Below are positions 1 to 64,000 of a stretch of DNA of 64,000 bases, one piece after another (position 1 is the stretch's first letter; each line of letters begins with the position of its first letter). The stretch lies in the NCBI RefSeq assembly GCF_964204645.1, contig NC_134028.1, positions 18,262,153-18,326,152 on the forward strand, read 5' to 3'. Origin of the DNA: Tubulanus polymorphus. Its lineage: Eukaryota > Nemertea > Palaeonemertea > Tubulaniformes > Tubulanidae. Made by a program: the position numbers and the translations under genes. The notes beneath the pieces were generated by a model. It saw only the letters and a program-made list of their open reading frames with translations. It searched no databases and was not told the DNA's origin.

Positions 1-48
1 CGACGACCATCTGATTCACCCACAGGGTGGGTTCATTGACCGGTTCAA

Positions 49-633
49 TTACGCCCATTTTAGAGAGGCGTTGCAATTCATCTGAGGACGAAGGGCTACA
101 GGTATTCGCCGTGACGGAGAAACGACTGGTTCCACCGCTTCATCAACCTTCAGATGGACGGGCCCTGGCAGTTTGCCCAGTTTCTCCTCAAACACATCTG
201 AATATTTATGGGTTACCCCGACACAGGCTACTCGTTCCATAAGGCTGTTGTTAACCATTACAAGTTTCATCCCTTCAGCGGCCTTCAGACCCAGTAAGGG
301 TGATAGGTCTTCTTTTATTACGACAAATTCGACGGAGTAGCATTTCCGGTTCTTAGGGTTCTTAACAACAACACGGGATACACCGAGCGGTGTGACGACT
401 TCCTCATCATACATCTTCAATTTGCGTATAGTAGGCTTCAGCTCACTAGCATATAGTATATAGTATACAGCACACTGTATAGCATAACGTAATGGTAGAA
501 TATTTACAGCAGCCCCGGTGTCCACTTGGAAAATGACCGGCTGTGTCCCTACCATCATATGACATCGCACTTCACTCGAGGATTTACAAGTCGAGGAAAC
601 ACTGTTGATCCACTCATCGTGTTGTCCGAACAA
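49..633 (-). pseudogene. Gypsy aspartic protease and start of reverse transcriptase
   Basis: The frame encodes a retropepsin-type protease. The catalytic motif reads VIFQVDTGAAVNILP, with Asp-Thr-Gly intact. After a linker it enters the conserved N-terminal stretch of Ty3/Gypsy reverse transcriptase (pattern PVHLKVDEAVEPVV...PSRRIPVALR). The reading frame then ends with an unrelated tail, while another frame between the window edge and base 60 continues the expected RT sequence, so a frameshift lies near base 60-75. The palm domain with the YxDD motif is outside the window. Confidence 0.8.
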
Positions 634-749
634 GAATTAGTATCAACTACGTTCACTTGTTTCGGCTTCGGACATTTTGCCGCAAAATGATTTTCTCCTT
701 TACAGTTATTGCAAGATTTTCCCCATGCTGGACAGTCTGTCTTCTTCAT
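555..749 (-). pseudogene. Gypsy nucleocapsid zinc knuckle
   Basis: This short frame contains a CCHC knuckle, CNNCKGENHFAAKC, in the spacing C-x2-C-x4-H-x4-C typical of retroelement nucleocapsid domains, which bind the element's RNA. It sits between the gag and protease frames. It is in a different frame from both, so the original polyprotein is broken here by small indels. The Met given as start is only the first in this frame and is not expected to be a real start. Confidence 0.7.
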
Positions 750-807
750 TGCGTGTCGTTGATCACAAAACTTACACGTCCGGATCGAACCAGTTTTCGA
801 TTGTCTC

Positions 808-1512
808 TCACCTGACTGTGGTAGGGCGCTGTGGTGATCGACCGCTGTTATATTGAATTACTTTCGGTTTTGGTCTCAAGTAGGACGATACATGATTTAT
901 CGGCTCATTTCGGAATTCTTTCCCATGTGCCTCAGCAGTTTCAGCAGACTCGACTATATCTATAGCCTTCGACAAAGTAAGATGCCGTTCTTTCAGGAGC
1001 GCTTTCTGAGTATCAGAGTCTTGTATGCCAGGAACGACGCGATCACGGAGTATAGAATCAACGCTGTCAACATGATAGTTACACGTTTCTATCATCGATC
1101 GAATTGCAGACAGGAACACCCCAAACGATTCATCCGGAAGTTGGTCCCTCTTATTAAATAGGAATCTTTCGTACGTTTCGTTAGTTTCACCCACTGCAAA
1201 GTTACGAAATTTCTCTAGAATCTCGGATTCTGTTCGCTGGGCTTCCTGAGTGGCAAAGGTAAACCCATTATATACCTTTAGTAACTCATCTCCAAGGGTG
1301 TGTAGCAATAGTGCTACTTTATATTCGCTATTCTGATCATAAAGTCTGGTGATTATGGAATAATTTCGCCATTTCTGGTGGAAAACCTTCCAGTTTTGCG
1401 CTGCATTGCAAGTCAGATCTGGAGGCTGAGGTGGTTTAATGCCTGGTATGGGACGAGGAATTGGATCACTCTCATCACGATGAGGTATCGTATTACTACC
1501 GTTCTCAGCCAT
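808..1512 (-). CDS. Gypsy gag (capsid) protein, 234 aa frame
   Basis: This open frame begins about 140 bases downstream (minus strand) of the LTR edge. It has the composition of a Ty3/Gypsy Gag: a proline-rich N-terminus followed by an alpha-helical capsid region with a conserved-looking 'W..F...W..Y' start (NWKVFHQKWRNYSI). It ends near the zinc knuckle frame. Gag assembles the particle that packages the element RNA. The Met at 1512 is the first codon of the frame and has suitable distance from the LTR. The family call rests on context and general pattern, as gag diverges quickly. Confidence 0.7.
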   Translation of the reverse strand: MAENGSNTIPHRDESDPIPRPIPGIKPPQPPDLTCNAAQNWKVFHQKWRNYSIITRLYDQNSEYKVALLLHTLGDELLKVYNGFTFATQEAQRTESEILEKFRNFAVGETNETYERFLFNKRDQLPDESFGVFLSAIRSMIETCNYHVDSVDSILRDRVVPGIQDSDTQKALLKERHLTLSKAIDIVESAETAEAHGKEFRNEPINHVSSYLRPKPKVIQYNSGRSPQRPTTVR

Positions 1513-1635
1513 CTTCGGAGAGAGTCAGTTCACACGTCACACAAACAACAGGTGATGACGTGGCGCAGTAGAGGTAGTATAGTATACACAGTACGATGTT
1601 GGTAGCTGATAGTTTTTCACTCACTGGCTATTATC

Positions 1636-1805
1636 GGATCCCACCGCTGCCACCATGTTTCGTGTCATCTGTGATGGAGAACAGACCCATAAAACCGGAA
1701 CTATAACGACTTCTTAGATGCAACGGGACTTTATTAATCAGCCATCTTAGAGTACATACTATAGTCCGGATACGGACTCAGGATAAATCACGGAACATAA
1801 AGTAA
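1636..1805 (-). repeat. Gypsy LTR with primer-binding-like site
   Basis: At 1656 the plus strand starts TGTTTCGTGTCATC, so on the minus strand the LTR ends in CA. Directly next to it is TGGTGGCAGCGGTGGGATCC (minus strand, 1655-1636), which starts with TGG as expected for a tRNA primer-binding site. Inside the LTR the minus strand has an AATAAA signal near 1730. The outer limit near 1805 is a guess because no second LTR is in the window for comparison. Confidence 0.6.
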
Positions 1806-2130
1806 AACGATGGAAATTTGACCTATGGGTCTGAAATTCAATTGACTTTCCTCCCAAATATTACCATAAAGGTCTGTCTGATATTCAAATTATTGACTTT
1901 GAGAGAAATATTCCCACTTCTTTATTATCATATTCTGAGGTTGGCATTAAAATCAAATATGCTATTGAACCAGCCAATAAGGAAAAAATTTGGGTTTTGG
2001 TTCCAGACATCTCAGCTAATGCAAAATCTGATTGATGTTTGAGAAGGAGCTCCATAGCAACTCACTGACCATTGCTACAATTGCCAGCAGAATTATGTAA
2101 ATATACCAGCTGGATGCTTTTTATCGTATA

Positions 2131-2789
2131 CCGTATTTTCCGGTGTATAAGTCGAGTTTTTGAGACCAAAAATCATGTCCAAAAAACGTAGGTCGACTTA
2201 TACACCGGCTACACTTTCGATATCGTTTTAAACTGACGATGTTTAGAGTTCAAGGTCGCCACGATGAAATGGAATATTAATTTATGTTAGGCTACACTCA
2301 TATACCAATTAGAATTTAGGATGTTGATAAAAATAGTTTCCTATAGTTTGGAAATGTTTCAAAATTAACTAATGTTAAAAATCAAAAGAGAAAGAAAACC
2401 GCGTATATTCATTGTACAGTGTTTATATTAGCTGCGATGCTGTGGCAGCGTGCCAATAATCAATACACAGTCAGTCTAATACTAGACTACAGGCGCGCGG
2501 CATTCAACGTATACACTATATACATTCAACACGTGGATACAAACAATGAGCACTAATCCGGTAATTTGATATCACAGAAACAACAGATCCCAATGATCTA
2601 ATAATGCAAACATTGGTAAAGACTCTCAACTACTATGAGAATGACATCGGCACTGTTTTCAATGTGACATATGTAAACACATGAAGAAGCGACTCGACTT
2701 ACACCGACTATAGCCCTAGCACAACTTTTTAAACTGAAAATTTGACCTCGACTTATACACCGGGTCAACTTGTACACCGGAAAATACGG
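2131..2789. mobile_element. TA-target MITE, family 'CCGTATTTTCC', copy 1
   Basis: The ends are inverted repeats: the left starts CCGTATTTTCCGGTGTATAA and the right ends with its complement. Both are flanked by TA (2129-2130 and 2790-2791). A second internal 'cgacttatacaccgg' motif lies some 60-80 bases inside each end. No coding frame is visible. The TA duplication fits a Tc1/mariner or pogo-type non-autonomous element, but the superfamily is inferred. Related elements lie at 9658-10249 and 25985-26334. Confidence 0.7.
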
Positions 2790-2791
2790 TA

Positions 2792-4555
2792 AGCTGTTAA
2801 GTAATTGTCTTCACTGGGAATGGTTTTACTTGGAACAAAACGTTTTTCTGGATAAAATTTGTAATTACTTTCTATTTATTTTTACATTGCATTTACTTTG
2901 TACATCTTGTTATAATTTACAGGAAATAAACATATATGAAACAGTTTCAAATAGATTTGTTATAATAAGGTACACTGTCCCCCAAAATTCGAAGAAAATT
3001 GGACCACAAAGAAGAAAGTTACAAAAAAGTATTTTCTTGATTTTTTATGGGTTTTGTCGTCAGACGAACCCATCTATGGCATCGTCGTGATGTCTGTCTG
3101 TCTGTCTGTGGATGTTTCTATATGACACGATTTTAGCTGTTTGTGTCGACCAATTTTTCTGTAAATTGGCACATATATTTTCTACATGGTGTACACAGTG
3201 CAGCTTGGTTTATATTTGATTCTGATGTTTATAAATGCTCAAATTTGGTTATAAAATAATCAACGTTACTCATTAGTTCAAGCCGCTGTAGCGCGTTGCT
3301 ACAGTGATGCTCAATACACTCGCTGTACCTGTAACACAGAACAAGTATATAATAGTACATAGCTGATCAAGTCTAACGCCTCGCGATATTCAACTTTAAT
3401 GCTGAGAGACTCGGGAGTGCTCCGTACACAATAACACAGTGTAGAACTTGTGGTTTTCGAATAAGGTTGGATCATCCGTTGCAGTTCCAGACAGTCACTA
3501 CTCATTACCGTCAAAACCAGCGTAAATTATTTAGCCTGCTGAGATTTCAGTCGCAATTATATCCGACTTTAATGAGTACGGGAGCTTCAATCACAGTCGC
3601 AAGAAATATTGATAACGAAGTCAAAGTTTTATTACATATTCCACGAAACAAATGCCTTTATGATGAAATCTGTTTATTTCATAGTTTAGAAAAACTTACT
3701 ATTTAAACACCGAAATAATGTCAGCGCACCAGGGCCCACCAGCCTTATTCCGCAGTAAAAACCTCACGCAGTTAATGCGGAGATCTGTAGTCTGAGCAAC
3801 GCTGAAAACTGTTCTTAAGTGATTAGATATGGTATAAAGTGTCATCAGTTGAACTTGTTTCTATGTCCTTACGTTATGTCCTACGTTAGCAATAGTGTTT
3901 GGAGCCCCATTATCTGTACGTAGGCCTATCTTGTTTGCAACACTGACGATTTTGATTCTTTTTTCTAGTGCACGACGCGAAGCAATAGCATTGTCATTGT
4001 ATCAATTTTTAGTAATAAGTAACGTTTCCCACGGAGCAGATTAGTGTATTTGCATGCATCAACAGATCCACATTTGAATTGTCGAATGGTTTTGCGAAGA
4101 TGTGGTGTCACATTTAAAAACGTTTTTAGCTTAGACCTAAATTGCTTTACTATTAAAAATTATCCTACTTAAAAACTATTGAAAGCCACATTCACTTGAT
4201 GGACTTGACAACAGTAACCGGCCGGCCTGGTTTAATATGTACTGCTATCAAACAGATCATCTATTCTTCTATGGTAAGATGTAACATTGATCAAAGAGCA
4301 CAGTGTTTTCTCCTTGTTGACTATGCTTGACATAATTTTACATCATGTGTTTGACACTTGAATCACCATGACTGGTTTGAGCTGGAAATTATGTAAAAAT
4401 ATTTGAAGCCTATAATTTAGATTTTCATTGATTGTTTCTTGATTCATGTATTTTAAAGTACTTGAAAGATTTTAAACCAGGAAATAATAAGCTTAGATTA
4501 ATTCCATAGGCTAGATTAACCTTATAATCTACAAGTACTCAATCTGGTATTGAAC
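2792..4555. other. Unassigned stretch, no gene seen
   Basis: No coding frame with recognisable protein features and no terminal repeats were found. A short TCTG microsatellite lies at about 3089-3111, followed by AT-rich sequence. It may be degraded mobile DNA or intron sequence upstream of the first cadherin exon in the window. Confidence 0.5.
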
Positions 4556-4968
4556 CCCTTACAAAAAATCACACATGTGATTTTTTTAAAAACACGTGTG
4601 ATTCACATGTTTAAAAATGGGACATTATCACACGTTGTGATTTTGTCCCATTTTTACACATGTGAATCACACTTGTGATACAGCCCTGAACACATGTGAT
4701 CTGCAGTCATCCTCATTGTTCCAGCTCCGCACGACTGTATTCAAGAAGAAGTATAAGTACACATTCATAATGGTCAAAATTTGACCACTTCTTTCATTGG
4801 ACATGATGTTTCATCCATACTTCACAATTTTCTAAAAACTCATTGCCTGAAAGGAGATCCCCATAGAGGCAAAACAAAATAAAGTTTCAAAATTACCAAC
4901 GAAATGTAATAACTCACTTGTGTAAGCTTACATATTAATGGGAATTTTATTTTCAAATATTTACAGAT

Positions 4969-5060
4969 TTACTTCGTCAATTTATACTGTTTCAGCATTT
5001 GTCCAATCTTCTTTCTAATTTGGGCCGCCGTAACCCCCAATCTACAATTCAGAACATGAT
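4969..5060 (-). CDS. Possible 3'-terminal exon inside the CACATGTG element
   Basis: On the minus strand an acceptor (CATTCCAG) is followed by 30 codons without interruption and then TAA. The peptide includes GVTAAQIRKKIGQMLKQYK, a plausible amphipathic helix. It lies inside a terminal-repeat element and may be the last exon of that element's own protein or of a captured gene. No upstream exon was identified and no family is recognised, so this is a weak call resting on splice signal, open frame and peptide composition. Confidence 0.3.
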
Positions 5061-5884
5061 CTGGAATGAGACAAAATTATAAAACACTTAAATACTACAC
5101 ACAATTCCAAACAATTCCAATCAATAAATCAATAACCCTAATATCAATCATTTGATAAAAACATTATTAAGTGAAACATGACAAAAATAAACGGCGCTAT
5201 TGTAACACTAGCTTATAACTTTTTTCAATCAACACTTACCATAACAGGACTCAAAACCTCTTTTTCAGTAATTTGTTCCGGCTGAGTGTATACGTTTCAT
5301 TCTCCATGTAGATAAATTACTACTCGAGGAAATGTACTGACTCCATAGATTAATAACGGAAAATTCCATTGTAAATGATTCATTCAAATGTAGAAAGAAT
5401 TGGCAAATACTGTTCAATACCGGCTGATCATTCAGTTTAGGAATTATACAGTAGGCTTATAGTATGCAAACGAGTGTCTTTTTCCTGGACATATCGTGAT
5501 TTAAAAATAGTTCATGGTGTAATCTAGGCCTACTTGTAAGCATGGACATGTTGTACTTTGCATGCATCAATAAATGAAATATTTGTAATGCATCAATCAT
5601 GTCCATGAAATAAAGTTTGGATGAATTTGATTTAATTGATTGATTGGTACACGCCACTGATTTTACCGATTACAGTACATTCAATTAACATCATCGACGA
5701 TAAATATTTGATGAAACACAATAATACTTGCTTTTGAGCTTGGATTCAAACACCAGACTTTTCGAACTAAGATATTAACCATGAAAATTGATTAAAAACA
5801 GCAACGACTATCCTCGAAATAATTGCAAATGGCGCCGTGCGTGCCTGCACGCTCATTCCTGTTCCTTTGCTAGCCGTCGTCAAC

Positions 5885-5896
5885 GGTTCGAATCCC
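5885..5896 (+). other. tRNA-like B-box
   Basis: The string GGTTCGAATCCC matches a polymerase III B-box. The bases before it do not fold into a tRNA and no clear A-box is present, so this looks like a SINE relic or a chance match, not a tRNA gene. Confidence 0.3.
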
Positions 5897-6535
5897 GTAA
5901 ATACCTGCTGATTTTTCGAAGTCGTTTTTGAATATTTATATTTTTTTAAGAACTCAACAGAGAGTGTAAAAACATATCATAACCTTATTTTATTTATTAA
6001 GCCGAATGAAAATACAAACTCGATAGTCCGTGGACATTCGTACTTGGTTTTTGCACAGTAGGGGCGCCAGTGTTAGATAAAATCTAACCATGTGTTGAAA
6101 ATGTTGAAATAATGAGTTCAGTTATGGAAATATTCTTATTCCAACATGGATTCTATGACAAAAATGCAGATGTTCATAATTTGGAACCAACATGGGAATG
6201 GTTCATATCCGAAATATTCACACTGTGTTGCAGATTGGAATAACTGATGTTAATCACATGTGTTATTCTAATGACATGTGTGATCCTAGCGGTTACACAT
6301 GTGATCTGTGTTGTTGAGCCAATCACATGTATGAATCACACATGTATTTCTCAATCACACATGTATTTCAGAATCGCACATGTGATCATGTGTTATTCAC
6401 ACATGTGATATGCTCCACAACACAGATCACACATGTGATAGCTGGAATCACATGTGTTTTCTGTGTCTTTCACACCCTTCACACATGTTATGTGTGTTAT
6501 TCACACACATAACATGTGTGAATTTTTTGTAAGGG

Positions 6536-7274
6536 ACGATTCATCATCATAAAAGCACTGAACAAAGGGAAACATTGTAAATTTATCAGCACTGAACTGT
6601 CCACCTATGTAAGAATGGGGGAATCTTCCTGTGATTACATGTACCGGTATAGAAAAATGGCAGCTTGATTTAGTTCTACATAATTTATAGATGGAGGCTG
6701 CGGATAAGCTGAGTCGGACAGATCAATTCAAAAAGGATTTATTACTTCCATGTAATAGAATAAAATGCGTTGCCAATAATAACAATGTCTACTAGAAATC
6801 TTGTACTGCTGCAATCATAGGCTACAGTTCAGACCGATTAGATAAATAAGGAGTTATGACTTCCATATAACAGTATAATGAATGAAGACTACCTATTATC
6901 GCTACTTTGTAGCTGTATATAAACAGGGCCGTAGCAGCCATAGTGGCCAAAGCGCCCATGACTTCTACACTTTTTTGGCCGATTAAGATAATAACATAAT
7001 TGTACAAGCCATTGAGGGCCCATCGACGTAGGCCCTATTGCTGTTGATGGCACATTTCATTGATTTTCATTGGCGCGGATGGTATAAAAAGTAAAAAGTA
7101 GACGCACTAAGTTCGTATAAGGTACTGTTTAAAAGTAACAAGCTGTTGAATTAGGAGGGGTAATTGAATAGAGCTATAGTCCAGATGTCATGTTTTTCAC
7201 CTTACATATGTTGTATACATTCCTTGGGCTGCAGAGGTTTTGTCTTCTTAACAGATTGTGCTATTCTTTTCTAG
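6536..7274. other. Unassigned stretch before the first cadherin exon
   Basis: No coding frame or repeat ends were recognised. The last bases (a pyrimidine tract, TTCTTTTCTAG) are the acceptor for the exon at 7275. Confidence 0.5.
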
Positions 7275-7403
7275 GGCCGTATTAACATCGCTGATGGAGC
7301 TGTTTTAGATTTTGAGCAGATGAAAATGTACAATCTCCGAGTAACTGCCACTGATAATCCGAATAATGCTGGTACAAACAACAGACGACAAACATCAGTG
7401 CCG
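7275..7403 (+). CDS. Cadherin exon a: end of an EC repeat
   Basis: AG acceptor at 7273-7274 and GTAATT donor at 7404. The 43 codons read as the second half of a cadherin repeat: a G-x-I-x-x-A-x-G-x-VLDFE turn followed by the strand YNLRVTATDNP. Both ends are phase 0. The upstream exon with the first half of the repeat was not found in the window. Confidence 0.8.
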
Positions 7404-10400
7404 GTAATTTCAAATCCTCAATATCTGAAGGAATTTTTATGAAATGCCGGTCTATGAAGCCATCATAAATCCATTTATTGTGCATGTATGACATGTTGTC
7501 GGATCACGTAGGAAGAATCCATTTGCCTTTGGAGAATCCACCTTACAACATTGGTTATTGGTGGCCATGATTATTCTTTAAAATACCTATTTAGGCAACT
7601 ATCTTATGTACAAATCGTTGGTGAGATTTTTTAGTTATGTAGGGGAACCCAATTGATTAAGGAGATTAAGAACTGGCCACCAGTCAACCATCGTGTAGGG
7701 TGGCCACCCTACACCCTACACGATTGTTGACTGGTGGCCAGTTCTTCAAGGTTACTATGCATTTTGTGTGATTGTTTTGATAAGTTACTGACAATAAAAA
7801 TGGACTGTAGGTTTTGCTGATTAGATGTTATTGTTATCTCCTGTATATGTTCAAAGGCAAGGTCTCAGAAAGTTTTTTCCTGACTAAAGAGCAAAAACGG
7901 TTTCGAAATAACTGAGTGAAATTTGAGGAACTGAGGGTAACTGATAGGATTTCGGGTTCTTTTGGTCAAAGGTCAAGGTCACAGAAAGCCATTTTGTATT
8001 ATTTGGATCATATACCAAGGGTTTATTTTACACACGGACAGTTCATGCGATGTACCATAGAAGCGATAATAAAATACTAATTTTCTAATAAATGAAAAAA
8101 GTTTATTAACACAAATGTTTTCGGGATTACATCCCCTCATCAGGTGAAATACAAGTGAATCAAATGATTTTTATTGTTATCGCTTCCATGGTAATTATAG
8201 AATGATTTCCCTACCTTCCAATCCAAAAAAAAAATTAGCGGATTGTAACCATACATATATTTAGTTTTGGCCTTATAACAAAGACAGATTGTGATGCCTG
8301 GAACTTTAACAATTCATAATAACATTGACTCAGATATGAGATCATTTTATAATGAAGATTTGGTCTTCGTGTAAAGTAGTTTGCATTTCTTTCAGGTAAA
8401 TATTAGAGTGATTGATTTCAATGACGTCACTCCTCATTTTGAGGAATCTGAATATACAATGCGTACATTAGAGACGGTAAAAGCTCAGACTTCAATTGGA
8501 CGTGTTTTGGCGTTAGACGAAGATGGTGGATTGAACGGACAGATCATGTACTACATTTTAAATAGAGATGACAAGAGTAAGTTGATGTGTTCTGTCACTG
8601 TTAGTCAGGTCAATATAACTCAAAATTGGGCTTAACGGGGAATAAATTGCAATAAAAGGTTTTTTAGGATCAACTGTGTCGATCCTTATAGAATGGTCCT
8701 GAGAGTAACTCTCCGTTAGCTCTTGGTTGCACAAATTGTAAGCAATGGATATGCACAACTGTTATATAATGCGCAAAACTTCACAGAATTTTTCCCCATT
8801 CTACTAATCAATGCTTGTCCTTGTTTCCTGACATCACAGGGAAAGCCCTTCAGAAGGGTATCACTTAGAAATCCCTCTGGAAGGGCCTTCCCAGCAGTGA
8901 CATCATTATCACGAACTGTTCTACCATGTACTTGTGACTCAAAGGGAAAACCTGTTACTATGTTTTATCATCATAGTTGAACATGCTTACTACACAGACT
9001 ACTATAATTTCATCTTTATCGGCTGTTTATACGTTATTGCAAATCCAAGAACAAATCGATTTTAGTGCTCAAAACTGTCACTAGCCATAGCTAGCTAAGT
9101 CGTGTGAGAAAAGAATGACCTTGAAGCCTTGACTTCCGTATTACAACTGCTTATATATTTTATTCTACACTAAAAAGATACATTATTTAACTGCGCATGC
9201 GCTGGGGGATAGAGACGTGGATGACACCGGGTTATCTAGAGTTTGCGTTAAAGGATTGAATAACCGCAATGCCTGACTGAAAGTGAACTGATAAGGAGAG
9301 TTGAGAGATAAGGATAAGGAGATCCTACATTTCCTACATCTTGCCCTACATTTCCCATTGCCTGTTTTCACATGGGCGGCTCTTATGAAACCATCCAGCC
9401 CCAGTAGTAATGATGTTATAATGCCAAGTTTCCATTTTTGACGGGGTAGATCCCTGTCATATATGACCACGATATCGCTGATTTTGTTTTTGTGTTTGCC
9501 GTAGAATTTCGTTTTTTTATTTCTTGGCTATGCCATTCTCTTAGAGCGGGTAAGTACTCATTTCCGAACCTTCGTTGAAAGTGACAGAGTAATTGTGATC
9601 TACGGTGTGCCATTTTCTGTAGTTGTTCGTTAGTTTGACCAAATTCTGGATCAAATACCGTAAAAACCGGCATATAAATCTATGCGGCATATAGGTCGAG
9701 GTCGATTTTTAGACCTACATTTCATGATTTTAACATATATCCGGCTTATAAGTCGAGTCCCTTCTCTTAGAAGAATAATTACTTGTATCATTATGTTGAA
9801 TAGTTTGTTTTGATAACGATGTGCACCTTCACGCACGCCGCTGCGCGTCAGCCTGATTGCTGCTGTGTGTTAATCAATAGACTGTTACACACGCACTCAG
9901 GTATGATACACTACCATACAGTGATATAGTAGTGTGAGTCACACGCTATATATATCCTAATGTATTAAGCGCTGCTATGAGCGCGCATATATGAATACAT
10001 CGTTTTAAATGAAGCTGTGTCAAAATGAAAGAAGTTTTTTTCATTAAATTACTTTATTTTTCATGAATAATTATTCAAACTGTTATAGCTGTGAGAAGAT
10101 GAACACTGTCTTTTTTGTCTGGTAGAATCAATATTTCTTGTGACCTGAAAATACTTAGTAGAAATCTGTACTCGGCGTATGAGTCGAGGTCAATAATTTA
10201 GTGGTAAAATCAAGGATTAAAAACTCGACTTATACGCCGGTTTTTACGGTATATCTTTTTGGTCTAATTCTTCATTAGGTATTAATGAAATTTCACGACC
10301 AAACAATAGCTGGTTTGGTGTAAGGGGCTGGAGGTTGTTTACCTATTTTTCTTATAGCTATCTTGATGATTCCAACACACCTTTTTATGGTCTCTGAGAT

Positions 10401-13400
10401 CTATAAAGATTTGATGTAAAATTAAGGGGGTTATGATGGGTTATGATCTACCGTTTTACTTCCGGGTTTTATTTAATAATCTAAAATGGTATTTCAATAT
10501 CGATTTCTGTGAAATCTTCAGTTGATTTGGTTTTTGGGAGGAATATTTTCATTTGCACTACAGAAAATATTTCTCAAATAGGTAGGATGATCTTGATATG
10601 CTAATTAGCCATGTGCTCAAACTGCAAATTTAATCAAATGTTATTCTGCAAAAAAATATCAAATCCAATTCAATTTTACTGTATTGAATTGTTTTATTGA
10701 GCAAATTACAGAAAATTCAATTCTATTCCGCATTCAAATCAATTAGACCAAGGGAAAAGATTTATCTGAGGTATTTGTTCCTGCCAGCTCCAGTCGCTGT
10801 CTGTGCTACTCATGAAAACATGATTGAATTGTGTTAGCCAGGTATTGACTAGTCTATGAGCTGGGAGTGTATTTGGACAAATTTAACCCACAGAATGCAT
10901 CATTTGCCATTTTATGAAAAGCTAACAGGCTGGCCATAGTGCCCTTGGGGCTCTTGTTTTATATTCGAATGAAATTAATTATAACTATTGACAAATCTTT
11001 TTGCCGAGAAAATAGCTGCTGCTTCAAGGATTCGAAACCACTTTAAATCGTTTGTTAGAAGATTTCAGCCACCAATCAGAATCTTCGCTACATTTGTTAT
11101 AAATCAAACATGGCTTCCACATCAAACTGATTGATTAATTTTTGCTAGATTCTAGTCCCAAGAATTTCCCAGATGCCTTGGAAATTGCCTCAAATTTTAG
11201 AGGCAATTTGAAACCCCTCTTCGGCTTTGCACGGCACGGTGCTTGCAAGGGCAGAATGAGGTCAAATTGATTTCCGACTTTTTGGTTACTACTGGTGGGA
11301 TCCCTGAATCTCAAATAAAAGTTTAATCTCAGCCTCCCCCGCCAGGACGGTCAGGGTGTTGTAGGTGTATACCATATATGGCAACGATTATGTACTGCAG
11401 AACCTGCGAAAGGCCCAGAGTCAGCTGTCATATTGCTGACAATCTCGATAAATGGCGCTAGTTCCACAGCACATGAACAAACATATTTACACATTTTGGG
11501 TTGTTTGTTGCCTTCTTTGAAAAATGGATGGCCCGTAAAGTCGATTGCAACGGGTGAAAATGGCCTGATGACATCTAAGCGTATTTCCGGCAATGGTGGC
11601 AGGTCTGGTGCCAGGTACGGTTTACCAAACAATCTTTTGCACGTGACACATTTATGTAGCACCTTTTTAACCAACGATCTGAGAGATGGTAACCAAAAGC
11701 GCCTGTGAACTTGGCTCACAGTCAGACCTGGGCCATGAAAGATGGGCATTTCTCACAATGAGTGTAGCTAAGTAGGAATCTTTCGGTACGAGAATAGGAT
11801 TTCTGTGGGCCTTTCACACATCTGCTTTTTGCAGTTGGCCTGAGACAGCCATGTCTGTCTCTAGATATGACCATTTGTGTAATTATGGCAGGCCCTTTGG
11901 TGGATTTATTGGAGTCAATATGCTCCATGACATCAGGGAAGTGAAAGGTTTGAGCATCTTGCACCCACAATTTTTCTGCTTCGAAGATCTCGACGGCAGA
12001 GACCTCGCATCTAGCATTGTTGGGACTTGGTTTGAAAGCTTGTTTCACTATCGCTATCACGTGTAGAAGTCTCCTATATTCGTTAAACTGGTGCATGTCA
12101 ATAGCATTGCTGATACGAGGCTTGGCCTCCGTGATATCTTGTGATATTTTTGTGAACGCAACCAGTGTAAAGCTACCTGTGAGTCTGTAAAGTATTGTGT
12201 GGTAATCTTGGTGTTCCTGTCTTTGTATGCTTTGTATGCTTCGATATATTGGCCGTAGCCAGCAGCTTAGACCATGGCATCCAACTGAAGCTTAGGAGTC
12301 ATCCAGCAATTTTTTGCTTTGGATACAATATTCCCGTCGAGTACTATACCCGTATTTGCCAATATTTTCTATTGAATTTGGATTGATCGCCAATGGTTTT
12401 TCTATACGACCCGACCCTGCGGTATTGCATTTAGCCACCAGCAAAATCCGCCATATTTTTTCTTGGCGTTCTTGCTTATGAACGTGTTGGATTTTTTGCC
12501 AAAAAATAAAGGGATTTACCAAGTTAAGGGAGTTGTCACTCTCGTAATGGTGAGTCCGTTCGGTTTGGGGGCTATCCCTTGTTTCTTTTTTCCCAAAATA
12601 ATTTAACTAATTTAATAGTAGAGATTTGTTGGTTTTCAGCCGATGTGCCCACTGACGTCTCTAATTCTATTTCAAATTGTATAGCGGAGCGGTTGTCGGC
12701 TGTACTTGCATGGTCGGCTTCCCAACTCCGTTCACCGGGGAGGAACACTAGGTCCTCCGGTCAATTGCCGGTCGCTGGTCGGTCAGCGGTTCGGCCAGTT
12801 CAGACTACAGTATCTGAACCAAGCGTGTGCGGCCACGGTAGCCGAGATACCGGCACAAGCCACCCGGCACCAGTCGGTACCGGTCCGGTCCAGTTCGGGC
12901 ACCGGTCCGGTCAAGAATTCACCTCGTTCTGATATTCTGGTTCGTTCATCGGTGTGCAGTTTGTCTGATTCTGACATTCGTCGCTCCTGGGATAGAGCTC
13001 GCTCTCCCCAAGGTCCAGACGCTGTGAATGCAATAAACACGCAAGGTCTCCTCACACATCAAGGATAGATCGCGAGAGGGATAACGATTGTTATTGCAGA
13101 AAGTCAGTTGACTCATCATTCGTCGACCAGCAAAGAGATTCTAGATTCTTCTAGCAGGTCTCGATCCGGTTCGAGGGACCGTCACGGAAGTTGTCATGAT
13201 CGTCGGGATACGGGAAAATTCCTGACTCAGAAGGATATCCATGTATTCGAAGAAACAGGGGACATGCCATTTAGAGCAATGATTAGTGAGTTCCACATGA
13301 GATCTCTTCCATTTATCCTCAGAACAGCCCCGTGGGTTTTCACCAAGTAGGTACTTTAGTCCAGGGGTGTTTGACTGTTCGTTTACCCAGACGACTAGTT

Positions 13401-16400
13401 AATAGGCACTCACATCAGGCACCTACTCAGAAACCCACACGGATGCGTTCCCGCCCACACCAGTCCTCTCGCGCTTTCTGGATCAAATAGAGAGTTCAGT
13501 CAATTGCAACTTAGTTCTGGTTGCACCATGTTGCCTGGTGCAGAAATGGTTCCTACTACTTCTCAACCTTCTGTGTGACAACCCCAGAGGATTCTTCCGA
13601 ATTTCCCATCGATTCTATCTCAGGGGAACTTATGGCATCATCCGAACAGCCAGTGGGTTAATCTGCTCGCCTGGCCATTGTCCAGCGATCCTTGTCAGCT
13701 TCGGGCTTTTCAGAACAGGCTGCCTCCTTTATCGCAGGATCTAAGGGGCCATCGACTAGTACCATTTACGACGCCAAATGGGGTCATTTTGCAGATTGGT
13801 GTGCTACAGGGGAAATTGATCCATTCTCACCCTCTGTAGCTCAAATGGCAGATGTTTTACTGCATCTATTTGTAGTAAAAGGTCTGCAGGTAATGACTAT
13901 TAAAGGTTACCGCTCCGCGATTTCCCATACATAGCGTGCTTCTGGATGGCCAAATGTAATAGCGGATCATCGGATATCCCAGCTAATTGCAGGGATTTCA
14001 GTTTTCTGGCCTCGGGTACCGAGGGTAGTTCCACCATGGGATCTGTCAGTAATTTTGAAGAAGTTAATGGAGGCTCCATTTTAACCACTTTCCACAGCAT
14101 CATTTTGCAAATTTGTCAAAAAAGACTGTATTCTTGCTGCTCTTGGCTTGCTCGGCCCATCGTTCTGAGATTCTTGAACTTTCAGTTCGACAAGGTCATA
14201 TTGTCTTCGGGCCAGCGAGGGAATTTTTTCGCTGGGGGCTGTTTTAGAGTTTTTGGCAAAGAACCAACAGCCAGGCTCGGTCGGTCATCAATGGCGAATT
14301 GAAGCCCTAAAACATCGAGTGGAACCGGGTCTTCCAAACCGTTATGTCCTTCCAAATGTTATGTCCTGTACCGGCGTTGTGTTTCTATTTAGATCACTCT
14401 GCTCCACGAAGGGGTACGTTTGAACGGTTATTTATTCTGATGTTGGATCACCTGAAGGGTGATATTTCTCGGGACACAGTGGCCAGATGGGTCTTTTCAC
14501 TGATCAAGGACATTTTGTTGAAAGAGAATCTTTCCTCGGAGGGAGTTGTTTCTCATCAAGTGAGGTCTATGGCTACTTCCTGCGCAGTCTTTTCAGGTGC
14601 TCCGTTGGAAGAAGTCTGTCAGGCCGCCTTTTGGAATCTCCATTAACGTCCTTTTATTTACGAGATGTGTCAGGCCAATTAGGCTCATTAGTGTAGCTCG
14701 GGCCTGTTGTTATGGCTCAAAGTGTCCGTTCTTTCAGATCGGACTCTTTAGTAAGTAATAATTTTAGCAAGTAATAATTTTGCAAAATTCAGGGATGGGG
14801 GCCTCGAGCTGGACAGACTCACTGTGGCCAACCGGTCTTCCCTGTGCTACAGTGCTCCATTCCGTGCTTTGGTAAGTACTCTCTTTTTTGCGTTTGAGCG
14901 GTGGTTTTTCCATCTACCATTCCCACCATCCTTGTGCTAGGCTAGCCTAGCAAAAACCATAGAAGAGGGTACAATACTCGACGGAAATATTACAATGTTT
15001 TGGAACTAAAATTGTATTTCCGAGTTGTACTTAGTACCCTTTCCTATGGTGGGAATCCCGCCCAATTGACCCGCATAGCTGCATTTTTGGTTCTGTTATG
15101 CCGTAAAAAGATGGCGGATTTCCCCGGTGGCAAAATACAATACCACAGGACCGGCTCGTAGAGAAAAACCATTGGCGATCAAACCAAATTTAGAAAATAT
15201 TGGCAAAAACCATAGGAAAGGGTAAGTACTACACAGAAATTTAAGTTCCAAAAATTGTAATTTTGTTCTTTGAACCGAGAATTTCTATGTTTTGGTTTTG
15301 CTTTGCGTATGCCACACACCCAAGTGCCGTTTTAGGCGTGGCATCGGAGAATATCATGAGTTGTATGGGCGGTTATGCATCGAATCCCAGCCATCTGGAG
15401 AATTCGATCTTGTGGGTTTGCATAAGTGTTATTTGGATTTTTCTCCATTCCTGCCAGTTTAGAGTCAGTGAGTATATCGTCCCACTCTGTGGCTGATTGC
15501 CATAGTTTATTTACGAATGCTTTTGCTATTACCACAACTGGAGCGATGAGATCTAATGGGTTGAATATTGAGGCCATTTGAGAGATTACAGTACGCTTTG
15601 TTATTTCATCACTGAGCGTTTTCTCGGATACTGACATCTTGTCTGTGTTTACGTCCCAGGTCATTTCTAGAGCCGGCACAGTTTCTGCACTTGTCCCTAC
15701 AGCATCTAGTTCTGCTTGTCCCCTGCACGGCGTAGGCCGCGAGCGGGGGACCTTGTATCCACCTCCGTCCGTCCGTCTGTCATAGCGTCCGTTCGTCCGC
15801 ATGAGCTTGTGAATGTGATTCAAGAAGAACCGTTGATCGCAGGACCATGATATTACATCGTATGATTACCCCTAGGGAGAGGATGTGCCCTATTGATTTT
15901 GGGGACCAAAGGTCAAGGTCACTACAGGTCATTCATGTGAAAGCTTGTGAACGTCATTCCCTGTAAACTCAATTCTTAAATAACCATTCATAGCAGGAAA
16001 ATGATATTTCATAGTATGGTTATCCCTGGATACACTCATCATTTTTCTATACCAAAGATCAGTATCTTCAGGGGTCATTCATTCCCTACTGGCTATAGCA
16101 GGGGACATAGATACGTAGTATCGAATTGCCTTGTTTGGTTATGGTTTCGGAGTTTGAAGACCATTGTCTCGATGTAAAATTTGCTTTTGCAAGTACTTCT
16201 CGAAATTCCTTGTAGTACTGCATCTCGTCGTGTACACTGTACACGGACATCAGAAGATTGTTAACGTAGAATTTAGAATTCATATCAGAAGTAACCCACA
16301 CAATCTGGACGTATCGGCCCCACTCCGCGCGGTTGCGCCACCGCGCGGGATTTACGTGAAGCAGCAAACACAAACATGGCTACTCTCTCAATTTTCAATG

Positions 16401-19400
16401 ATAGAAATCGTGTGTGCATTTCAATTAGTTTGGCTGTTAGGGTTATAAGGCACAATATAAGTTGACGATGTGATATGACGATGTTAATTAATGATAATTC
16501 CGCAGTGAAGCTAGTCACGAACGGTGCCGATTGAGTGTACAGCTGCCAAAAACACTGAAATGTTATGAGTTGCGTAACTATTTGCAGTGAATTGCAGACG
16601 AAACATGAAGCCTTAATGGCCGTTTAAAAAAAAAATTATACCAATTGCAATTGTAAAATAAAAATGAGATAGAACCTAAGTTAAAATTCTGGCCATTTTT
16701 AAAATGTTATTACTAATTTTTCGTCAGTGCCGAACGTTTAGTTTTCCAACAATAATGAGGGGTGGTAGGTAGTCATGCAATTCAAGTCATCATTTATTAC
16801 ACGTTACTTCCGTGTTGTTGAAAATCTCGCGAGTCATGGACCAAACCCCATTGAACAATGTGATCTGTGTGCTGGCCACAACTGCACACAGATCACACTA
16901 CACTACCCATTACACACTCAAGTACCCACAGCTTTCATATATCCATCCAAATATTTAGAGTGTCTTTCTTCCTGGGTGCATGTTTAGGTGTTCAAAGAGC
17001 ACAGCAGCAAGAGTAAAGGGGCTAGATGTTGAGCCGAAAATTATCGTGATATGTTGTCCTTAAACCAGAGAAATCTTACGAAGCATCTATCTTGTTCCTG
17101 TAGTTTGATGGATAGAAATGCGATCTTGCTCGTTCTGAATTGTATTATTAGCATTGGTTGACGTCTATGACGTCATGTCAATGCTAGTAAAATGGATCAA
17201 AATTTAAAAGTCTCCAGCCTATTACAACCTAAGTACTTTTGGTGGACGTTCATTTACTGTAGTTGCTGCTTCCCTTTGGAATAACATTGATGACCACCTG
17301 CGTAGTATTCACAATGTCAACCAGTTTAAACGTTCACTAAAACGTCTACTCTTTCAACGTGCCTATACTTATTGACTATGAACCATTGCAGTGCGCCGGT
17401 GAACTTATCTTTTAAGAAACAGGCGCCTTATAAATGTTTATTATTATTATTATTATTAAAGTGTTAGTAAAAGAAAAAAGCGCTGACTCTTCTCATTTTC
17501 ATAGTAATAGATAAAACAGTAGACACAGCTGAAAATGACTTAAAATAATGTTTCAATTATTCCCTACAAGATAGCATCACCAGATTTCTGATTTAACCCT
17601 TTTAAGTTCATGCTCGACCCTGGGTCGAGACGGAAAAACATTGGCTTCACATTCATGCTAGACCGAAGGTTGAGTCCCGGCGTGCGCTGTAAAAGTGTTA
17701 ATAATCGTCGTTTCACCTACAGGTTTTCATCATAGCACATCATTAGACAGTAGATGGCGTTTCTGTTGATTATTCGCCGAGAAAATTTTTGGTGGTAGCA
17801 ATTCATTGTTTTTGAGCAATTTTGAGTCAAAATCTGTCATTTTTTCGAAATAAATAAGGTAAAATCATGAAAACAGATGAAGTTTTATTATAAATCTTTG
17901 CTTATGATGAGTTTGGAGACAATGATTTAGAGCTAATAGACAGTGAATCCAGTGACTTTATAAAACAGTTCAGATGATATTTATGATAAAGACGACGAAA
18001 ATCAAATATGAGTTTTCGAAAAGCGCAACAATGGCTGAAAATAATTGAATTCCTAGGGTAGTTACAGAGTAAAAAACTTGAACTTAAAAGGGTTAATGGC
18101 CCAAAAAGTTGTTCTATCGTATTTTTCTCGTTAGTTATCTTGTGGATGAGAGGGGGTTAAGCAATCGCCCAGTGATATGTCCACATTGACATTGGCAGTA
18201 AAGAATGGGGAATGGCCTCTTCTGAATAGAAAAATGTAAAATTATGTACCTCCGATTTATAAATATCATAGTGTTTGAATATCATTTATTCCAACTATTA
18301 GTAGCCATGGGATTAATTGGGATTAGTTCTCAGCGTCAGAATATGTATTTCTACAGCAGTGGTAGGAAGGCCTACTCGTGACTTAAACCCGTACAGGTAA
18401 GTTATATAATGGTGCGGGAACGCCTTTACTAAAGTTAAAACCATTTCATGATGTCACAAAACATTAAAAGGTAAACGTTAGGCTACCACCATGATACAAT
18501 TTCGCCAATAAAGACGGATTATTTTATTCAATTTTACCAGAGTTGTTTATTGGAGGAATATCATTGTTAAGTATGCAGAGAACTATCAATAGCCATGGGA
18601 TTAATTGTGATTAATTGCAGATGTTGTATCATCATTCAGTTGACTGACAGTTTATCGTAAAATTCCATCGGTTCGGCTATATTCTACGATAAGTTTTCAC
18701 TTAAAGGTGCCCTGCTCGCCTCCTGCCCACTCACAAGGCGGTAGCAGCCCCTTACGCACTCGGCAGATAGATATGCTTTGTAATGCGCGCCGGGAAAAAT
18801 TACTTTTATCTTTTCGATGCGATGAACACCACAACAGTGATTAAATTTACACGTTTTTTGTCATAGATTGCAATATGGCGATGGTTATTTGCCACTACTG
18901 TAGTTTTTTGGAATTGAATCGAGCGGCCTCGGTAGCTCAGTGAGATAAGGCATGATGCTGTTGCATCCACTATCAGTGCTGAGTGACAAGTGGGTTTGAG
19001 TCCTGCTGACTGCTTACAATGTGCTGGCAACACTTCAAAGGCTGTCCCGTCGTGAGGTTAAGTGAGCAATCCTATAGAATGAAAACCAAGGTCCGAACGA
19101 CGTAAACAAACAAAAAGACAAACAAGCACCAACGCCGGCATCGCTCTCTGTGCGTTGTTTTGATGCGTACGTTTGTCCGGTTGATTTACCTTTTATGCAT
19201 CAGTATTTTGCATTCAGAAAAATCGTTCTGTTTTTGTTTTCATTATTCAGCAATGGGGCCTAACATCGTCATAGAACATTTTCCCGCAGATGTAAAGCAT
19301 TAATCACTTAATACCTTACCACAGTACATGGGCCTCTTGTTAGTTTTACTAAGTCTACCAACAGGTTCGGTCCTGGAATAGACAATCATTTGATGATGGC

Positions 19401-22400
19401 CTGCACTGGCGTCAAATACAATTCGTAATGGTGTAGTAGAGCTCTTTTTCAATACGGAAAAATGAGGCAAATATTAGCAATCTGTATCATCTAATACTGC
19501 CTCCAGATCTTTTAATTCCGATACTGTTTGATTTTCGATGTGCTTTTGCATGACCTTTGTATACGAGTTCATAAGCTCGATACGGTTCAAACGATTTATA
19601 ACTTGTCGCAATCTTTGTTGAGACTGATGTAGGTTGTTTGGGAGTTCCTTCCAGTCGTTCCTCCAAGGCAATGGTGCCCAGCAGCAACCATCCTTGTACT
19701 GATCGAATGTTGGACTGGTATTCTTATGCAAATGAATCAGATGTTTTCGTCGAATTGCGTTGGGAATTCAGCCACGCTGTGATTCATGTAGTCGTTGAGG
19801 GTTGTGTTGTAGAAAATTAGATTATCAATGTGATTTTCTGTTTGGGATGCAGCCAAACAGTGCGTGTTGGAAGAATCATTTCTAATGTTCTAAAAACAAA
19901 ACAGCCTTAGTTTCAATGTTGTACAAGTGGACCTCCTGTAATTTTATCTATCGGTTTTCCAAGAATAATAGTACAGATGGCAACAACCGATCAGAATGTC
20001 TACAATAAATCTATTCGATTCAAATTTATCTGCAAATGCCAGATTAGCTATTTCTACATAATCTAAACATTCTGACCAATGGTCGCAATGTATGGGTTTG
20101 ACAATTTCGTCTGAAATTGCAACATTGATGTATTTCACACCCTCGGTAGTATTAACCCCGACTGGCGATATCGTAGATACGTTTAGTGGAGTGACCCCCG
20201 AATCCTTGGACCGTCATTGAATGCTGGCTGTCGGGTTTAAGCCCTAGTTTGTTAGCTACATCTGTTCTAATGTAACTGATCATTGACCCGTGGTCTAACA
20301 GGACGTTTGCCTGTTCAAATAATTTTTTGCTTGCATTTTCGAGAGAGATCTGACTGGTTTCTAGCAAAATAACCTCATTACGAGCAGCAACTGTATATAC
20401 CACCTCACGAATTCTGGGTTGAGTGTTCACATAAGTCCGATTTTCGTTTCGCAAATGTTTGTATTGGTTCCACCAGGCGGGACGATTTTCCGATTTCAAG
20501 GTAACGCAGTTTCGACGTAGTTCCCTTTCGTGTTGACTCTCGATGACCATGCATCAGGTTGTCAGTTTCGTTGATTGTTGATCTTGATGCAGCGCGGTGT
20601 GGTGCGCTCTATCACAGACCTGACAATGGCTTGAGTTGCGGCATCTTTAGGCATAGTGCCCCGTTTTCAAACAATTTGTACATAAGTTCTTTTCCGTTTG
20701 ATTTTTTCGCGTTCGTCAACTGATTTTGGACATTTCGTGGCCGTATGTTGTTGATCGTAGTATGGACATGTCGTCTCCCAGGCCGCACCTACGAAATTGC
20801 CTGTTGTTGAACTGCTCTGGTGTAGAGGTTTTCGATGAAACCGTTCTGACGTGTTCTCTCCGATGTTTTTGAGGTTTTGCCTGAATGATCTTAGGAATTT
20901 TTCTAACTCGAAGCCATCACCCTATCCTGAGGGACCTAGCTTTTCAAGGAAGCTACTAATTGGCAACTTTCTCTCTAAAGCTGTGATGATGAACAGTGCA
21001 CAGGATTCAGTGTCGACACCGAGGTGAGACAGCAATGTATATTCCCATTCATTGGGTTCATGAATTGTGTTAACGCGATATAGTTCATTGTTGTTGGTGG
21101 TAAATGGTAGATATCGCGATAGTTTACAGTGTAGTTTCTTGCGCTTGCTTCTCGGTTTCGTATGTGTTTATTTTTCTAGTTTCAATTAAGCATTTGAGTT
21201 TAAGTAGATGTTTTCGTTCATGGCTTCTTCTTTCATTAGATGTTTTGATTTTGGCTGTGATCCCGTGGTCTTTTAAAATGTCTTGAATTTTCTCTGCGAT
21301 GTCATTTCGTGTTTGTTGATGTAGTCGGATTTCTTCTAGGCGTCTTCAATTTCGATTATTTCTTCCTCAGACGGCGCTTCTTTTTCGGCGCTTGTATTTA
21401 TTTCTTTCAGTTTTTGATCAAACGAGTGGATTGCTGCTTCGCATTTCTAGCTTCATCATGATATTTTGATGAGTTTTCTTCGTGTATTGTCTTAGAGTTG
21501 TGTGGACATTGCGTTGTGCATAAATCCTGGTCCAGTCGGCACCAGGATGTTAGCCATAGCTAGCTAAGTGGTGTGAGAAAAGAATGAACTTGAAGCCTTG
21601 ACTTCCGTATTACAACTACATATATATTTTATTCTACTCTAAAAATACACATTATTTAAATGTGCATGCAGACGTGGATGATGCCAGGTTATCTAGAGAT
21701 TGCGTTAAAAGATTGAATTACCGTGATGCCTGAAAGTGAAGGAGAGTTGAAGCAATAAATCAGTAGAATTTTAACCTAAAAAGTTGTTATTGTGAATAAA
21801 GTTGGCAGTGACCTGTAAAATCCGCGGTATTTTTCTTGAGTTACTCACTTACAATTTTTTGTATTTATAGATATATTTGTAATCGACATGAATAGTGGAG
21901 TGATTAGTACTCGTGTGAATTTAATCGATAAAGCACGAGATGTACCTTATAACTTAACAATAAGAGCTCGAGATCAAGGAAGTCCTCGATTGTTTGGTGA
22001 TGTACAAGTTAAGATATTTATTGATGATTTGCAAGCATTTGATGGTCGTCCGAGATTCTCACATCCATTTGTGGGAGAATCAATCTGGATTCCTGAGGTA
22101 AACCTTTTATCTTTTATGTTTTTAGTGAACCAATGGTTCGCTTCTTACACCAACGGGCCAGTTGGCCTTGTGCCAATATTGCTAGAAAGAGATGTTAACA
22201 AGCCATATTTTTAAAGGGTGATAGACCCAGTTGTATTTCTTTATGCATATGATTCAAATAGCCGAACACTCGCTATTGTGCGAATTTCAGTGCGATGTGA
22301 CCGATCTAAGCTGTAAAATTTTAGATAATTTGTAAAAATTTCCTCAGCTTTTATATAATTTGTCCTGACCTGGAATGACCTAAGTCTAGAATAATCATTA

Positions 22401-25400
22401 GCAGACGCGCATTCACTTAACACTTTGTAAAATGACAGGTGAATCCTTCCTAAAATAGATCCGGAATTATGCCATTTTGTAAAATATCAAGCTGTGTATT
22501 GACAATTACTGTTAGGAAAACAAAAGCATGTTACATTTTTAGATTCAGCTCAGCTGAATCTATTAGTATAAAACGGAGTGCTGAATTCGTGTTGACCGCT
22601 ATCTCCTCCGAGTGTGAAATGATTCACGGGCTAAGGTCTGCATTATGTTGGCTGTTATAATGGCAGCTAAGTAGCAACTGACTTTGAAGGCTATTGATGA
22701 AGCCTAAATTGGCAATTCAATGCCATTTTGGGGATTTTTAGCAATGTAGGGTGACGTCATCTTAATCTACTAACGTTAACAACACGAGCAGAATTGTACA
22801 ACATTTGCTGTCGAATTTACTAGTAGGCTTTTTATATATTACTGATACAACATATAATTCTTCAATAAGAAAACTACAGTACTAAGTAACACAAAGTACT
22901 ACTAAGTAATAAAATTGACGAGGATTTTTCATTTACTGTGCAAAAAATTGCATGTCAATGCACGGCGTAGTTCGGAGTATTTACCGCGGAGCTGTGATGA
23001 TAGCACCCTCGTTTTAGTAACACAGGAAGTTCACCAAAATCGATGAAGCCGTTAAATCTTTAGATAAAGGATATTCTCTAAATAAAAAAAGATTTGTTTG
23101 TAAATACTCAAACTAAAATTAATTATGCATATGCCCGGGGTTATCTTGACAAAAAAACGTTTGTATTGACATGCAGATGAATTTTAAACAATTCTTATTG
23201 CCATTAAAAACACCATACAGGTAGACCAATATTGTGTAGTATATAGTTGAATTCGAGCTCACTCGCTACGATCTTGCCGATGCATGGGATATGTCTTGTT
23301 GACCTCTGCATCTCTTTTGCACTACTGCATTTGATGCCAAGGTCTATAATGAGACAGTTGCGTTGCGTTGAAGTGTAGCCGCGATCCGCACACATTCTCA
23401 TATGGCATGATTTAAAATTGTATCGCCGTTAGAATGATACTAGGAGGGAATGTGGACTGTTGCTTCTGTTCGGTGAATTAAAATTGCTCACACGTGTATG
23501 TCAAACTGATCTACTATAGTTAGAGAATAGATAGAGAATTCATTAGAATCTCGAACATGAAAATTTCTTTTTAGGAAGAAGAAATTGGATATCCAGTTAC
23601 CAGAGTAAGGGCTTCTGATGCTGATGAACCTATTCATTATCGATTCTTGAATAATGGAAACAAAGATCATGATAAATTCAAAATCGATCCAAACACAGGA
23701 AATGTTACTACAACCCAAGTTCTCGATAGGGAAACGCAAGCTGTCTTTCAGGTAATCAAATCATATAGTTCAAGTTAAAAACTGAATGCCCTTATTTGAT
23801 AAAACACTACATTGTATTACCTAATATCAGGGGTTACAAGGTTTTGTTCTTTTCCCAGTTGATGATTTTCATAACTGATAGCAGTAATCCGCAGAAAGCT
23901 AACCAGATGCATTTCTTCGTAAAACTTTCCGATAAGAATGATCAAATACCAACATTTGAATTTTGTGGAAGAGAGGTAAATGAAACTGATCCAGAACTTT
24001 AGATGTGCATCAATTCCATGGCTGCCAATGATTTTCATTGAATTAACAAAATATTTTCATTACATGTATTCATTGCAAGTTAGTGAATCCAGGCCATTAT
24101 ACATCTCTTTATTATATCCCCCGGGCAAAGTGGCTGGGGATATATTGGTTTGCACAGCGCCACGTCCGCATGAACTTCCTGTGTATGGGATTAATCAAAA
24201 AACCATTTGAGATAATTTCATGACATGCATATGGTATGTGTATGATAGTATGAACAGAAACCCTATTGTTTTGGGGGAATTCTTCAATTCAAGATTGCCA
24301 GGTTATGACTGACTTTCAGGTCAAAATGGTGTATTTTGAACTCTTTGAAGATACTTTGTCATAAAAAAATGCTATTCTTGGTTATAGATTATTGAGCCAT
24401 TGCGGTCATCAGTGATGGAAAACCAACCTTTGTCTACTTACGTTACAACTGTTGAGGGGTGTGATAAAGATGAATATCCTAATAACATTGTGTTTTACCA
24501 TATTACATGTAAGTAAATTATCAACAAATCCAAAGGTATGTCATCGAGCAGTTTACTGTCAGCAAACATATTCATTTCATGTTTCAGTCTGACTGATTAA
24601 ACTGAATTTTAACTGAATCTAACCCAGTATCCAGTTACAAACGGGGCAGAGTTGGGTCGTGTTCAAGTCCCCGTTCATTGGCTACGTGTATGTAGATTGT
24701 AACTCCTTAACTCTATCAGTACTGACTAATCAATACCCTATAGTGCTGGAGATAATTTGAAATATTTGAAAAATTCCACCCTAGTGTGTTGAATAACACT
24801 ACCATATAGTAGTGTTATATAGAATAACAGTACCACTATATTGCATCTACATCTACACTGGGGCGCAGTGTATCGTTAGTTACTAATATTTCACTATGTT
24901 TGAAAGGTGCAACCATCTTTCGATAGAGATAAAAACCAATAACTATTCTCATCAATACACCGCAGTGCGGTGTACTAGCAAAATCCATCACCGATTCATG
25001 CACCGCACTGAAAGAGTGATAGTGTTGACAAATGATTTATGACTTGTTCCTTGAAACCCAATCGGGGAACTGCAGCAGAATTTTTTATATCCATATGTTT
25101 TCAAAACCTTCATGACTTCATTTTCCTAAAGGCAAAAAGTTTTATCTTTAAAGACAAGGCTGTTGAAGAGTCACTTGCCAGCGCCATTATCTACATGTAG
25201 TGTAGCTGCTGTGACCCACTGTGGCCTCGTGCGCTACTTGTTCCTCCTGTATAATGCACTTTTTGTGATTTGATGTCCAACAACAGTTCTAAAATGAAGC
25301 ATAATCTTGCAGCAGCAATTATTTGGATGTGTTTTGAGTGGATATAAGAAGCAATGACCACAATGAAAGCCCTGCGGGAGTATTTTTGTCAGGATTATCG

Positions 25401-28400
25401 ACCAAGATTTTTATGAGTGTATTTATTTGTGTACACATGCGGGTTGGGTTGTTTCAACTAGCACTCAGCTGAACGCCAACAAGAAATGAAATGAATGGCA
25501 AATTTTAGACGTAGTGCTGCAGTTCCTCTTTTATTTTAGATATGAATGTATAGAACGGAACAGAACAAGAATTTTGTGATAAGGTCCCTGTTCGGTTTCA
25601 TTCCTCTTCGTTCTGTTCCGTTCCCTTCCTTGAAGTATCATAAGCCAACTAAGATGGTTCAAGTTTCTACCTCTTTCTGTCAAAAGTTCCTCTTATGTGT
25701 GATTTTAGGCCAGCCATACGCTTAGCCTAATACTGTACAAATGGAGTGAAAATGACATGGTTTCCAGATGAAAGGCTTTTTCATCGTATAACTGAGCATA
25801 TATTCATGCACATTCAAGTGTTTTCCATTCTCCAATGCTTAGGAAGCCGAAAAGAGTCCCGTAACAATTCACATTCACCGCAATGGTGTAAGCTAGTCAA
25901 GGTCAAATTTTACAGATCTTTTGTTTTTGATATTAAATTATTGGATTAGTACTCATTTGTTCGAAGCCTATCCACTTTTTGAATGTACTGTGTATATATT
26001 AAATGCCGCGTGCCGGTAGTGTCTATTAGACTGTTGTGTATTGATTATTGGTATGCTGCTACTGTAGCGTGACTTATATGAAGACTGTAAAATGAATACA
26101 AGCCGTTCTCTTTCTCCTTTGATTTTTAAGATTTGTTAATTTTGAAACATTTCCAAACTACATGTATGAGAAACTATTTTATCAACATCCTAAATTCTAA
26201 TTGGTAAATGAGTGTAGCCGAACATAAATCAATATCTTGAACTCTAATCATCATCCATTTAAAACCATATCGAAAGTGAAGCCGGTGTTCGTTTTTTGTT
26301 CTCAGAAACTTGACTTATACACTGGAAAATACGGTAAGGTTATTCGCAAAAATGTGAACGTAAAAATATCAGTTTCGAAAAACCAATTAGAAAGCAATGT
26401 CTCCTCTGATTGGCAAAGCCGCAGAAATCAGCAGGTGTTCAAGTGAACTCACGATATTGTCTACTCTCTAGACTTCTGGGTTTTATTTTAAAATTTAAAA
26501 TTGTATTTTAAGATCGATTTTTAGGGAAAAATTCATCCTATTACTCAAATTGAACTGATGACATGCAAATTAGACATGTGCTCGAATTGCAAGTTTATTG
26601 AAATTTTTATTCTGCGAAATCACATCAAATCCAACTAAATTTGGTTTTTTTGACCAAAGAAAATTATCCAATTCAAATCTATCTGCCCTAGTACACCTTG
26701 GTCTCTTTGTTATTCAATAGGATTTAGACAATTCAACATTATCTATTCAATTGTACAGTAGCTTTTGCGTATCATACACCAAGGTTAATATTTTCCAATG
26801 AATCAATTGGTCATGTCAATGATTCGGTTTTGTATTATGTAAAACGATTTTTTGTTCCAAAAAACTGAAATTTAATGAAACAAAATTAAAATCCTAAATA
26901 CATTTTATGTCATGTTTCAGGTGGAAATGATGGTGGATATTTCATTATTGAAAAGAGTACTGGTATTGTACGCACTGCTAAAATGATTGATCGAGAAGCC
27001 ACCCCTGATTTCAATCTCTGTGTGCGCATCACTAATGAAAGCATGTATTCTGGACCCAAAGACTACAGGCGTCGTCGGGCTATACCATTGAGAGAGAAGC
27101 GCGCTGTCCTGCGTGACCATGCTCTTATTCATCTGTATATACTAATTCTAGATGAGGATGACAATGGACCTCGATATTCACATCTACCAAATAAATCATT
27201 CACTACAGGTACATCCATTTCTGAAAGGATTCCACTAATTCTAATGTATGAGGCCTAAAATAATTGTTATGTACATCCAGTGCTACCACCTAATTTTAAT
27301 AATGCTCGACTGGAGATCAAAACATCATAGTTATTTTCCAAAAATTACATTTGCTTGAAAGTATAGCCATCACCTTTGAAAATATGGTTGTCATTCATGT
27401 GTTGATAATTGCAAAAGCGGAAAACGCCTCTTTATTTTCTTAAAAGCTACAGTACTAAATGTGAGGTTACATTCAAACCATTTCAGGTATTCTGATGACA
27501 GCACCAAATGGAAATCCTATTATCAACGTAAATTCCTATGATCCAGATACAGCCGTTTATAATACTACGTTCTATAGAATTTTGAGTCAAGAATTCTACC
27601 AAAATGACCGTGACCCAATCCAACTTGCCTTATTTACATTTAACATTGAGCCTAAAACAGGATTGTTAACAACTGGTCTACCAAGCTATCAGGATTATGT
27701 AAGGGGTTACTTCGTTGTCACGGTTGAAGCTTATGATTACAAGAACCGTAAAGATCTTGCCCGAGTTGTGGTATGTACGATTTTTAATTGAAATTTGTGT
27801 AGAAAAGAATGTTGCCTATCTGTGAGTTCAACATATCTTTGCAAACATTATTTTCTTGTTAAAGGTGTCTTTATAAATAAACATGCAAATATTTTCCTTG
27901 ATTAAGTAATTATAGTATACAGTGTTGTCTAAATTAAATGGCTCAGATGTTATGTATAGATTTTGGGAAGTTAACCAAGTAAACATTATTTATTGGGCCT
28001 ACGTCCGCATTTAGTCGGTCGGCATACCTTTTCCTCGACCAAATATTGACTGACTGACAGCATCTGCTGACCTTGAGCCATCAGTAATCCACCTAAAACC
28101 CAACCTTCATTGAAATAAATCACCCAGACTGTAATCCAACTTAATTTCGACCTGAATCCAAATAACTCGCAAAACAAGAACGTGTCAATTATTGCAAATG
28201 TCAAATTTATTTTACACAAAAAAATGCATGTTAATCATGTTAAAATGTACAATCTCATAAAAAAAACTAATTCAATAGCCAGTAAAAATATTCGAATAAA
28301 GGAATATTTGCTTAATTGACAGAGAAAACATTGATTTAATGTACACTGTACATTTCTATTTCTGTGTTATATTATTTGTTAAACATACAAACTAAAGTTA

Positions 28401-31400
28401 GATTGCATTATACTGTGACACAATCCATCTAAATGGTAATGAAAAACGTATAATCAGTCAAATTCAATACATTTTCCTTTCAAAAATATTTCTTTTATTA
28501 CAGTGCATTAAAAGCTAGAATTAAATATTTTCAATATTGTGAAAAATATTTTTTCATGGTGAAATATTTTCCCTACCTACCTGTACCCTACCAAATTTTG
28601 GACATAGACCATAATCAAATGTAAATTTTTTGCCTTATTCGACATCAAAATAATTCTTTGAAAAAGATAGAATACAATATGAAATAGAACTTTGAACTTA
28701 AGATTTAAACAGATTCTTCATTGCCCTTGCCAAAGAAGCTCCGGTTTTCAAGATAAATAACCACTTTGCTTATGGACAATTTATTATTTTGTTTTAAGAA
28801 AGTTAAAGTATATAGGCCCTATTCGTATTTGTGTATCCTGCATAAGCCTTAAAGTTAAGACACAACAACCATCAGTACTGGGTGTAAATAATGTAAAGCA
28901 TTCCACTGCCTCTCACAGTTTACAGTTTCAAAGCACTTCTGCTATTCTCGTTGATCACCTATATATCTTCTGATTGTTTTTTGAAAGTGACCATTTCCTC
29001 ATCCACCTGCCAATTCTCAACACATTAGTCTTGGACCATATGGATTTAATCATCCTCTAATTCTAGTTTTCCCAAGTGGGCTTAGTGCAGGAACTTAGTC
29101 AGTCATTTTGATTCAATTAAAAAAACACCGTTCCATGTTGATGTAGTTTGGATGCCATCAAGTTAAAATTCTTTAAGAAAGGTAATGGGTGGAAAGTTTT
29201 TTTTGTATATATTCTAGATCTACATACTTAACCAAAGCCAGCAGTTGAAGTTTACTTTTAAAGCTACAAAAGAGAAAGTACGCAGGATCATTGGACTATA
29301 TACCGCGTAAGTATTACTATTACATCCGTTCTGCTTTCGTGTAACACATACTTTCTATACCCTGCTCTGAGATTAACCACATAATTATATCCATCTATAT
29401 CTACTGAGGTATTTCAACAAAGGTCATCAAATTTTATGACGATATAGAGTAGGGCTGGCAAATTTTGTTGAACATGAAATTAGGTTGCTGTTAAATAAAT
29501 TGTGGCCACCAAAGAGTTGGATTTGAAAACGATGCAAGTGCAATAGTCTACATTTCTAGACAAATTTTCTTACGACTTAGTACACATGAAGGAAATGGGA
29601 TGAGCTACATTCCCATCTACATTCAGGTTGATGTAGTTAAGATTGTTGCCACCAGGGGCCGCATTGAAAAATGACATTAGCGTGATAGACCTTTCATTTC
29701 TCGAGCAAGCTTGGTACATTGGTGGGACATGGTCCTAGGTTCATTTCTATTATTCCCCCGCTCTAACTGTAGTGTCCCAGAATTAAATGCACTGACACTA
29801 AGAATGTAATAGAATATATCTGCTTAAAAATGACAGGTTAGAACGATGATGAAGCCTTCATTTTGTCACCAATTTTTCTGAAATTTGGTACACAGGATTG
29901 ACAGAGTATGAGGTCCATTCCTATTAACCAAATAATATCTACCTAGGTACATTACCCAAATGTTTTGAATTGGGGTAGACAGCTTTACCAGATTGTTACC
30001 TAAGGAATCAGTCTAGTATAGACAAAGCTTATAAGCGATCAGAGGTGTATCGCCTCATCTAGTTTACTTATCCATCAGTGAAATCTAGTTTATTCATTAA
30101 CCTTGCGTTATATTTAAGATATGTTACGTAGCTATAAAGGCGGCAGGCCATCTAGCCCCAAGAGTTCTTATCATTATCATTATTATTATGTTCATAACAG
30201 CCTGACTCCCTCACATAAAATATCCAACACCATATTTACATATAGGACATATCTTATACAAAAATATCTTAACACCTTGGTTGGGACCCCTGACTTTTGA
30301 CGTGGGATCATTATGCGAGAAATGCCTTTTTTTTCTTCTGGACCAGGCTTTCCACAATTTTCTTTGATCTGCCCCTGGGTTTGTATGGAGAGAACTAAAT
30401 TCATCATCATTTTACAGGAAATTATCAGAATTAACAGCATCGCAGATCTCATCTGACGAGCGAAGTATCAGCCCAGCTACGAACGATGAAGCTATTGTTG
30501 ACTTTACACAGACTGATATCTGTTTCCAAATGGTTCGGCAACATAGAATACTTGCCTTTTATGATGCTGAGGAAATATTAAAAGGCAAAAATGATCCGAA
30601 TATAGCAGCACTTAACAGGAAATATAACATGACAAACATAGGGGTATGTATATAGCGGTCAAATGTCATCAGAAAATACAAATGCAAATTTCACATATGT
30701 AGCCTATTTTCATGAGGTGGCCTTGGCATGCATAAGTACCAATTATTTGTATGAGGTGTGGAATCTTTGAATTTTGTGAGGGCCTTCAGTATCACTCAGT
30801 TATAATGTACTTAATTCGACAGCTGATTTGTTTTTTCATACTTAAAGTGCCTTATGAATATTGAAATCAATGGTGGGTAACAATGACTTTTTAGCCCACT
30901 TGGGACTTTAGTCCCAGCGGTCAATGGTTTATGTATATGGCCACCAGGGGGCATTGAATAATACAATATCTTAGTATTTCTATATTATATTTGAACCAAT
31001 GCATGTTTTGTTACCACAATGTGCAAATTGTGCAAAGTCTGGGAAAAATAGCTTTTTCGCAAATCGGATGGATGACCTTGATATGCTAATGAACCGTGTG
31101 CTCAAATTGCTAATTCAATAAAATTCTATTCTGCAAAAAAATATCAAATCCAATTCAATTTTACTTTATTGACCAAGGTTAAGCAGCAAATCCAATTCAA
31201 TTTAGTTTTATTGAGCAAATTTCAGAAAATTCTATTCTATTCCGCATTCAAATCAATAAGACCGAGGGAAAAGATTTATCTGAGGTATTTGTTCCTGCCA
31301 GCTGTGCTACTTATGACCACACGATTTAATTGTGTAAATTATTAGCCTGCGAATAACTAGTCTATGAGCTGGAAGTGTATTAGGACAAATTTAACCCACA

Positions 31401-34400
31401 GAATGCACCATTTGCCATTTTTAAAAAAGCTGACAGACTGGCCATAGTGCCGCTTGGGGCTCTTGTTATACACTATTGGTAGCATAACTTGCATATATGT
31501 TTGAGCTTAAAAGTGGGGTAGACATGTTCTTGGATTGAGCCATCAAAATATTTTATTAGAAAATGACGCATGGAAGATGTTTTTCAAAAACTGATTGTAC
31601 TGACCAGGTTTGCAATGATCCATATGATTTTGAAACATTTTAATTTTTGAGTAATTTGGCTGTGGACGCAGCTTTTTATGTTTACGCAAAAATAGAAGAT
31701 TTTATCTAGGGAGAGCTTGTGAGATAATATGTGCAACATTTGTGGCTTTATTTTCAGTTGTGTGCATTGAATCTGAAAACATACACATGGTGGGGTAAAG
31801 TGGCTTTCTGGTGGGTGTTGATTGCTATAGCTGTCCTGTTGATTGTCATTGTTCTGATAATGATACTGGTTGTTTGTTGTTTGTGGGCTCGTTACAAGAT
31901 CTATTTAAAACGTAATGTTACTTGTAAGTATAAGTATTTATGATACACCTCTGTACGGTTTTCATTATTCTGTACTGGTTATCTTTGGTCGCAGCGTTTA
32001 AGTAAACAAATTTTGCTGAATCCAGTGCTATGGCCACCAAAAATTCATCCCTGTGACATATAATCCGTACTCATAGCGCTGAAGGTGTGGATACCCAAAC
32101 AAGCCCCAAAGATGTGACACCATGACAGGGATGACCTAATTGGCTATAAGAACTAATATTTGAGTGGTTTTCCTGTAGATAATATCTTCCAAAGGTTAAG
32201 TCTATGGACAGGTCAAGATATTCTCTCCATGAGGGTGGATAGGTTTCTGAGTACGGCTGAACTGGAAGGGCACCTATATCATAGCCCGATTAGGCAAAAA
32301 ATATATTCTGCTTTTTAGCCCACTTGGGACTTAAGTCCCAGCGGGCTATTGTGTTCACTTTTTGTCCGTCGTCCGTCCGTCCGTAGACGGAATCCAGTTA
32401 TTTTGGGAAGTTTTGAAGACCCTTCAAGGTAATATCTTGATATTTGGTTCATACAAGTATCTACCCTAGACACATCTTCAGCCCAAAAACTGGCCCTGTC
32501 AGATTCAAGATGGCCGACTTGCAGCCATTGTTGTTCGTCAAAATCAGCACTTTTTACACATTTTCGAAGTTTTCGAGGGAAATTTTAAGACGCTTGGATC
32601 AATTACCTTGATCTTTCGTTTATATTTGAATCTACCAAGAGCCCATCAGCATAACAAAAATTTGGTCGATCTGACTCAAGATGGCCGTCCTATACCCTTT
32701 TTGGTGCCCAAAAATCTCAATTTTGGCCAGAATTCTAGGTCCTGTAGCTTCCTACTGGTTTGCCATTTCTCATTGCAATTTGTGATGGGTATTCTTTGGA
32801 AAGGGATGTTTTATAGCTAAGACAGGTATTTTTGATCAGCCAATTATGACGCAATTGGCGGCCATCTTGGTGTCATCAGTACTCATTCGTAGGTGGAAAA
32901 AAGTTTTTCCACATTAAATTGATACCTAAACATATTGTGTTACTATATTCAATTGGAAAGTTGTAGCCCATAACGTGTTTTTTATGATTTTGGTGAGTTT
33001 TAAGGTCATTGGTTTTTGTATGTGGCCACCAGGGGGCATTGAATAATACAATAACTAAGTATTTCTATATTATATTTGTACCTATGCATATTTTGTTACC
33101 ACAATCAATTGCAAAGTTGTAGCTCATGACATCTTCCATGATTTTGGTGAGTTTTAAGGACATTAGTTATTCTATATGATCACCAGGGGGCGTTGAATAG
33201 TAGAATAACTTAGTATTTCCTTATTAAATTGGTATCAGGGCATATTTTGTTACCATGATCAATTGCAAAGTTGTTGTTCATGACATCGTCCATGATTGTG
33301 GTGAGTTTTTAAGGACATTAGTTATTCCATATAATCACCAGGGGGTGTTGAATAGTAGAATAGCTTAGTATTTCCTTATTAGATTGGTACCTAGGTATAT
33401 TTTGTTACCATGATCAATTGCAAAGTTGTATTTCATTACATGTACTACGATTGTGGTGAGTTTTAAGGTCATTGGGTTTTGCATATGGTCACCAGGGGGC
33501 GTTGAATAGTAGAATAACTTAGTATTTCCATATTAAATTGGTAACAAGGCTTATTGTGTTATCACAATCAATTACAAAATCATAGCTGCTGACATGTTCT
33601 ATGATTGTGGTGGGTTTCTAGGTCATGGTCACTAGGGGGCGTTATGTATTGAAATTGTTAGGGTGGGCATGGTGTCACTGGACCCCTAGTTTTTTTCCTC
33701 AACCCACTGAGCGCCATGCAGGGCATTATTAGCGGCTATATACTGTTTCTGGTCACCATGCGTGTCGATCTAGGACCCTCGCGTCGAATTTTTCGCATCT
33801 AGTCGCCGGTGTCAGGGAAGTTTAATCCATCTATTTATTGCTATTGTCTGACTGTGAATGAATACTGGTTTTAAAGGGCATATGCCATCAAAATTGTACT
33901 TTCCGTGATTTCTTAACCAGAAGAATCTTAAGCATTCATAAAACGACCTGAGATGTAACTTATTGAAAAAAGGAGCATGAATTAGCCGTAATAGTTAGCG
34001 GGATAGTCATCTATTTATCCTTCATTCCGTGCGTGTAGTTCATATTCAACCCACAGGTGGCGCTTTTTATGATGTTTACTATGACAATCAACACAAGCAC
34101 GTGTGCGCGCTAGCGCTATTTATGATGTTTACTATGACAATCAACATAAGCATGTGTAGCCTATGTATAATCGATAAAATAAACATCATTTGTTCACGGT
34201 AATCACTGACCTACAGCACTATACAATGGTAATAGTTTATTAATTCAAGTCACTCCCAAAATGATAAAATATCGCATGAAATGTCTAGTGAAATGACTGG
34301 AAGCCGCGAGCCATTGAGATGACGTCAGAAACACGCGCCTGCTAAGATAAACAATAACAGTGAGCATGTGCTGAAATTGCTGATTTAAAAATCATATTTC

Positions 34401-37400
34401 TCAGTGATGGCTGAACTAAAATTTAAATCATTTCCATATTTGATATTTGTGAATACATCACATTTGAAAATGAATTTTACAAAATATTCTTTTGATGGCA
34501 TATGCTCTTTAAAAACACAAAAGCATGTTGATATTGTTATCAAGTGTGAAAGGTCCGGCTACTATACGTCCATTCAGATTTGTTGTGTACGCATTTTCAG
34601 AAAACCCCTCACTCCCCTTTTTAGCATACACAATAAATTGATGATGCCTAGTCAAATTTAGGAACATTTAAAAAAAACCGTATCACGACATAATTTTGTG
34701 CAGAAGGCCCTGACCGGAAACAGAAAATTTTTTGGGCTTATATGAGGGGGTTCTGTACTCCCCCAGAAAATTTTGAATTTTAAGACCCTAAGATGCAATC
34801 TTTAAGGACATTTGGGGCATCAAATCTATCCTTATTTACCCACAAACTATGGAAAGAAACTATACTCATGAAAGCAATGGAAGTTAATACTTTCGATTGT
34901 TCGAATTGACCATTTTAATTATTACTTCCAGAATACTTGCCCGGCATAAAACATATGTCATTACAAGTCAATATGGTGAAAAATAAAATAACACTTCTAC
35001 AAACCTGAGTACCCCTCGATACTAATGGTAGGCTGGATCTGCCTCTGACCACTTATTGATAAAGAAAGCAGAACTAATGATCTCTAATTGTCAGCTTATT
35101 GCATTTCAATCCGAAGAAATACTGTTTTTCAATCAGAGTAAATACTTTGTCAATTTTCTGGGTTTTCATCTCTCGGCAGGAGAGCAGGGATTCTTTGGTC
35201 AAATCCTTTATTTTGGTCCATTTTTAATGAGGAAAACACAGAATCAGTGACTTGAAGGATACTTTGTTCCAAATCGTGCTAAAGAAATATGAAAAAAGTT
35301 TTCTGAATTTGGTAACTTTGATACTGTGAATGCTGTAAACACTATAAACAAAACTTGCTGAAGTTACTGGTTTGATGTCTTACTCTTATCTCAAGTGCTT
35401 TACCAATAAATTCAAGGTGCCTCCGAATAAAATACTGTTGTACCGCTTTTATTATTATTTTATTATTATAGTCATTTCATCATCAAAATTAAATTTTGTA
35501 TAATATTTTACATAATATTTACGAAAAAGCCATCTTCACCCGTCAAGGGATTCGAACCCACTACGCTAAAGCTGTTCCCCGAACCCCTTGATCTCACGAG
35601 TCGTTGGAGTCGTTACTAGCCGACCAGAATCCAGTCGTACCAATCACAGCGCTTGTAACAAACCGACAGTAGACTTCTGTTGGTTTTCCCGTTAAATGGA
35701 CCAATCTGCGAACGTTTTACCGAAGAAGGAAGTATTTCGCAAATCGATATATGACGTCATGCGCAACAGCGCTAATGAAATCACGCTTCGTGAGGCCAGG
35801 GGGCTGGTGGAAGCGAGTTCGGGAGTGATACTGGACCCCTGGCAAGCGAGGATGCGAAAAAGCCAGCATTGATGACAGGTGCCTGGATGTCCCATGTGGA
35901 TGTACAGCCTTTATGGCTTTGTCCAGGTTCCTGTTATCTTCAAAACAGCATGATACCACCCCCCCCCCCTCTGTGAAATAACGTTTTTCATGACGTATAA
36001 GCATAATGGATCTTTCAATTATTGGTTCAACATAGTATGAAGTCTTTGGTCTATATCCGATTCCATCCCAAATCTACCCTTAGTTATCCCTCTCCATCAC
36101 GCTTTGCTTTGCTTTGAGCAATAGTGGTGCACTTAACCCTTTCAATACCACATAGTGTCTCCGCTGCTGTACCGGAGGGAATTTAGGGGTTTATAGGGGT
36201 ATATTTTGATGCTAGGGGTATATTTGAGGCTTCATACACAGAAAAATTATATAGCATGTTGTTGATAACTTTTGGGCCAACAATGTAGACATCAATAATT
36301 TGGATATAAGCAAACTTGAGGTAAAGGTCACATACTCAAAGATGGCCGCCATGAAAAAAATTCAAGAAAAAGTTTCAGATAAACTGCTCTGTCTCCCAGG
36401 AAAATGAACTGATCTATTCAATTTCAACTGTATGTCAAAGCAATAGAACAACAATTAATCTATTTTTCCACTCATTTACCCACTTTTCCACCGACATATC
36501 TGAAGGCCGGATGTAAGTGGTTTCATTGGGGTATAATTTCAGGCCTCAGAAAATTGTTACCTATGTATTTGACACTGATATACTATATACCATGGTGTTG
36601 ATAACCTTTGGGCTTACAAATAAGGCACATAATTTGGATATATGTGACCTTGAGGTAGACAGTTTCTGGTTCTTCATTATTGTTATTGGTGTCCGTTGCC
36701 ATGACAACTGGATCAGGGTCTAAAAAAATTGTCACTGATTGTTTTTTCCTGGCTGCTACCATCTTGGATTCTATGCAGATGGCAGCACCGGCTGATACTG
36801 ATAGGTGATAGATATGCCCTTCTAGAAGAAGGGTTAGGCGATACTATATCACATACAGTACGGGTATGCTAGCTTGCCAATTTGTACCGTATGCCATACG
36901 GTAGTGGTATAAGGGTTAACACCTTGATTTGACAAAGCATTTGTTTTGTGAAATTTAGAATGTGGACATAAATAATGACTAGATGACATTATCATTTAAG
37001 CAGGCAAGCAATATTATTAATTATGTGCTATTGAATTGTTTGATGCTGGGGCACAATTAACTTCCCTTTTAATTAATTTGATAAATTGGAGATAATGCGC
37101 CAGGGATTTGGCTTGATTGAGATAACAAGAATATTTCTGAAAGGTGTTGATGTTTCTAGCCCCAAAATGCATGTTTGAAAGTAACTTTCCTGTACAATGG
37201 TTCCCAGTAAGACATCTAGCTTCATTGTATGTGAATGATAGTATTCTTATTGTAGATATTGTACCACCTGAAGATTTGACACGTATAACTAAAACTGCTT
37301 CTCCGGTTGCCAGATCTGAGGATGTTCATCTACATGTCAAGTAAGCTAAACTTTATGATAAACTATGCATAAGTTGGATGTATTAGGAAGGGAAGATTTT

Positions 37401-40400
37401 GTCCAACTTCCATAGGATTTATAAGATTATCTGTAGTATGAATCCAAGACAATTAAGAAGTAGCATTTAACAGTCAAACTTAATTGTTATGAATTGTTGG
37501 AAACAATGCATAAAATGTTTTTCTTTATATTCTGGCCAAAATCCTATGCTTTTAACTCACATTTTATCACAGAATAATCAACAGATATACATTGATATGT
37601 CATGATTATTCTTCTATATGGGTATATCGAACCGTCATATATGAAACAACTGGAAATTGTAAAAGGAGCACAAACTTTGCCATGCACATGTACATCCCTC
37701 ATGAAACAGTTTCTTGCTTACCAGTCATTATTATCGCCAGACAAGTAGGTCAACTTTCACAGGAACAGGAGACACATTTTTCTTGCCTCATTTTTTGGCA
37801 TCGTCCTTTTTTAGCCCACTTCGGACTTTAGTCCCAGCGGGCTATTGCGTTCACTTTTCGTCCGTCGTCCATCCGTCCGTCCGTCCATAGACGGAATCCA
37901 GTAATTTTGGGAAGTTTTGAAGACGCTTCAAGGTAATGTCTTGATATTTGGGTTACACATGTATCTCCTCTAGACACATCTTCAGCCCAAAAACTGGCCG
38001 TGTCAGAATCAAGATGGCCAACTAGCAGCCATTGTTGTTCGCCAAAATCAGCACTTTTTACACATTTTTGAACTTTTTGAGGGAAATTTTGAAGACGCTT
38101 TGATCAATTACCTTGGTCATTCGGATATATGTGAATCCCCCCAAGGCCCATCAACATAACAAAAATTGGGTCGGTCCGACTCAAGATGGCCGTCCTATGA
38201 CCTTTTTAGTGCCCAAAAATGTTAATGTTGGCCCGAATTCAGAGTCCTGTTGCTTCCTACTGGTTTGCCATTTCTCATTGCAATTTGTGATGGGTATTCT
38301 ATGGAAAGGGATGTTTTATACCTGAGACAGGTATTTTTCATCAGCCAATTATGACGCAATTGGCGGCCATCTTTGTGTCACCAGTACTCATTCGTAAGTG
38401 GGAAAAAGTTTTTCCACATTATATTGATACCCAAGCATATTTTGCTACCACAATCAATTAGAAAGTTGTAGCTAATAACGTGTTCTATGATTGTGGTGAG
38501 TTTCAAGGTAATTGGATTTCGTATATGGCCACCAGGGGGCGTTGAATATATCTTAGAATTTCTTTATTATATTCGTACCTATGCATATTTTGTAACCACA
38601 ATCAATTTCAAAGTTGTAGCTCATGACATCATCTATGATTGTTGCGAGTTTTAAGGACATTAGTTTTTCTATATGGTCACCAGGGGCGTTGAACAGTAGA
38701 ATAACTTATTATTCCTCCTTATTATTTTGGTACCTAGGCATATTTTGTTACCATGATCAATTGCAAAGTTGTAGTTCATGACATGTTCTATGATTGTGGT
38801 GAGTTTCGAGGTCATTGGGTTTTGAATATGGTCACCAGGGGGCGTTGAATAGTAGAATGACTTAGTATTTCCATATTCAATTGGTAACGAGGCATATTTT
38901 GTTATCACAATCAATTACAAAATCGTAGCTGCTGACATGTTCTATGATTGTGGTGAGTTTCAAGGTCGTTGCTTTTTGTAAATGGTCACCAGGGGGCGTT
39001 GAATATTGAAATTGTTAGATTGTTGAGCATTTGAAACCACTTCCCAAGTGGGCATGGTGTCCCTGGACCCCTAGTTTGTCTTGAGTTATCATTAATACCC
39101 TCTTAAAATAGTGTTTGCAGGATATTGGCTTAGTCTGTAAGGAAAGAAACCTTGTTTTCCAGCATTGAATGTCGTCTAGGAATTCGTGAAAATTGAAAAG
39201 GCCACACAAAGAAATACGCTAGTTTCTTATCAGATTTTTTTCTGGAAAGTTATGAGGGCGGGCAAATTTTAATAGGGTTTGCTGACATTTGTCGAAAAGC
39301 TTCTTGTAATTCTGCTGATTATTATTTCTTTTCCACTTTCTAGCCAGAAAAATTTCATAAAATATTTCTTCTCTCAGATGCGACTACTAATCGGCAATAG
39401 GCGCTCTAATCAATGTATTGATGTTATAGCACACTGGAAGCGTTGGCTGGAATTTTTTGAAATGTATTCGTCGAATTAATCTCACAACAAATACACAGAG
39501 ACCTTATTAGATAAAGGATCTACCATTCGTTAATTTATAATCCTTAAATTTCTAATTTTACCCGACGACCTTAAGAACGGTCTCTGTGTAAGTCAAAAAG
39601 AGGATTGCTCTGACAATAACCAAATAAGGGAAATCCAAATCAGCTCTGTTTACTTACGGCTACTGAACGCATTCAACAAAGTGAGACCATTCTCAAAACA
39701 AAGATAAGAATTCGTTGAATGCAGCGACGAAAATGCCGGTACCGACTAAAATAGATTGGTCGTCCTGCAAACTCTACCCGATAAGAGAATGAAATAACGT
39801 AAAACCGACCAGAATGCCGATTTGGATATGTCATTTAAATTCACCCTCGCAACAGTGAAAACCATCGTTTTTATGCTGATTTAAGATGGATTTCGACCAA
39901 ATCTAAGAACGATATCTGAACTTACAAGTCAGAAAACCCGTTATCGCTGCTTTGCAGCTATATTTTTTATTAGCGAACCATAGGTTTGTCTATGCAAACG
40001 GTCTGGTGAAGCAGTTTTCATTGAAAATGAATAGAGTACCGGTGTGTCAAAAAGGTACAAACATTGGCTATTGAACCAAGTGTTGAATTTTGGTGTAATG
40101 GTTTGGCTTGATGAGTTCTCGAGCCGACAAAAATTACATTGTGATCGAGTTATTTTTAGGGGACTTATTCTTGAAAAACCCTGCTTTTTTGCACTAAGTA
40201 ATGGCACGTTTTTACATATGACAAATTGCATACTTGGAATTGAAATATATAAAAGTTCAATCCATCCTGACAGTGTCTGTTTTTTGTGCGACTCATCTTG
40301 ATGTACTTTTTGACCTACAGTCCCTCACTTTATAAACCCCCTAAATTTTCTTGCATCTATTTATCTGAGTTGACCTCATAACCTGAGCTACAATCAATGT

Positions 40401-41402
40401 GATTGGCTGTTTGTGGGATATACCGGAAATTCCGGGAATTTCAGTGCTTCTGATGTAATTGGGATAGCCCATTGGGAAAACCCAATGTGGAACCCAGAAC
40501 AAAATGGTGAGCATTTCATTCGACTAGGTATCTTATGTTCGTAGGTAAAATTGTGAGCGGTGATAAATTAATAATGGACGAAATATAGACAGTTATTCAT
40601 CTAATCAACAGTCAGTTTTTTCAACACTGATTTAGAGGTGGGAGCTAGTCTAGACAATTAGACCCTTATACATCGCTATCGTACTACAGACATCCATGCT
40701 AACTTGTTAACAATTTACAACTCGGATTTCAGACCCAACTGGCATTACAATTGTGATAAATAGCTAATAGGAATTGATAGGATGATAGAAAATAAGGTCA
40801 ATTAAGTGGCATCAATAAAAAATTTTTGGGGTTTATACAAATATGCTTATTTTTTAAGCCAAGGGCCTGAATCATTGTCCAGGGGGGCTCAGGGGTACAA
40901 AATGAGGCCACACGAATGCACATTCAATCCATTAAGGCTTATCCTGCAGCAGAATGCATAAATTCTTTGTTCCTGCAATCATTCACACCATTTAAGACCA
41001 TGATTGTCTTACATAGGGCTATTCGGGAGATATTATCATGGATACAAGGAGCCACATTTCCACATCCAGATTGTGGAACAGTTGTCTCTCCCACATCAGT
41101 CTTATTTTGTGAAACACTGCAATGTCACACCTCGCAATTGCATTTAGAGGCCACTAATGGTACATGCACAAGGCAATTCTCATTGGATATCCAAACCCCA
41201 TGACAAGCAAAATATATCCGTTGTTATGCTAATAATTAATGCTACTCTTTCCGCAGGTGTTTAGAATTAAATGTAGAAAAAGTAGATAAGTCAAGTATTG
41301 CCTATTTTTCATTTTAGGAAAGACATTAAGCCATCAGGTTATACCACAGCCACAACTAAAATGGAGATTTCTAAGAAGAGCATCCCCAGAACAGAGTTAT
41401 GA
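7275..41402 (+). CDS. Large cadherin gene, 3' portion (overall span; exons listed separately)
   Basis: Twelve internal exons plus a terminal exon (7275, 8396, 21871, 23575, 23859, 24388, 26921, 27487, 29218, 30418, 31758, 37256, 41318) have AG/GT borders and compatible phases. Together they encode about four and a half extracellular cadherin repeats, a membrane-adjacent folded region, one transmembrane helix and a short cytoplasmic tail ending in Thr-Glu-Leu. Cadherin repeats bind calcium at motifs such as DxNDxxPxF and mediate cell-cell adhesion. The many-repeat architecture, membrane-adjacent domain and PDZ-ligand end resemble cadherin-23 or a related long cadherin. The tail of about 65-70 residues is short against my recollection of vertebrate CDH23. 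The 5' exons lie outside the window or were missed. Introns reach 13 kb and are filled with mobile elements. Confidence 0.85.
7668..7746. repeat. Near-perfect hairpin, 32-bp arms
   Basis: AAGAACTGGCCACCAGTCAA and the bases after it pair with the complementary arm ending at 7746, with one mismatch and a loop of about 13 bases. It lies in the cadherin intron and may be a very small MITE. Confidence 0.7.
8053..8193. mobile_element. Small MITE, 141 bp
   Basis: The left end TACCATAGAAGCGATAATAA and the right end (TTATTGTTATCGCTTCCATGGTA) are inverted copies with few mismatches. The middle has a segment reading GGGATTACATCCCCTCATCA. No coding capacity. Confidence 0.65.
8396..8576 (+). CDS. Cadherin exon b: calcium linker and start of next EC repeat
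   Basis: After the acceptor TTTCTTTCAG the exon opens in phase 0 with VNIRVIDFNDVTPHF, an exact fit to the inter-repeat calcium motif DxNDxxPxF. It continues to ALDEDGGLNGQIMYYI, the AxDxDxGxNGxVxY pattern of the next repeat. The donor is A|GTAAGT, phase 1. Confidence 0.9.
9076..9308 (-). repeat. BEL/Pao 3' LTR
   Basis: The plus strand starts TGTCACTAGCCATAGCTAGC and shares its length with the sequence at 21548 (TGTTAGCCATAGCTAGCTAA), with scattered substitutions and a few small gaps. The last codons of pol run into it. Confidence 0.85.
9309..9655 (-). pseudogene. BEL/Pao integrase C-terminal domain, part 2
   Basis: Two overlapping frames carry the C-terminal part of the BEL polyprotein. 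One has FQRRFGNEYLPALREWHSQE and the next VIYDRDLPRQKWKLGIITSL, the conserved RYRQ..W.RW..EYL and PR..W.LG patterns of the domain after the BEL integrase. A frameshift near 9440 separates them. The upstream half of the domain lies beyond the MITE at 9658-10249. Confidence 0.8.
9658..10249. mobile_element. TA-target MITE, family 'CCGTAAAAACC', inside BEL/Pao
   Basis: Ends CCGTAAAAACCGGCATATAA and its inverted partner (CTCGACTTATACGCCGGTTTTTACGG) are flanked by TA at 9656-9657 and 10250-10251. It splits the BEL integrase region, whose frame continues on both sides. The ends resemble those of the element at 2131-2789 in design but differ in sequence. No coding frame. Confidence 0.75.
10252..10345 (-). 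pseudogene. BEL/Pao integrase C-terminal domain, part 1
   Basis: On the minus strand the bases read NLQPLTPNQLLFGREISLIP, the BEL/Pao 'LTPNxLLxGR' motif that precedes the segment at 9309-9655. The MITE insertion is the only thing between them. Confidence 0.75.
10440..10957 (+). repeat. Dispersed repeat B, copy 1
   Basis: The sequence from about 10440 to the ending GCCCTTGGGGCTCTTGTT recurs at 31036-31467 and, in part, at 26450-26730. It is AT-rich and has no coding frame. Shared landmarks are 'aaatatcaaatccaattcaa', 'tctgaggtatttgttcctgc' and 'tttaacccacagaatgca'. The class of element is unknown. Confidence 0.65.
11346..12096 (-). pseudogene. BEL/Pao integrase, zinc-binding and core start
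   Basis: Two overlapping frames cover this stretch. The first (12096 downwards) has EIFEAEKLWVQDAQTFHFPD, the linker typical between RNase H and integrase in BEL elements. The second (11749 downwards) has HRRFWLPSLRSLVKKVLHKC, part of the HHCC zinc-binding domain, then FSPVAIDFTGHPFF, the start of the catalytic core with its first Asp. The rest of the core is lost before the repeat at 10440-10957 and the downstream part resumes at 10345. Confidence 0.82.
12097..12300 (-). pseudogene. BEL/Pao RNase H fragment
   Basis: On the minus strand the frame reads TPKLQLDAMV, matching the PKLEL motif. Further on it reads ITTQYFTDSQVALHWLRSQK, matching the RNase H 'TDSQxVLxWL' block. The start is cut by the DIRS element. 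Confidence 0.7.
12579..13068 (+). pseudogene. DIRS gag-like remnant
   Basis: Two overlapping frames are Ser-, Arg-, Pro- and Gly-rich and lie where DIRS elements keep gag. One has ISNCIAERLSAVLAWSASQL. The frame is broken around 12900. Identification depends on position, since no gag motif is clear. Confidence 0.4.
13197..13347 (+). pseudogene. DIRS reverse transcriptase fragment
   Basis: The frame ends FHMRSLPFILRTAPWVFTK, close to the DIRS RT block 'F..LPFGLSxAPxxFTK' located just after the first catalytic Asp region. The YxDD part and the rest of RT/RNase H are absent: about 350 bases later the recombinase begins. Confidence 0.6.
13692..14690 (+). pseudogene. DIRS tyrosine recombinase (frameshifted)
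   Basis: The first frame (to 13934) has STIYDAKWGHFADWCATGEI and MADVLLHLFVVKGLQVMTIK, the SAM-like DNA-binding half of DIRS recombinases. A middle part (13946-14302) is shifted. The last part (14344-14646) has TVARWVFSLIKDILL and then SHQVRSMATSCAVF, giving the catalytic H-x-x-R. The Tyr-bearing SFYLRDVSGQ lies just after, in a shifted frame. The enzyme integrates circular cDNA by strand exchange through a covalent tyrosine link. At least three frame changes make it non-functional. Confidence 0.82.
15246..15715 (-). pseudogene. BEL/Pao reverse transcriptase C-terminal part
   Basis: The minus-strand frame reads VPALEMTWDVNTDK and then TKRTVISQMASIFNPLDLIA and VVIAKAFVNKLWQSATEWDD, a clear BEL/Pao RT thumb/connection signature ('TKR..LS..ASIFDPLGL..P'). 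It continues in shifted frames with FSDATPKTALGCVAY, the start of RNase H, and stops at the DIRS insertion. Confidence 0.85.
15711..16085. repeat. Short unclassified insertion in BEL RT
   Basis: The sequence from GCTTGTCCCCTGCACGGCGT to the point where RT resumes contains a degenerate GTCCGTCC tract and 'accaaaggtcaaggtcacta' phrases common to other invertebrate repeats. It separates two neighbouring pieces of the BEL RT. No ends were defined exactly. Confidence 0.5.
16086..16373 (-). pseudogene. BEL/Pao reverse transcriptase palm fragment with altered active site
   Basis: The frame has FYVNNLLMSVYSVHDEMQYY and ANFTSRQWSSNS, the palm region of BEL RT. The catalytic box expected as YVDD reads YVNN, so both metal-binding Asp residues are Asn: this copy could not copy RNA even if joined. 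Upstream coding is lost in the insertion block beyond 16400. Confidence 0.8.
16400..17221. other. Unassigned part of insertion block in BEL/Pao
   Basis: No recognisable protein or terminal repeats. The stretch lies between the BEL RT palm fragment and the LINE tail and is probably decayed mobile DNA. Confidence 0.4.
17229..17458 (+). mobile_element. LINE 3' tail fragment
   Basis: The plus strand encodes the last 45 or so codons of a non-LTR reverse transcriptase-like ORF (FTVVAASLWNNIDD, then SIHNVNQFKRSLKRLLF) before TGA. After about 90 bases comes GCGCCTTATAAATG and then a run of ATT repeats, typical of CR1/L2-like LINE ends. It is truncated at its 5' side. The clade is an inference. Confidence 0.75.
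17597..18092. mobile_element. piggyBac-like MITE, 496 bp
   Basis: TTAA flanks both ends (17593-17596 and 18093-18096) and the ends are inverted: CCCTTTTAAGTTCATG and CTTGAACTTAAAAGGG. TTAA duplication and a CCC start are the piggyBac hallmarks. An interior stretch reads like the acidic N-terminus of a piggyBac transposase (DEFGDNDLELIDSESSDF near 17905-17960), so this is probably an internal-deletion derivative of an autonomous copy. Confidence 0.75.
18100..18920. other. Unassigned; short direct repeat
   Basis: 'agccatgggattaattg' occurs at about 18304 and 18592 in the same orientation, some 288 bases apart. No coding frame or terminal structure is recognised. Confidence 0.35.
18923..19130 (+). 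mobile_element. tRNA-headed SINE
   Basis: The head starts GCGGCCTCGGTAGCTCAGTG with an A-box (TAGCTCAGTGAGA) and has a B-box GGGTTTGAGTCC at 18992-19003. The spacing is longer than a tRNA would allow without an insertion. The body (ggctgtcccgtcgtgaggtt) and an A/C-rich tail around 19100-19130 follow. This fits a SINE transcribed by RNA polymerase III and moved by a LINE in trans. Confidence 0.65.
19474..19731 (-). pseudogene. BEL/Pao reverse transcriptase N-terminal part
   Basis: The minus-strand frame has YKDGCCWAPLPWRNDWKELP and then QQRLRQVINRL and SYTKVMQKHI, equivalent to the BEL RT start ('RxxxRYxVxLPWK...LP.N...A..RL..L..RL.....Y'). The downstream RT continues only at 16373, beyond the insertion block. 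Confidence 0.8.
19944..20550 (-). pseudogene. BEL/Pao aspartic protease region
   Basis: The frame from 20550 downwards includes EQANVLLDHGSMISYIRTDV, in which the protease active site appears as D-H-G-S where BEL/Pao elements normally have D-S-G-S or a close form. It continues KLGLKPDSQHSMTVQGFGG. A second frame (20138 downwards) reads IVDILIGCCHLYYY, the usual 'DILIGxDxYY' block between protease and RT. A frameshift near 20145 separates the two. Confidence 0.78.
20560..21540 (-). pseudogene. BEL/Pao gag with zinc-binding motifs
   Basis: Pieces of minus-strand frames carry CQVCDRAHHTALH, the CxxC...HHxxLH motif of BEL gag, near 20590-20630. A knuckle-like TKCPKSVD lies further upstream. The remaining stretch to the LTR has many stops. 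Next to the LTR (minus strand) the sequence TGGTGCCGACTGGACCAGG fits a primer-binding site. Confidence 0.65.
21548..21755 (-). repeat. BEL/Pao 5' LTR
   Basis: This repeat matches 9076-9308 along most of its length (shared 'cttgaagccttgacttccgt'), with deletions around 21670 and 21740. On the minus strand it ends ..CTAACA beside the primer-binding-like site. Confidence 0.82.
21871..22097 (+). CDS. Cadherin exon c
   Basis: The acceptor (TATTTATAG) joins in phase 1 to exon b across a 13.3-kb intron. The peptide continues the same repeat (FVIDMNSGVISTR, then NLTIRARDQGSP) and ends in a diverged linker (IDDLQAFDGRPRF) in which the usual DxNDNxPxF has lost its Asn. The donor GTAAAC leaves phase 0. 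Confidence 0.88.
22098..23574. other. Cadherin intron, nothing identified
   Basis: No exon or element could be supported. A short self-complementary stretch, AGATTCAGCTCAGCTGAATCT, sits near 22541. Confidence 0.4.
23575..23751 (+). CDS. Cadherin exon d
   Basis: Fifty-nine codons in phase 0 carry the calcium-binding pattern VRASDADEPIHYRF and the strand FKIDPNTGNVTTTQVLDRE. The acceptor is TTTTTAG and the donor GTAATC. It lies between exons c and e with matching phase. Confidence 0.88.
23859..23975 (+). CDS. Cadherin exon e: end of repeat and linker
   Basis: Thirty-nine codons in phase 0, acceptor CTTTTCCCAG, donor GTAAAT. It ends with the linker DKNDQIPTFEF, which matches DxNDNxPxF closely. 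The intron to exon d is only about 107 bases, the shortest in the gene. Confidence 0.88.
24108..24200 (+). repeat. Fragment with a short terminal hairpin
   Basis: ATATCCCCCGGGCAAAGTGG followed by CTGGGGATAT forms a hairpin of the kind seen at one end of several invertebrate repeats. The rest of the element is not identifiable. Confidence 0.35.
24388..24508 (+). CDS. Cadherin exon f: start of an EC repeat
   Basis: The exon begins in phase 0 after GGTTATAG and ends T|GTAAGT in phase 1. The peptide holds SVMENQPLSTYVTTV followed by CDKDEYPNNIVFYHI, equivalent to the AxDxDxxxNxxVxYxI strand with Cys in place of Ala. Confidence 0.85.
24509..25984. other. Cadherin intron with small hairpins
   Basis: ACACCGCAGTGCGGTGT near 24957 is almost a perfect palindrome. 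At 25551-25624 GAACGGAACAGAACAAGAA pairs with CGTTCTGTTCCGTTCCC across a 35-base loop. No exon found. Confidence 0.45.
25985..26334. mobile_element. TA-target MITE of the 2131-2789 family, truncated and inverted
   Basis: The right end, CTTATACACTGGAAAATACGG followed by TA, matches the terminal repeat of the element at 2131-2789. The bases inward match that element in reverse complement (for example 'ttggtaaatgagtgtagccg' and 'aaatgccgcgtgccggtagt'). The other terminus is missing. Confidence 0.6.
26450..26730 (+). repeat. Dispersed repeat B, partial copy
   Basis: Diverged version of the 5' half of the repeat at 10440-10957, with 'cttctgggttttattttaaa' and 'cacatcaaatccaactaaat' in the same order. 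The 3' half is absent. Confidence 0.5.
26921..27208 (+). CDS. Cadherin exon g, with a basic insertion
   Basis: The exon runs in phase 1 from CATGTTTCAG to G|GTACAT. It has FIIEKSTGIVRTAKMIDRE, the usual TGxIxxxxxxDRE segment. It ends in the calcium linker DEDDNGPRY. Between these lies an Arg-rich stretch (YRRRRAIPLREKRAVLRD) not typical of a repeat, probably a surface loop or a cleavage-like site. Confidence 0.85.
27487..27770 (+). CDS. Cadherin exon h: last EC repeat
   Basis: Acceptor CATTTCAG and donor GTATGT, phase 1 to phase 0. The peptide includes NVNSYDPDTAVYNTTFYRI and FNIEPKTGLLTT, then FVVTVEAYDYKN. These fit the core strands of a cadherin repeat, with DPDT in place of the usual DxDxG. 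Confidence 0.85.
27771..29217. other. Cadherin intron, nothing identified
   Basis: AT-rich sequence with no coding frame, terminal repeat or copy of a repeat seen elsewhere in the window. Confidence 0.4.
29218..29306 (+). CDS. Cadherin exon i: start of membrane-adjacent domain
   Basis: The exon opens in phase 0 after ATTCTAG with IYILNQSQQLKFTF, a final beta-strand pair. It continues with a helix-like KATKEKVRRIIGLYT and stops at phase 2 before GTAAGT. The strand-helix pattern just before the membrane is what is seen in long cadherins with a ferredoxin-like membrane-adjacent domain. Confidence 0.75.
29307..30417. other. Cadherin intron with repeat traces
   Basis: A 'gttgccaccaggggccgcattgaa' phrase near 29645 resembles the core unit of the tandem-core elements, so a diverged fragment probably spans about 29450-29960. 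A short ATT-rich tail at 30165-30188 may be the end of a LINE fragment. Confidence 0.4.
30418..30643 (+). CDS. Cadherin exon j: membrane-adjacent domain
   Basis: Acceptor TTTTACAG, donor GTATGT. It joins exon i in phase 2 and ends in phase 0. The peptide continues the helix (KLSELTASQIS), then a strand (VDFTQTDICFQMV), and ends with ALNRKYNMTNIG. No calcium motifs remain, in line with a membrane-adjacent domain and not another cadherin repeat. Confidence 0.75.
30892..31030 (+). repeat. Tandem-core element, deleted copy
   Basis: It starts TAGCCCACTTGGGACTTTAG, the 5' hairpin of the family, then jumps straight into one core unit (CACCAGGGGGCATTGAATAA). The unique 5' body seen in the full copies is missing. 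Confidence 0.65.
31036..31467 (+). repeat. Dispersed repeat B, copy 2
   Basis: Matches 10560-10957 over almost its whole length, including 'tctgaggtatttgttcctgc' and the end GGGGCTCTTGTTA. Confidence 0.65.
31758..31923 (+). CDS. Cadherin exon k: transmembrane helix
   Basis: The exon has TYTWWGKVAFWWVLIAIAVL followed by about 18 more hydrophobic residues and then the basic stop-transfer RYKIYLKR. This is a single type I transmembrane segment with the C-terminus in the cytoplasm. The acceptor is TTATTTTCAG and the donor T|GTAAGT, phase 1. Confidence 0.88.
32316..33689. mobile_element. Tandem-core element, full copy 1
   Basis: The left end is TAGCCCACTTGGGACTTAAG, the first half of a stem whose other half is GTCCCAGCGGGCTA. 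After a GTCCGTCC tract and a body of about 650 bases come five units of about 150 bases, each containing CACCAGGGGGCGTTGAATAG or a variant (centres near 33030, 33185, 33343, 33493, 33632). The right end is GTGTCACTGGACCCCTAG. Read in reverse, the hairpin directly before CTAA and the shared GCCCACTTGGGA at both ends recall Helitron-related non-autonomous elements with tandem cores (such as 'pearl'-type elements in bivalves). This class is an inference. No coding frame. Confidence 0.75.
33869..34514. mobile_element. MITE with 25-bp terminal inverted repeats
   Basis: The left end TTTTAAAGGGCATATGCCAT(CAAAA) and the right end are inverted copies with one difference. No coding frame. A possible TTTAA overlap with the target makes the exact ends and the class uncertain. 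Confidence 0.65.
34515..35520. other. Unassigned intron sequence
   Basis: Nothing coding or repeat-bounded is recognised. 'cttatatgagggggttctgt' near 34738, with a matching 'ctgtactcccccagaaaatt', forms a weak hairpin. Confidence 0.35.
35440..35640 (-). mobile_element. Possible tRNA-related SINE
   Basis: On the minus strand a B-box GGGTTCGAATCCC lies at about 35547-35559 and is followed by a body and a tail of ATA/ATT repeats at 35450-35475. No convincing A-box was found, so the SINE call is tentative and it is not a functional tRNA. Confidence 0.4.
36137..36915. mobile_element. piggyBac-like MITE, 779 bp
   Basis: TTAA at 36133-36136 and 36916-36919 flank inverted ends CCCTTTCAATACCAC and GTGGTATAAGGG. 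The interior has no long coding frame. It is a different family from the one at 17597-18092 but has the same TTAA/CCC design. Confidence 0.7.
37256..37340 (+). CDS. Cadherin exon l: cytoplasmic tail
   Basis: After a 5.3-kb repeat-filled intron, an acceptor (TTATTGTAG) opens an 85-base exon that keeps phase 1 to 2. It encodes a short hydrophilic peptide beginning IVPPEDLTRITKTASPVARS. The frame fits only this phase. It could be alternatively spliced. Confidence 0.65.
37812..39074. mobile_element. Tandem-core element, full copy 2
   Basis: Same organisation as 32316-33689: hairpin start TTTAGCCCACTTCGGACTTT, GTCCGTCC tract, unique body, four core units (near 38532, 38680, 38835, 38988), then CACTTCCCAAGTGGGCATGG and the end CCCTGGACCCCTAG. 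It lies immediately 3' of the cadherin exon at 37256 in the same intron. Confidence 0.75.
39075..41317. other. Cadherin intron, no element identified
   Basis: ACACAGAGACC at about 39494 and GGTCTCTGTGT at about 39582 bound a 100-base inverted repeat. Otherwise no supported feature. A further cytoplasmic cadherin exon could be hidden here; none with both splice sites and matching phase was recognised. Confidence 0.35.
41318..41402 (+). CDS. Cadherin terminal exon: tail and PDZ ligand
   Basis: An acceptor (CATTTTAG at 41310-41317) joined in phase 2 gives a 27-residue tail, ATTKMEISKKSIPRTEL at its end, then TGA at 41400-41402. A C-terminal T-E-L is a class I PDZ ligand (S/T-x-hydrophobic); CDH23 is known to bind the scaffold harmonin through such an end. 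A second frame over the same bases stays open past 41480, so if an exon was missed between 37340 and 41318 the true end could differ. Confidence 0.6.
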
Positions 41403-41526
41403 TTACTCCGTCTGGTATCGCTTACGCACCAACGTCTATTATGCCTTCCGTTCACTGACAAGTACAGACAACTATTATGGAGTACATTTTCACCTTACAT
41501 TTTATAGAATGCCTTTTACCTTTTTT

Positions 41527-42260
41527 GCGTTCACTTGAATCCAGTTATTTTTGGAAGTTTTAAAGACGCTTCAATGGATTGTCTTGTTCTTTGGTTTATA
41601 GACATTGTTATTTTTCATAAACCAGAACTTTTTACACTTTTTTTAAGTTTTGAAGGGAAATTTTAATCAATTATCTTCATTTTTACCCATGTTTGTATCC
41701 CTATGGTTCATCAGCATAACAAAAATTGGGTCAATCGGATGCAAGATGGCAAAATTACCTTTTCGTACCCAATTTGCTGATACATATGTTCTGCCCAAAA
41801 ACTGGTATCCATTGTTTTTTTCAAAAATAAGCACTTTTTACACATTTTTGAAGTTTTCAAGGGAAATTATGATCAATTATCTTCATCTTTCCCATGTTTG
41901 TATCCCTATGGTATGGTTCATCAGCATTACAAAAATTGGGTCAATCGGTTGCAAGATGGCAAAATGACCTTTTTGAACCCAAAAAGGTGACTCTTGCCCT
42001 AAATTCCTGGATGGATGGCTATTTTTCATTGAAATTCATGATGATTATGACTTTTAGAAGGACCCTTTATTATATCAGTCATATTGTTTGATCAGCCAAG
42101 TTTGACGCAATCGGGGTAGCCCAATCTTTGTGTCATTGTTTATTTGTTGATAGAAAAAGGTTTTTTTTTAGAAAAATATTGACAGTCGATATTGTATCAC
42201 TGTTGTAGTATTCATCTCCTCAGGAGGCGCTGAAAAGGTTTTATTGGGGAAAATGTAACA
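41527..42260. repeat. Diverged tandem-core element fragment
   Basis: 'gaatccagttatttttggaa', 'gacgcttcaatggattgtct' and 'catcagcataacaaaaattg' match the unique body of the full copies. Part of the body is duplicated (41650-41760 and 41860-41970). The core units are lacking apart from a trace near 42215. Confidence 0.55.
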
Positions 42261-42420
42261 GTCTAATCAATTAGTCTTGACAATTGTTAGCATTGTCTTA
42301 GGACACATCTCATTTGGAATTGGGGCTACTCAGTTTAACCAATTAGCACTCAAGAATTTTACTACAGTAGACTCCTGTTGCCTCGAGCCGACCACCTCGG
42401 ATCAAAGATTACTATCCTAC

Positions 42421-43595
42421 TTTAGTCCCAGCGGGCTATTGCGTTCACTTTTCGTCCGTCCGTAGACGGAATCCAGATATTTTGGGAAGTTTTGAAGACG
42501 CTTCAAGGTTATGTCTTGATATTTGTTGTATACATTATCTGCCCTAGACACATCTTCAGCCCTAAAACTGGCCCTGTCAGAATCAAGATGGCCGACTGGC
42601 AGCCATTGTTGTTCGCCAAAATCAGCACTTTTTACACATTTTTAGGGAAATTTTGAAGATGCTTTGATCAATTACCTTGATCTTTCGTTTATATTTGACT
42701 CTACCAAAGGCCCATCAGCATAAAAAAAATTGGGTTGATCGGACTCGAGATGGCCGTCCTATGACCTTTTTAGTTCCCAGAAATGTCAATTTTGGCCGGA
42801 ATTCTGGGTCCTGTAGCTTCCTACTGGTTTGCCATTTCTCATTGCAATTCGTGATGGGTATTCTTTGGAAGGGGATGTTTTATACCTGAGACAGGTATTT
42901 TTGATAAGCCAATTATGACGCAATTGGCGGGCCGTCTTGGTGTCATCAGTACTCATTCGTAGGTGGGGAAAAATTTTTCCACATTAAGTTGATACATAAG
43001 CATATTGTGTTGATATAATCCATTGGAAAGTTGTAGCCCATAACGTGTTCTATGATTTTCATGAGTTTCAAGGTCATTGGTTTTTGTATATGGCTACCAG
43101 GTGGTGTTGAATAATACAATAACTTAGTATTTCTATGTTATATTTGTACCTATGCATATTTTGTTACCTCAATCAATTGCAAAGTTGTAGCTCATGACAT
43201 CTTCCTATATTTTTGTGAGTTTTAAGGACGTAAGTTATTCTATATGGTCACCAGGGGGCGTTGAAGAGTAGAATAACTTAGTATTTCCTTATTATATTGG
43301 TACCTAGGCATTTTTTGCTACCATGATCAATTGCAAAGTTGCAGTGAGTTTCAAGGTCATTAGGTTATGCATATGGTCACCAGAGGGCGTCGAATAGCAG
43401 ATTAACTTAGTAGTTCCATATTAAATTGGTAACGAGGCATATTTTGTTATCACAATCAATTACAAAATTGTAGCTGCTGACACGTTCCATGATTGTGGTG
43501 GGTTTCAAGGTCATTGATTTTTGTATATGGTCACCAGGGGGCGTTATATATTGAAATCCACTTCCCAAGTGGGCATGGTGTCCCTGGACCCCTAG
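42421..43595. mobile_element. Tandem-core element copy 3, nested in Tigger
   Basis: The copy starts at TTTAGTCCCAGCGGGCTATT, so the outer half of the 5' stem is missing, and ends CCCTGGACCCCTAG. Four core units lie near 43095, 43250, 43380 and 43532. It splits the Tigger left end from its transposase. Confidence 0.75.
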
Positions 43596-43866
43596 TTCTG
43601 TAACGCATTCTCAATTATAATATATATATATATATTATAATATTGGCTTGGAGCCACTCAGGTCGGATTATCGTTGAACAGAGTTTTTACTGGAACAAAC
43701 AATCTTTTTATCGCCCACCTCGGACACTGAGAGCGCTTCGTAAATTTGTTTGTTTTCTTATGGATCCTTCCATGTACATGTATTTATTTCCGACAGTAAC
43801 CTGACCTATATTCTACAGAATTATTTTCATTCATACACATAGTACTCATTCATTCATCTATTCACC

Positions 43867-45784
43867 ATGAAGCGGAAACTGAAGGCACATAGCGTTGAAA
43901 AAAAAATAGAAGTGATCGAATTCTATGAGAGGAATTTGTCCATGAAAAGGAGAGACATTGCTGCAGAATTTGATGTGAACTCTAATACTTTGTCAGATTG
44001 GATAACCAACAAAGAGAAAATAAAAAAAATGAAAGTCGGACACTAAGCACATAAAATCTAAGACACGTGAGGGAACACTGAAATTTGATGACGTTGATGC
44101 TGCGCTTTATTTTGTGGTTCAGAGAAGCTATATCAAATCCAGAAATAACTATAAATGGTGAATGCTTGAGATTAAAAGCAATTTATTTTGCGAAGGAATT
44201 TGGCTACGGGGATGAAGTAACCATCTCTGCTTCTTGGATTGAACGTTTTTCGAAAAGATACAGTATCAGTAAAGTACAAAAATGTGGCGATGCGGGTGGA
44301 GTCCGAGCGGAAATCGTCGATGAATGGTTACACGGAGGGCTGCTTGAAATTCTGGAAGACTATGCTCCTGTCATATATATAATCTACATGAGACTGGGCT
44401 GTTTTGGCAGATGCTGCCAGAACATTCATTGGGTTTTACAGTGAGTGAAGTACCATGGAGCGAAGAAACCGAAAACTAGGATTTCCCTTCTTGTCGGGAC
44501 TAATATGGACGGCACAGATAAACTTCCTGTCTTTTCAATTGGAAAATATAATAATCCAAGAGCGTTAAAAACGTTAGAAAACTGCTGCTGGAATATAAAA
44601 ACAATGAGAAAGCATGGATGACAGGTGATCTCTTTGTTGGATATATTAAGACACTAAACCGCAGGTTTCGTCGAGAAGACCGGCAAGTGGCAATAGTACT
44701 GGATAATTGTACTGGTCATCCGCCTGATCATTTGGACGAGTTTTCTAATATGCAAGTCTTTTTTACCCGCTAATACAACAACAAAGTTGCAGCCAATTGA
44801 CGCCAGCATCATAGAAAATTTAATAGTGTATTACAGGCATAGACTTTGTGAAAAAAGACTTGCTTGTTACGAAGAGAAGACAGAATTTGTGTGGAATCTA
44901 CTGGATGCAATGTATGCTGCGAAACAAGCCTGGGCCAAGGTGACACCTAAAACGATCAAAAACTGCTACGTCTCTGCAGGATTTGCTCCTTTACATGGTT
45001 TCCAAAATAAAACCAACGATGATCAACAAGCAGCAGACAGACAGTGCCGAAACCTCTGGGATGAATTTGCTGCTAGCCTGGATGAGACCGCAAACGAATC
45101 ACCTGCTGCGACCAATAATACCAGAGAGTTCCGAAATATATGGGATAGTCTTGCGCATCATGGTAATTTCCAGGTAGGACCATTTACCGTGTTATCGTAT
45201 CCAACAACCATATTCCGCTACATTTTTACAGAACTTGCATCTGACAATATACATGTAAACACCCCTATTATTTTTCGCGCCATAAAATTTGAAAAAGACT
45301 TAAAATGTACTCGTCCACGTAGAGAGTGGGTGACTTTATAATGTAAACATCGGTAGAGTAGGTGTAGCAATTCATATAAAATATAAAAACGCGCCGCTCC
45401 ACTGCATTAGTTTGACAGGGATCTGTCATTAGTTATCAGTTATACCATGGTGTCTAAAACGATTCTTCGTTTCAGAGTCCGTGGTTATAAACACATTTTC
45501 ATTACTTCTTCTGCTCTTTCTTTTCAGGATTTATCTATGGAAGATTATTTCTGTGTTGAGAGCCGGGTAGATGAAGTTGGATCTCGACGTTTGATTGACG
45601 AAAAAATAGTTAGACAGCTGATAGCCGACACAGCGTCGGTCTCAGAAGTTTGCGGCGGTGATGATAATGATGACAATGACCCAAGTCCTAAAAAATATCC
45701 AGAAGGGAGGCAATGGATGCCGTTGAGAAATTGAAGATTTTCATATCTCAAAATTCAGAGGAGGACCAACACTTCAGTTTCTAG
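43867..45784 (+). pseudogene. Tigger/pogo transposase
   Basis: The start (MKRKLKAHSVEKKIEVIEFY) begins a psq/CENP-B N-terminal helix-turn-helix that includes RRDIAAEFDVNSNTLSDWI. It stops early at about 44045. The second DNA-binding domain continues in another frame at 44085-44444 (AISNPEITINGECLRLKAIY, SASWIERFSKRYSIS). The DDE core follows: the first motif reads NLHETGLFWQ where NxDETGLF is expected, so Asp is His. The second is AIVLDNCTGH (Asp kept), the third QPIDASIIENL (Asp kept). The C-terminal part (44787-45173, then 45528-45784) is open apart from a GT-AG bounded gap. At least two frameshifts and the lost Asp make it inactive. Confidence 0.85.
45174..45527 (+). other. Candidate intron in Tigger transposase
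   Basis: The coding frame runs ..HHGNFQ to CAG|GTAGGACC. After 354 bases a pyrimidine tract TTTCTTTTCAG leads into DLSMEDYFCVESR in the same frame. Removing the segment restores the usual Tigger C-terminus. It may be a real intron or an insertion that happens to have splice-like borders. Confidence 0.6.
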
Positions 45785-46289
45785 GATAAAATTAACGATT
45801 TTATATTTTTAAAAAGTGATGCCATGAAACAATCATCTATTACATCGTTCTTTGTGAAAAACTAATGGCTAGATATGTGAGTTTTGTGAGAGTGTAATTT
45901 TTTTGTGAATTTTATATGGAATAAATTTTTTTTGGTAGTTATTACTTTATTGATGAACAAGTCAAACCCCCTACTAGTAAGGCTAGTGGACCAGCCCAGA
46001 CATGTGGCATAATATAGTCTGTTTTCTAGCGCTTGATACATCTATCGAATTAAATGTCCTTATCAAGAATAAGAAAAGAAATCTGTTAGTTAAAATTCCG
46101 TTCATCGACGATAAAAAAAATCCCAATAATCATTCAAACACAGGACAGGTAATTTAGTGTATTAAGCCTTTTAACACTTTTCTTTAAAATACCTTTTTTA
46201 TTATGGTGAACATCGACGTGGTCGGACATCGTTCACCTCGGATGATTTCCTACGGTCCCCAGAGATCCGAGGTAACCGGAGTCTACTGT

Positions 46290-47150
46290 ATATAGTGTCA
46301 ATTACTCCTCAGAAAAGGGAAAATCCAACTTCATCACGATACCGAATAGCTCATTTGCCATTTATTGCCATGCATTACAAGTTTGTGTTATTTTCTAGTA
46401 AATAGTCAAGGCTTTCATATGATGTAAGATTTGATGAAGTGGGCGACCAAAATCATTTTGACCCCCAAAATTCATCCACACGTACTTGGATTTGAAGTGA
46501 AACCTCAGATCTGTCAAGTTCATACTCAAAATACTCGAGAAATTGATATAGGAGGATGTAGATTTCTGTTCGGTATTTCGAGGACTAAGGTGTCTAGTTT
46601 ATTAGGTTTCTAGCTATTGGGTTCGAATCCCACTATAACCGCTTTTGTGCAGCATGCGGAAAAATACGGGGCAGATTCGGGCGGCTTGAGTGCTAATTGG
46701 AGATATATGTGGGTACCTCAACATATTTTGTAACCACAATCACTTTCAAATTTAAGTTCATGACAAAGTTCTTTCATTGTATGTAGTTCAAATGGGCATG
46801 ATTTCCCTGAACCCCCATTAATGGTGTATATAATATATTATTTGTCCTTTTACGATAAAAAACATCCGTAGATAACCAAGATGTTTATATCATTTTGCAG
46901 TGTAGGTCTACGCTTACAACCTCGGTTAAATGAGTTAATACCATAATAACCATATTGAATCTGATGATTTTTGCTGCAGTTTGACTGGGAAATGTACTGA
47001 ATACTGAAAATCTAACCATGATACTAAAGGTGGTTACATTCGAATTCTAAAACTTGTGGAAAATAGCATATATTTTATTCCAATGCATATTTAAATGTAT
47101 ACATACGTATTTTGTTCTGTTTTACACAGAATTCTTTAGTTGTTTTTATA
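46290..47150. other. Repeat traces and tRNA-like B-box
   Basis: GGGTTCGAATCCC at about 46618-46630 matches a B-box, but no tRNA fold is present. From about 46690 to 46822 the sequence resembles one core unit plus the 3' end of the tandem-core family (ATTTTGTAACCACAATCACT, then GGGCATGATTTCCCTGAACC). Confidence 0.45.
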
Positions 47151-47151
47151 T

Positions 47152-47297
<146 letters not shown>

Positions 47298-47299
47298 AA

Positions 47300-48537
47300 T
47301 GCTTACATAGATTAAACTTCCAGATTACCGGTTGACAAAAGAGTTAATCAATTGTTTTCCATATATGTGCCTACGATTGTTATTAGTAAAACAATAAAAC
47401 TGTGATAAACTGTAGTAGTTCATCTGTTGTTGTTTTTGTTCATTTCAAGTATATTATTTTCATCAACTATTATATGGATTATGAGGAATTTTGTAGCTGA
47501 TCGGAAGTTTCACTTCACCACCTGCTTATTTACCATGTCCGCTAATGATCAAATTCGATTTTTTTAAGGCACCGTTTTGAATAGTAAGCAAGGGGCGCCC
47601 GTGGTCTGGGGGAGGGCACTATACACGCAGGGAGATAGAAGAAAGGGACACTTGCGGAAATTTTAACTGAAGGGGCACGCTGACATTGTTTCGCCTATTA
47701 TCAGAGAGTATTGGAGCACTTTTGATTTGGAATAGGACACATGACATAAAGGTGGAGACTTCTTACACTGAAGGGACACTAGCCCCATAAGATTATCGAG
47801 GCTCTTTTTCAAGATAAAGCGGTGAACTGGGAATTTTTGCAGCTTCATTTTTCATCTGCATCTCCTGAAATCTTGTCTTGGTTTTGGTTTAGTTTCAATG
47901 ATTGCTCTGTAGTCTCTAGATGACCTCTAAAAGCCATAAAATGGTAACTAATTTTCAAAAATTTATGCTCACTTAGGCTAGGATAAGCTAGGATAATGTG
48001 TAAACAGGACTCTCTCCTTCTAGAGATATATAAAAAAACCAGAGCAAAGGTCAGCATGCAGAACAACTTCCTCCACCACTATGCGACTCAGCTGCTGAAT
48101 ACGCTTGGCCAGCATAGGATTGTGGCAAGCCAAGATAGACCAAGTGCTGAACACATCATGTCGAATGATCACAGTATACATGAAGCCAACAAACATGGAC
48201 AGCCTCTATATCCTGTCAGGCATAGTATAGCACTACTAGATGTCAGGAGAGCAGAAACTAGCAAGAGTGAACGGCAATCACAAGTTACCGACGTCATCCA
48301 CTGTTTAATATGTGCGCCTGAAGTCCAGGAATAGTTTCCTCATTGAAGTTGAGTCTGCCACTGCTTGTACCAGCTCAAGATGGTAAGAGATGTGGAAAGA
48401 CCGAACCACCCTACTCACTGTAGAAATCGACATGGGCTTGTCTGTCCAGGAGAATCTCCCCTAGGTGCAAATGCATGCCGCTCTGGGTGGACATGCCTGT
48501 ACCGCCTAAGGACACGAGTTGGCAGATCCAAATACAT
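47300..48537. other. Unassigned; one open frame of unknown nature
   Basis: A plus-strand frame at 47996-48334 (112 codons) includes NNFLHHYATQLLNTLGQHRI and HSIALLDVRRAETSKSERQS. Its composition looks coding, but no family is recognised and no splice or repeat boundaries are clear. It may be a decayed transposase end. Confidence 0.3.
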
Positions 48538-49341
48538 GGGGCCTCTTTCACAAAGCATAATTAACTTGAATCATAATAAGGACCTTTATTGTGATTAAAT
48601 AAATTCAATTAGTTAATTACAATTAAAATTCGGTTTTACGAAAGGGTTTAATTACAAAATTAACTAATTACATTATTAGCCAACATGATTACAATTTAAC
48701 TGTGATCAAAATGGCGGAACATTTGATAGCCATTTGCTGTTCAAGCATCAGCAACTTAAAGGAAAAGAGTAATGCACTGCTTTTGGGGTTGAGGTTTGCT
48801 CTAAAGTCTCGGGAACAATTTAGCAAGATGTTTCTAAATGAAAACTCATCCAAGTTTACAAAATGGATACTCATAAATGAGGTATATTTCCAAGCAATGA
48901 TACTTTTTAACACTATAACTCTCACAAAAAATCTATCATATCTAGCCCTATGGACAAAATCAATTATTTCAATAATTCTAAGTACAAAGTGGTCGTGTTG
49001 ACATAAACCTTGGGATGTTTAAAAAAAATCAATAAAATTTAGAATATAGACAGCCCATTCTACAAACGGCAAAAGATGAAAATTATTCAGCCAAACAATC
49101 TGAAAAACTGCATTAGTGTAGAAATTGCCTCCGTCAAACACCAAATTACATTGATAATTAACTAATCATGATTAAATGGTTTAATTATACGCTAGAGAAT
49201 TAATTAGCGTTATTAACTCAATTGTAATTAATGTTAAATACGTTTTGTGAAACAACTTACTCGATTTAATCATGATAATTTAATCATGGTTGGTGATTTA
49301 ATCATTATTAAGGGTTAATTACGCTTTGTGAAACTGGCCCC
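48538..49341. mobile_element. MITE with GGGGCC...TTTCACAAAG ends
   Basis: The left end GGGGCCTCTTTCACAAAGCA and the right end (complement of CAGGGGCCAGTTTCACAAAG) are inverted. Both are followed inward by multiple TTAATTAC or related motifs in both orientations. The interior has an open frame (48702-49001) of unknown nature. No target duplication was fixed, so the superfamily is not assigned. Confidence 0.7.
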
Positions 49342-49765
49342 TGATGCTTTTGGGGCCTGGCACCAAGCAACAACTCGTTTGCCTGCAGCTCTCGACCACA
49401 AATGATGCGATATCTTCTCGGGTGCCCTCTGTTAGAAGAACCCTGTTCAAGACCTGGCAGCCTACAACACCAAAGCCAAGCTGTGCGTCCAGCAATGGAG
49501 CTGACACTGAATACACAAATTTCATATTAAATATTTATAAGGGCAAAAGGTAACTGAGCCGTTAAGACATGATAGAAGGCATTTGTCTATACGGATGGAA
49601 TGGCATGGAAATACTGTCAAAATTAAAGTAGCATTTTTGACGCGTCAAATTCACTTTATTCCAAATTTTATCTCATTTCATAATGCGAGATCTATAGAAT
49701 CCAGAGGGTTTGGGTCAAGGTTATGTTGAGGGCTATGTGTTGGTAAATCATTCCAACTGTATTTG

Positions 49766-49860
49766 GCTGCCTCCGTGGTCTAGCAGTGTCGAGTTAGTGC
49801 TTTCCGCCTGAGTTCGAATACTGTTCTTTTCTCTCTGCTGTATTTTCTCTACAGATTTTT
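49766..49860 (+). mobile_element. tRNA-headed SINE fragment
   Basis: The head GCTGCCTCCGTGGTCTAGCA carries an A-box (TGGTCTAGCAGTG), and a B-box-like GAGTTCGAATACTG follows at 49810-49823. A T-rich stretch comes next. Mismatches in the arms argue against a working tRNA. Confidence 0.55.
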
Positions 49861-49914
49861 TTTAGTCGTGGGATTCTAATCAGAGCAAATTATGGGCAAA
49901 ATAGTTTTAACATG

Positions 49915-50130
49915 AATAATGTCCCATCGGTCATGTTCCTGTACCCAAAAACTGACCTGATCAGAATCAACATTGTCGACTTGCGGCCATGATTCTTGCC
50001 GAAATCAGAACTTTTGAAGATGCTTTGATCAATCAATCACTCTTATATTACGAAATGGGAAATGTGTGTTACGAAAGGTGTGTTACCTTGTTTTTGTTCC
50101 CAAAAAGGTCGACTGATTTTGGCTTCACCT
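49915..50130. repeat. Tandem-core element body fragment
   Basis: 'cccaaaaactgacctgatca', 'gactt(g)cggccatgattctt' and 'gaagatgctttgatcaatca' match the unique body of the full copies, with decay. Confidence 0.5.
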
Positions 50131-50332
50131 TTTGCTCTACGATCCTTATCAGACACTAAGGTTCATGGTGTAATTCATGCCTGAATTCAGAGACCTTCAT
50201 CAATCCCTTGCACGGGTTTGATTCCCTACCGCCAACTGATTCCCTACCGCCAACACAAACCCTTCAATGGTCTATTACCTAGCAATAATACATGCATGAG
50301 TTGTAACTGCTGCCGCGAAACGAAGAGCTTTC

Positions 50333-50594
50333 GGCGGATCTAGGGACAGTGGGACCCGAGAGACCACGGCCCATCCTCCTCGAAGTTCCGATCGTTTATT
50401 TCTTATTTTCCCACTGTCGTGCCCCTACTTGCGAGTTGTGGTGCAAATATCTACTCATTTCCTCTTGAATAAGTGCTGAAATGCAGGAAATTGCACAATT
50501 GTGCACATGGAATATGCTATATTCTGCTGGCGGATGACCCCCAGATCCTCCACCCTGTCTTTCGCGCCTATTACACGACAGCCCTAGATCCGCC
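50333..50594. mobile_element. Small MITE, GGCGGATCTAGGG ends
   Basis: GGCGGATCTAGGGACAG at the left and its inverted form (CCCTAGATCCGCC) at the right bound 262 bases without coding frame. A hAT-like identity is possible, but no duplication was defined. Confidence 0.65.
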
Positions 50595-50702
50595 CCTGAG
50601 ACAGGCAGAGCAATCAGAAGAGAAAAAAATCAATAGATGCTTATAAAATGTATTATGAAATAAGATAAAATTTTTGAATAAAGTGAATTTGACGCGTCGA
50701 TT

Positions 50703-51905
50703 GACGCATTGTTTGCCTACTTGACTGTTGACCGGTTCATTTTCAGGGCCCTCGAGATCTCTACCCTTTTTCAGCCAGAATGGCTTTTGTTTCCTGATCC
50801 GGTCCCAAGTTTCCATCCAGACATCTTGGTTACTGGGAGCCGCTGAGCACACAAAGTCCCTCCGCCATGTAGGAGCCTTTATTGCAGATCGAGGTCGGAG
50901 TCGTCCCATGGCCGGTTGTCCCTCATCTACCGATTCTCCGTCAGATTCACCGTGTTCTGAGGCGGTTTCCTCAGCGAGAGTCGGTATCTCAGCTCGAGCA
51001 GGTGTTTCGGCTTGAATCCATCCATTCCGAGGGTCCGGTTCCATCGGGATCTACTGATCCTCTTCCTCCTCCTCTGAACTCGAAGAACTATGTCCTAGTG
51101 CGACCGGGTAATACTTCATGGTGCCGTGCCTAGTGGAGGTAGGTTTGTTTTTGGGGGAACCTGGGGGTTTTTAACATCATCCACCCTAATTATGGCCGGT
51201 TTCATGTCGTTGAAGTGGGCAACATTGATCTTGGTCTTTCCTGACAAAGACTCCACCCGATAATTTACCTCAATCCGGCACTGTGTAACCAAAAACGGGC
51301 CATACCACTTCCCGTGGAATTTCGGGGCCTCTCCAGGCTTGACATAGTGACTGTATAGCCAGACTCTGTCTCCCACTTGATAGCCTCCACATGATGTGAA
51401 TCTGTCATAATACTGTCGCTGGCGCCTTTGGGCAACAGTCAATCTCTCCCTGACTGCATTATATGCAGATTTAATTCGGCCTGCAAAACACCGAGCGTAT
51501 TCTGCTGTGGACTGATCTTGTCGTGAATAAGATTATCAGTTATAATGTATTATATTGTTATATAAAATTGTAGAACTTCAAACAATTGTCGAACTGCGTG
51601 AACTATAAGACTGTACTGAGCCTTTAACTGTAACTGTAACTATTCAACTGTATCTGTGCATTCCTCTGTAAATACGGAATAGAATTCTATAGTATGTGTG
51701 ACATTAACAGAAAACCACGTAGTCGTTCGGTCGTTCGTTCTCTATCTCTCTCTGCTTACCGGTCGGACCTACCCCTCCTGAGGACAGATCTGGCTCCGGG
51801 CTACCCACCATCGGATCAATCTGGAGACTCATTTCACGTCCAAATGTCAAAAAGGATGGGGTTTCCTGTGTTGATGACTAGACACTCGGTCGGAATGCCA
51901 TGCTT
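50703..51905 (-). pseudogene. Gypsy integrase C-terminal half
   Basis: Reading leftwards from 51905 the frames give MAFRPSV and then SFLTFGREMSLQID (the GREM block). At 51442-51116 follows the SH3-like C-terminal domain (QYYDRFTSCGGYQVGDRVWL, GPFLVTQCRIEVNYRVESLS), ending in a Pro/Arg-rich tail (MGRLRPRSAIKAPTWRRDFV). Frameshifts lie near 51690, 51880 and 51060. The domain binds DNA during integration. Confidence 0.82.
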
Positions 51906-52068
51906 TCTAATTCTCGTCAACTGTCACCTATCACCGTCAGCTTTAACCCTAAGATACCATAAGTATCATATATGATACGTCCATTTTGCCAAAAAAAAAT
52001 TTTTCTTCAGCAAAATCACATATCTATGGATTATATTCAAAAAGGTGCCTCAAAGACCGGTTGTATCA

Positions 52069-52698
52069 GTAATAGGGGTAATGGGCTTTCAAGCCAAAGG
52101 TCGAACGGTCGAGCTCATTAAAAACAAATGTTAAAAGTAATTTAAAACTATAATATATTTTCATAACCGTGTGCATTTTATATTATAACTAAATATTTAT
52201 TCTAAGATATCAATAATTTAAATTTAAAAAGCATATTGTATTAAATCAATTGGTCGCTCCACTTCGCTACCGCTCCGCTCCGCGACCAATTGATTTATTT
52301 ACAATACACAAATTCATATAATCAAATATATTGTAATAATAATTATTATTCTATTATTCAACTGAAATGCACACGGTTATGAAAATATATTATAGTTTTA
52401 AATTACTTTTAATATTTGTTTTTAATGAACTCGACCATTGAACCTTTAACCTGAAAGCCCATTACCCCTATTACTCTTAAAATAATCATATACATGAATA
52501 ACATTTAAATTGACAGATTATTCAATATAAAAGTGTGAGCTCTTATAGAATATATAGATAGATATATTTACAACATTATTTCAATATTTATATTTGTATG
52601 AGTCAGATTTTTAAACATTAAAAGTGTTAGTAAAGTGTGATTGAAATAATACATATTTAAATCATTGAACTTCTAAAATCTATTTTAATAAAAAATTT
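52069..52698. repeat. Polinton left terminal inverted repeat with palindromic outer part
   Basis: The first 406 bases (52069-52474) are palindromic. Arm 1 (52069-52178) pairs with arm 2 (52365-52474), both starting GTAATAGGGGTAATGGGCTT from the outside. Between them are two unpaired AT-rich blocks and a GC-rich centre bounded by CAATTGGTCGC (52247-52257) and GCGACCAATTG (52282-52292). The remaining bases to about 52698 match the right repeat in inverted form, except for an extra stretch of about 25-30 bases near 52535-52560. Confidence 0.9.
52526..52532 (+). promoter_or_regulatory. Candidate TATA box in left TIR
   Basis: CAATATAAAAGTG occurs at the same place in both repeats of this element (right copy at 60517-60523, minus strand) and in the second element near 63942. 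It lies about 150-180 bases before the first start codon of each arm. Conservation in all three copies and orientation support a promoter role; this is inference. Confidence 0.35.
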
Positions 52699-52707
52699 AG
52701 TATTAAA

Positions 52708-53136
52708 ATGGAAGCAAATAAGTACTACTGCCCAACATGTAATATCAATATAGATAAATCCCAAAAAGCAAGACACAATAAAACTAAAACACATTTAGAG
52801 AATAAATTGAAACTAGAATATAAAGATGATATATTAGAAACTAAATTAGATGAATTAAAGAATGAAAAAGAAACATACAAATGTGATACATGTAATCAAT
52901 CATTCAGTGATAAAAGATATTATAATGAACATTTAAAATCTAAAAGTCGTATTAGAAATAAGAATAATGATATTTTAGGTGAAGATTATTTTGATAAAGA
53001 TAATGATAAGAAACAGAAGACAATTAAAAGCATAAAAAATAAATTAAACAATAAAAGACCATACATGGAAGATGTAAGAAATTATATTAATTCATTGGAT
53101 AATAAAAAAAGATATAGAGATAACCGAAGCATTTAA
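52708..53136 (+). CDS. Polinton zinc-finger protein or N-terminus of the polymerase, 142 aa
   Basis: The frame starts ten bases inside the TIR and encodes two C2H2-like fingers: CPTCNINIDKSQKARHNKTKTH (residues about 9-30) and CDTCNQSFSDKRYYNEH (about 55-75). A Lys-rich region follows. From about 53100 the polymerase N-terminal region continues in another frame with no gap. It may therefore be the N-terminal DNA-binding part of the polymerase split by a frameshift, or a separate small protein. I favour a fused origin, moderately. Confidence 0.65.
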   Translation: MEANKYYCPTCNINIDKSQKARHNKTKTHLENKLKLEYKDDILETKLDELKNEKETYKCDTCNQSFSDKRYYNEHLKSKSRIRNKNNDILGEDYFDKDNDKKQKTIKSIKNKLNNKRPYMEDVRNYINSLDNKKRYRDNRSI

Positions 53137-56065
53137 AAGTGATATTGGCCCAGCAGCTATCGAGTTTAAATTTCATAAAGGTAAAACATTAGAAGAAAAT
53201 AAAAAACATTTAGAAAATATGAAAGAAATAATAAAAATAATAACTGATGTTGAATATCCTAAAATAAGTATATCTTCTAAAGTTAAATTCATAAAATCTG
53301 AAGATAAACCAATATATAATATAAATTCTCATTCACAACATATTATATCTAAACAACATATAGATGATAAATTAGATAAATGTTATAATGAAGTAAAAAC
53401 TAAAATAGAAGAGAAATATTTTGAAGGATCTGGTTTAATATTTGATGAGATAATATTTATGACTTTACATGTTTATAACACAAAATATAATAAGTTAACT
53501 AAATCAAAACCAATTGATGAAAATAATAATAATCATATTATAAAGAACCAGATATTGAAGCATCGAGTTATATCAAACTACCATTTAAAACTAATGCTGT
53601 AATAAATGTACAAAATGAAGATGATAAATGTTTTCTATCGGCTATAATAAGTTGTTTACACCCAGTTGAAGATTATAAACAACATAGTTTTAGATTAACT
53701 CATTATAAACCATTTGAAAATAATTATAATATAGATAAGTATCCTGTTATAATTAAAAACATCCCAAAAATAGAAAGAGATAATAATTTGAGAATAAATG
53801 TATTTGATTTAATCAAATTACCAAATACAAAAGGTAACAACATAAAATATGATACATTAGAACCTTTATACCTATCAAAAGATTATGATTCAAACGATGT
53901 TATAGATATACTATATTATGAGAATCATTATATGTGGATTAAAAAAATCGATTTATTTTTTAAATCAGAAAATGATCACCATAAAATATATCTTTGTAGA
54001 AAATGTTTACATAGATTCAGTAATGAAAGTACATTATTAAATCATAAACAATTATGTGAAAATCACGATTATTGTAAATTAGTTTTACCAAATGAAAAGG
54101 ATAAAATATTAGAATTCAAAAAATATGATTACAAAAATAAAGTACCATTTGTAATATATGGAGATTTTGAATCATTAAATAAAGAACTAACTGATCAAGA
54201 TAGAAAAGAAATATATTATAAGAGAAAGAAATTAAATTCTAATGAAAATGATTATTCTGAAGAACCACCAAAAACAAATACTATTAAAAAGATTCATCAA
54301 TCAGCTGCTGCTTTCGGGTTATATATTAAATCTGATTATCCAGAACTAATTGAGAGTGAATATTATCATTATAGAAATGAAAATGTTATCAATCATTTTT
54401 GTGACTTATTAATTGAATATGAAATAAAATTTAATGAAAAGTTAAATAAAAATATAGAAATTATAATGACAGAAGAAGATAAAGAAGAATTTGCGTTTGC
54501 AGATAAATGTTATTATTGTGAAAAGATATTTAATTATAAAGATAAAAAAGTAAGAGACCATGATCATTTGAACGGAAAGTTTAGAGGCGCTGCACATGAG
54601 AATTGAAACTTACAAGCTAAGAAAATTAACTTTGTACCAGTTATATTTCATAATCTATCAGGATACGATGCTCATTTATTCATCAAACAGTTATGTTATA
54701 AAATAGAAGAAATTAATAATGAAATAGAAAGATTAAATTCAAATAGATCAAAAGATAAAATACCAACTTATAAATTTAGAATGTTAGCTAAAACATCTGA
54801 GAATTATATATCATTCCAATTTGGTTGCCTAAGATTTATAGATTCATATAGATTTTTAAATAGTTCATTAGATAACTTATCAAAATCATTAGTTGATGAT
54901 GAATTAAAAATATTAAAGCAACACTACCCAAATAATGATGATTTTCAATTAATGAGATATAAAGGAGCAATTCCATATTCATTTTATAAATCACATAATG
55001 ATTTTAACATTACTGAATTATTGAAAGAACAATTCTATGATGAATTAAAAAATGAATATGTTAAAGATGAAGTCTATAATAGAAAATTGAATATTTGGAA
55101 TCATTTCAAAATAGAAAATCATGGACAATTAGTAGATTTATATCTAAAATCAGATGTATTATTATTAACCGATATATTCGAAAGGTTTAGAGATTTAAAC
55201 CTAAAATATTTTAACATTGATCCTTGTCATTGTTATTCTAGTCCAGGTTTAACATGGGATTGTGGATTAAAATTTACGGATATAAAAATGGATTTGTTAA
55301 CAAATATAGATCAATTACTATTATTTGAAAAATCTATAAGAGGAGGAGTTTCAGGTGTATTAGGTGATAGATATTTCAATGTAAATGATAACCCTGGATA
55401 TAAGTTATTATATATAGATGCAAATAATCTAGATATTGCAGATGATTCAGATACTGGTTACTTTTTTGTTGTAGATTTAGAATATCCTGAACATATTAAA
55501 TTTAAATCTAGAAATCTAGCTTACTGTCCCAAACATAAAACCGTAACTCATGAAGAATTATCAAATTATCAAAAAAGAATTAAACCCGAAAATAACATTC
55601 ATACAGAAAAGTTAATGGTAACTCAAGAAGATAAATATAATTATGTAGTACATTATAGAATGTTAAAGTTTTATCTAAAACAAGGAATGATCTTAAAAAA
55701 AGAACATAGATATATTTCATTTAGCCAATCTAAGTGGTTAGAAAAATATATAGATTTTAACACCAAACAGAGAACTAAAGCTAAAACTTGATTTCGAGAA
55801 AGATTTCTTCAAGTTAATGAATAATGCATTCTATGGCAAGACTTGTGAAATTAATAAAAATAGAAATGATATTGAGTTAGTTAGTAATGGTAAAAGGATA
55901 AGGCATTTACAATCATATCCTAAATTTATAGGTAACAGAATATTTGATGAAAATTTAGCCGCCGTTAAGATGAGAAGAACATCAATGAAATTTAATAAAC
56001 CAATCTATGTTGGCGCTTCAGTTTTAGAATTATCAAAATTACTAATGTATGAATGTATTGTGTAA
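53100..56065 (+). pseudogene. Protein-primed-type family B DNA polymerase (Polinton PolB), broken
   Basis: The N-terminal region has GSGLIFDEIIFMTLHVYN (about 53420-53475) and a C2H2-like finger (CRKCLHRFSNESTLLNH, 53995-54060). Exonuclease I is YGDFES (54157-54174) and the Cys/His block KVRDHDHLNGKFRGAAH follows. Exonuclease II is FHNLSGYDAH near 54648 and exonuclease III YLKSDVLLLTD at 55141. Motif A is YIDANNL at 55411 and motif B NNAFYGKT at 55820. Breaks: frame changes near 53105 and 53540-53790, a stop at 54604-54606, loss of the residues usually following NNL, and a stop plus frame change near 55789-55817. The frame ends LSKLLMYECIV at 56065; the catalytic DTDS motif C is absent. The enzyme would copy the element's DNA in the nucleus. 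Confidence 0.9.
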
Positions 56066-56813
56066 CAAACGTCCCATATAAATTATTCCAAACTATTTCT
56101 GAATTATCTTCTTTTCTAGCTTGTATAGGTTTCATATTTATAGAACTATGTTTAGAATTATTATAACCTTTCATTAAATCATCTAACACATCGATATATT
56201 TAGATGTTTCATTAGCAGTAAAATATTTCCACATTCTAGTTTTCAATGTTTTATTAAATCTTTCTATAATAGATGCTTTTTTATCTGAATGTGTTGAAAA
56301 ATAATCTACATCGTTATCAGATAATAGTTTTTTAAAATGTTTGTTATAGAATTCCTTACCTTCATCAAATTGTATCTTATCTGGAATAGCTTCTTTAAAT
56401 ATAGATTTAAAAGCATTTGTTACTTCTATTCCAGTTTTATTTTTGATTGGAATTGACCATGCGTATCTACTGAATATGTCTATAACATTTAATATCCAGA
56501 AATATCCTTTGTTGTATTCCTCTAAGTTCTTCATGTCAATTAAATCAGCTTGCCATTGTTGATCCATATATGAAACCATAACTTTTCTTGTTAAATAAGT
56601 TTTATCCATTTTCTTGTGGATTTGATATGTTGGTTGATTTTGTAACCATGATTTCAATTCACTATATTTTATGCCACCATGTGGGTGCCATACGGCACCA
56701 TTACCATTTTCTTTATCAGATTTAATTTTATCCCATAATTCTGAAACGTTAGAATATGATACTTCACTTTCTGGGTTGTAATATAAATCTCTTAAATATT
56801 GTTCTTTTTTCAT
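55992..56813 (-). CDS. Polinton retroviral-type integrase, C-terminally truncated
   Basis: The 273-codon frame is open. The N-terminal part matches the Polinton integrase lead (WHPHGGIKYSELKSWL, residues about 42-57). Catalytic residues are Asp90 in QADLIDM, Asp150 in IQFDEGKEF and Glu184 in SIIERFNKTL, about 33 residues after Asp150. The usual chain continues to ARKEDNSEIVWNNLYG and then changes to an unrelated tail that is antisense to the polymerase, so the C-terminal DNA-binding domain is lost. It would insert the excised element, giving the target duplication. Four bases separate it from the 122-residue protein upstream on the same strand. Confidence 0.88.
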   Translation of the reverse strand: MKKEQYLRDLYYNPESEVSYSNVSELWDKIKSDKENGNGAVWHPHGGIKYSELKSWLQNQPTYQIHKKMDKTYLTRKVMVSYMDQQWQADLIDMKNLEEYNKGYFWILNVIDIFSRYAWSIPIKNKTGIEVTNAFKSIFKEAIPDKIQFDEGKEFYNKHFKKLLSDNDVDYFSTHSDKKASIIERFNKTLKTRMWKYFTANETSKYIDVLDDLMKGYNNSKHSSINMKPIQARKEDNSEIVWNNLYGTFVTQYIHTLVILIILKLKRQHRLVY

Positions 56814-56819
56814 CTTATT

Positions 56820-57188
56820 TTAATCCATTAATAATAATCTAGATTTAGTTTCAATGGTTTTATGATTTGACTTATTTTCTGGTATAATAGCTTTATTGTC
56901 ATTGGAATCATATTTATCATCAGATTTGAATTTTGATTTATATATTACACCGGATAATATAATAACTGTTACTAATCCAATTGTAATATATAATTTATAA
57001 TTACTTTCAGCATTAGAAGAATTAGATGGATTATTATTTGAATCAATATCAGATATAGTCTGTGATTCATTTATATCAGTTAATTTCTTTTTCTTAGTTT
57101 TTTTTAATTCTGAAGATCTTTTACCTAATTCTCTTGCCCATTTAATTTGTTTTTCAGATTTAGCCTTTTTCTTAACGCTATCACTCAT
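56820..57188 (-). CDS. Small Polinton protein with one membrane segment, 122 aa
   Basis: The N-terminus is strongly basic (VKKKAKSEKQIKWARELGKR). A Ser/Asn-rich spacer follows, then a hydrophobic helix at about residues 66-83 (YITIGLVTVIILSGVIYK) and a charged tail. The basic head might bind nucleic acid or the integrase product, but this is a guess. The frame is intact and lies between the integrase and the 194-residue protein, 9 bases from the latter, in a likely co-transcribed set. No family is recognised. Confidence 0.6.
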   Translation of the reverse strand: MSDSVKKKAKSEKQIKWARELGKRSSELKKTKKKKLTDINESQTISDIDSNNNPSNSSNAESNYKLYITIGLVTVIILSGVIYKSKFKSDDKYDSNDNKAIIPENKSNHKTIETKSRLLLMD

Positions 57189-57197
57189 TTATTTTAG

Positions 57198-57782
57198 TTA
57201 ATTTTTGTTCTGATTCATTTTCTGTTTCGACGTTTGGTTGTAGTACATCTGTTTCGTTCTTACCTGATTATATTCCATAGGTTTGATGTTCGAAAATGTT
57301 ATGACGCCAGTAGAAATTAATGTCATAACCGATCCTAATTGAAATGAAGCATAACCAACCCATTTTTGTAATTCAGTCATAACTAAGTAGTCATTTTTCA
57401 AATCACTATATAATTTATTTTCATCATTAATTGGTATTAACTGGTTACATAATGTTGAATAACATTTGACAATACCATCTGAAATAGAATCATTTATTCT
57501 AGCTAATCTAGCTTCTTCATAAATCTTAAAATATTTTATTACTTTATCGGGTTTCATAGCATCTAATTCTTGAAAAGTAATTATTTTCCCGATAAACTGA
57601 TTACATTTCCCGCCAGCAATTAATAATTCTAGATGGTGTTTACAATATAAATAGTATTCATAATCAATATTACAATTAACTTGAGCACAATTAGTTACAA
57701 CTGTATCTTTATTATCACTTATACCCAAATCATCTAATGTCTTTTCAATATCAATAATATTCTTATTAGATTTCTTTGACAT
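57198..57782 (-). CDS. Unknown Polinton protein, 194 aa
   Basis: The frame is open from a Met after an AT-rich leader. It has several Cys residues in the first third (NCAQVNC, then YCKHHLELL), a long helical middle with Arg/Lys/Glu, and a hydrophobic stretch at about residues 142-163 (VGYASFQLGSVMTLISTGVI). The C-terminus is Asn/Gln-rich. It might be a minor structural or membrane-related protein of the parent virus-like element, but no sequence match is recognised. Being intact while the polymerase is broken, it deserves note. Confidence 0.55.
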   Translation of the reverse strand: MSKKSNKNIIDIEKTLDDLGISDNKDTVVTNCAQVNCNIDYEYYLYCKHHLELLIAGGKCNQFIGKIITFQELDAMKPDKVIKYFKIYEEARLARINDSISDGIVKCYSTLCNQLIPINDENKLYSDLKNDYLVMTELQKWVGYASFQLGSVMTLISTGVITFSNIKPMEYNQVRTKQMYYNQTSKQKMNQNKN

Positions 57783-58759
57783 TTATATTAGAGAAAAAAA
57801 GCAAAAAAAAATATTATAAGTATTCTTCAAATGATACTAGCTAGTTAAGCTAAAGAATTTTAGTATTGACTACTGATACTAGCTATTTGAATTTAAAGAA
57901 TCTCTATTTGAATCTATTCAAAATATAAAGTATTCTCTTTTTGAAAAGAAAATATTAAAAATATAATAGAATTCACTAGCAGTTGAAGTTATTGTTTTTT
58001 TATTATATTTTATTTAAATTAGGATTTAATATCACCATGTGGGTGCCGTACGGCACCATCTCACTACTATTGTCTATCTATTAGGAGCAGTAATTATAAC
58101 TGTCCAGATAAGTCATTTCGGATCCTCGATAATAAATCCTTAACTGAAAATAAATTCAAAGAAACGACTGGTGGAATTACTATTTCATAAACACATATAT
58201 TTATTATGTAAATTTTAGCGATCAATAATAGAACAATGGGGAACAATAGAAATGCGGTCCAATCGGACCGGTTATTGCGCAATACACAGTTATATTTTTA
58301 TTCTGTAAACTACAACATTCAAACATAGAAATGTAACCAATCAATATTGAGCAGCTGTTTCCGTCAACAACGATCAATAGTAGAACAATGGAGAACAATA
58401 GAAAAGCGGTTCAATCGGACCGGTTATTGCGCAATACACTGTTAACAGTAAACAATCAATACAGAACAACCGCCGCCATTAACAACGATCAATAATAGAA
58501 CAATGGAGAACAATAGAAAAGCGGTTCAGTCGGACCGGTTATTGCGCAATACACAGTTTACAGTAAACAATACAATATTAAAACAGATATATACAATCGA
58601 GATTACATTTTTTGATATCTATATTACAAAGACCTTCAGTGTTATAATTTATAATTTTGTCCAGAATTCTTTAATTACTGGATTGTTTCCAATCATTTCT
58701 TCAATTTCTGGCAAATATCTGACTACTTCACTAAATGCTAATCCTAATATTTTGAATTT
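57783..58759. other. Non-coding part of the Polinton with three repeat units
   Basis: From 57790 to 58210 the sequence is AT-rich without frames. GGTGCCGTACGGCACC, a perfect 16-base palindrome, lies at about 58043-58058 inside a segment that resembles part of the integrase gene (56672-56704). Three repeat units then follow and the rest to 58759 has no clear gene. Confidence 0.6.
58220..58574. repeat. Three direct repeats with a CCGGT core in the Polinton
   Basis: Units at 58220-58292, 58371-58458 and 58486-58574 share GATCAATAATAGAACAATGG, then CGGTTCAATCGGACCGGTTA, then TTGCGCAATACACAGTT. The parts between also resemble each other (CAATCAATA.., CAACAACGATC). Each unit contains short palindromes (TTGCGCAA, ACCGGT). 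They may be protein-binding sites or an origin, but no function is shown. Confidence 0.8.
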
Positions 58760-59378
58760 TTAATATTTTATTAATCTACCTACTCTTCTCAGTTTTCTTT
58801 CAAAACCGGCACTGATATCTATGTTCTTTTTAACCCACAGCCCCCAAGAAATCCCCTCAGTTTCTTTATCAAACATTGAAAACCCTATATTTAGATAACC
58901 CCCGAAAATGATGTGGTCCCATAGGTGATTTGCTTTTCTATTTAATATGGTTTTATAACTTTTTTTAAAGATATCAGTAATTTCAGCAAATGAAATAACT
59001 TCTACACTTTGTATTTCCGGAAAGTTTAAATGTTCTGTGTCAATGATTAATTTAGATTTTAAAAACTCGTTCAACTCTTCTCCACTCATTTTCTTAGTTT
59101 TCGATTCTTTAAGTCCCAACAGCAATTTAAGTCGCGTTGCTGGTAATTTTGGTAATTGTAGTTCGCGCGGTAATTGTTTATTATGTATTACATCACTCAG
59201 AATTTTCACCATTTCTTGATGATAATCCAAATGTTCTTGTAAGTTTTTGTGAAGTTTGTTCGTCAATTACGAGAGTTTCATCCTCCATTTCTATTGATTC
59301 CTGAGTTTCCCTATCCAGCAGCAATCGTTCCTCACCCGTTGGTTGGCTTAGAATTTCTGGTTGATCTCTGTATTCCAT
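58760..59378 (-). pseudogene. Unknown Polinton protein, frame broken near 59200-59266
   Basis: An acidic N-terminal frame (59378 downwards, MEYRDQPEILSQPTGEERLL) and a longer frame (59266 down to 58760, 168 codons) overlap and look like one original protein. The second holds a charged helical region (NLQEHLDYHQEMVKILSDVI) and an end with LWDHIIFGGYLNIGFSMFDK and GFERKLRRVGRLIKY. No family is recognised. The acidic-to-helical layout and length suggest a minor structural or accessory protein; this is weak. Confidence 0.5.
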
Positions 59379-59726
59379 TTTAATCTAAAAGATGTCGTGA
59401 AAATGAATTACTGTACTTAAATATGTTTAAAGGTTTCCCTACTTCATAATAACTACAAAAAACGGTACTTACATTTAGATTTAGAACTGTAAACTGTGTT
59501 TTGAGAGAGAATATCCAATACGTACTATGTATGTGAAAGTTGATTTCTAACTGCCGACGTGGCGCACGTTCGACCAAACTAATTATTTCTGCACAGATGT
59601 TCTTTATGATGAAGTTAATTAATTCTTTAGAATTGAAAACAAGATATATTTGGCAACATATGTTTTAGTAGTAAGCAAAAGCTATGTATTATAGACATAC
59701 AAAGCTCAAATAGAATTGCCAGCTTT

Positions 59727-60367
59727 CTAACCACTGATTAAAACCTCAGAATGCGGTTGATTCTGTGAAATACTATTCCATAATTCAACAAATGTCTTTG
59801 CTTTATCCAGTTGATCTAAATATAACTGTAAATCTAGTTTATTAGATTTAATTATGTTTTCCTTCTTTTCTAAAGGCCTTAAATTTTTCCAGTTCCATAT
59901 TAGCTTCTTATTATAATCATCACTCATGTCAAATTTAGAAATAGGCAACACGTGATCAATATGAAAGTATTCACCATAATTATCTATATTCATTTTATCA
60001 TCGAATTGATATATTATCCATGATTTTAAGAATTCATCTGAACAACCCAATAAATTAAATAGTGTTTCTGAATGTGTTTCTTTGTTGAATAATTGTGTTA
60101 ATCTAGTCCTTAAGCATTGTTTCGATCTAAAATTAAGATCTGTTTGATATCTTTCTCTCATATATTCTGTCATATAATCATTATAAGCTTCTCTATTATC
60201 TTCTCTGTATTGTTTGGTATATAGTTTAAAACAAGTTTTACAGCAATATTGAAAACCATCTTTGCTAATCTTACGCTTACTAAATTCTGTTAAAGCTTCT
60301 TGTGGTATATATTTATGATGCCAGTGTTATTTGTAATATTGATAATTTGCGGTTGTTCTGGTTCCAT
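59727..60367 (-). pseudogene. HNH-type homing-like endonuclease of the Polinton
   Basis: The part from 60173 down is open for 148 codons and has FHIDHVLPISKFDMSDDYNK, then NWKNLRPLEKKENIIKSNK, which gives the His-Asp-His, Asn and Asn/Lys residues of a His-Me finger nuclease. Upstream in the same frame a CCKTC zinc-like motif (around 60240) fits the family. A start codon at 60367, just inside the TIR, is in another frame, so one indel lies near 60310. HNH nucleases nick or cut DNA and are found in giant-virus and phage mobile genes; here it is the first gene of the right arm. Confidence 0.8.
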
Positions 60368-60371
60368 TTAT

Positions 60372-60980
60372 TATACATATTTTTTTACTAAATTGATTTT
60401 AGAAGTTCAATGATTTATATCATGCATTATTTCAATCACACTTTACTAACACTTTTAATGTTTAAAAATCTAACTCACACAAATATAAATATTCAAATAA
60501 TGTTGTAAATATATACTTTTATATTGAATAATCTGTCAATTTAAATGTTATTCATGTATATGATTATTTTAAGAGTAATAGGGGTAATGGGCTTTCAGGT
60601 TAAAGGTTCAATGGTTGAGTTCATTAAAAACAAATATTAAAAGTAATTTAAAACTATAATATATTTTCATAACCGTGTGTATTTCAGTTGAATAATAGAA
60701 TAATAATTATTATTAAAATATATTTGATTATATGAATTTGTGTATTGTAAATAAAGCAATTGGTCGCGGAGCGGAGCGGTAGCGAAGTGGAGCGACCAAT
60801 TGATTTAATACAATATGCTTTTTAAATTTAAGTTATTGATATCTTAGAATAAATATTTAGTTATAATATAAAATGCACACGGTTATGAAAATATATTATA
60901 GTTTTAAATTACTTTTAACATTTGTTTTTAATGAGCTCGACCGTTCGACCTTTGGCTTGAAAGCCCATTACCCCTATTAC
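60372..60980. repeat. Polinton right terminal inverted repeat with palindromic outer part
   Basis: Inverted copy of 52069-52698 with few differences. Its palindrome covers 60575-60980, with the same GC-rich centre (GCGGAGCGGAGCGGTAGCG). Each coding arm begins just inside the repeat (52708 and 60367), so the repeats probably hold the promoters. Confidence 0.9.
60517..60523 (-). promoter_or_regulatory. Candidate TATA box in right TIR
   Basis: Counterpart of the site at 52526-52532, facing the HNH gene start at 60367. Confidence 0.35.
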
Positions 60981-61714
60981 TTGTATCATTCCTGATACAG
61001 ATAAGTGCTTCCCTCTATCTAGTCATTTGTGAACTAAATCCAAAAATGGTAACTTTCTGTCTGCTTGAATGATCATAAGAGTCATAAAGTCAAAAGTTTT
61101 AGGTCACACTACGAAACGAGGTGAGTTTACATATAAATCTAAGCATTATTTCAATCAATAAAAGTATGGAGAATACTAGGGAATGATGTATTGTATATTG
61201 CAACGATTTTACAACTGAGTACAGGTGAATCATAACATGTTGTATCAGATATGATACAGTCGGTATATCTGTCAACAATTTACAAAAAAATAAAGATTGA
61301 TTTTTGAAATGGATTGTTTATTTCAGGACATTCTACTATCGCATCTATTGTAATAAAATCAGTTTTGACGAACTTGATTCAATTTTGGACGTTCTTTCAT
61401 TTTCTTACGTGAAATGCTCCATATGCAAGGTCCACCTGTGCCTCAATAAGGACAGAAACTGCTTTTTAGCGTATCACAAGTGAAAATCCTGTATCCAATT
61501 AAAGTTCTTAATAAAGAAAAACTTTATTTGAATCTGAAAATTTTTATTTAATTTTGTCAAGTAAAACCGGTTGTATCAGATCTGCTACAGGACCTAATTT
61601 TGGCCCAGTCAATTTTTAAGACATTTCTCTTCAAATGACACCTTCCTGAATATAGAAATATGAGTGACATAATTTTAAGACGCTGGCTTCATAGTTTAGG
61701 CTTCTTAGGGTTAA

Positions 61715-62040
61715 TCGATTTGTTGAAATGTTCAACTTGTCCATTCCCTTGAGGGTTGAAAGTAGTGGTTAAAGTTCGATGGATGCCGAGTAGCTGATTG
61801 ATCTCCTTAAACACCCTCGACGTAAAATTGGAGCCCTTATCTGAATGGAGGCTCTCCGGGCAACCATATCTGCAGATCCACTCATTGATGAGTAACCACG
61901 CCACTGTTTTAATTTCCGGTCCCGCATCGGCCAGGCTTCCGGCCACTTAGTGAAGATGTCCTGCACAACCAGTATATAATGGTTGCCTCTTCGTGTCATA
62001 GGGTTAATCGGCCCTATCACGTCGATATGCAGACGCTGGT
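61715..62040 (-). pseudogene. Gypsy integrase catalytic core
   Basis: The frames read MIGPINPMTRRGNHYILVVQ and DIFTKWPEAWPM (first catalytic Asp). A shifted frame then gives CPESLHSDKGSNFTSRVF (second Asp) and TTFNPQGNGQVEHFNKSI (catalytic Glu). The frame change lies around 61920. All three DDE residues are present. The gene is then cut at TTAA (61711-61714). Confidence 0.85.
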
Positions 62041-62045
62041 CTTAC

Positions 62046-62923
62046 AGCTCTGGACATACCTTTCAGCGGTTCCTGAACTTTGCTGAAAAGTCTGAAACGC
62101 GTTTCTAGTGTACTGTAAAAGCTGGGGAATAAGTTGAATTTTCAACACCCAACTTTATATCTTTAAAATATTGACCTAGACTAATGGCGAATATACTTAG
62201 TATCTACTTTGTATTTTCAGGTTACAAGAAATAGAGAAATAGTGATCAACAAAGTTTTATTACAAATTTTATAAATTGGAAAAGACAGTGCTCTTAATTC
62301 TCACTGGTATAATAGTTTAAATGATCATTCATAATAGCTAAAATGTCTATTGATATCCATTGATTACCACACAGAGACAATCGAACTGATGCATACATGA
62401 CAAGGCATATAAACAAAGTAATAAATCAAACAACACCGATACCAGTTAATAGAAGGCTTAATCATTCTTTTCAGAGTAGGGTGGATATACAATCAATTCC
62501 TGGTTGTTCGCCACTATTGACACCTTTACATTTTTGTGGCAGATAAGTGGCAACTAAGAATTGACTTTGTCAAAATCATGAATTTCGCGGAAAAAGTAAC
62601 CTCGACTTGACCAGGTAGTCATACAGGTTTTTACCGTAGATGGTACATGTATGTTTAGTGCAGTAAGGTGATTAATCCATACATTACAAATGGAGAATGA
62701 AATAGGTTTATGATATTCATTTGAAGGAACTTCTATAATGAAATCTTTAAATAGGAATTGTCTGTAAGTCTATAACATTGATAGGGTATAGGGGAACTTG
62801 AGCTGATCTTAATATCTACGTTGCAAACAAGAGAACTTTGAATAGATGTTTAATGCAAAAGTACATGTTATATGTTGATTAATGATGGTATCATCTTTGG
62901 ATCAATCTGACAACTGTACTTAC
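62046..62923. other. Unassigned; host sequence between Gypsy remnant and OB-fold exons
   Basis: No exon with both splice sites was recognised. A 'caggtttttaccgtaga' string near 62619 recalls the ends of the TA-target MITEs but lacks a partner. Confidence 0.4.
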
Positions 62924-63130
62924 TGTAACAGTGGATAGTTTTGTTTCTTTAAGCACTAATTCTTTGTGAAAACTATCTTGCTTTAATGTTATAGATGTTA
63001 AGCTGATACGATCTCCTGAAGTAAATTGCTCGTTTGTCACATGCTTCTCACCAGAAGTATCGGTCAAGACTATATTTCTTACTGTAGCATTAGCTTTAGA
63101 CGGAGAAGAGACATTCTTCGGCTGTTCGTC
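62924..63130 (-). CDS. OB-fold-like protein exon (internal)
   Basis: On the minus strand an acceptor (TTCTTGTAG) is followed by 69 codons in phase 0 and a donor GTAAGT. The peptide includes ATVRNIVLTDTSGEKHVTNE, then FTSGDRISLTSITLKQD and ELVLKETKLSTVT. The order strand, 'D.TG', 'F..GD.I.L..I', 'L..T..ST' is that of RPA-like single-stranded DNA-binding OB domains. The gene identity is not recognised. It could be host DNA-maintenance or part of a large transposon. Confidence 0.55.
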
Positions 63131-63385
63131 CTACAAGAAATGAAGTTCCATTCATAATCAAACCTTTTTTCAAGATTGACTATTTCATAATTGCCATCAA
63201 TTACAATTAATAGATCAAACACATAAACAACTTATTAAGCAAGTGGATCATGCCAGTAATCCAATTAACTAACCCACAAGGCATAATGGAAAACTCGCAG
63301 ATCTCATCAATGATCTAGCAGAATCAAACTGCTGCCAATAGCTACTTTCAGTGACTTAATATGAACTAAAAGAGAAATCACTCAC

Positions 63386-63467
63386 CTGGTCCAGAAGAGC
63401 GGTCAATGATACCAGCTTAGATGACTCTCCCTGATGTTTTATGGCCTGAATGGTCATATCAACAGCA
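63386..63467 (-). pseudogene. OB-fold-like protein exon, cut by a Polinton
   Basis: The minus strand encodes VDMTIQAIKHQGESSKLVSL and ends LLDQ|GTGAGT, which joins in phase with the exon at 62924-63130. The open frame runs straight into the terminal repeat of the second Polinton at 63468, so the upstream part of this exon is separated by the insertion. The gene is therefore disrupted on this chromosome. Confidence 0.55.
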
Positions 63468-64000
63468 GTAATAGGGGTTTAGTTGTTCTATACCAAAGGT
63501 CGAACGGTCGAGCTCATTAAAAACAAAATATTAAAAGTAATTTAAAACTATAATATATTTTCATAGCCGTGTGTATTTTATATTATTACTAAATATTTAT
63601 TCTAAGATATTAATAATTTAAATTTTAAAAGCATATTGTATTAAATCAATTGGTCGCTCCGCTTCGCTAAAGCTCCGCTCCGCGACCAATTGATTTATTT
63701 ACAATACACAAATTCATATAATCAAATATATTCATAATAATAATTATTCTATTATTTAACTAAAATACACACGGTTATGAAAATATATTATAGTTTTAAA
63801 TTACTTTTAATATTTGTTTTTAATGAGCTCGACCATTCAACCTTTAGTATAGAACAACTAAACCCCTATTACTCTTAAAATATTTATATACATGAATAAA
63901 ATATATATGAATAACATATAAATTGATAGATTATTCAATATAAAAGTGTTAGTAAAAAAGTAACGAGTAATTAACGAGCTCTTATAGAATAGATATATAG
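63468..64000. mobile_element. Second Polinton/Maverick-like copy, left end
   Basis: The sequence repeats the terminal repeat of the first element. The palindrome covers 63468-63872 with the same GC-rich centre. The inner bases to the window end share CAATATAAAAGTG and GAGCTCTTATAGAATA with the left end of copy 1. The outermost bases differ (GTAATAGGGGTTTAGTTGTT against GTAATAGGGGTAATGGGCTT), but they differ equally in both arms. The body lies outside the window. Confidence 0.88.

Follow-up and report, generated by a model that had tools for sequence, protein, structure and literature searches.

The window, a 64,000-nucleotide stretch of the Tubulanus polymorphus genome, carries an internally deleted copy of a Polinton (Maverick) flanked by a 6-bp target-site duplication (TSD), together with a terminal palindrome of a second copy that runs off the window. 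Polintons are defined by long terminal inverted repeats (TIRs) with 5'-AG...CT-3' ends and are given a central place in the history of eukaryotic DNA viruses. The features recognised are as follows.

52068..60981, no strand: internally deleted Polinton copy with AG...CT termini (TIRs, termini, TSD, gene pieces and comparison with a longer copy)
52062..52067, no strand: left TSD, TGTATC (sequence)
60982..60987, no strand: right TSD, TGTATC (sequence; exact match to the left TSD)
52068..52475, plus strand: left terminal palindrome, 408 bp (self-comparison, sequence and DNA fold)
60574..60981, minus strand: right terminal palindrome, 408 bp, in the same orientation relative to the element and 98.8% identical to the left one
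52247..52292, plus strand: GC-rich core hairpin CAATTGGTCGC...GCGACCAATTG of the left palindrome (sequence; breakpoints cluster here in other copies)
60757..60802, minus strand: core hairpin of the right palindrome (sequence)
52476..52696, plus strand: inner, non-palindromic part of the left TIR (self-comparison)
60379..60573, minus strand: inner, non-palindromic part of the right TIR (self-comparison)
52708..56054, plus strand: PolB gene in broken pieces, with a zinc-finger N-terminus, an Endonuclease_7-like motif and a DNA_pol_B_2 part, the C-terminus missing (ORFs, Pfam and longer-copy comparison)
55992..56813, minus strand: ORF with an rve integrase domain, C-terminally truncated (PF00665, E 9e-10)
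56054..56059, no strand: internal-deletion junction, at which the PolB-integrase segment, ATPase included, has been lost (blastn of the window against L059/L060)
57198..57782, minus strand: ORF of unassigned function, with a similar ORF in the longer copy (ORF comparison)
59727..60173, minus strand: HNH-like ORF, a weak Pfam match (PF13395, E 0.34 here and 0.011 in the longer copy)
63467..63873, plus strand: terminal palindrome of the second copy, of another subfamily, with the GTTTAGTTGTTCTA type in both arms (runs off the window)

The window copy is defective, with PolB in pieces spread over several reading frames and the C-terminal parts of both PolB and the integrase absent. The last part of the integrase ORF, below about 56059, runs into the PolB end. 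The element has a GC content of 21-32% per kilobase, compared with 30-46% in the two to three kilobases on each side. A longer copy of 19 kb (L059/L060, with ends L022/L024; C1:14237008-14255995) served as the reference. Like the window copy it encodes an rve integrase (PF00665 above the cut-off), the C-terminus of which gives a chromodomain match just under the cut-off (PF00385, E 8e-5; 22.9 bits where 25.1 are required); the window copy has lost this region. It also encodes a Pox_A32-like (A32/FtsK-like) packaging ATPase (PF04665, E 4e-11), again in a region missing from the window copy, and a 1343-aa PolB ORF with an Endonuclease_7-like motif. DNA_pol_B_2 is matched by one PolB piece of the window (E 2e-5, 2 bits below the cut-off) and was not reported by Pfam for the 1343-aa ORF. 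The PolB label is backed by homology (of 7,994 proteins scored, 4,866 are homologues, and PF03175 is the label of some of the 120 listed) and by acidic residues that are invariant in 12 aligned sequences (D485, E487, D903, D1167 and D1169); the predicted polymerase is of the protein-primed type. Judged from its predicted proteins, the window element is classified as a Polinton with a protein-primed-type PolB and an rve integrase.

A Pfam scan of 19 ORFs from longer copies (17 of the 18 ORFs of one copy and two of another) returned no match to a double-jelly-roll capsid and none to an adenovirus-like cysteine protease. P0164, a relative of a 462-aa capsid candidate, gave a helix-rich model (mean pLDDT 81) that had no match in the viral or the PDB library at E <= 0.001. 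The Endonuclease_7 domain was considered as a marker diagnostic of the palindromes and was rejected, the domain being labelled in many PolB relatives and in other Mavericks; an Endonuclease_7-like domain is listed, weakly, for Spodoptera Mavericks in the available excerpt of PMC5803895.

Terminal palindromes in the window and across the genome

The TIR of the window element spans 467 bp at 99% identity (52068-52534 / 60515-60981) and extends at lower identity as far as 52696 / 60379. The sequence-only reading had claimed that each TIR opens with a long palindrome around a GC-rich core, and this is borne out, with a length of 408 bp in place of 406 bp and outer limits at 52068 and 60981. The palindrome is imperfect at both ends of the element and is bordered by AGTAATAG...CTATTACT; by self-comparison its arms are 91% complementary on both the left (52061-52178 / 52365-52482) and the right (60574-60684 / 60871-60981). 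Folding of the single-stranded end, suggested in the same reading, yields a strong hairpin of -120.7 kcal/mol, against -29.3 +/- 4.2 for 100 dinucleotide shuffles, and because of this score (z = -21.6) a chance origin of the window palindrome is excluded.

The hairpin-forming palindrome is family-wide and not private to the window copy. In the genome searched (267.8 Mb in 77 contigs), all 40 scored copies, both window ends included, match the query forward and reversed along the palindrome, these being the best-scoring 40 of 1,382 candidates and no random sample; self-alignment and genomic copies had both been named in the sequence-only reading as the place to look. The arm terminus, with up to two mismatches allowed, is found 814 + 815 = 1,629 times genome-wide (control 0 + 0), a full palindrome yielding two matches. 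Fifty full palindromes have lengths of 152, 189-194, 235, 268-269, 291, 343-345, 379-413, 449 and 533 bp and differ in their cores. Intact copies of the same family with ordinary, non-palindromic TIRs, which would have refuted the reading, were looked for; the ends lacking a full palindrome that came to light are a minority with a derived look. The combination that had been proposed, a Polinton with a protein-primed-type polymerase and hairpin-forming palindromic TIRs, is supported and is conserved across the family. Roughly 150-450 bases long, the hairpin-forming sequence keeps its shape in many copies while its letters change, a hint of some replication step with which Polintons are not usually credited.

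The two arms of the palindrome change together. In 132 complete palindromes, which were chosen for adjoining interior sequence and whose counts, taken over related copies, reflect subfamilies and not independent events, the two arms agree in all 14 letters that follow AGTAATAGGG in 99 ends, differ once in 28 and more often in 5. Nine versions of the terminal motif occur as matched arm pairs (the commonest in 79 ends, the others in 1-5 each), and the second copy at the right edge of the window has a different motif that is common to both its arms. Mismatches between an end's own arms amount to 0.553 per 24 bp, whereas the shuffled mean is 2.306 and the lowest of 1,000 shuffles 1.886. Between-arm mutual information lies above all 200 shuffles at positions 11-20, 22, 25, 26, 39, 47, 48 and 50; positions 1-10 are nearly invariant in both arms, with AG at positions 1-2 of both in 129 of the 132 ends.

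Hairpin-templated re-copying between the arms is not routine, because position 35 is unequal in 131 of the 132 ends and four others, positions 27, 28, 39 and 47, in 94, 105, 116 and 104. In most cases the outer arm has C where the inner one has T (91, 101, 128, 88 and 99 ends for positions 27, 28, 35, 39 and 47). Homogenisation of the arms over long stretches is seen in a few copies (L028, L077, L007 and L001); L028 is one end of an element whose other end, L026, is not homogenised. Transition-type arm differences that give G-T pairs on the strand whose 3' end lies at the terminus fill 799 cells versus 143, with 269 transversions, and 13 versus 4 when counted by position, a bias that is suggestive only, since shared ancestry or mutation bias would look similar.

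Integration, orientation and breakage of the ends

The complete palindrome is a form that the integrase inserts, because 31 elements with complete palindromes at both ends, the window element included, have exact 6-bp TSDs. Of six other neighbouring left/right pairs, four have a TSD with one mismatch, and two, with four or five mismatches, count as lacking a TSD. Twenty-one of the 31 paired elements are 16.9-19.5 kb long, within a range of 5.4-36.2 kb (from a list that does not give the window's position). Within an element the two ends stay similar, since their palindromes differ in length by a mean of only 2.5 bp and have a median identity of 98.5%, compared with 93.3% (maximum 99.3%) for 200 random pairs of class-A ends. 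As the left and right palindromes are identical in 5 of the 31 paired elements, the family is young.

The orientation of the palindrome is fixed. Each of the 50 full palindromes matches the window palindrome better in the forward than in the reverse direction, though the margin is small for the short classes, and for the commonest terminal motif genome-wide there are 414 normal inner junctions versus 20 matches to the reversed pattern. Judged by their letters, 11 of these 20 are normal or mixed arms at an inner junction and six have host letters preceding the outer arm; L197 is host sequence, and the match at C10:7880480, judged from the pattern letters alone, is a mixed arm. The last, L196 (C4:14345114), is the one clear two-sided palindrome, with truncated element sequence on both sides. 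For the GTTTAG motif, of which only the normal form was counted, there are 86 normal inner junctions. Flip/flop as a routine event is rejected by the 50 palindromes and by the genome-wide patterns of the commonest motif. L148 and L152 were also considered as concatemer junctions and rejected, since what lies on their second side is host DNA with a likeness to the interior. In L164 an inversion is confined to the core loop; the inverted-loop pattern has two further exact matches, as pattern matches only.

The palindrome centre is a preferred breakpoint. Ends were sampled as the first 100 exact matches listed among 429 hits, all 100 of them read, which lie on contigs C1 to C4 only and form a non-random sample; the outer terminus is present in 88 of these (74 by motif and 14 by reading, two with small deletions). 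Eleven sampled ends start 5-49 nt upstream of GCGACC on an arm of about 212 nt, which places them inside the core or at most 14 nt from it, and one (L125) is cut elsewhere in the outer arm. Six of the half ends have a readable presumed partner, and in none of the six does the partner's exact TSD occur within 15 bp, the best inexact fits being 5/6 bases (L035) and 4/6 bases (L037 and L133). Inner arms are lost at the core less often than outer arms, namely in L184 and in the derivative represented by L173/L174/L186, and another four cuts in the inner arm fall elsewhere, 133-172 nt past the start of the core. For the outer-arm sample, the first 100 exact matches among 372 hits, the further reading covered 37 places. 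The derivative forms both ends of a 4.9-kb element on C2 (L173/L174) that is flanked by the TSD TTCATC on either side; its junction recurs in a third end, making three ends genome-wide. Ends without the full palindrome, namely those cut at the core or elsewhere in the outer arm and the inner-arm-less derivative, are a minority and look derived.

Replication of the ends and competing explanations

To our knowledge, the replication of Polinton ends has so far been inferred and not seen, and a young family with hairpin-forming ends in hundreds of places makes it testable. With moderate confidence, we propose that in this Polinton lineage the TIRs became long hairpin-forming palindromes that are kept as a working structure, and that the ends are copied linearly. 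The linear genome would be copied from one end to the other, with the protein-primed PolB as the most likely enzyme, the whole palindrome thereby being reproduced without flipping. Strand displacement would free single strands, and each end could then fold on itself in the cell, the folded end presenting the conserved AGTAATAGGG terminal site in duplex form to the polymerase, a putative terminal protein or the integrase, and also protecting the end. Such an end hairpin would replace or complement the between-end panhandle of BmBDV, a protein-primed relative, and occasional fold-back copying within it would homogenise the arms.

Because orientation and arm mismatches are fixed, each round would copy the end as it is, as in protein priming; because the terminal site is conserved in both arms and the arms co-vary, pairing of the arms probably plays a part at one stage or another, the simplest case being single strands freed by displacement. 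The local homogenisation and the inverted core loop are consistent with hairpins that form now and then. The reading of the palindrome as a working structure draws its support from the exact TSDs, the co-variation, the matching ends, the fixed orientation, the homogenisation of one end, the L164 loop, the G-T bias, and the predicted integrase, PolB and ATPase; counter to it, insertion can on occasion do without the inner arm, as L173/L174 with its TSD shows. It is possible, if rather doubtful, that hairpins on displaced strands are an obligatory step, rebuilding duplex terminal sites or self-priming from the 3' end, and that a junction-cutting activity, possibly the Endonuclease_7-like domain of PolB, restores extended ends in one orientation. 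Obligatory end folding, if true, would be a replication mode between the adenovirus type and the parvovirus type.

The inner arm may instead have arisen by snap-back copying of the terminus, with later fold-back copying or gene conversion keeping a palindrome that has no function. We consider this non-adaptive origin somewhat unlikely. The palindrome classes with different cores (152, 189-194, 268-269, 343-345 and about 404-413 bp) suggest repeated formation, the four copies with homogenised arms are in keeping with it, and the derivative without an inner arm was still able to insert; however, the C outer/T inner differences at the five positions argue that the arms are not routinely re-copied, and the outer terminus is retained in 88 of the 100 sampled ends despite the fragility of the palindrome. 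The sequence-only reading had likened the ends to parvovirus hairpins or to the hairpin telomeres of large DNA viruses, and as a mode of replication this likeness did not hold. Rolling-hairpin replication of parvoviruses gives both hairpin orientations at at least one end. Among the junctions counted here, L196 is the one clear reversed case among 20, against 414 normal ones, and L148 and L152 are two-sided only in appearance; no Rep/NS1-type (HUH nickase-helicase) or telomere-resolvase family was matched by the 19 ORFs of longer copies in Pfam at E <= 0.1. Because the both-orientation signature is nearly absent and no such protein was matched, parvovirus-type or poxvirus-type hairpin replication is not supported, and we hold it to be improbable, even though the 11 half-palindrome ends meet the host at the core as if hairpin-capped molecules had been inserted, the partner's exact TSD is missing from all six testable half ends, and L196, with element on both sides, resembles a head-to-head junction.

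The half ends, and perhaps all signs of hairpins, could also stem from cruciform breakage after insertion, the palindrome being a fragile site whose breaks are uninformative on replication. Junctions cluster at the core, the exact TSD is absent at the six half ends just mentioned, and inner arms too are lost at the core (L184 and the L173/L174/L186 derivative). Such breakage accounts well for the half ends, yet it leaves unexplained why the arms co-vary and why an element's two ends are alike, and we give it a slim chance; it is compatible with a palindrome kept as a working structure, and both can be true. Finally, the AG...CT at both palindrome borders would suit a separate fold-back or MITE element that had inserted into Polinton ends, which is scarcely credible and was rejected: interior subterminal sequence adjoins the palindrome in all 30 arm-pattern loci (L009-L038, partly overlapping), no solo palindrome is among them, and the palindromic ends carry Polinton-type 6-bp TSDs.

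Relation to known systems

With other Polintons/Mavericks (polintoviruses, adintoviruses) the family shares the 6-bp TSD, the AG...CT ends, TIRs of several hundred bp, an rve integrase (with a weak chromodomain match), a PolB with an Endonuclease_7-like domain, an A32-like ATPase and a length that is commonly 17-19 kb. It differs in that a long palindrome makes up about two thirds of the TIR; a double-jelly-roll capsid was not recognised among the proteins covered (Pfam, 19 ORFs; one modelled candidate). Parvoviruses, which replicate by a rolling hairpin, share with the present family terminal palindromes that are long and imperfect and enclose a GC-rich hairpin; the present family, in contrast, is without flip/flop and without a Rep/NS1-like match, has integrase-type TSDs, and is double-stranded DNA of commonly 17-19 kb. 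The family lends itself to a comparison of protein-primed elements with viruses that have hairpin ends, parvoviruses among them.

In the literature searched, which did not extend to the founding Polinton and adintovirus papers, no description of palindromic or hairpin-forming Polinton ends was found, and a prior mention is possible; palindromic Polinton ends are not reported in the available excerpts of PMC4061559, PMC11071308, PMC6431247, PMC5803895, PMC11071296, PMC12721341, PMC12220804, PMC4938981, PMC12747079 and PMC6723459. Bidnaviruses (BmBDV, with a polintovirus-derived PolB and a parvovirus capsid and helicase) share with the family a polintovirus-type PolB and inverted terminal repeats. 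According to the excerpts available, bidnavirus repeats are without terminal palindromes and form a panhandle instead (PMC4938981, PMC4061559), and replication through self-priming and hairpin transfer is reported not to be the mode of BmBDV (PMC4938981). The present family has terminal palindromes where BmBDV has its panhandle (PMC4938981, as excerpted), and the two designs can be compared side by side. Hairpin-forming ends within TIRs, a feature shared with the present family, are reported for giant viruses with TIRs of ca. 100 kb in the excerpt of PMC12747079. The present ends differ from poxvirus-like hairpin telomeres in their fixed orientation. Five scans for relatives in viral or prokaryote collections, three of which gave no match, yielded 21 loci, all distant and fragmentary; in 20 of them no inverted repeat was found, and that of the remaining one (L205) lies within an integrase-like gene.

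Derivatives and arrangement of the palindromic ends

The inner palindrome arm is missing from both ends, with an identical junction, in a 4.9-kb derivative on contig C2 (C2:15272690-15277229, loci L173 and L174) that is still surrounded by its TSD; the same junction is common to one more end, on C3 (L186), which was grouped with this derivative. At another locus, L196 (C4:14345080-14345540), element sequence flanks the terminal palindrome on either side, an arrangement resembling a head-to-head junction. The flank TCGGGT is common to three ends within C1:15187706-15273403 (loci L043, L044, L080, and L081), a layout suggestive of recombination, or of an inverted duplication, between adjacent elements. 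Among the matches listed, the Polinton copies on C1, C2, C3, and C10 apparently lie mostly in the mid-part of large contigs, by impression a seemingly pericentromeric placing.

A conserved protein of the lineage

The longer Polinton copy on C1 carries the following gene:

L060:955-2340, (-): conserved Polinton-lineage protein (relatives P0164-P0283)

Its product has 125 homologues and is conserved within this Polinton lineage. When a relative modelled with good confidence was searched against viral and PDB libraries, no fold match was obtained at E <= 0.001; this protein and its relatives may possibly represent a so far unrecognised structural protein.

Other elements in the window

63467-64000: second Polinton copy, beginning only, extending beyond the window; subfamily other than that of the 52068-60981 element
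49-1512 and 50571-51442 (-): ORFs resembling retroelement pieces

The second Polinton copy bears its own palindrome with matched arms. By their look, the ORFs are presumably Ty3-type retroelement pieces, and homology searching found relatives for ORF 811-1512, which lies inside the 49-1512 stretch.
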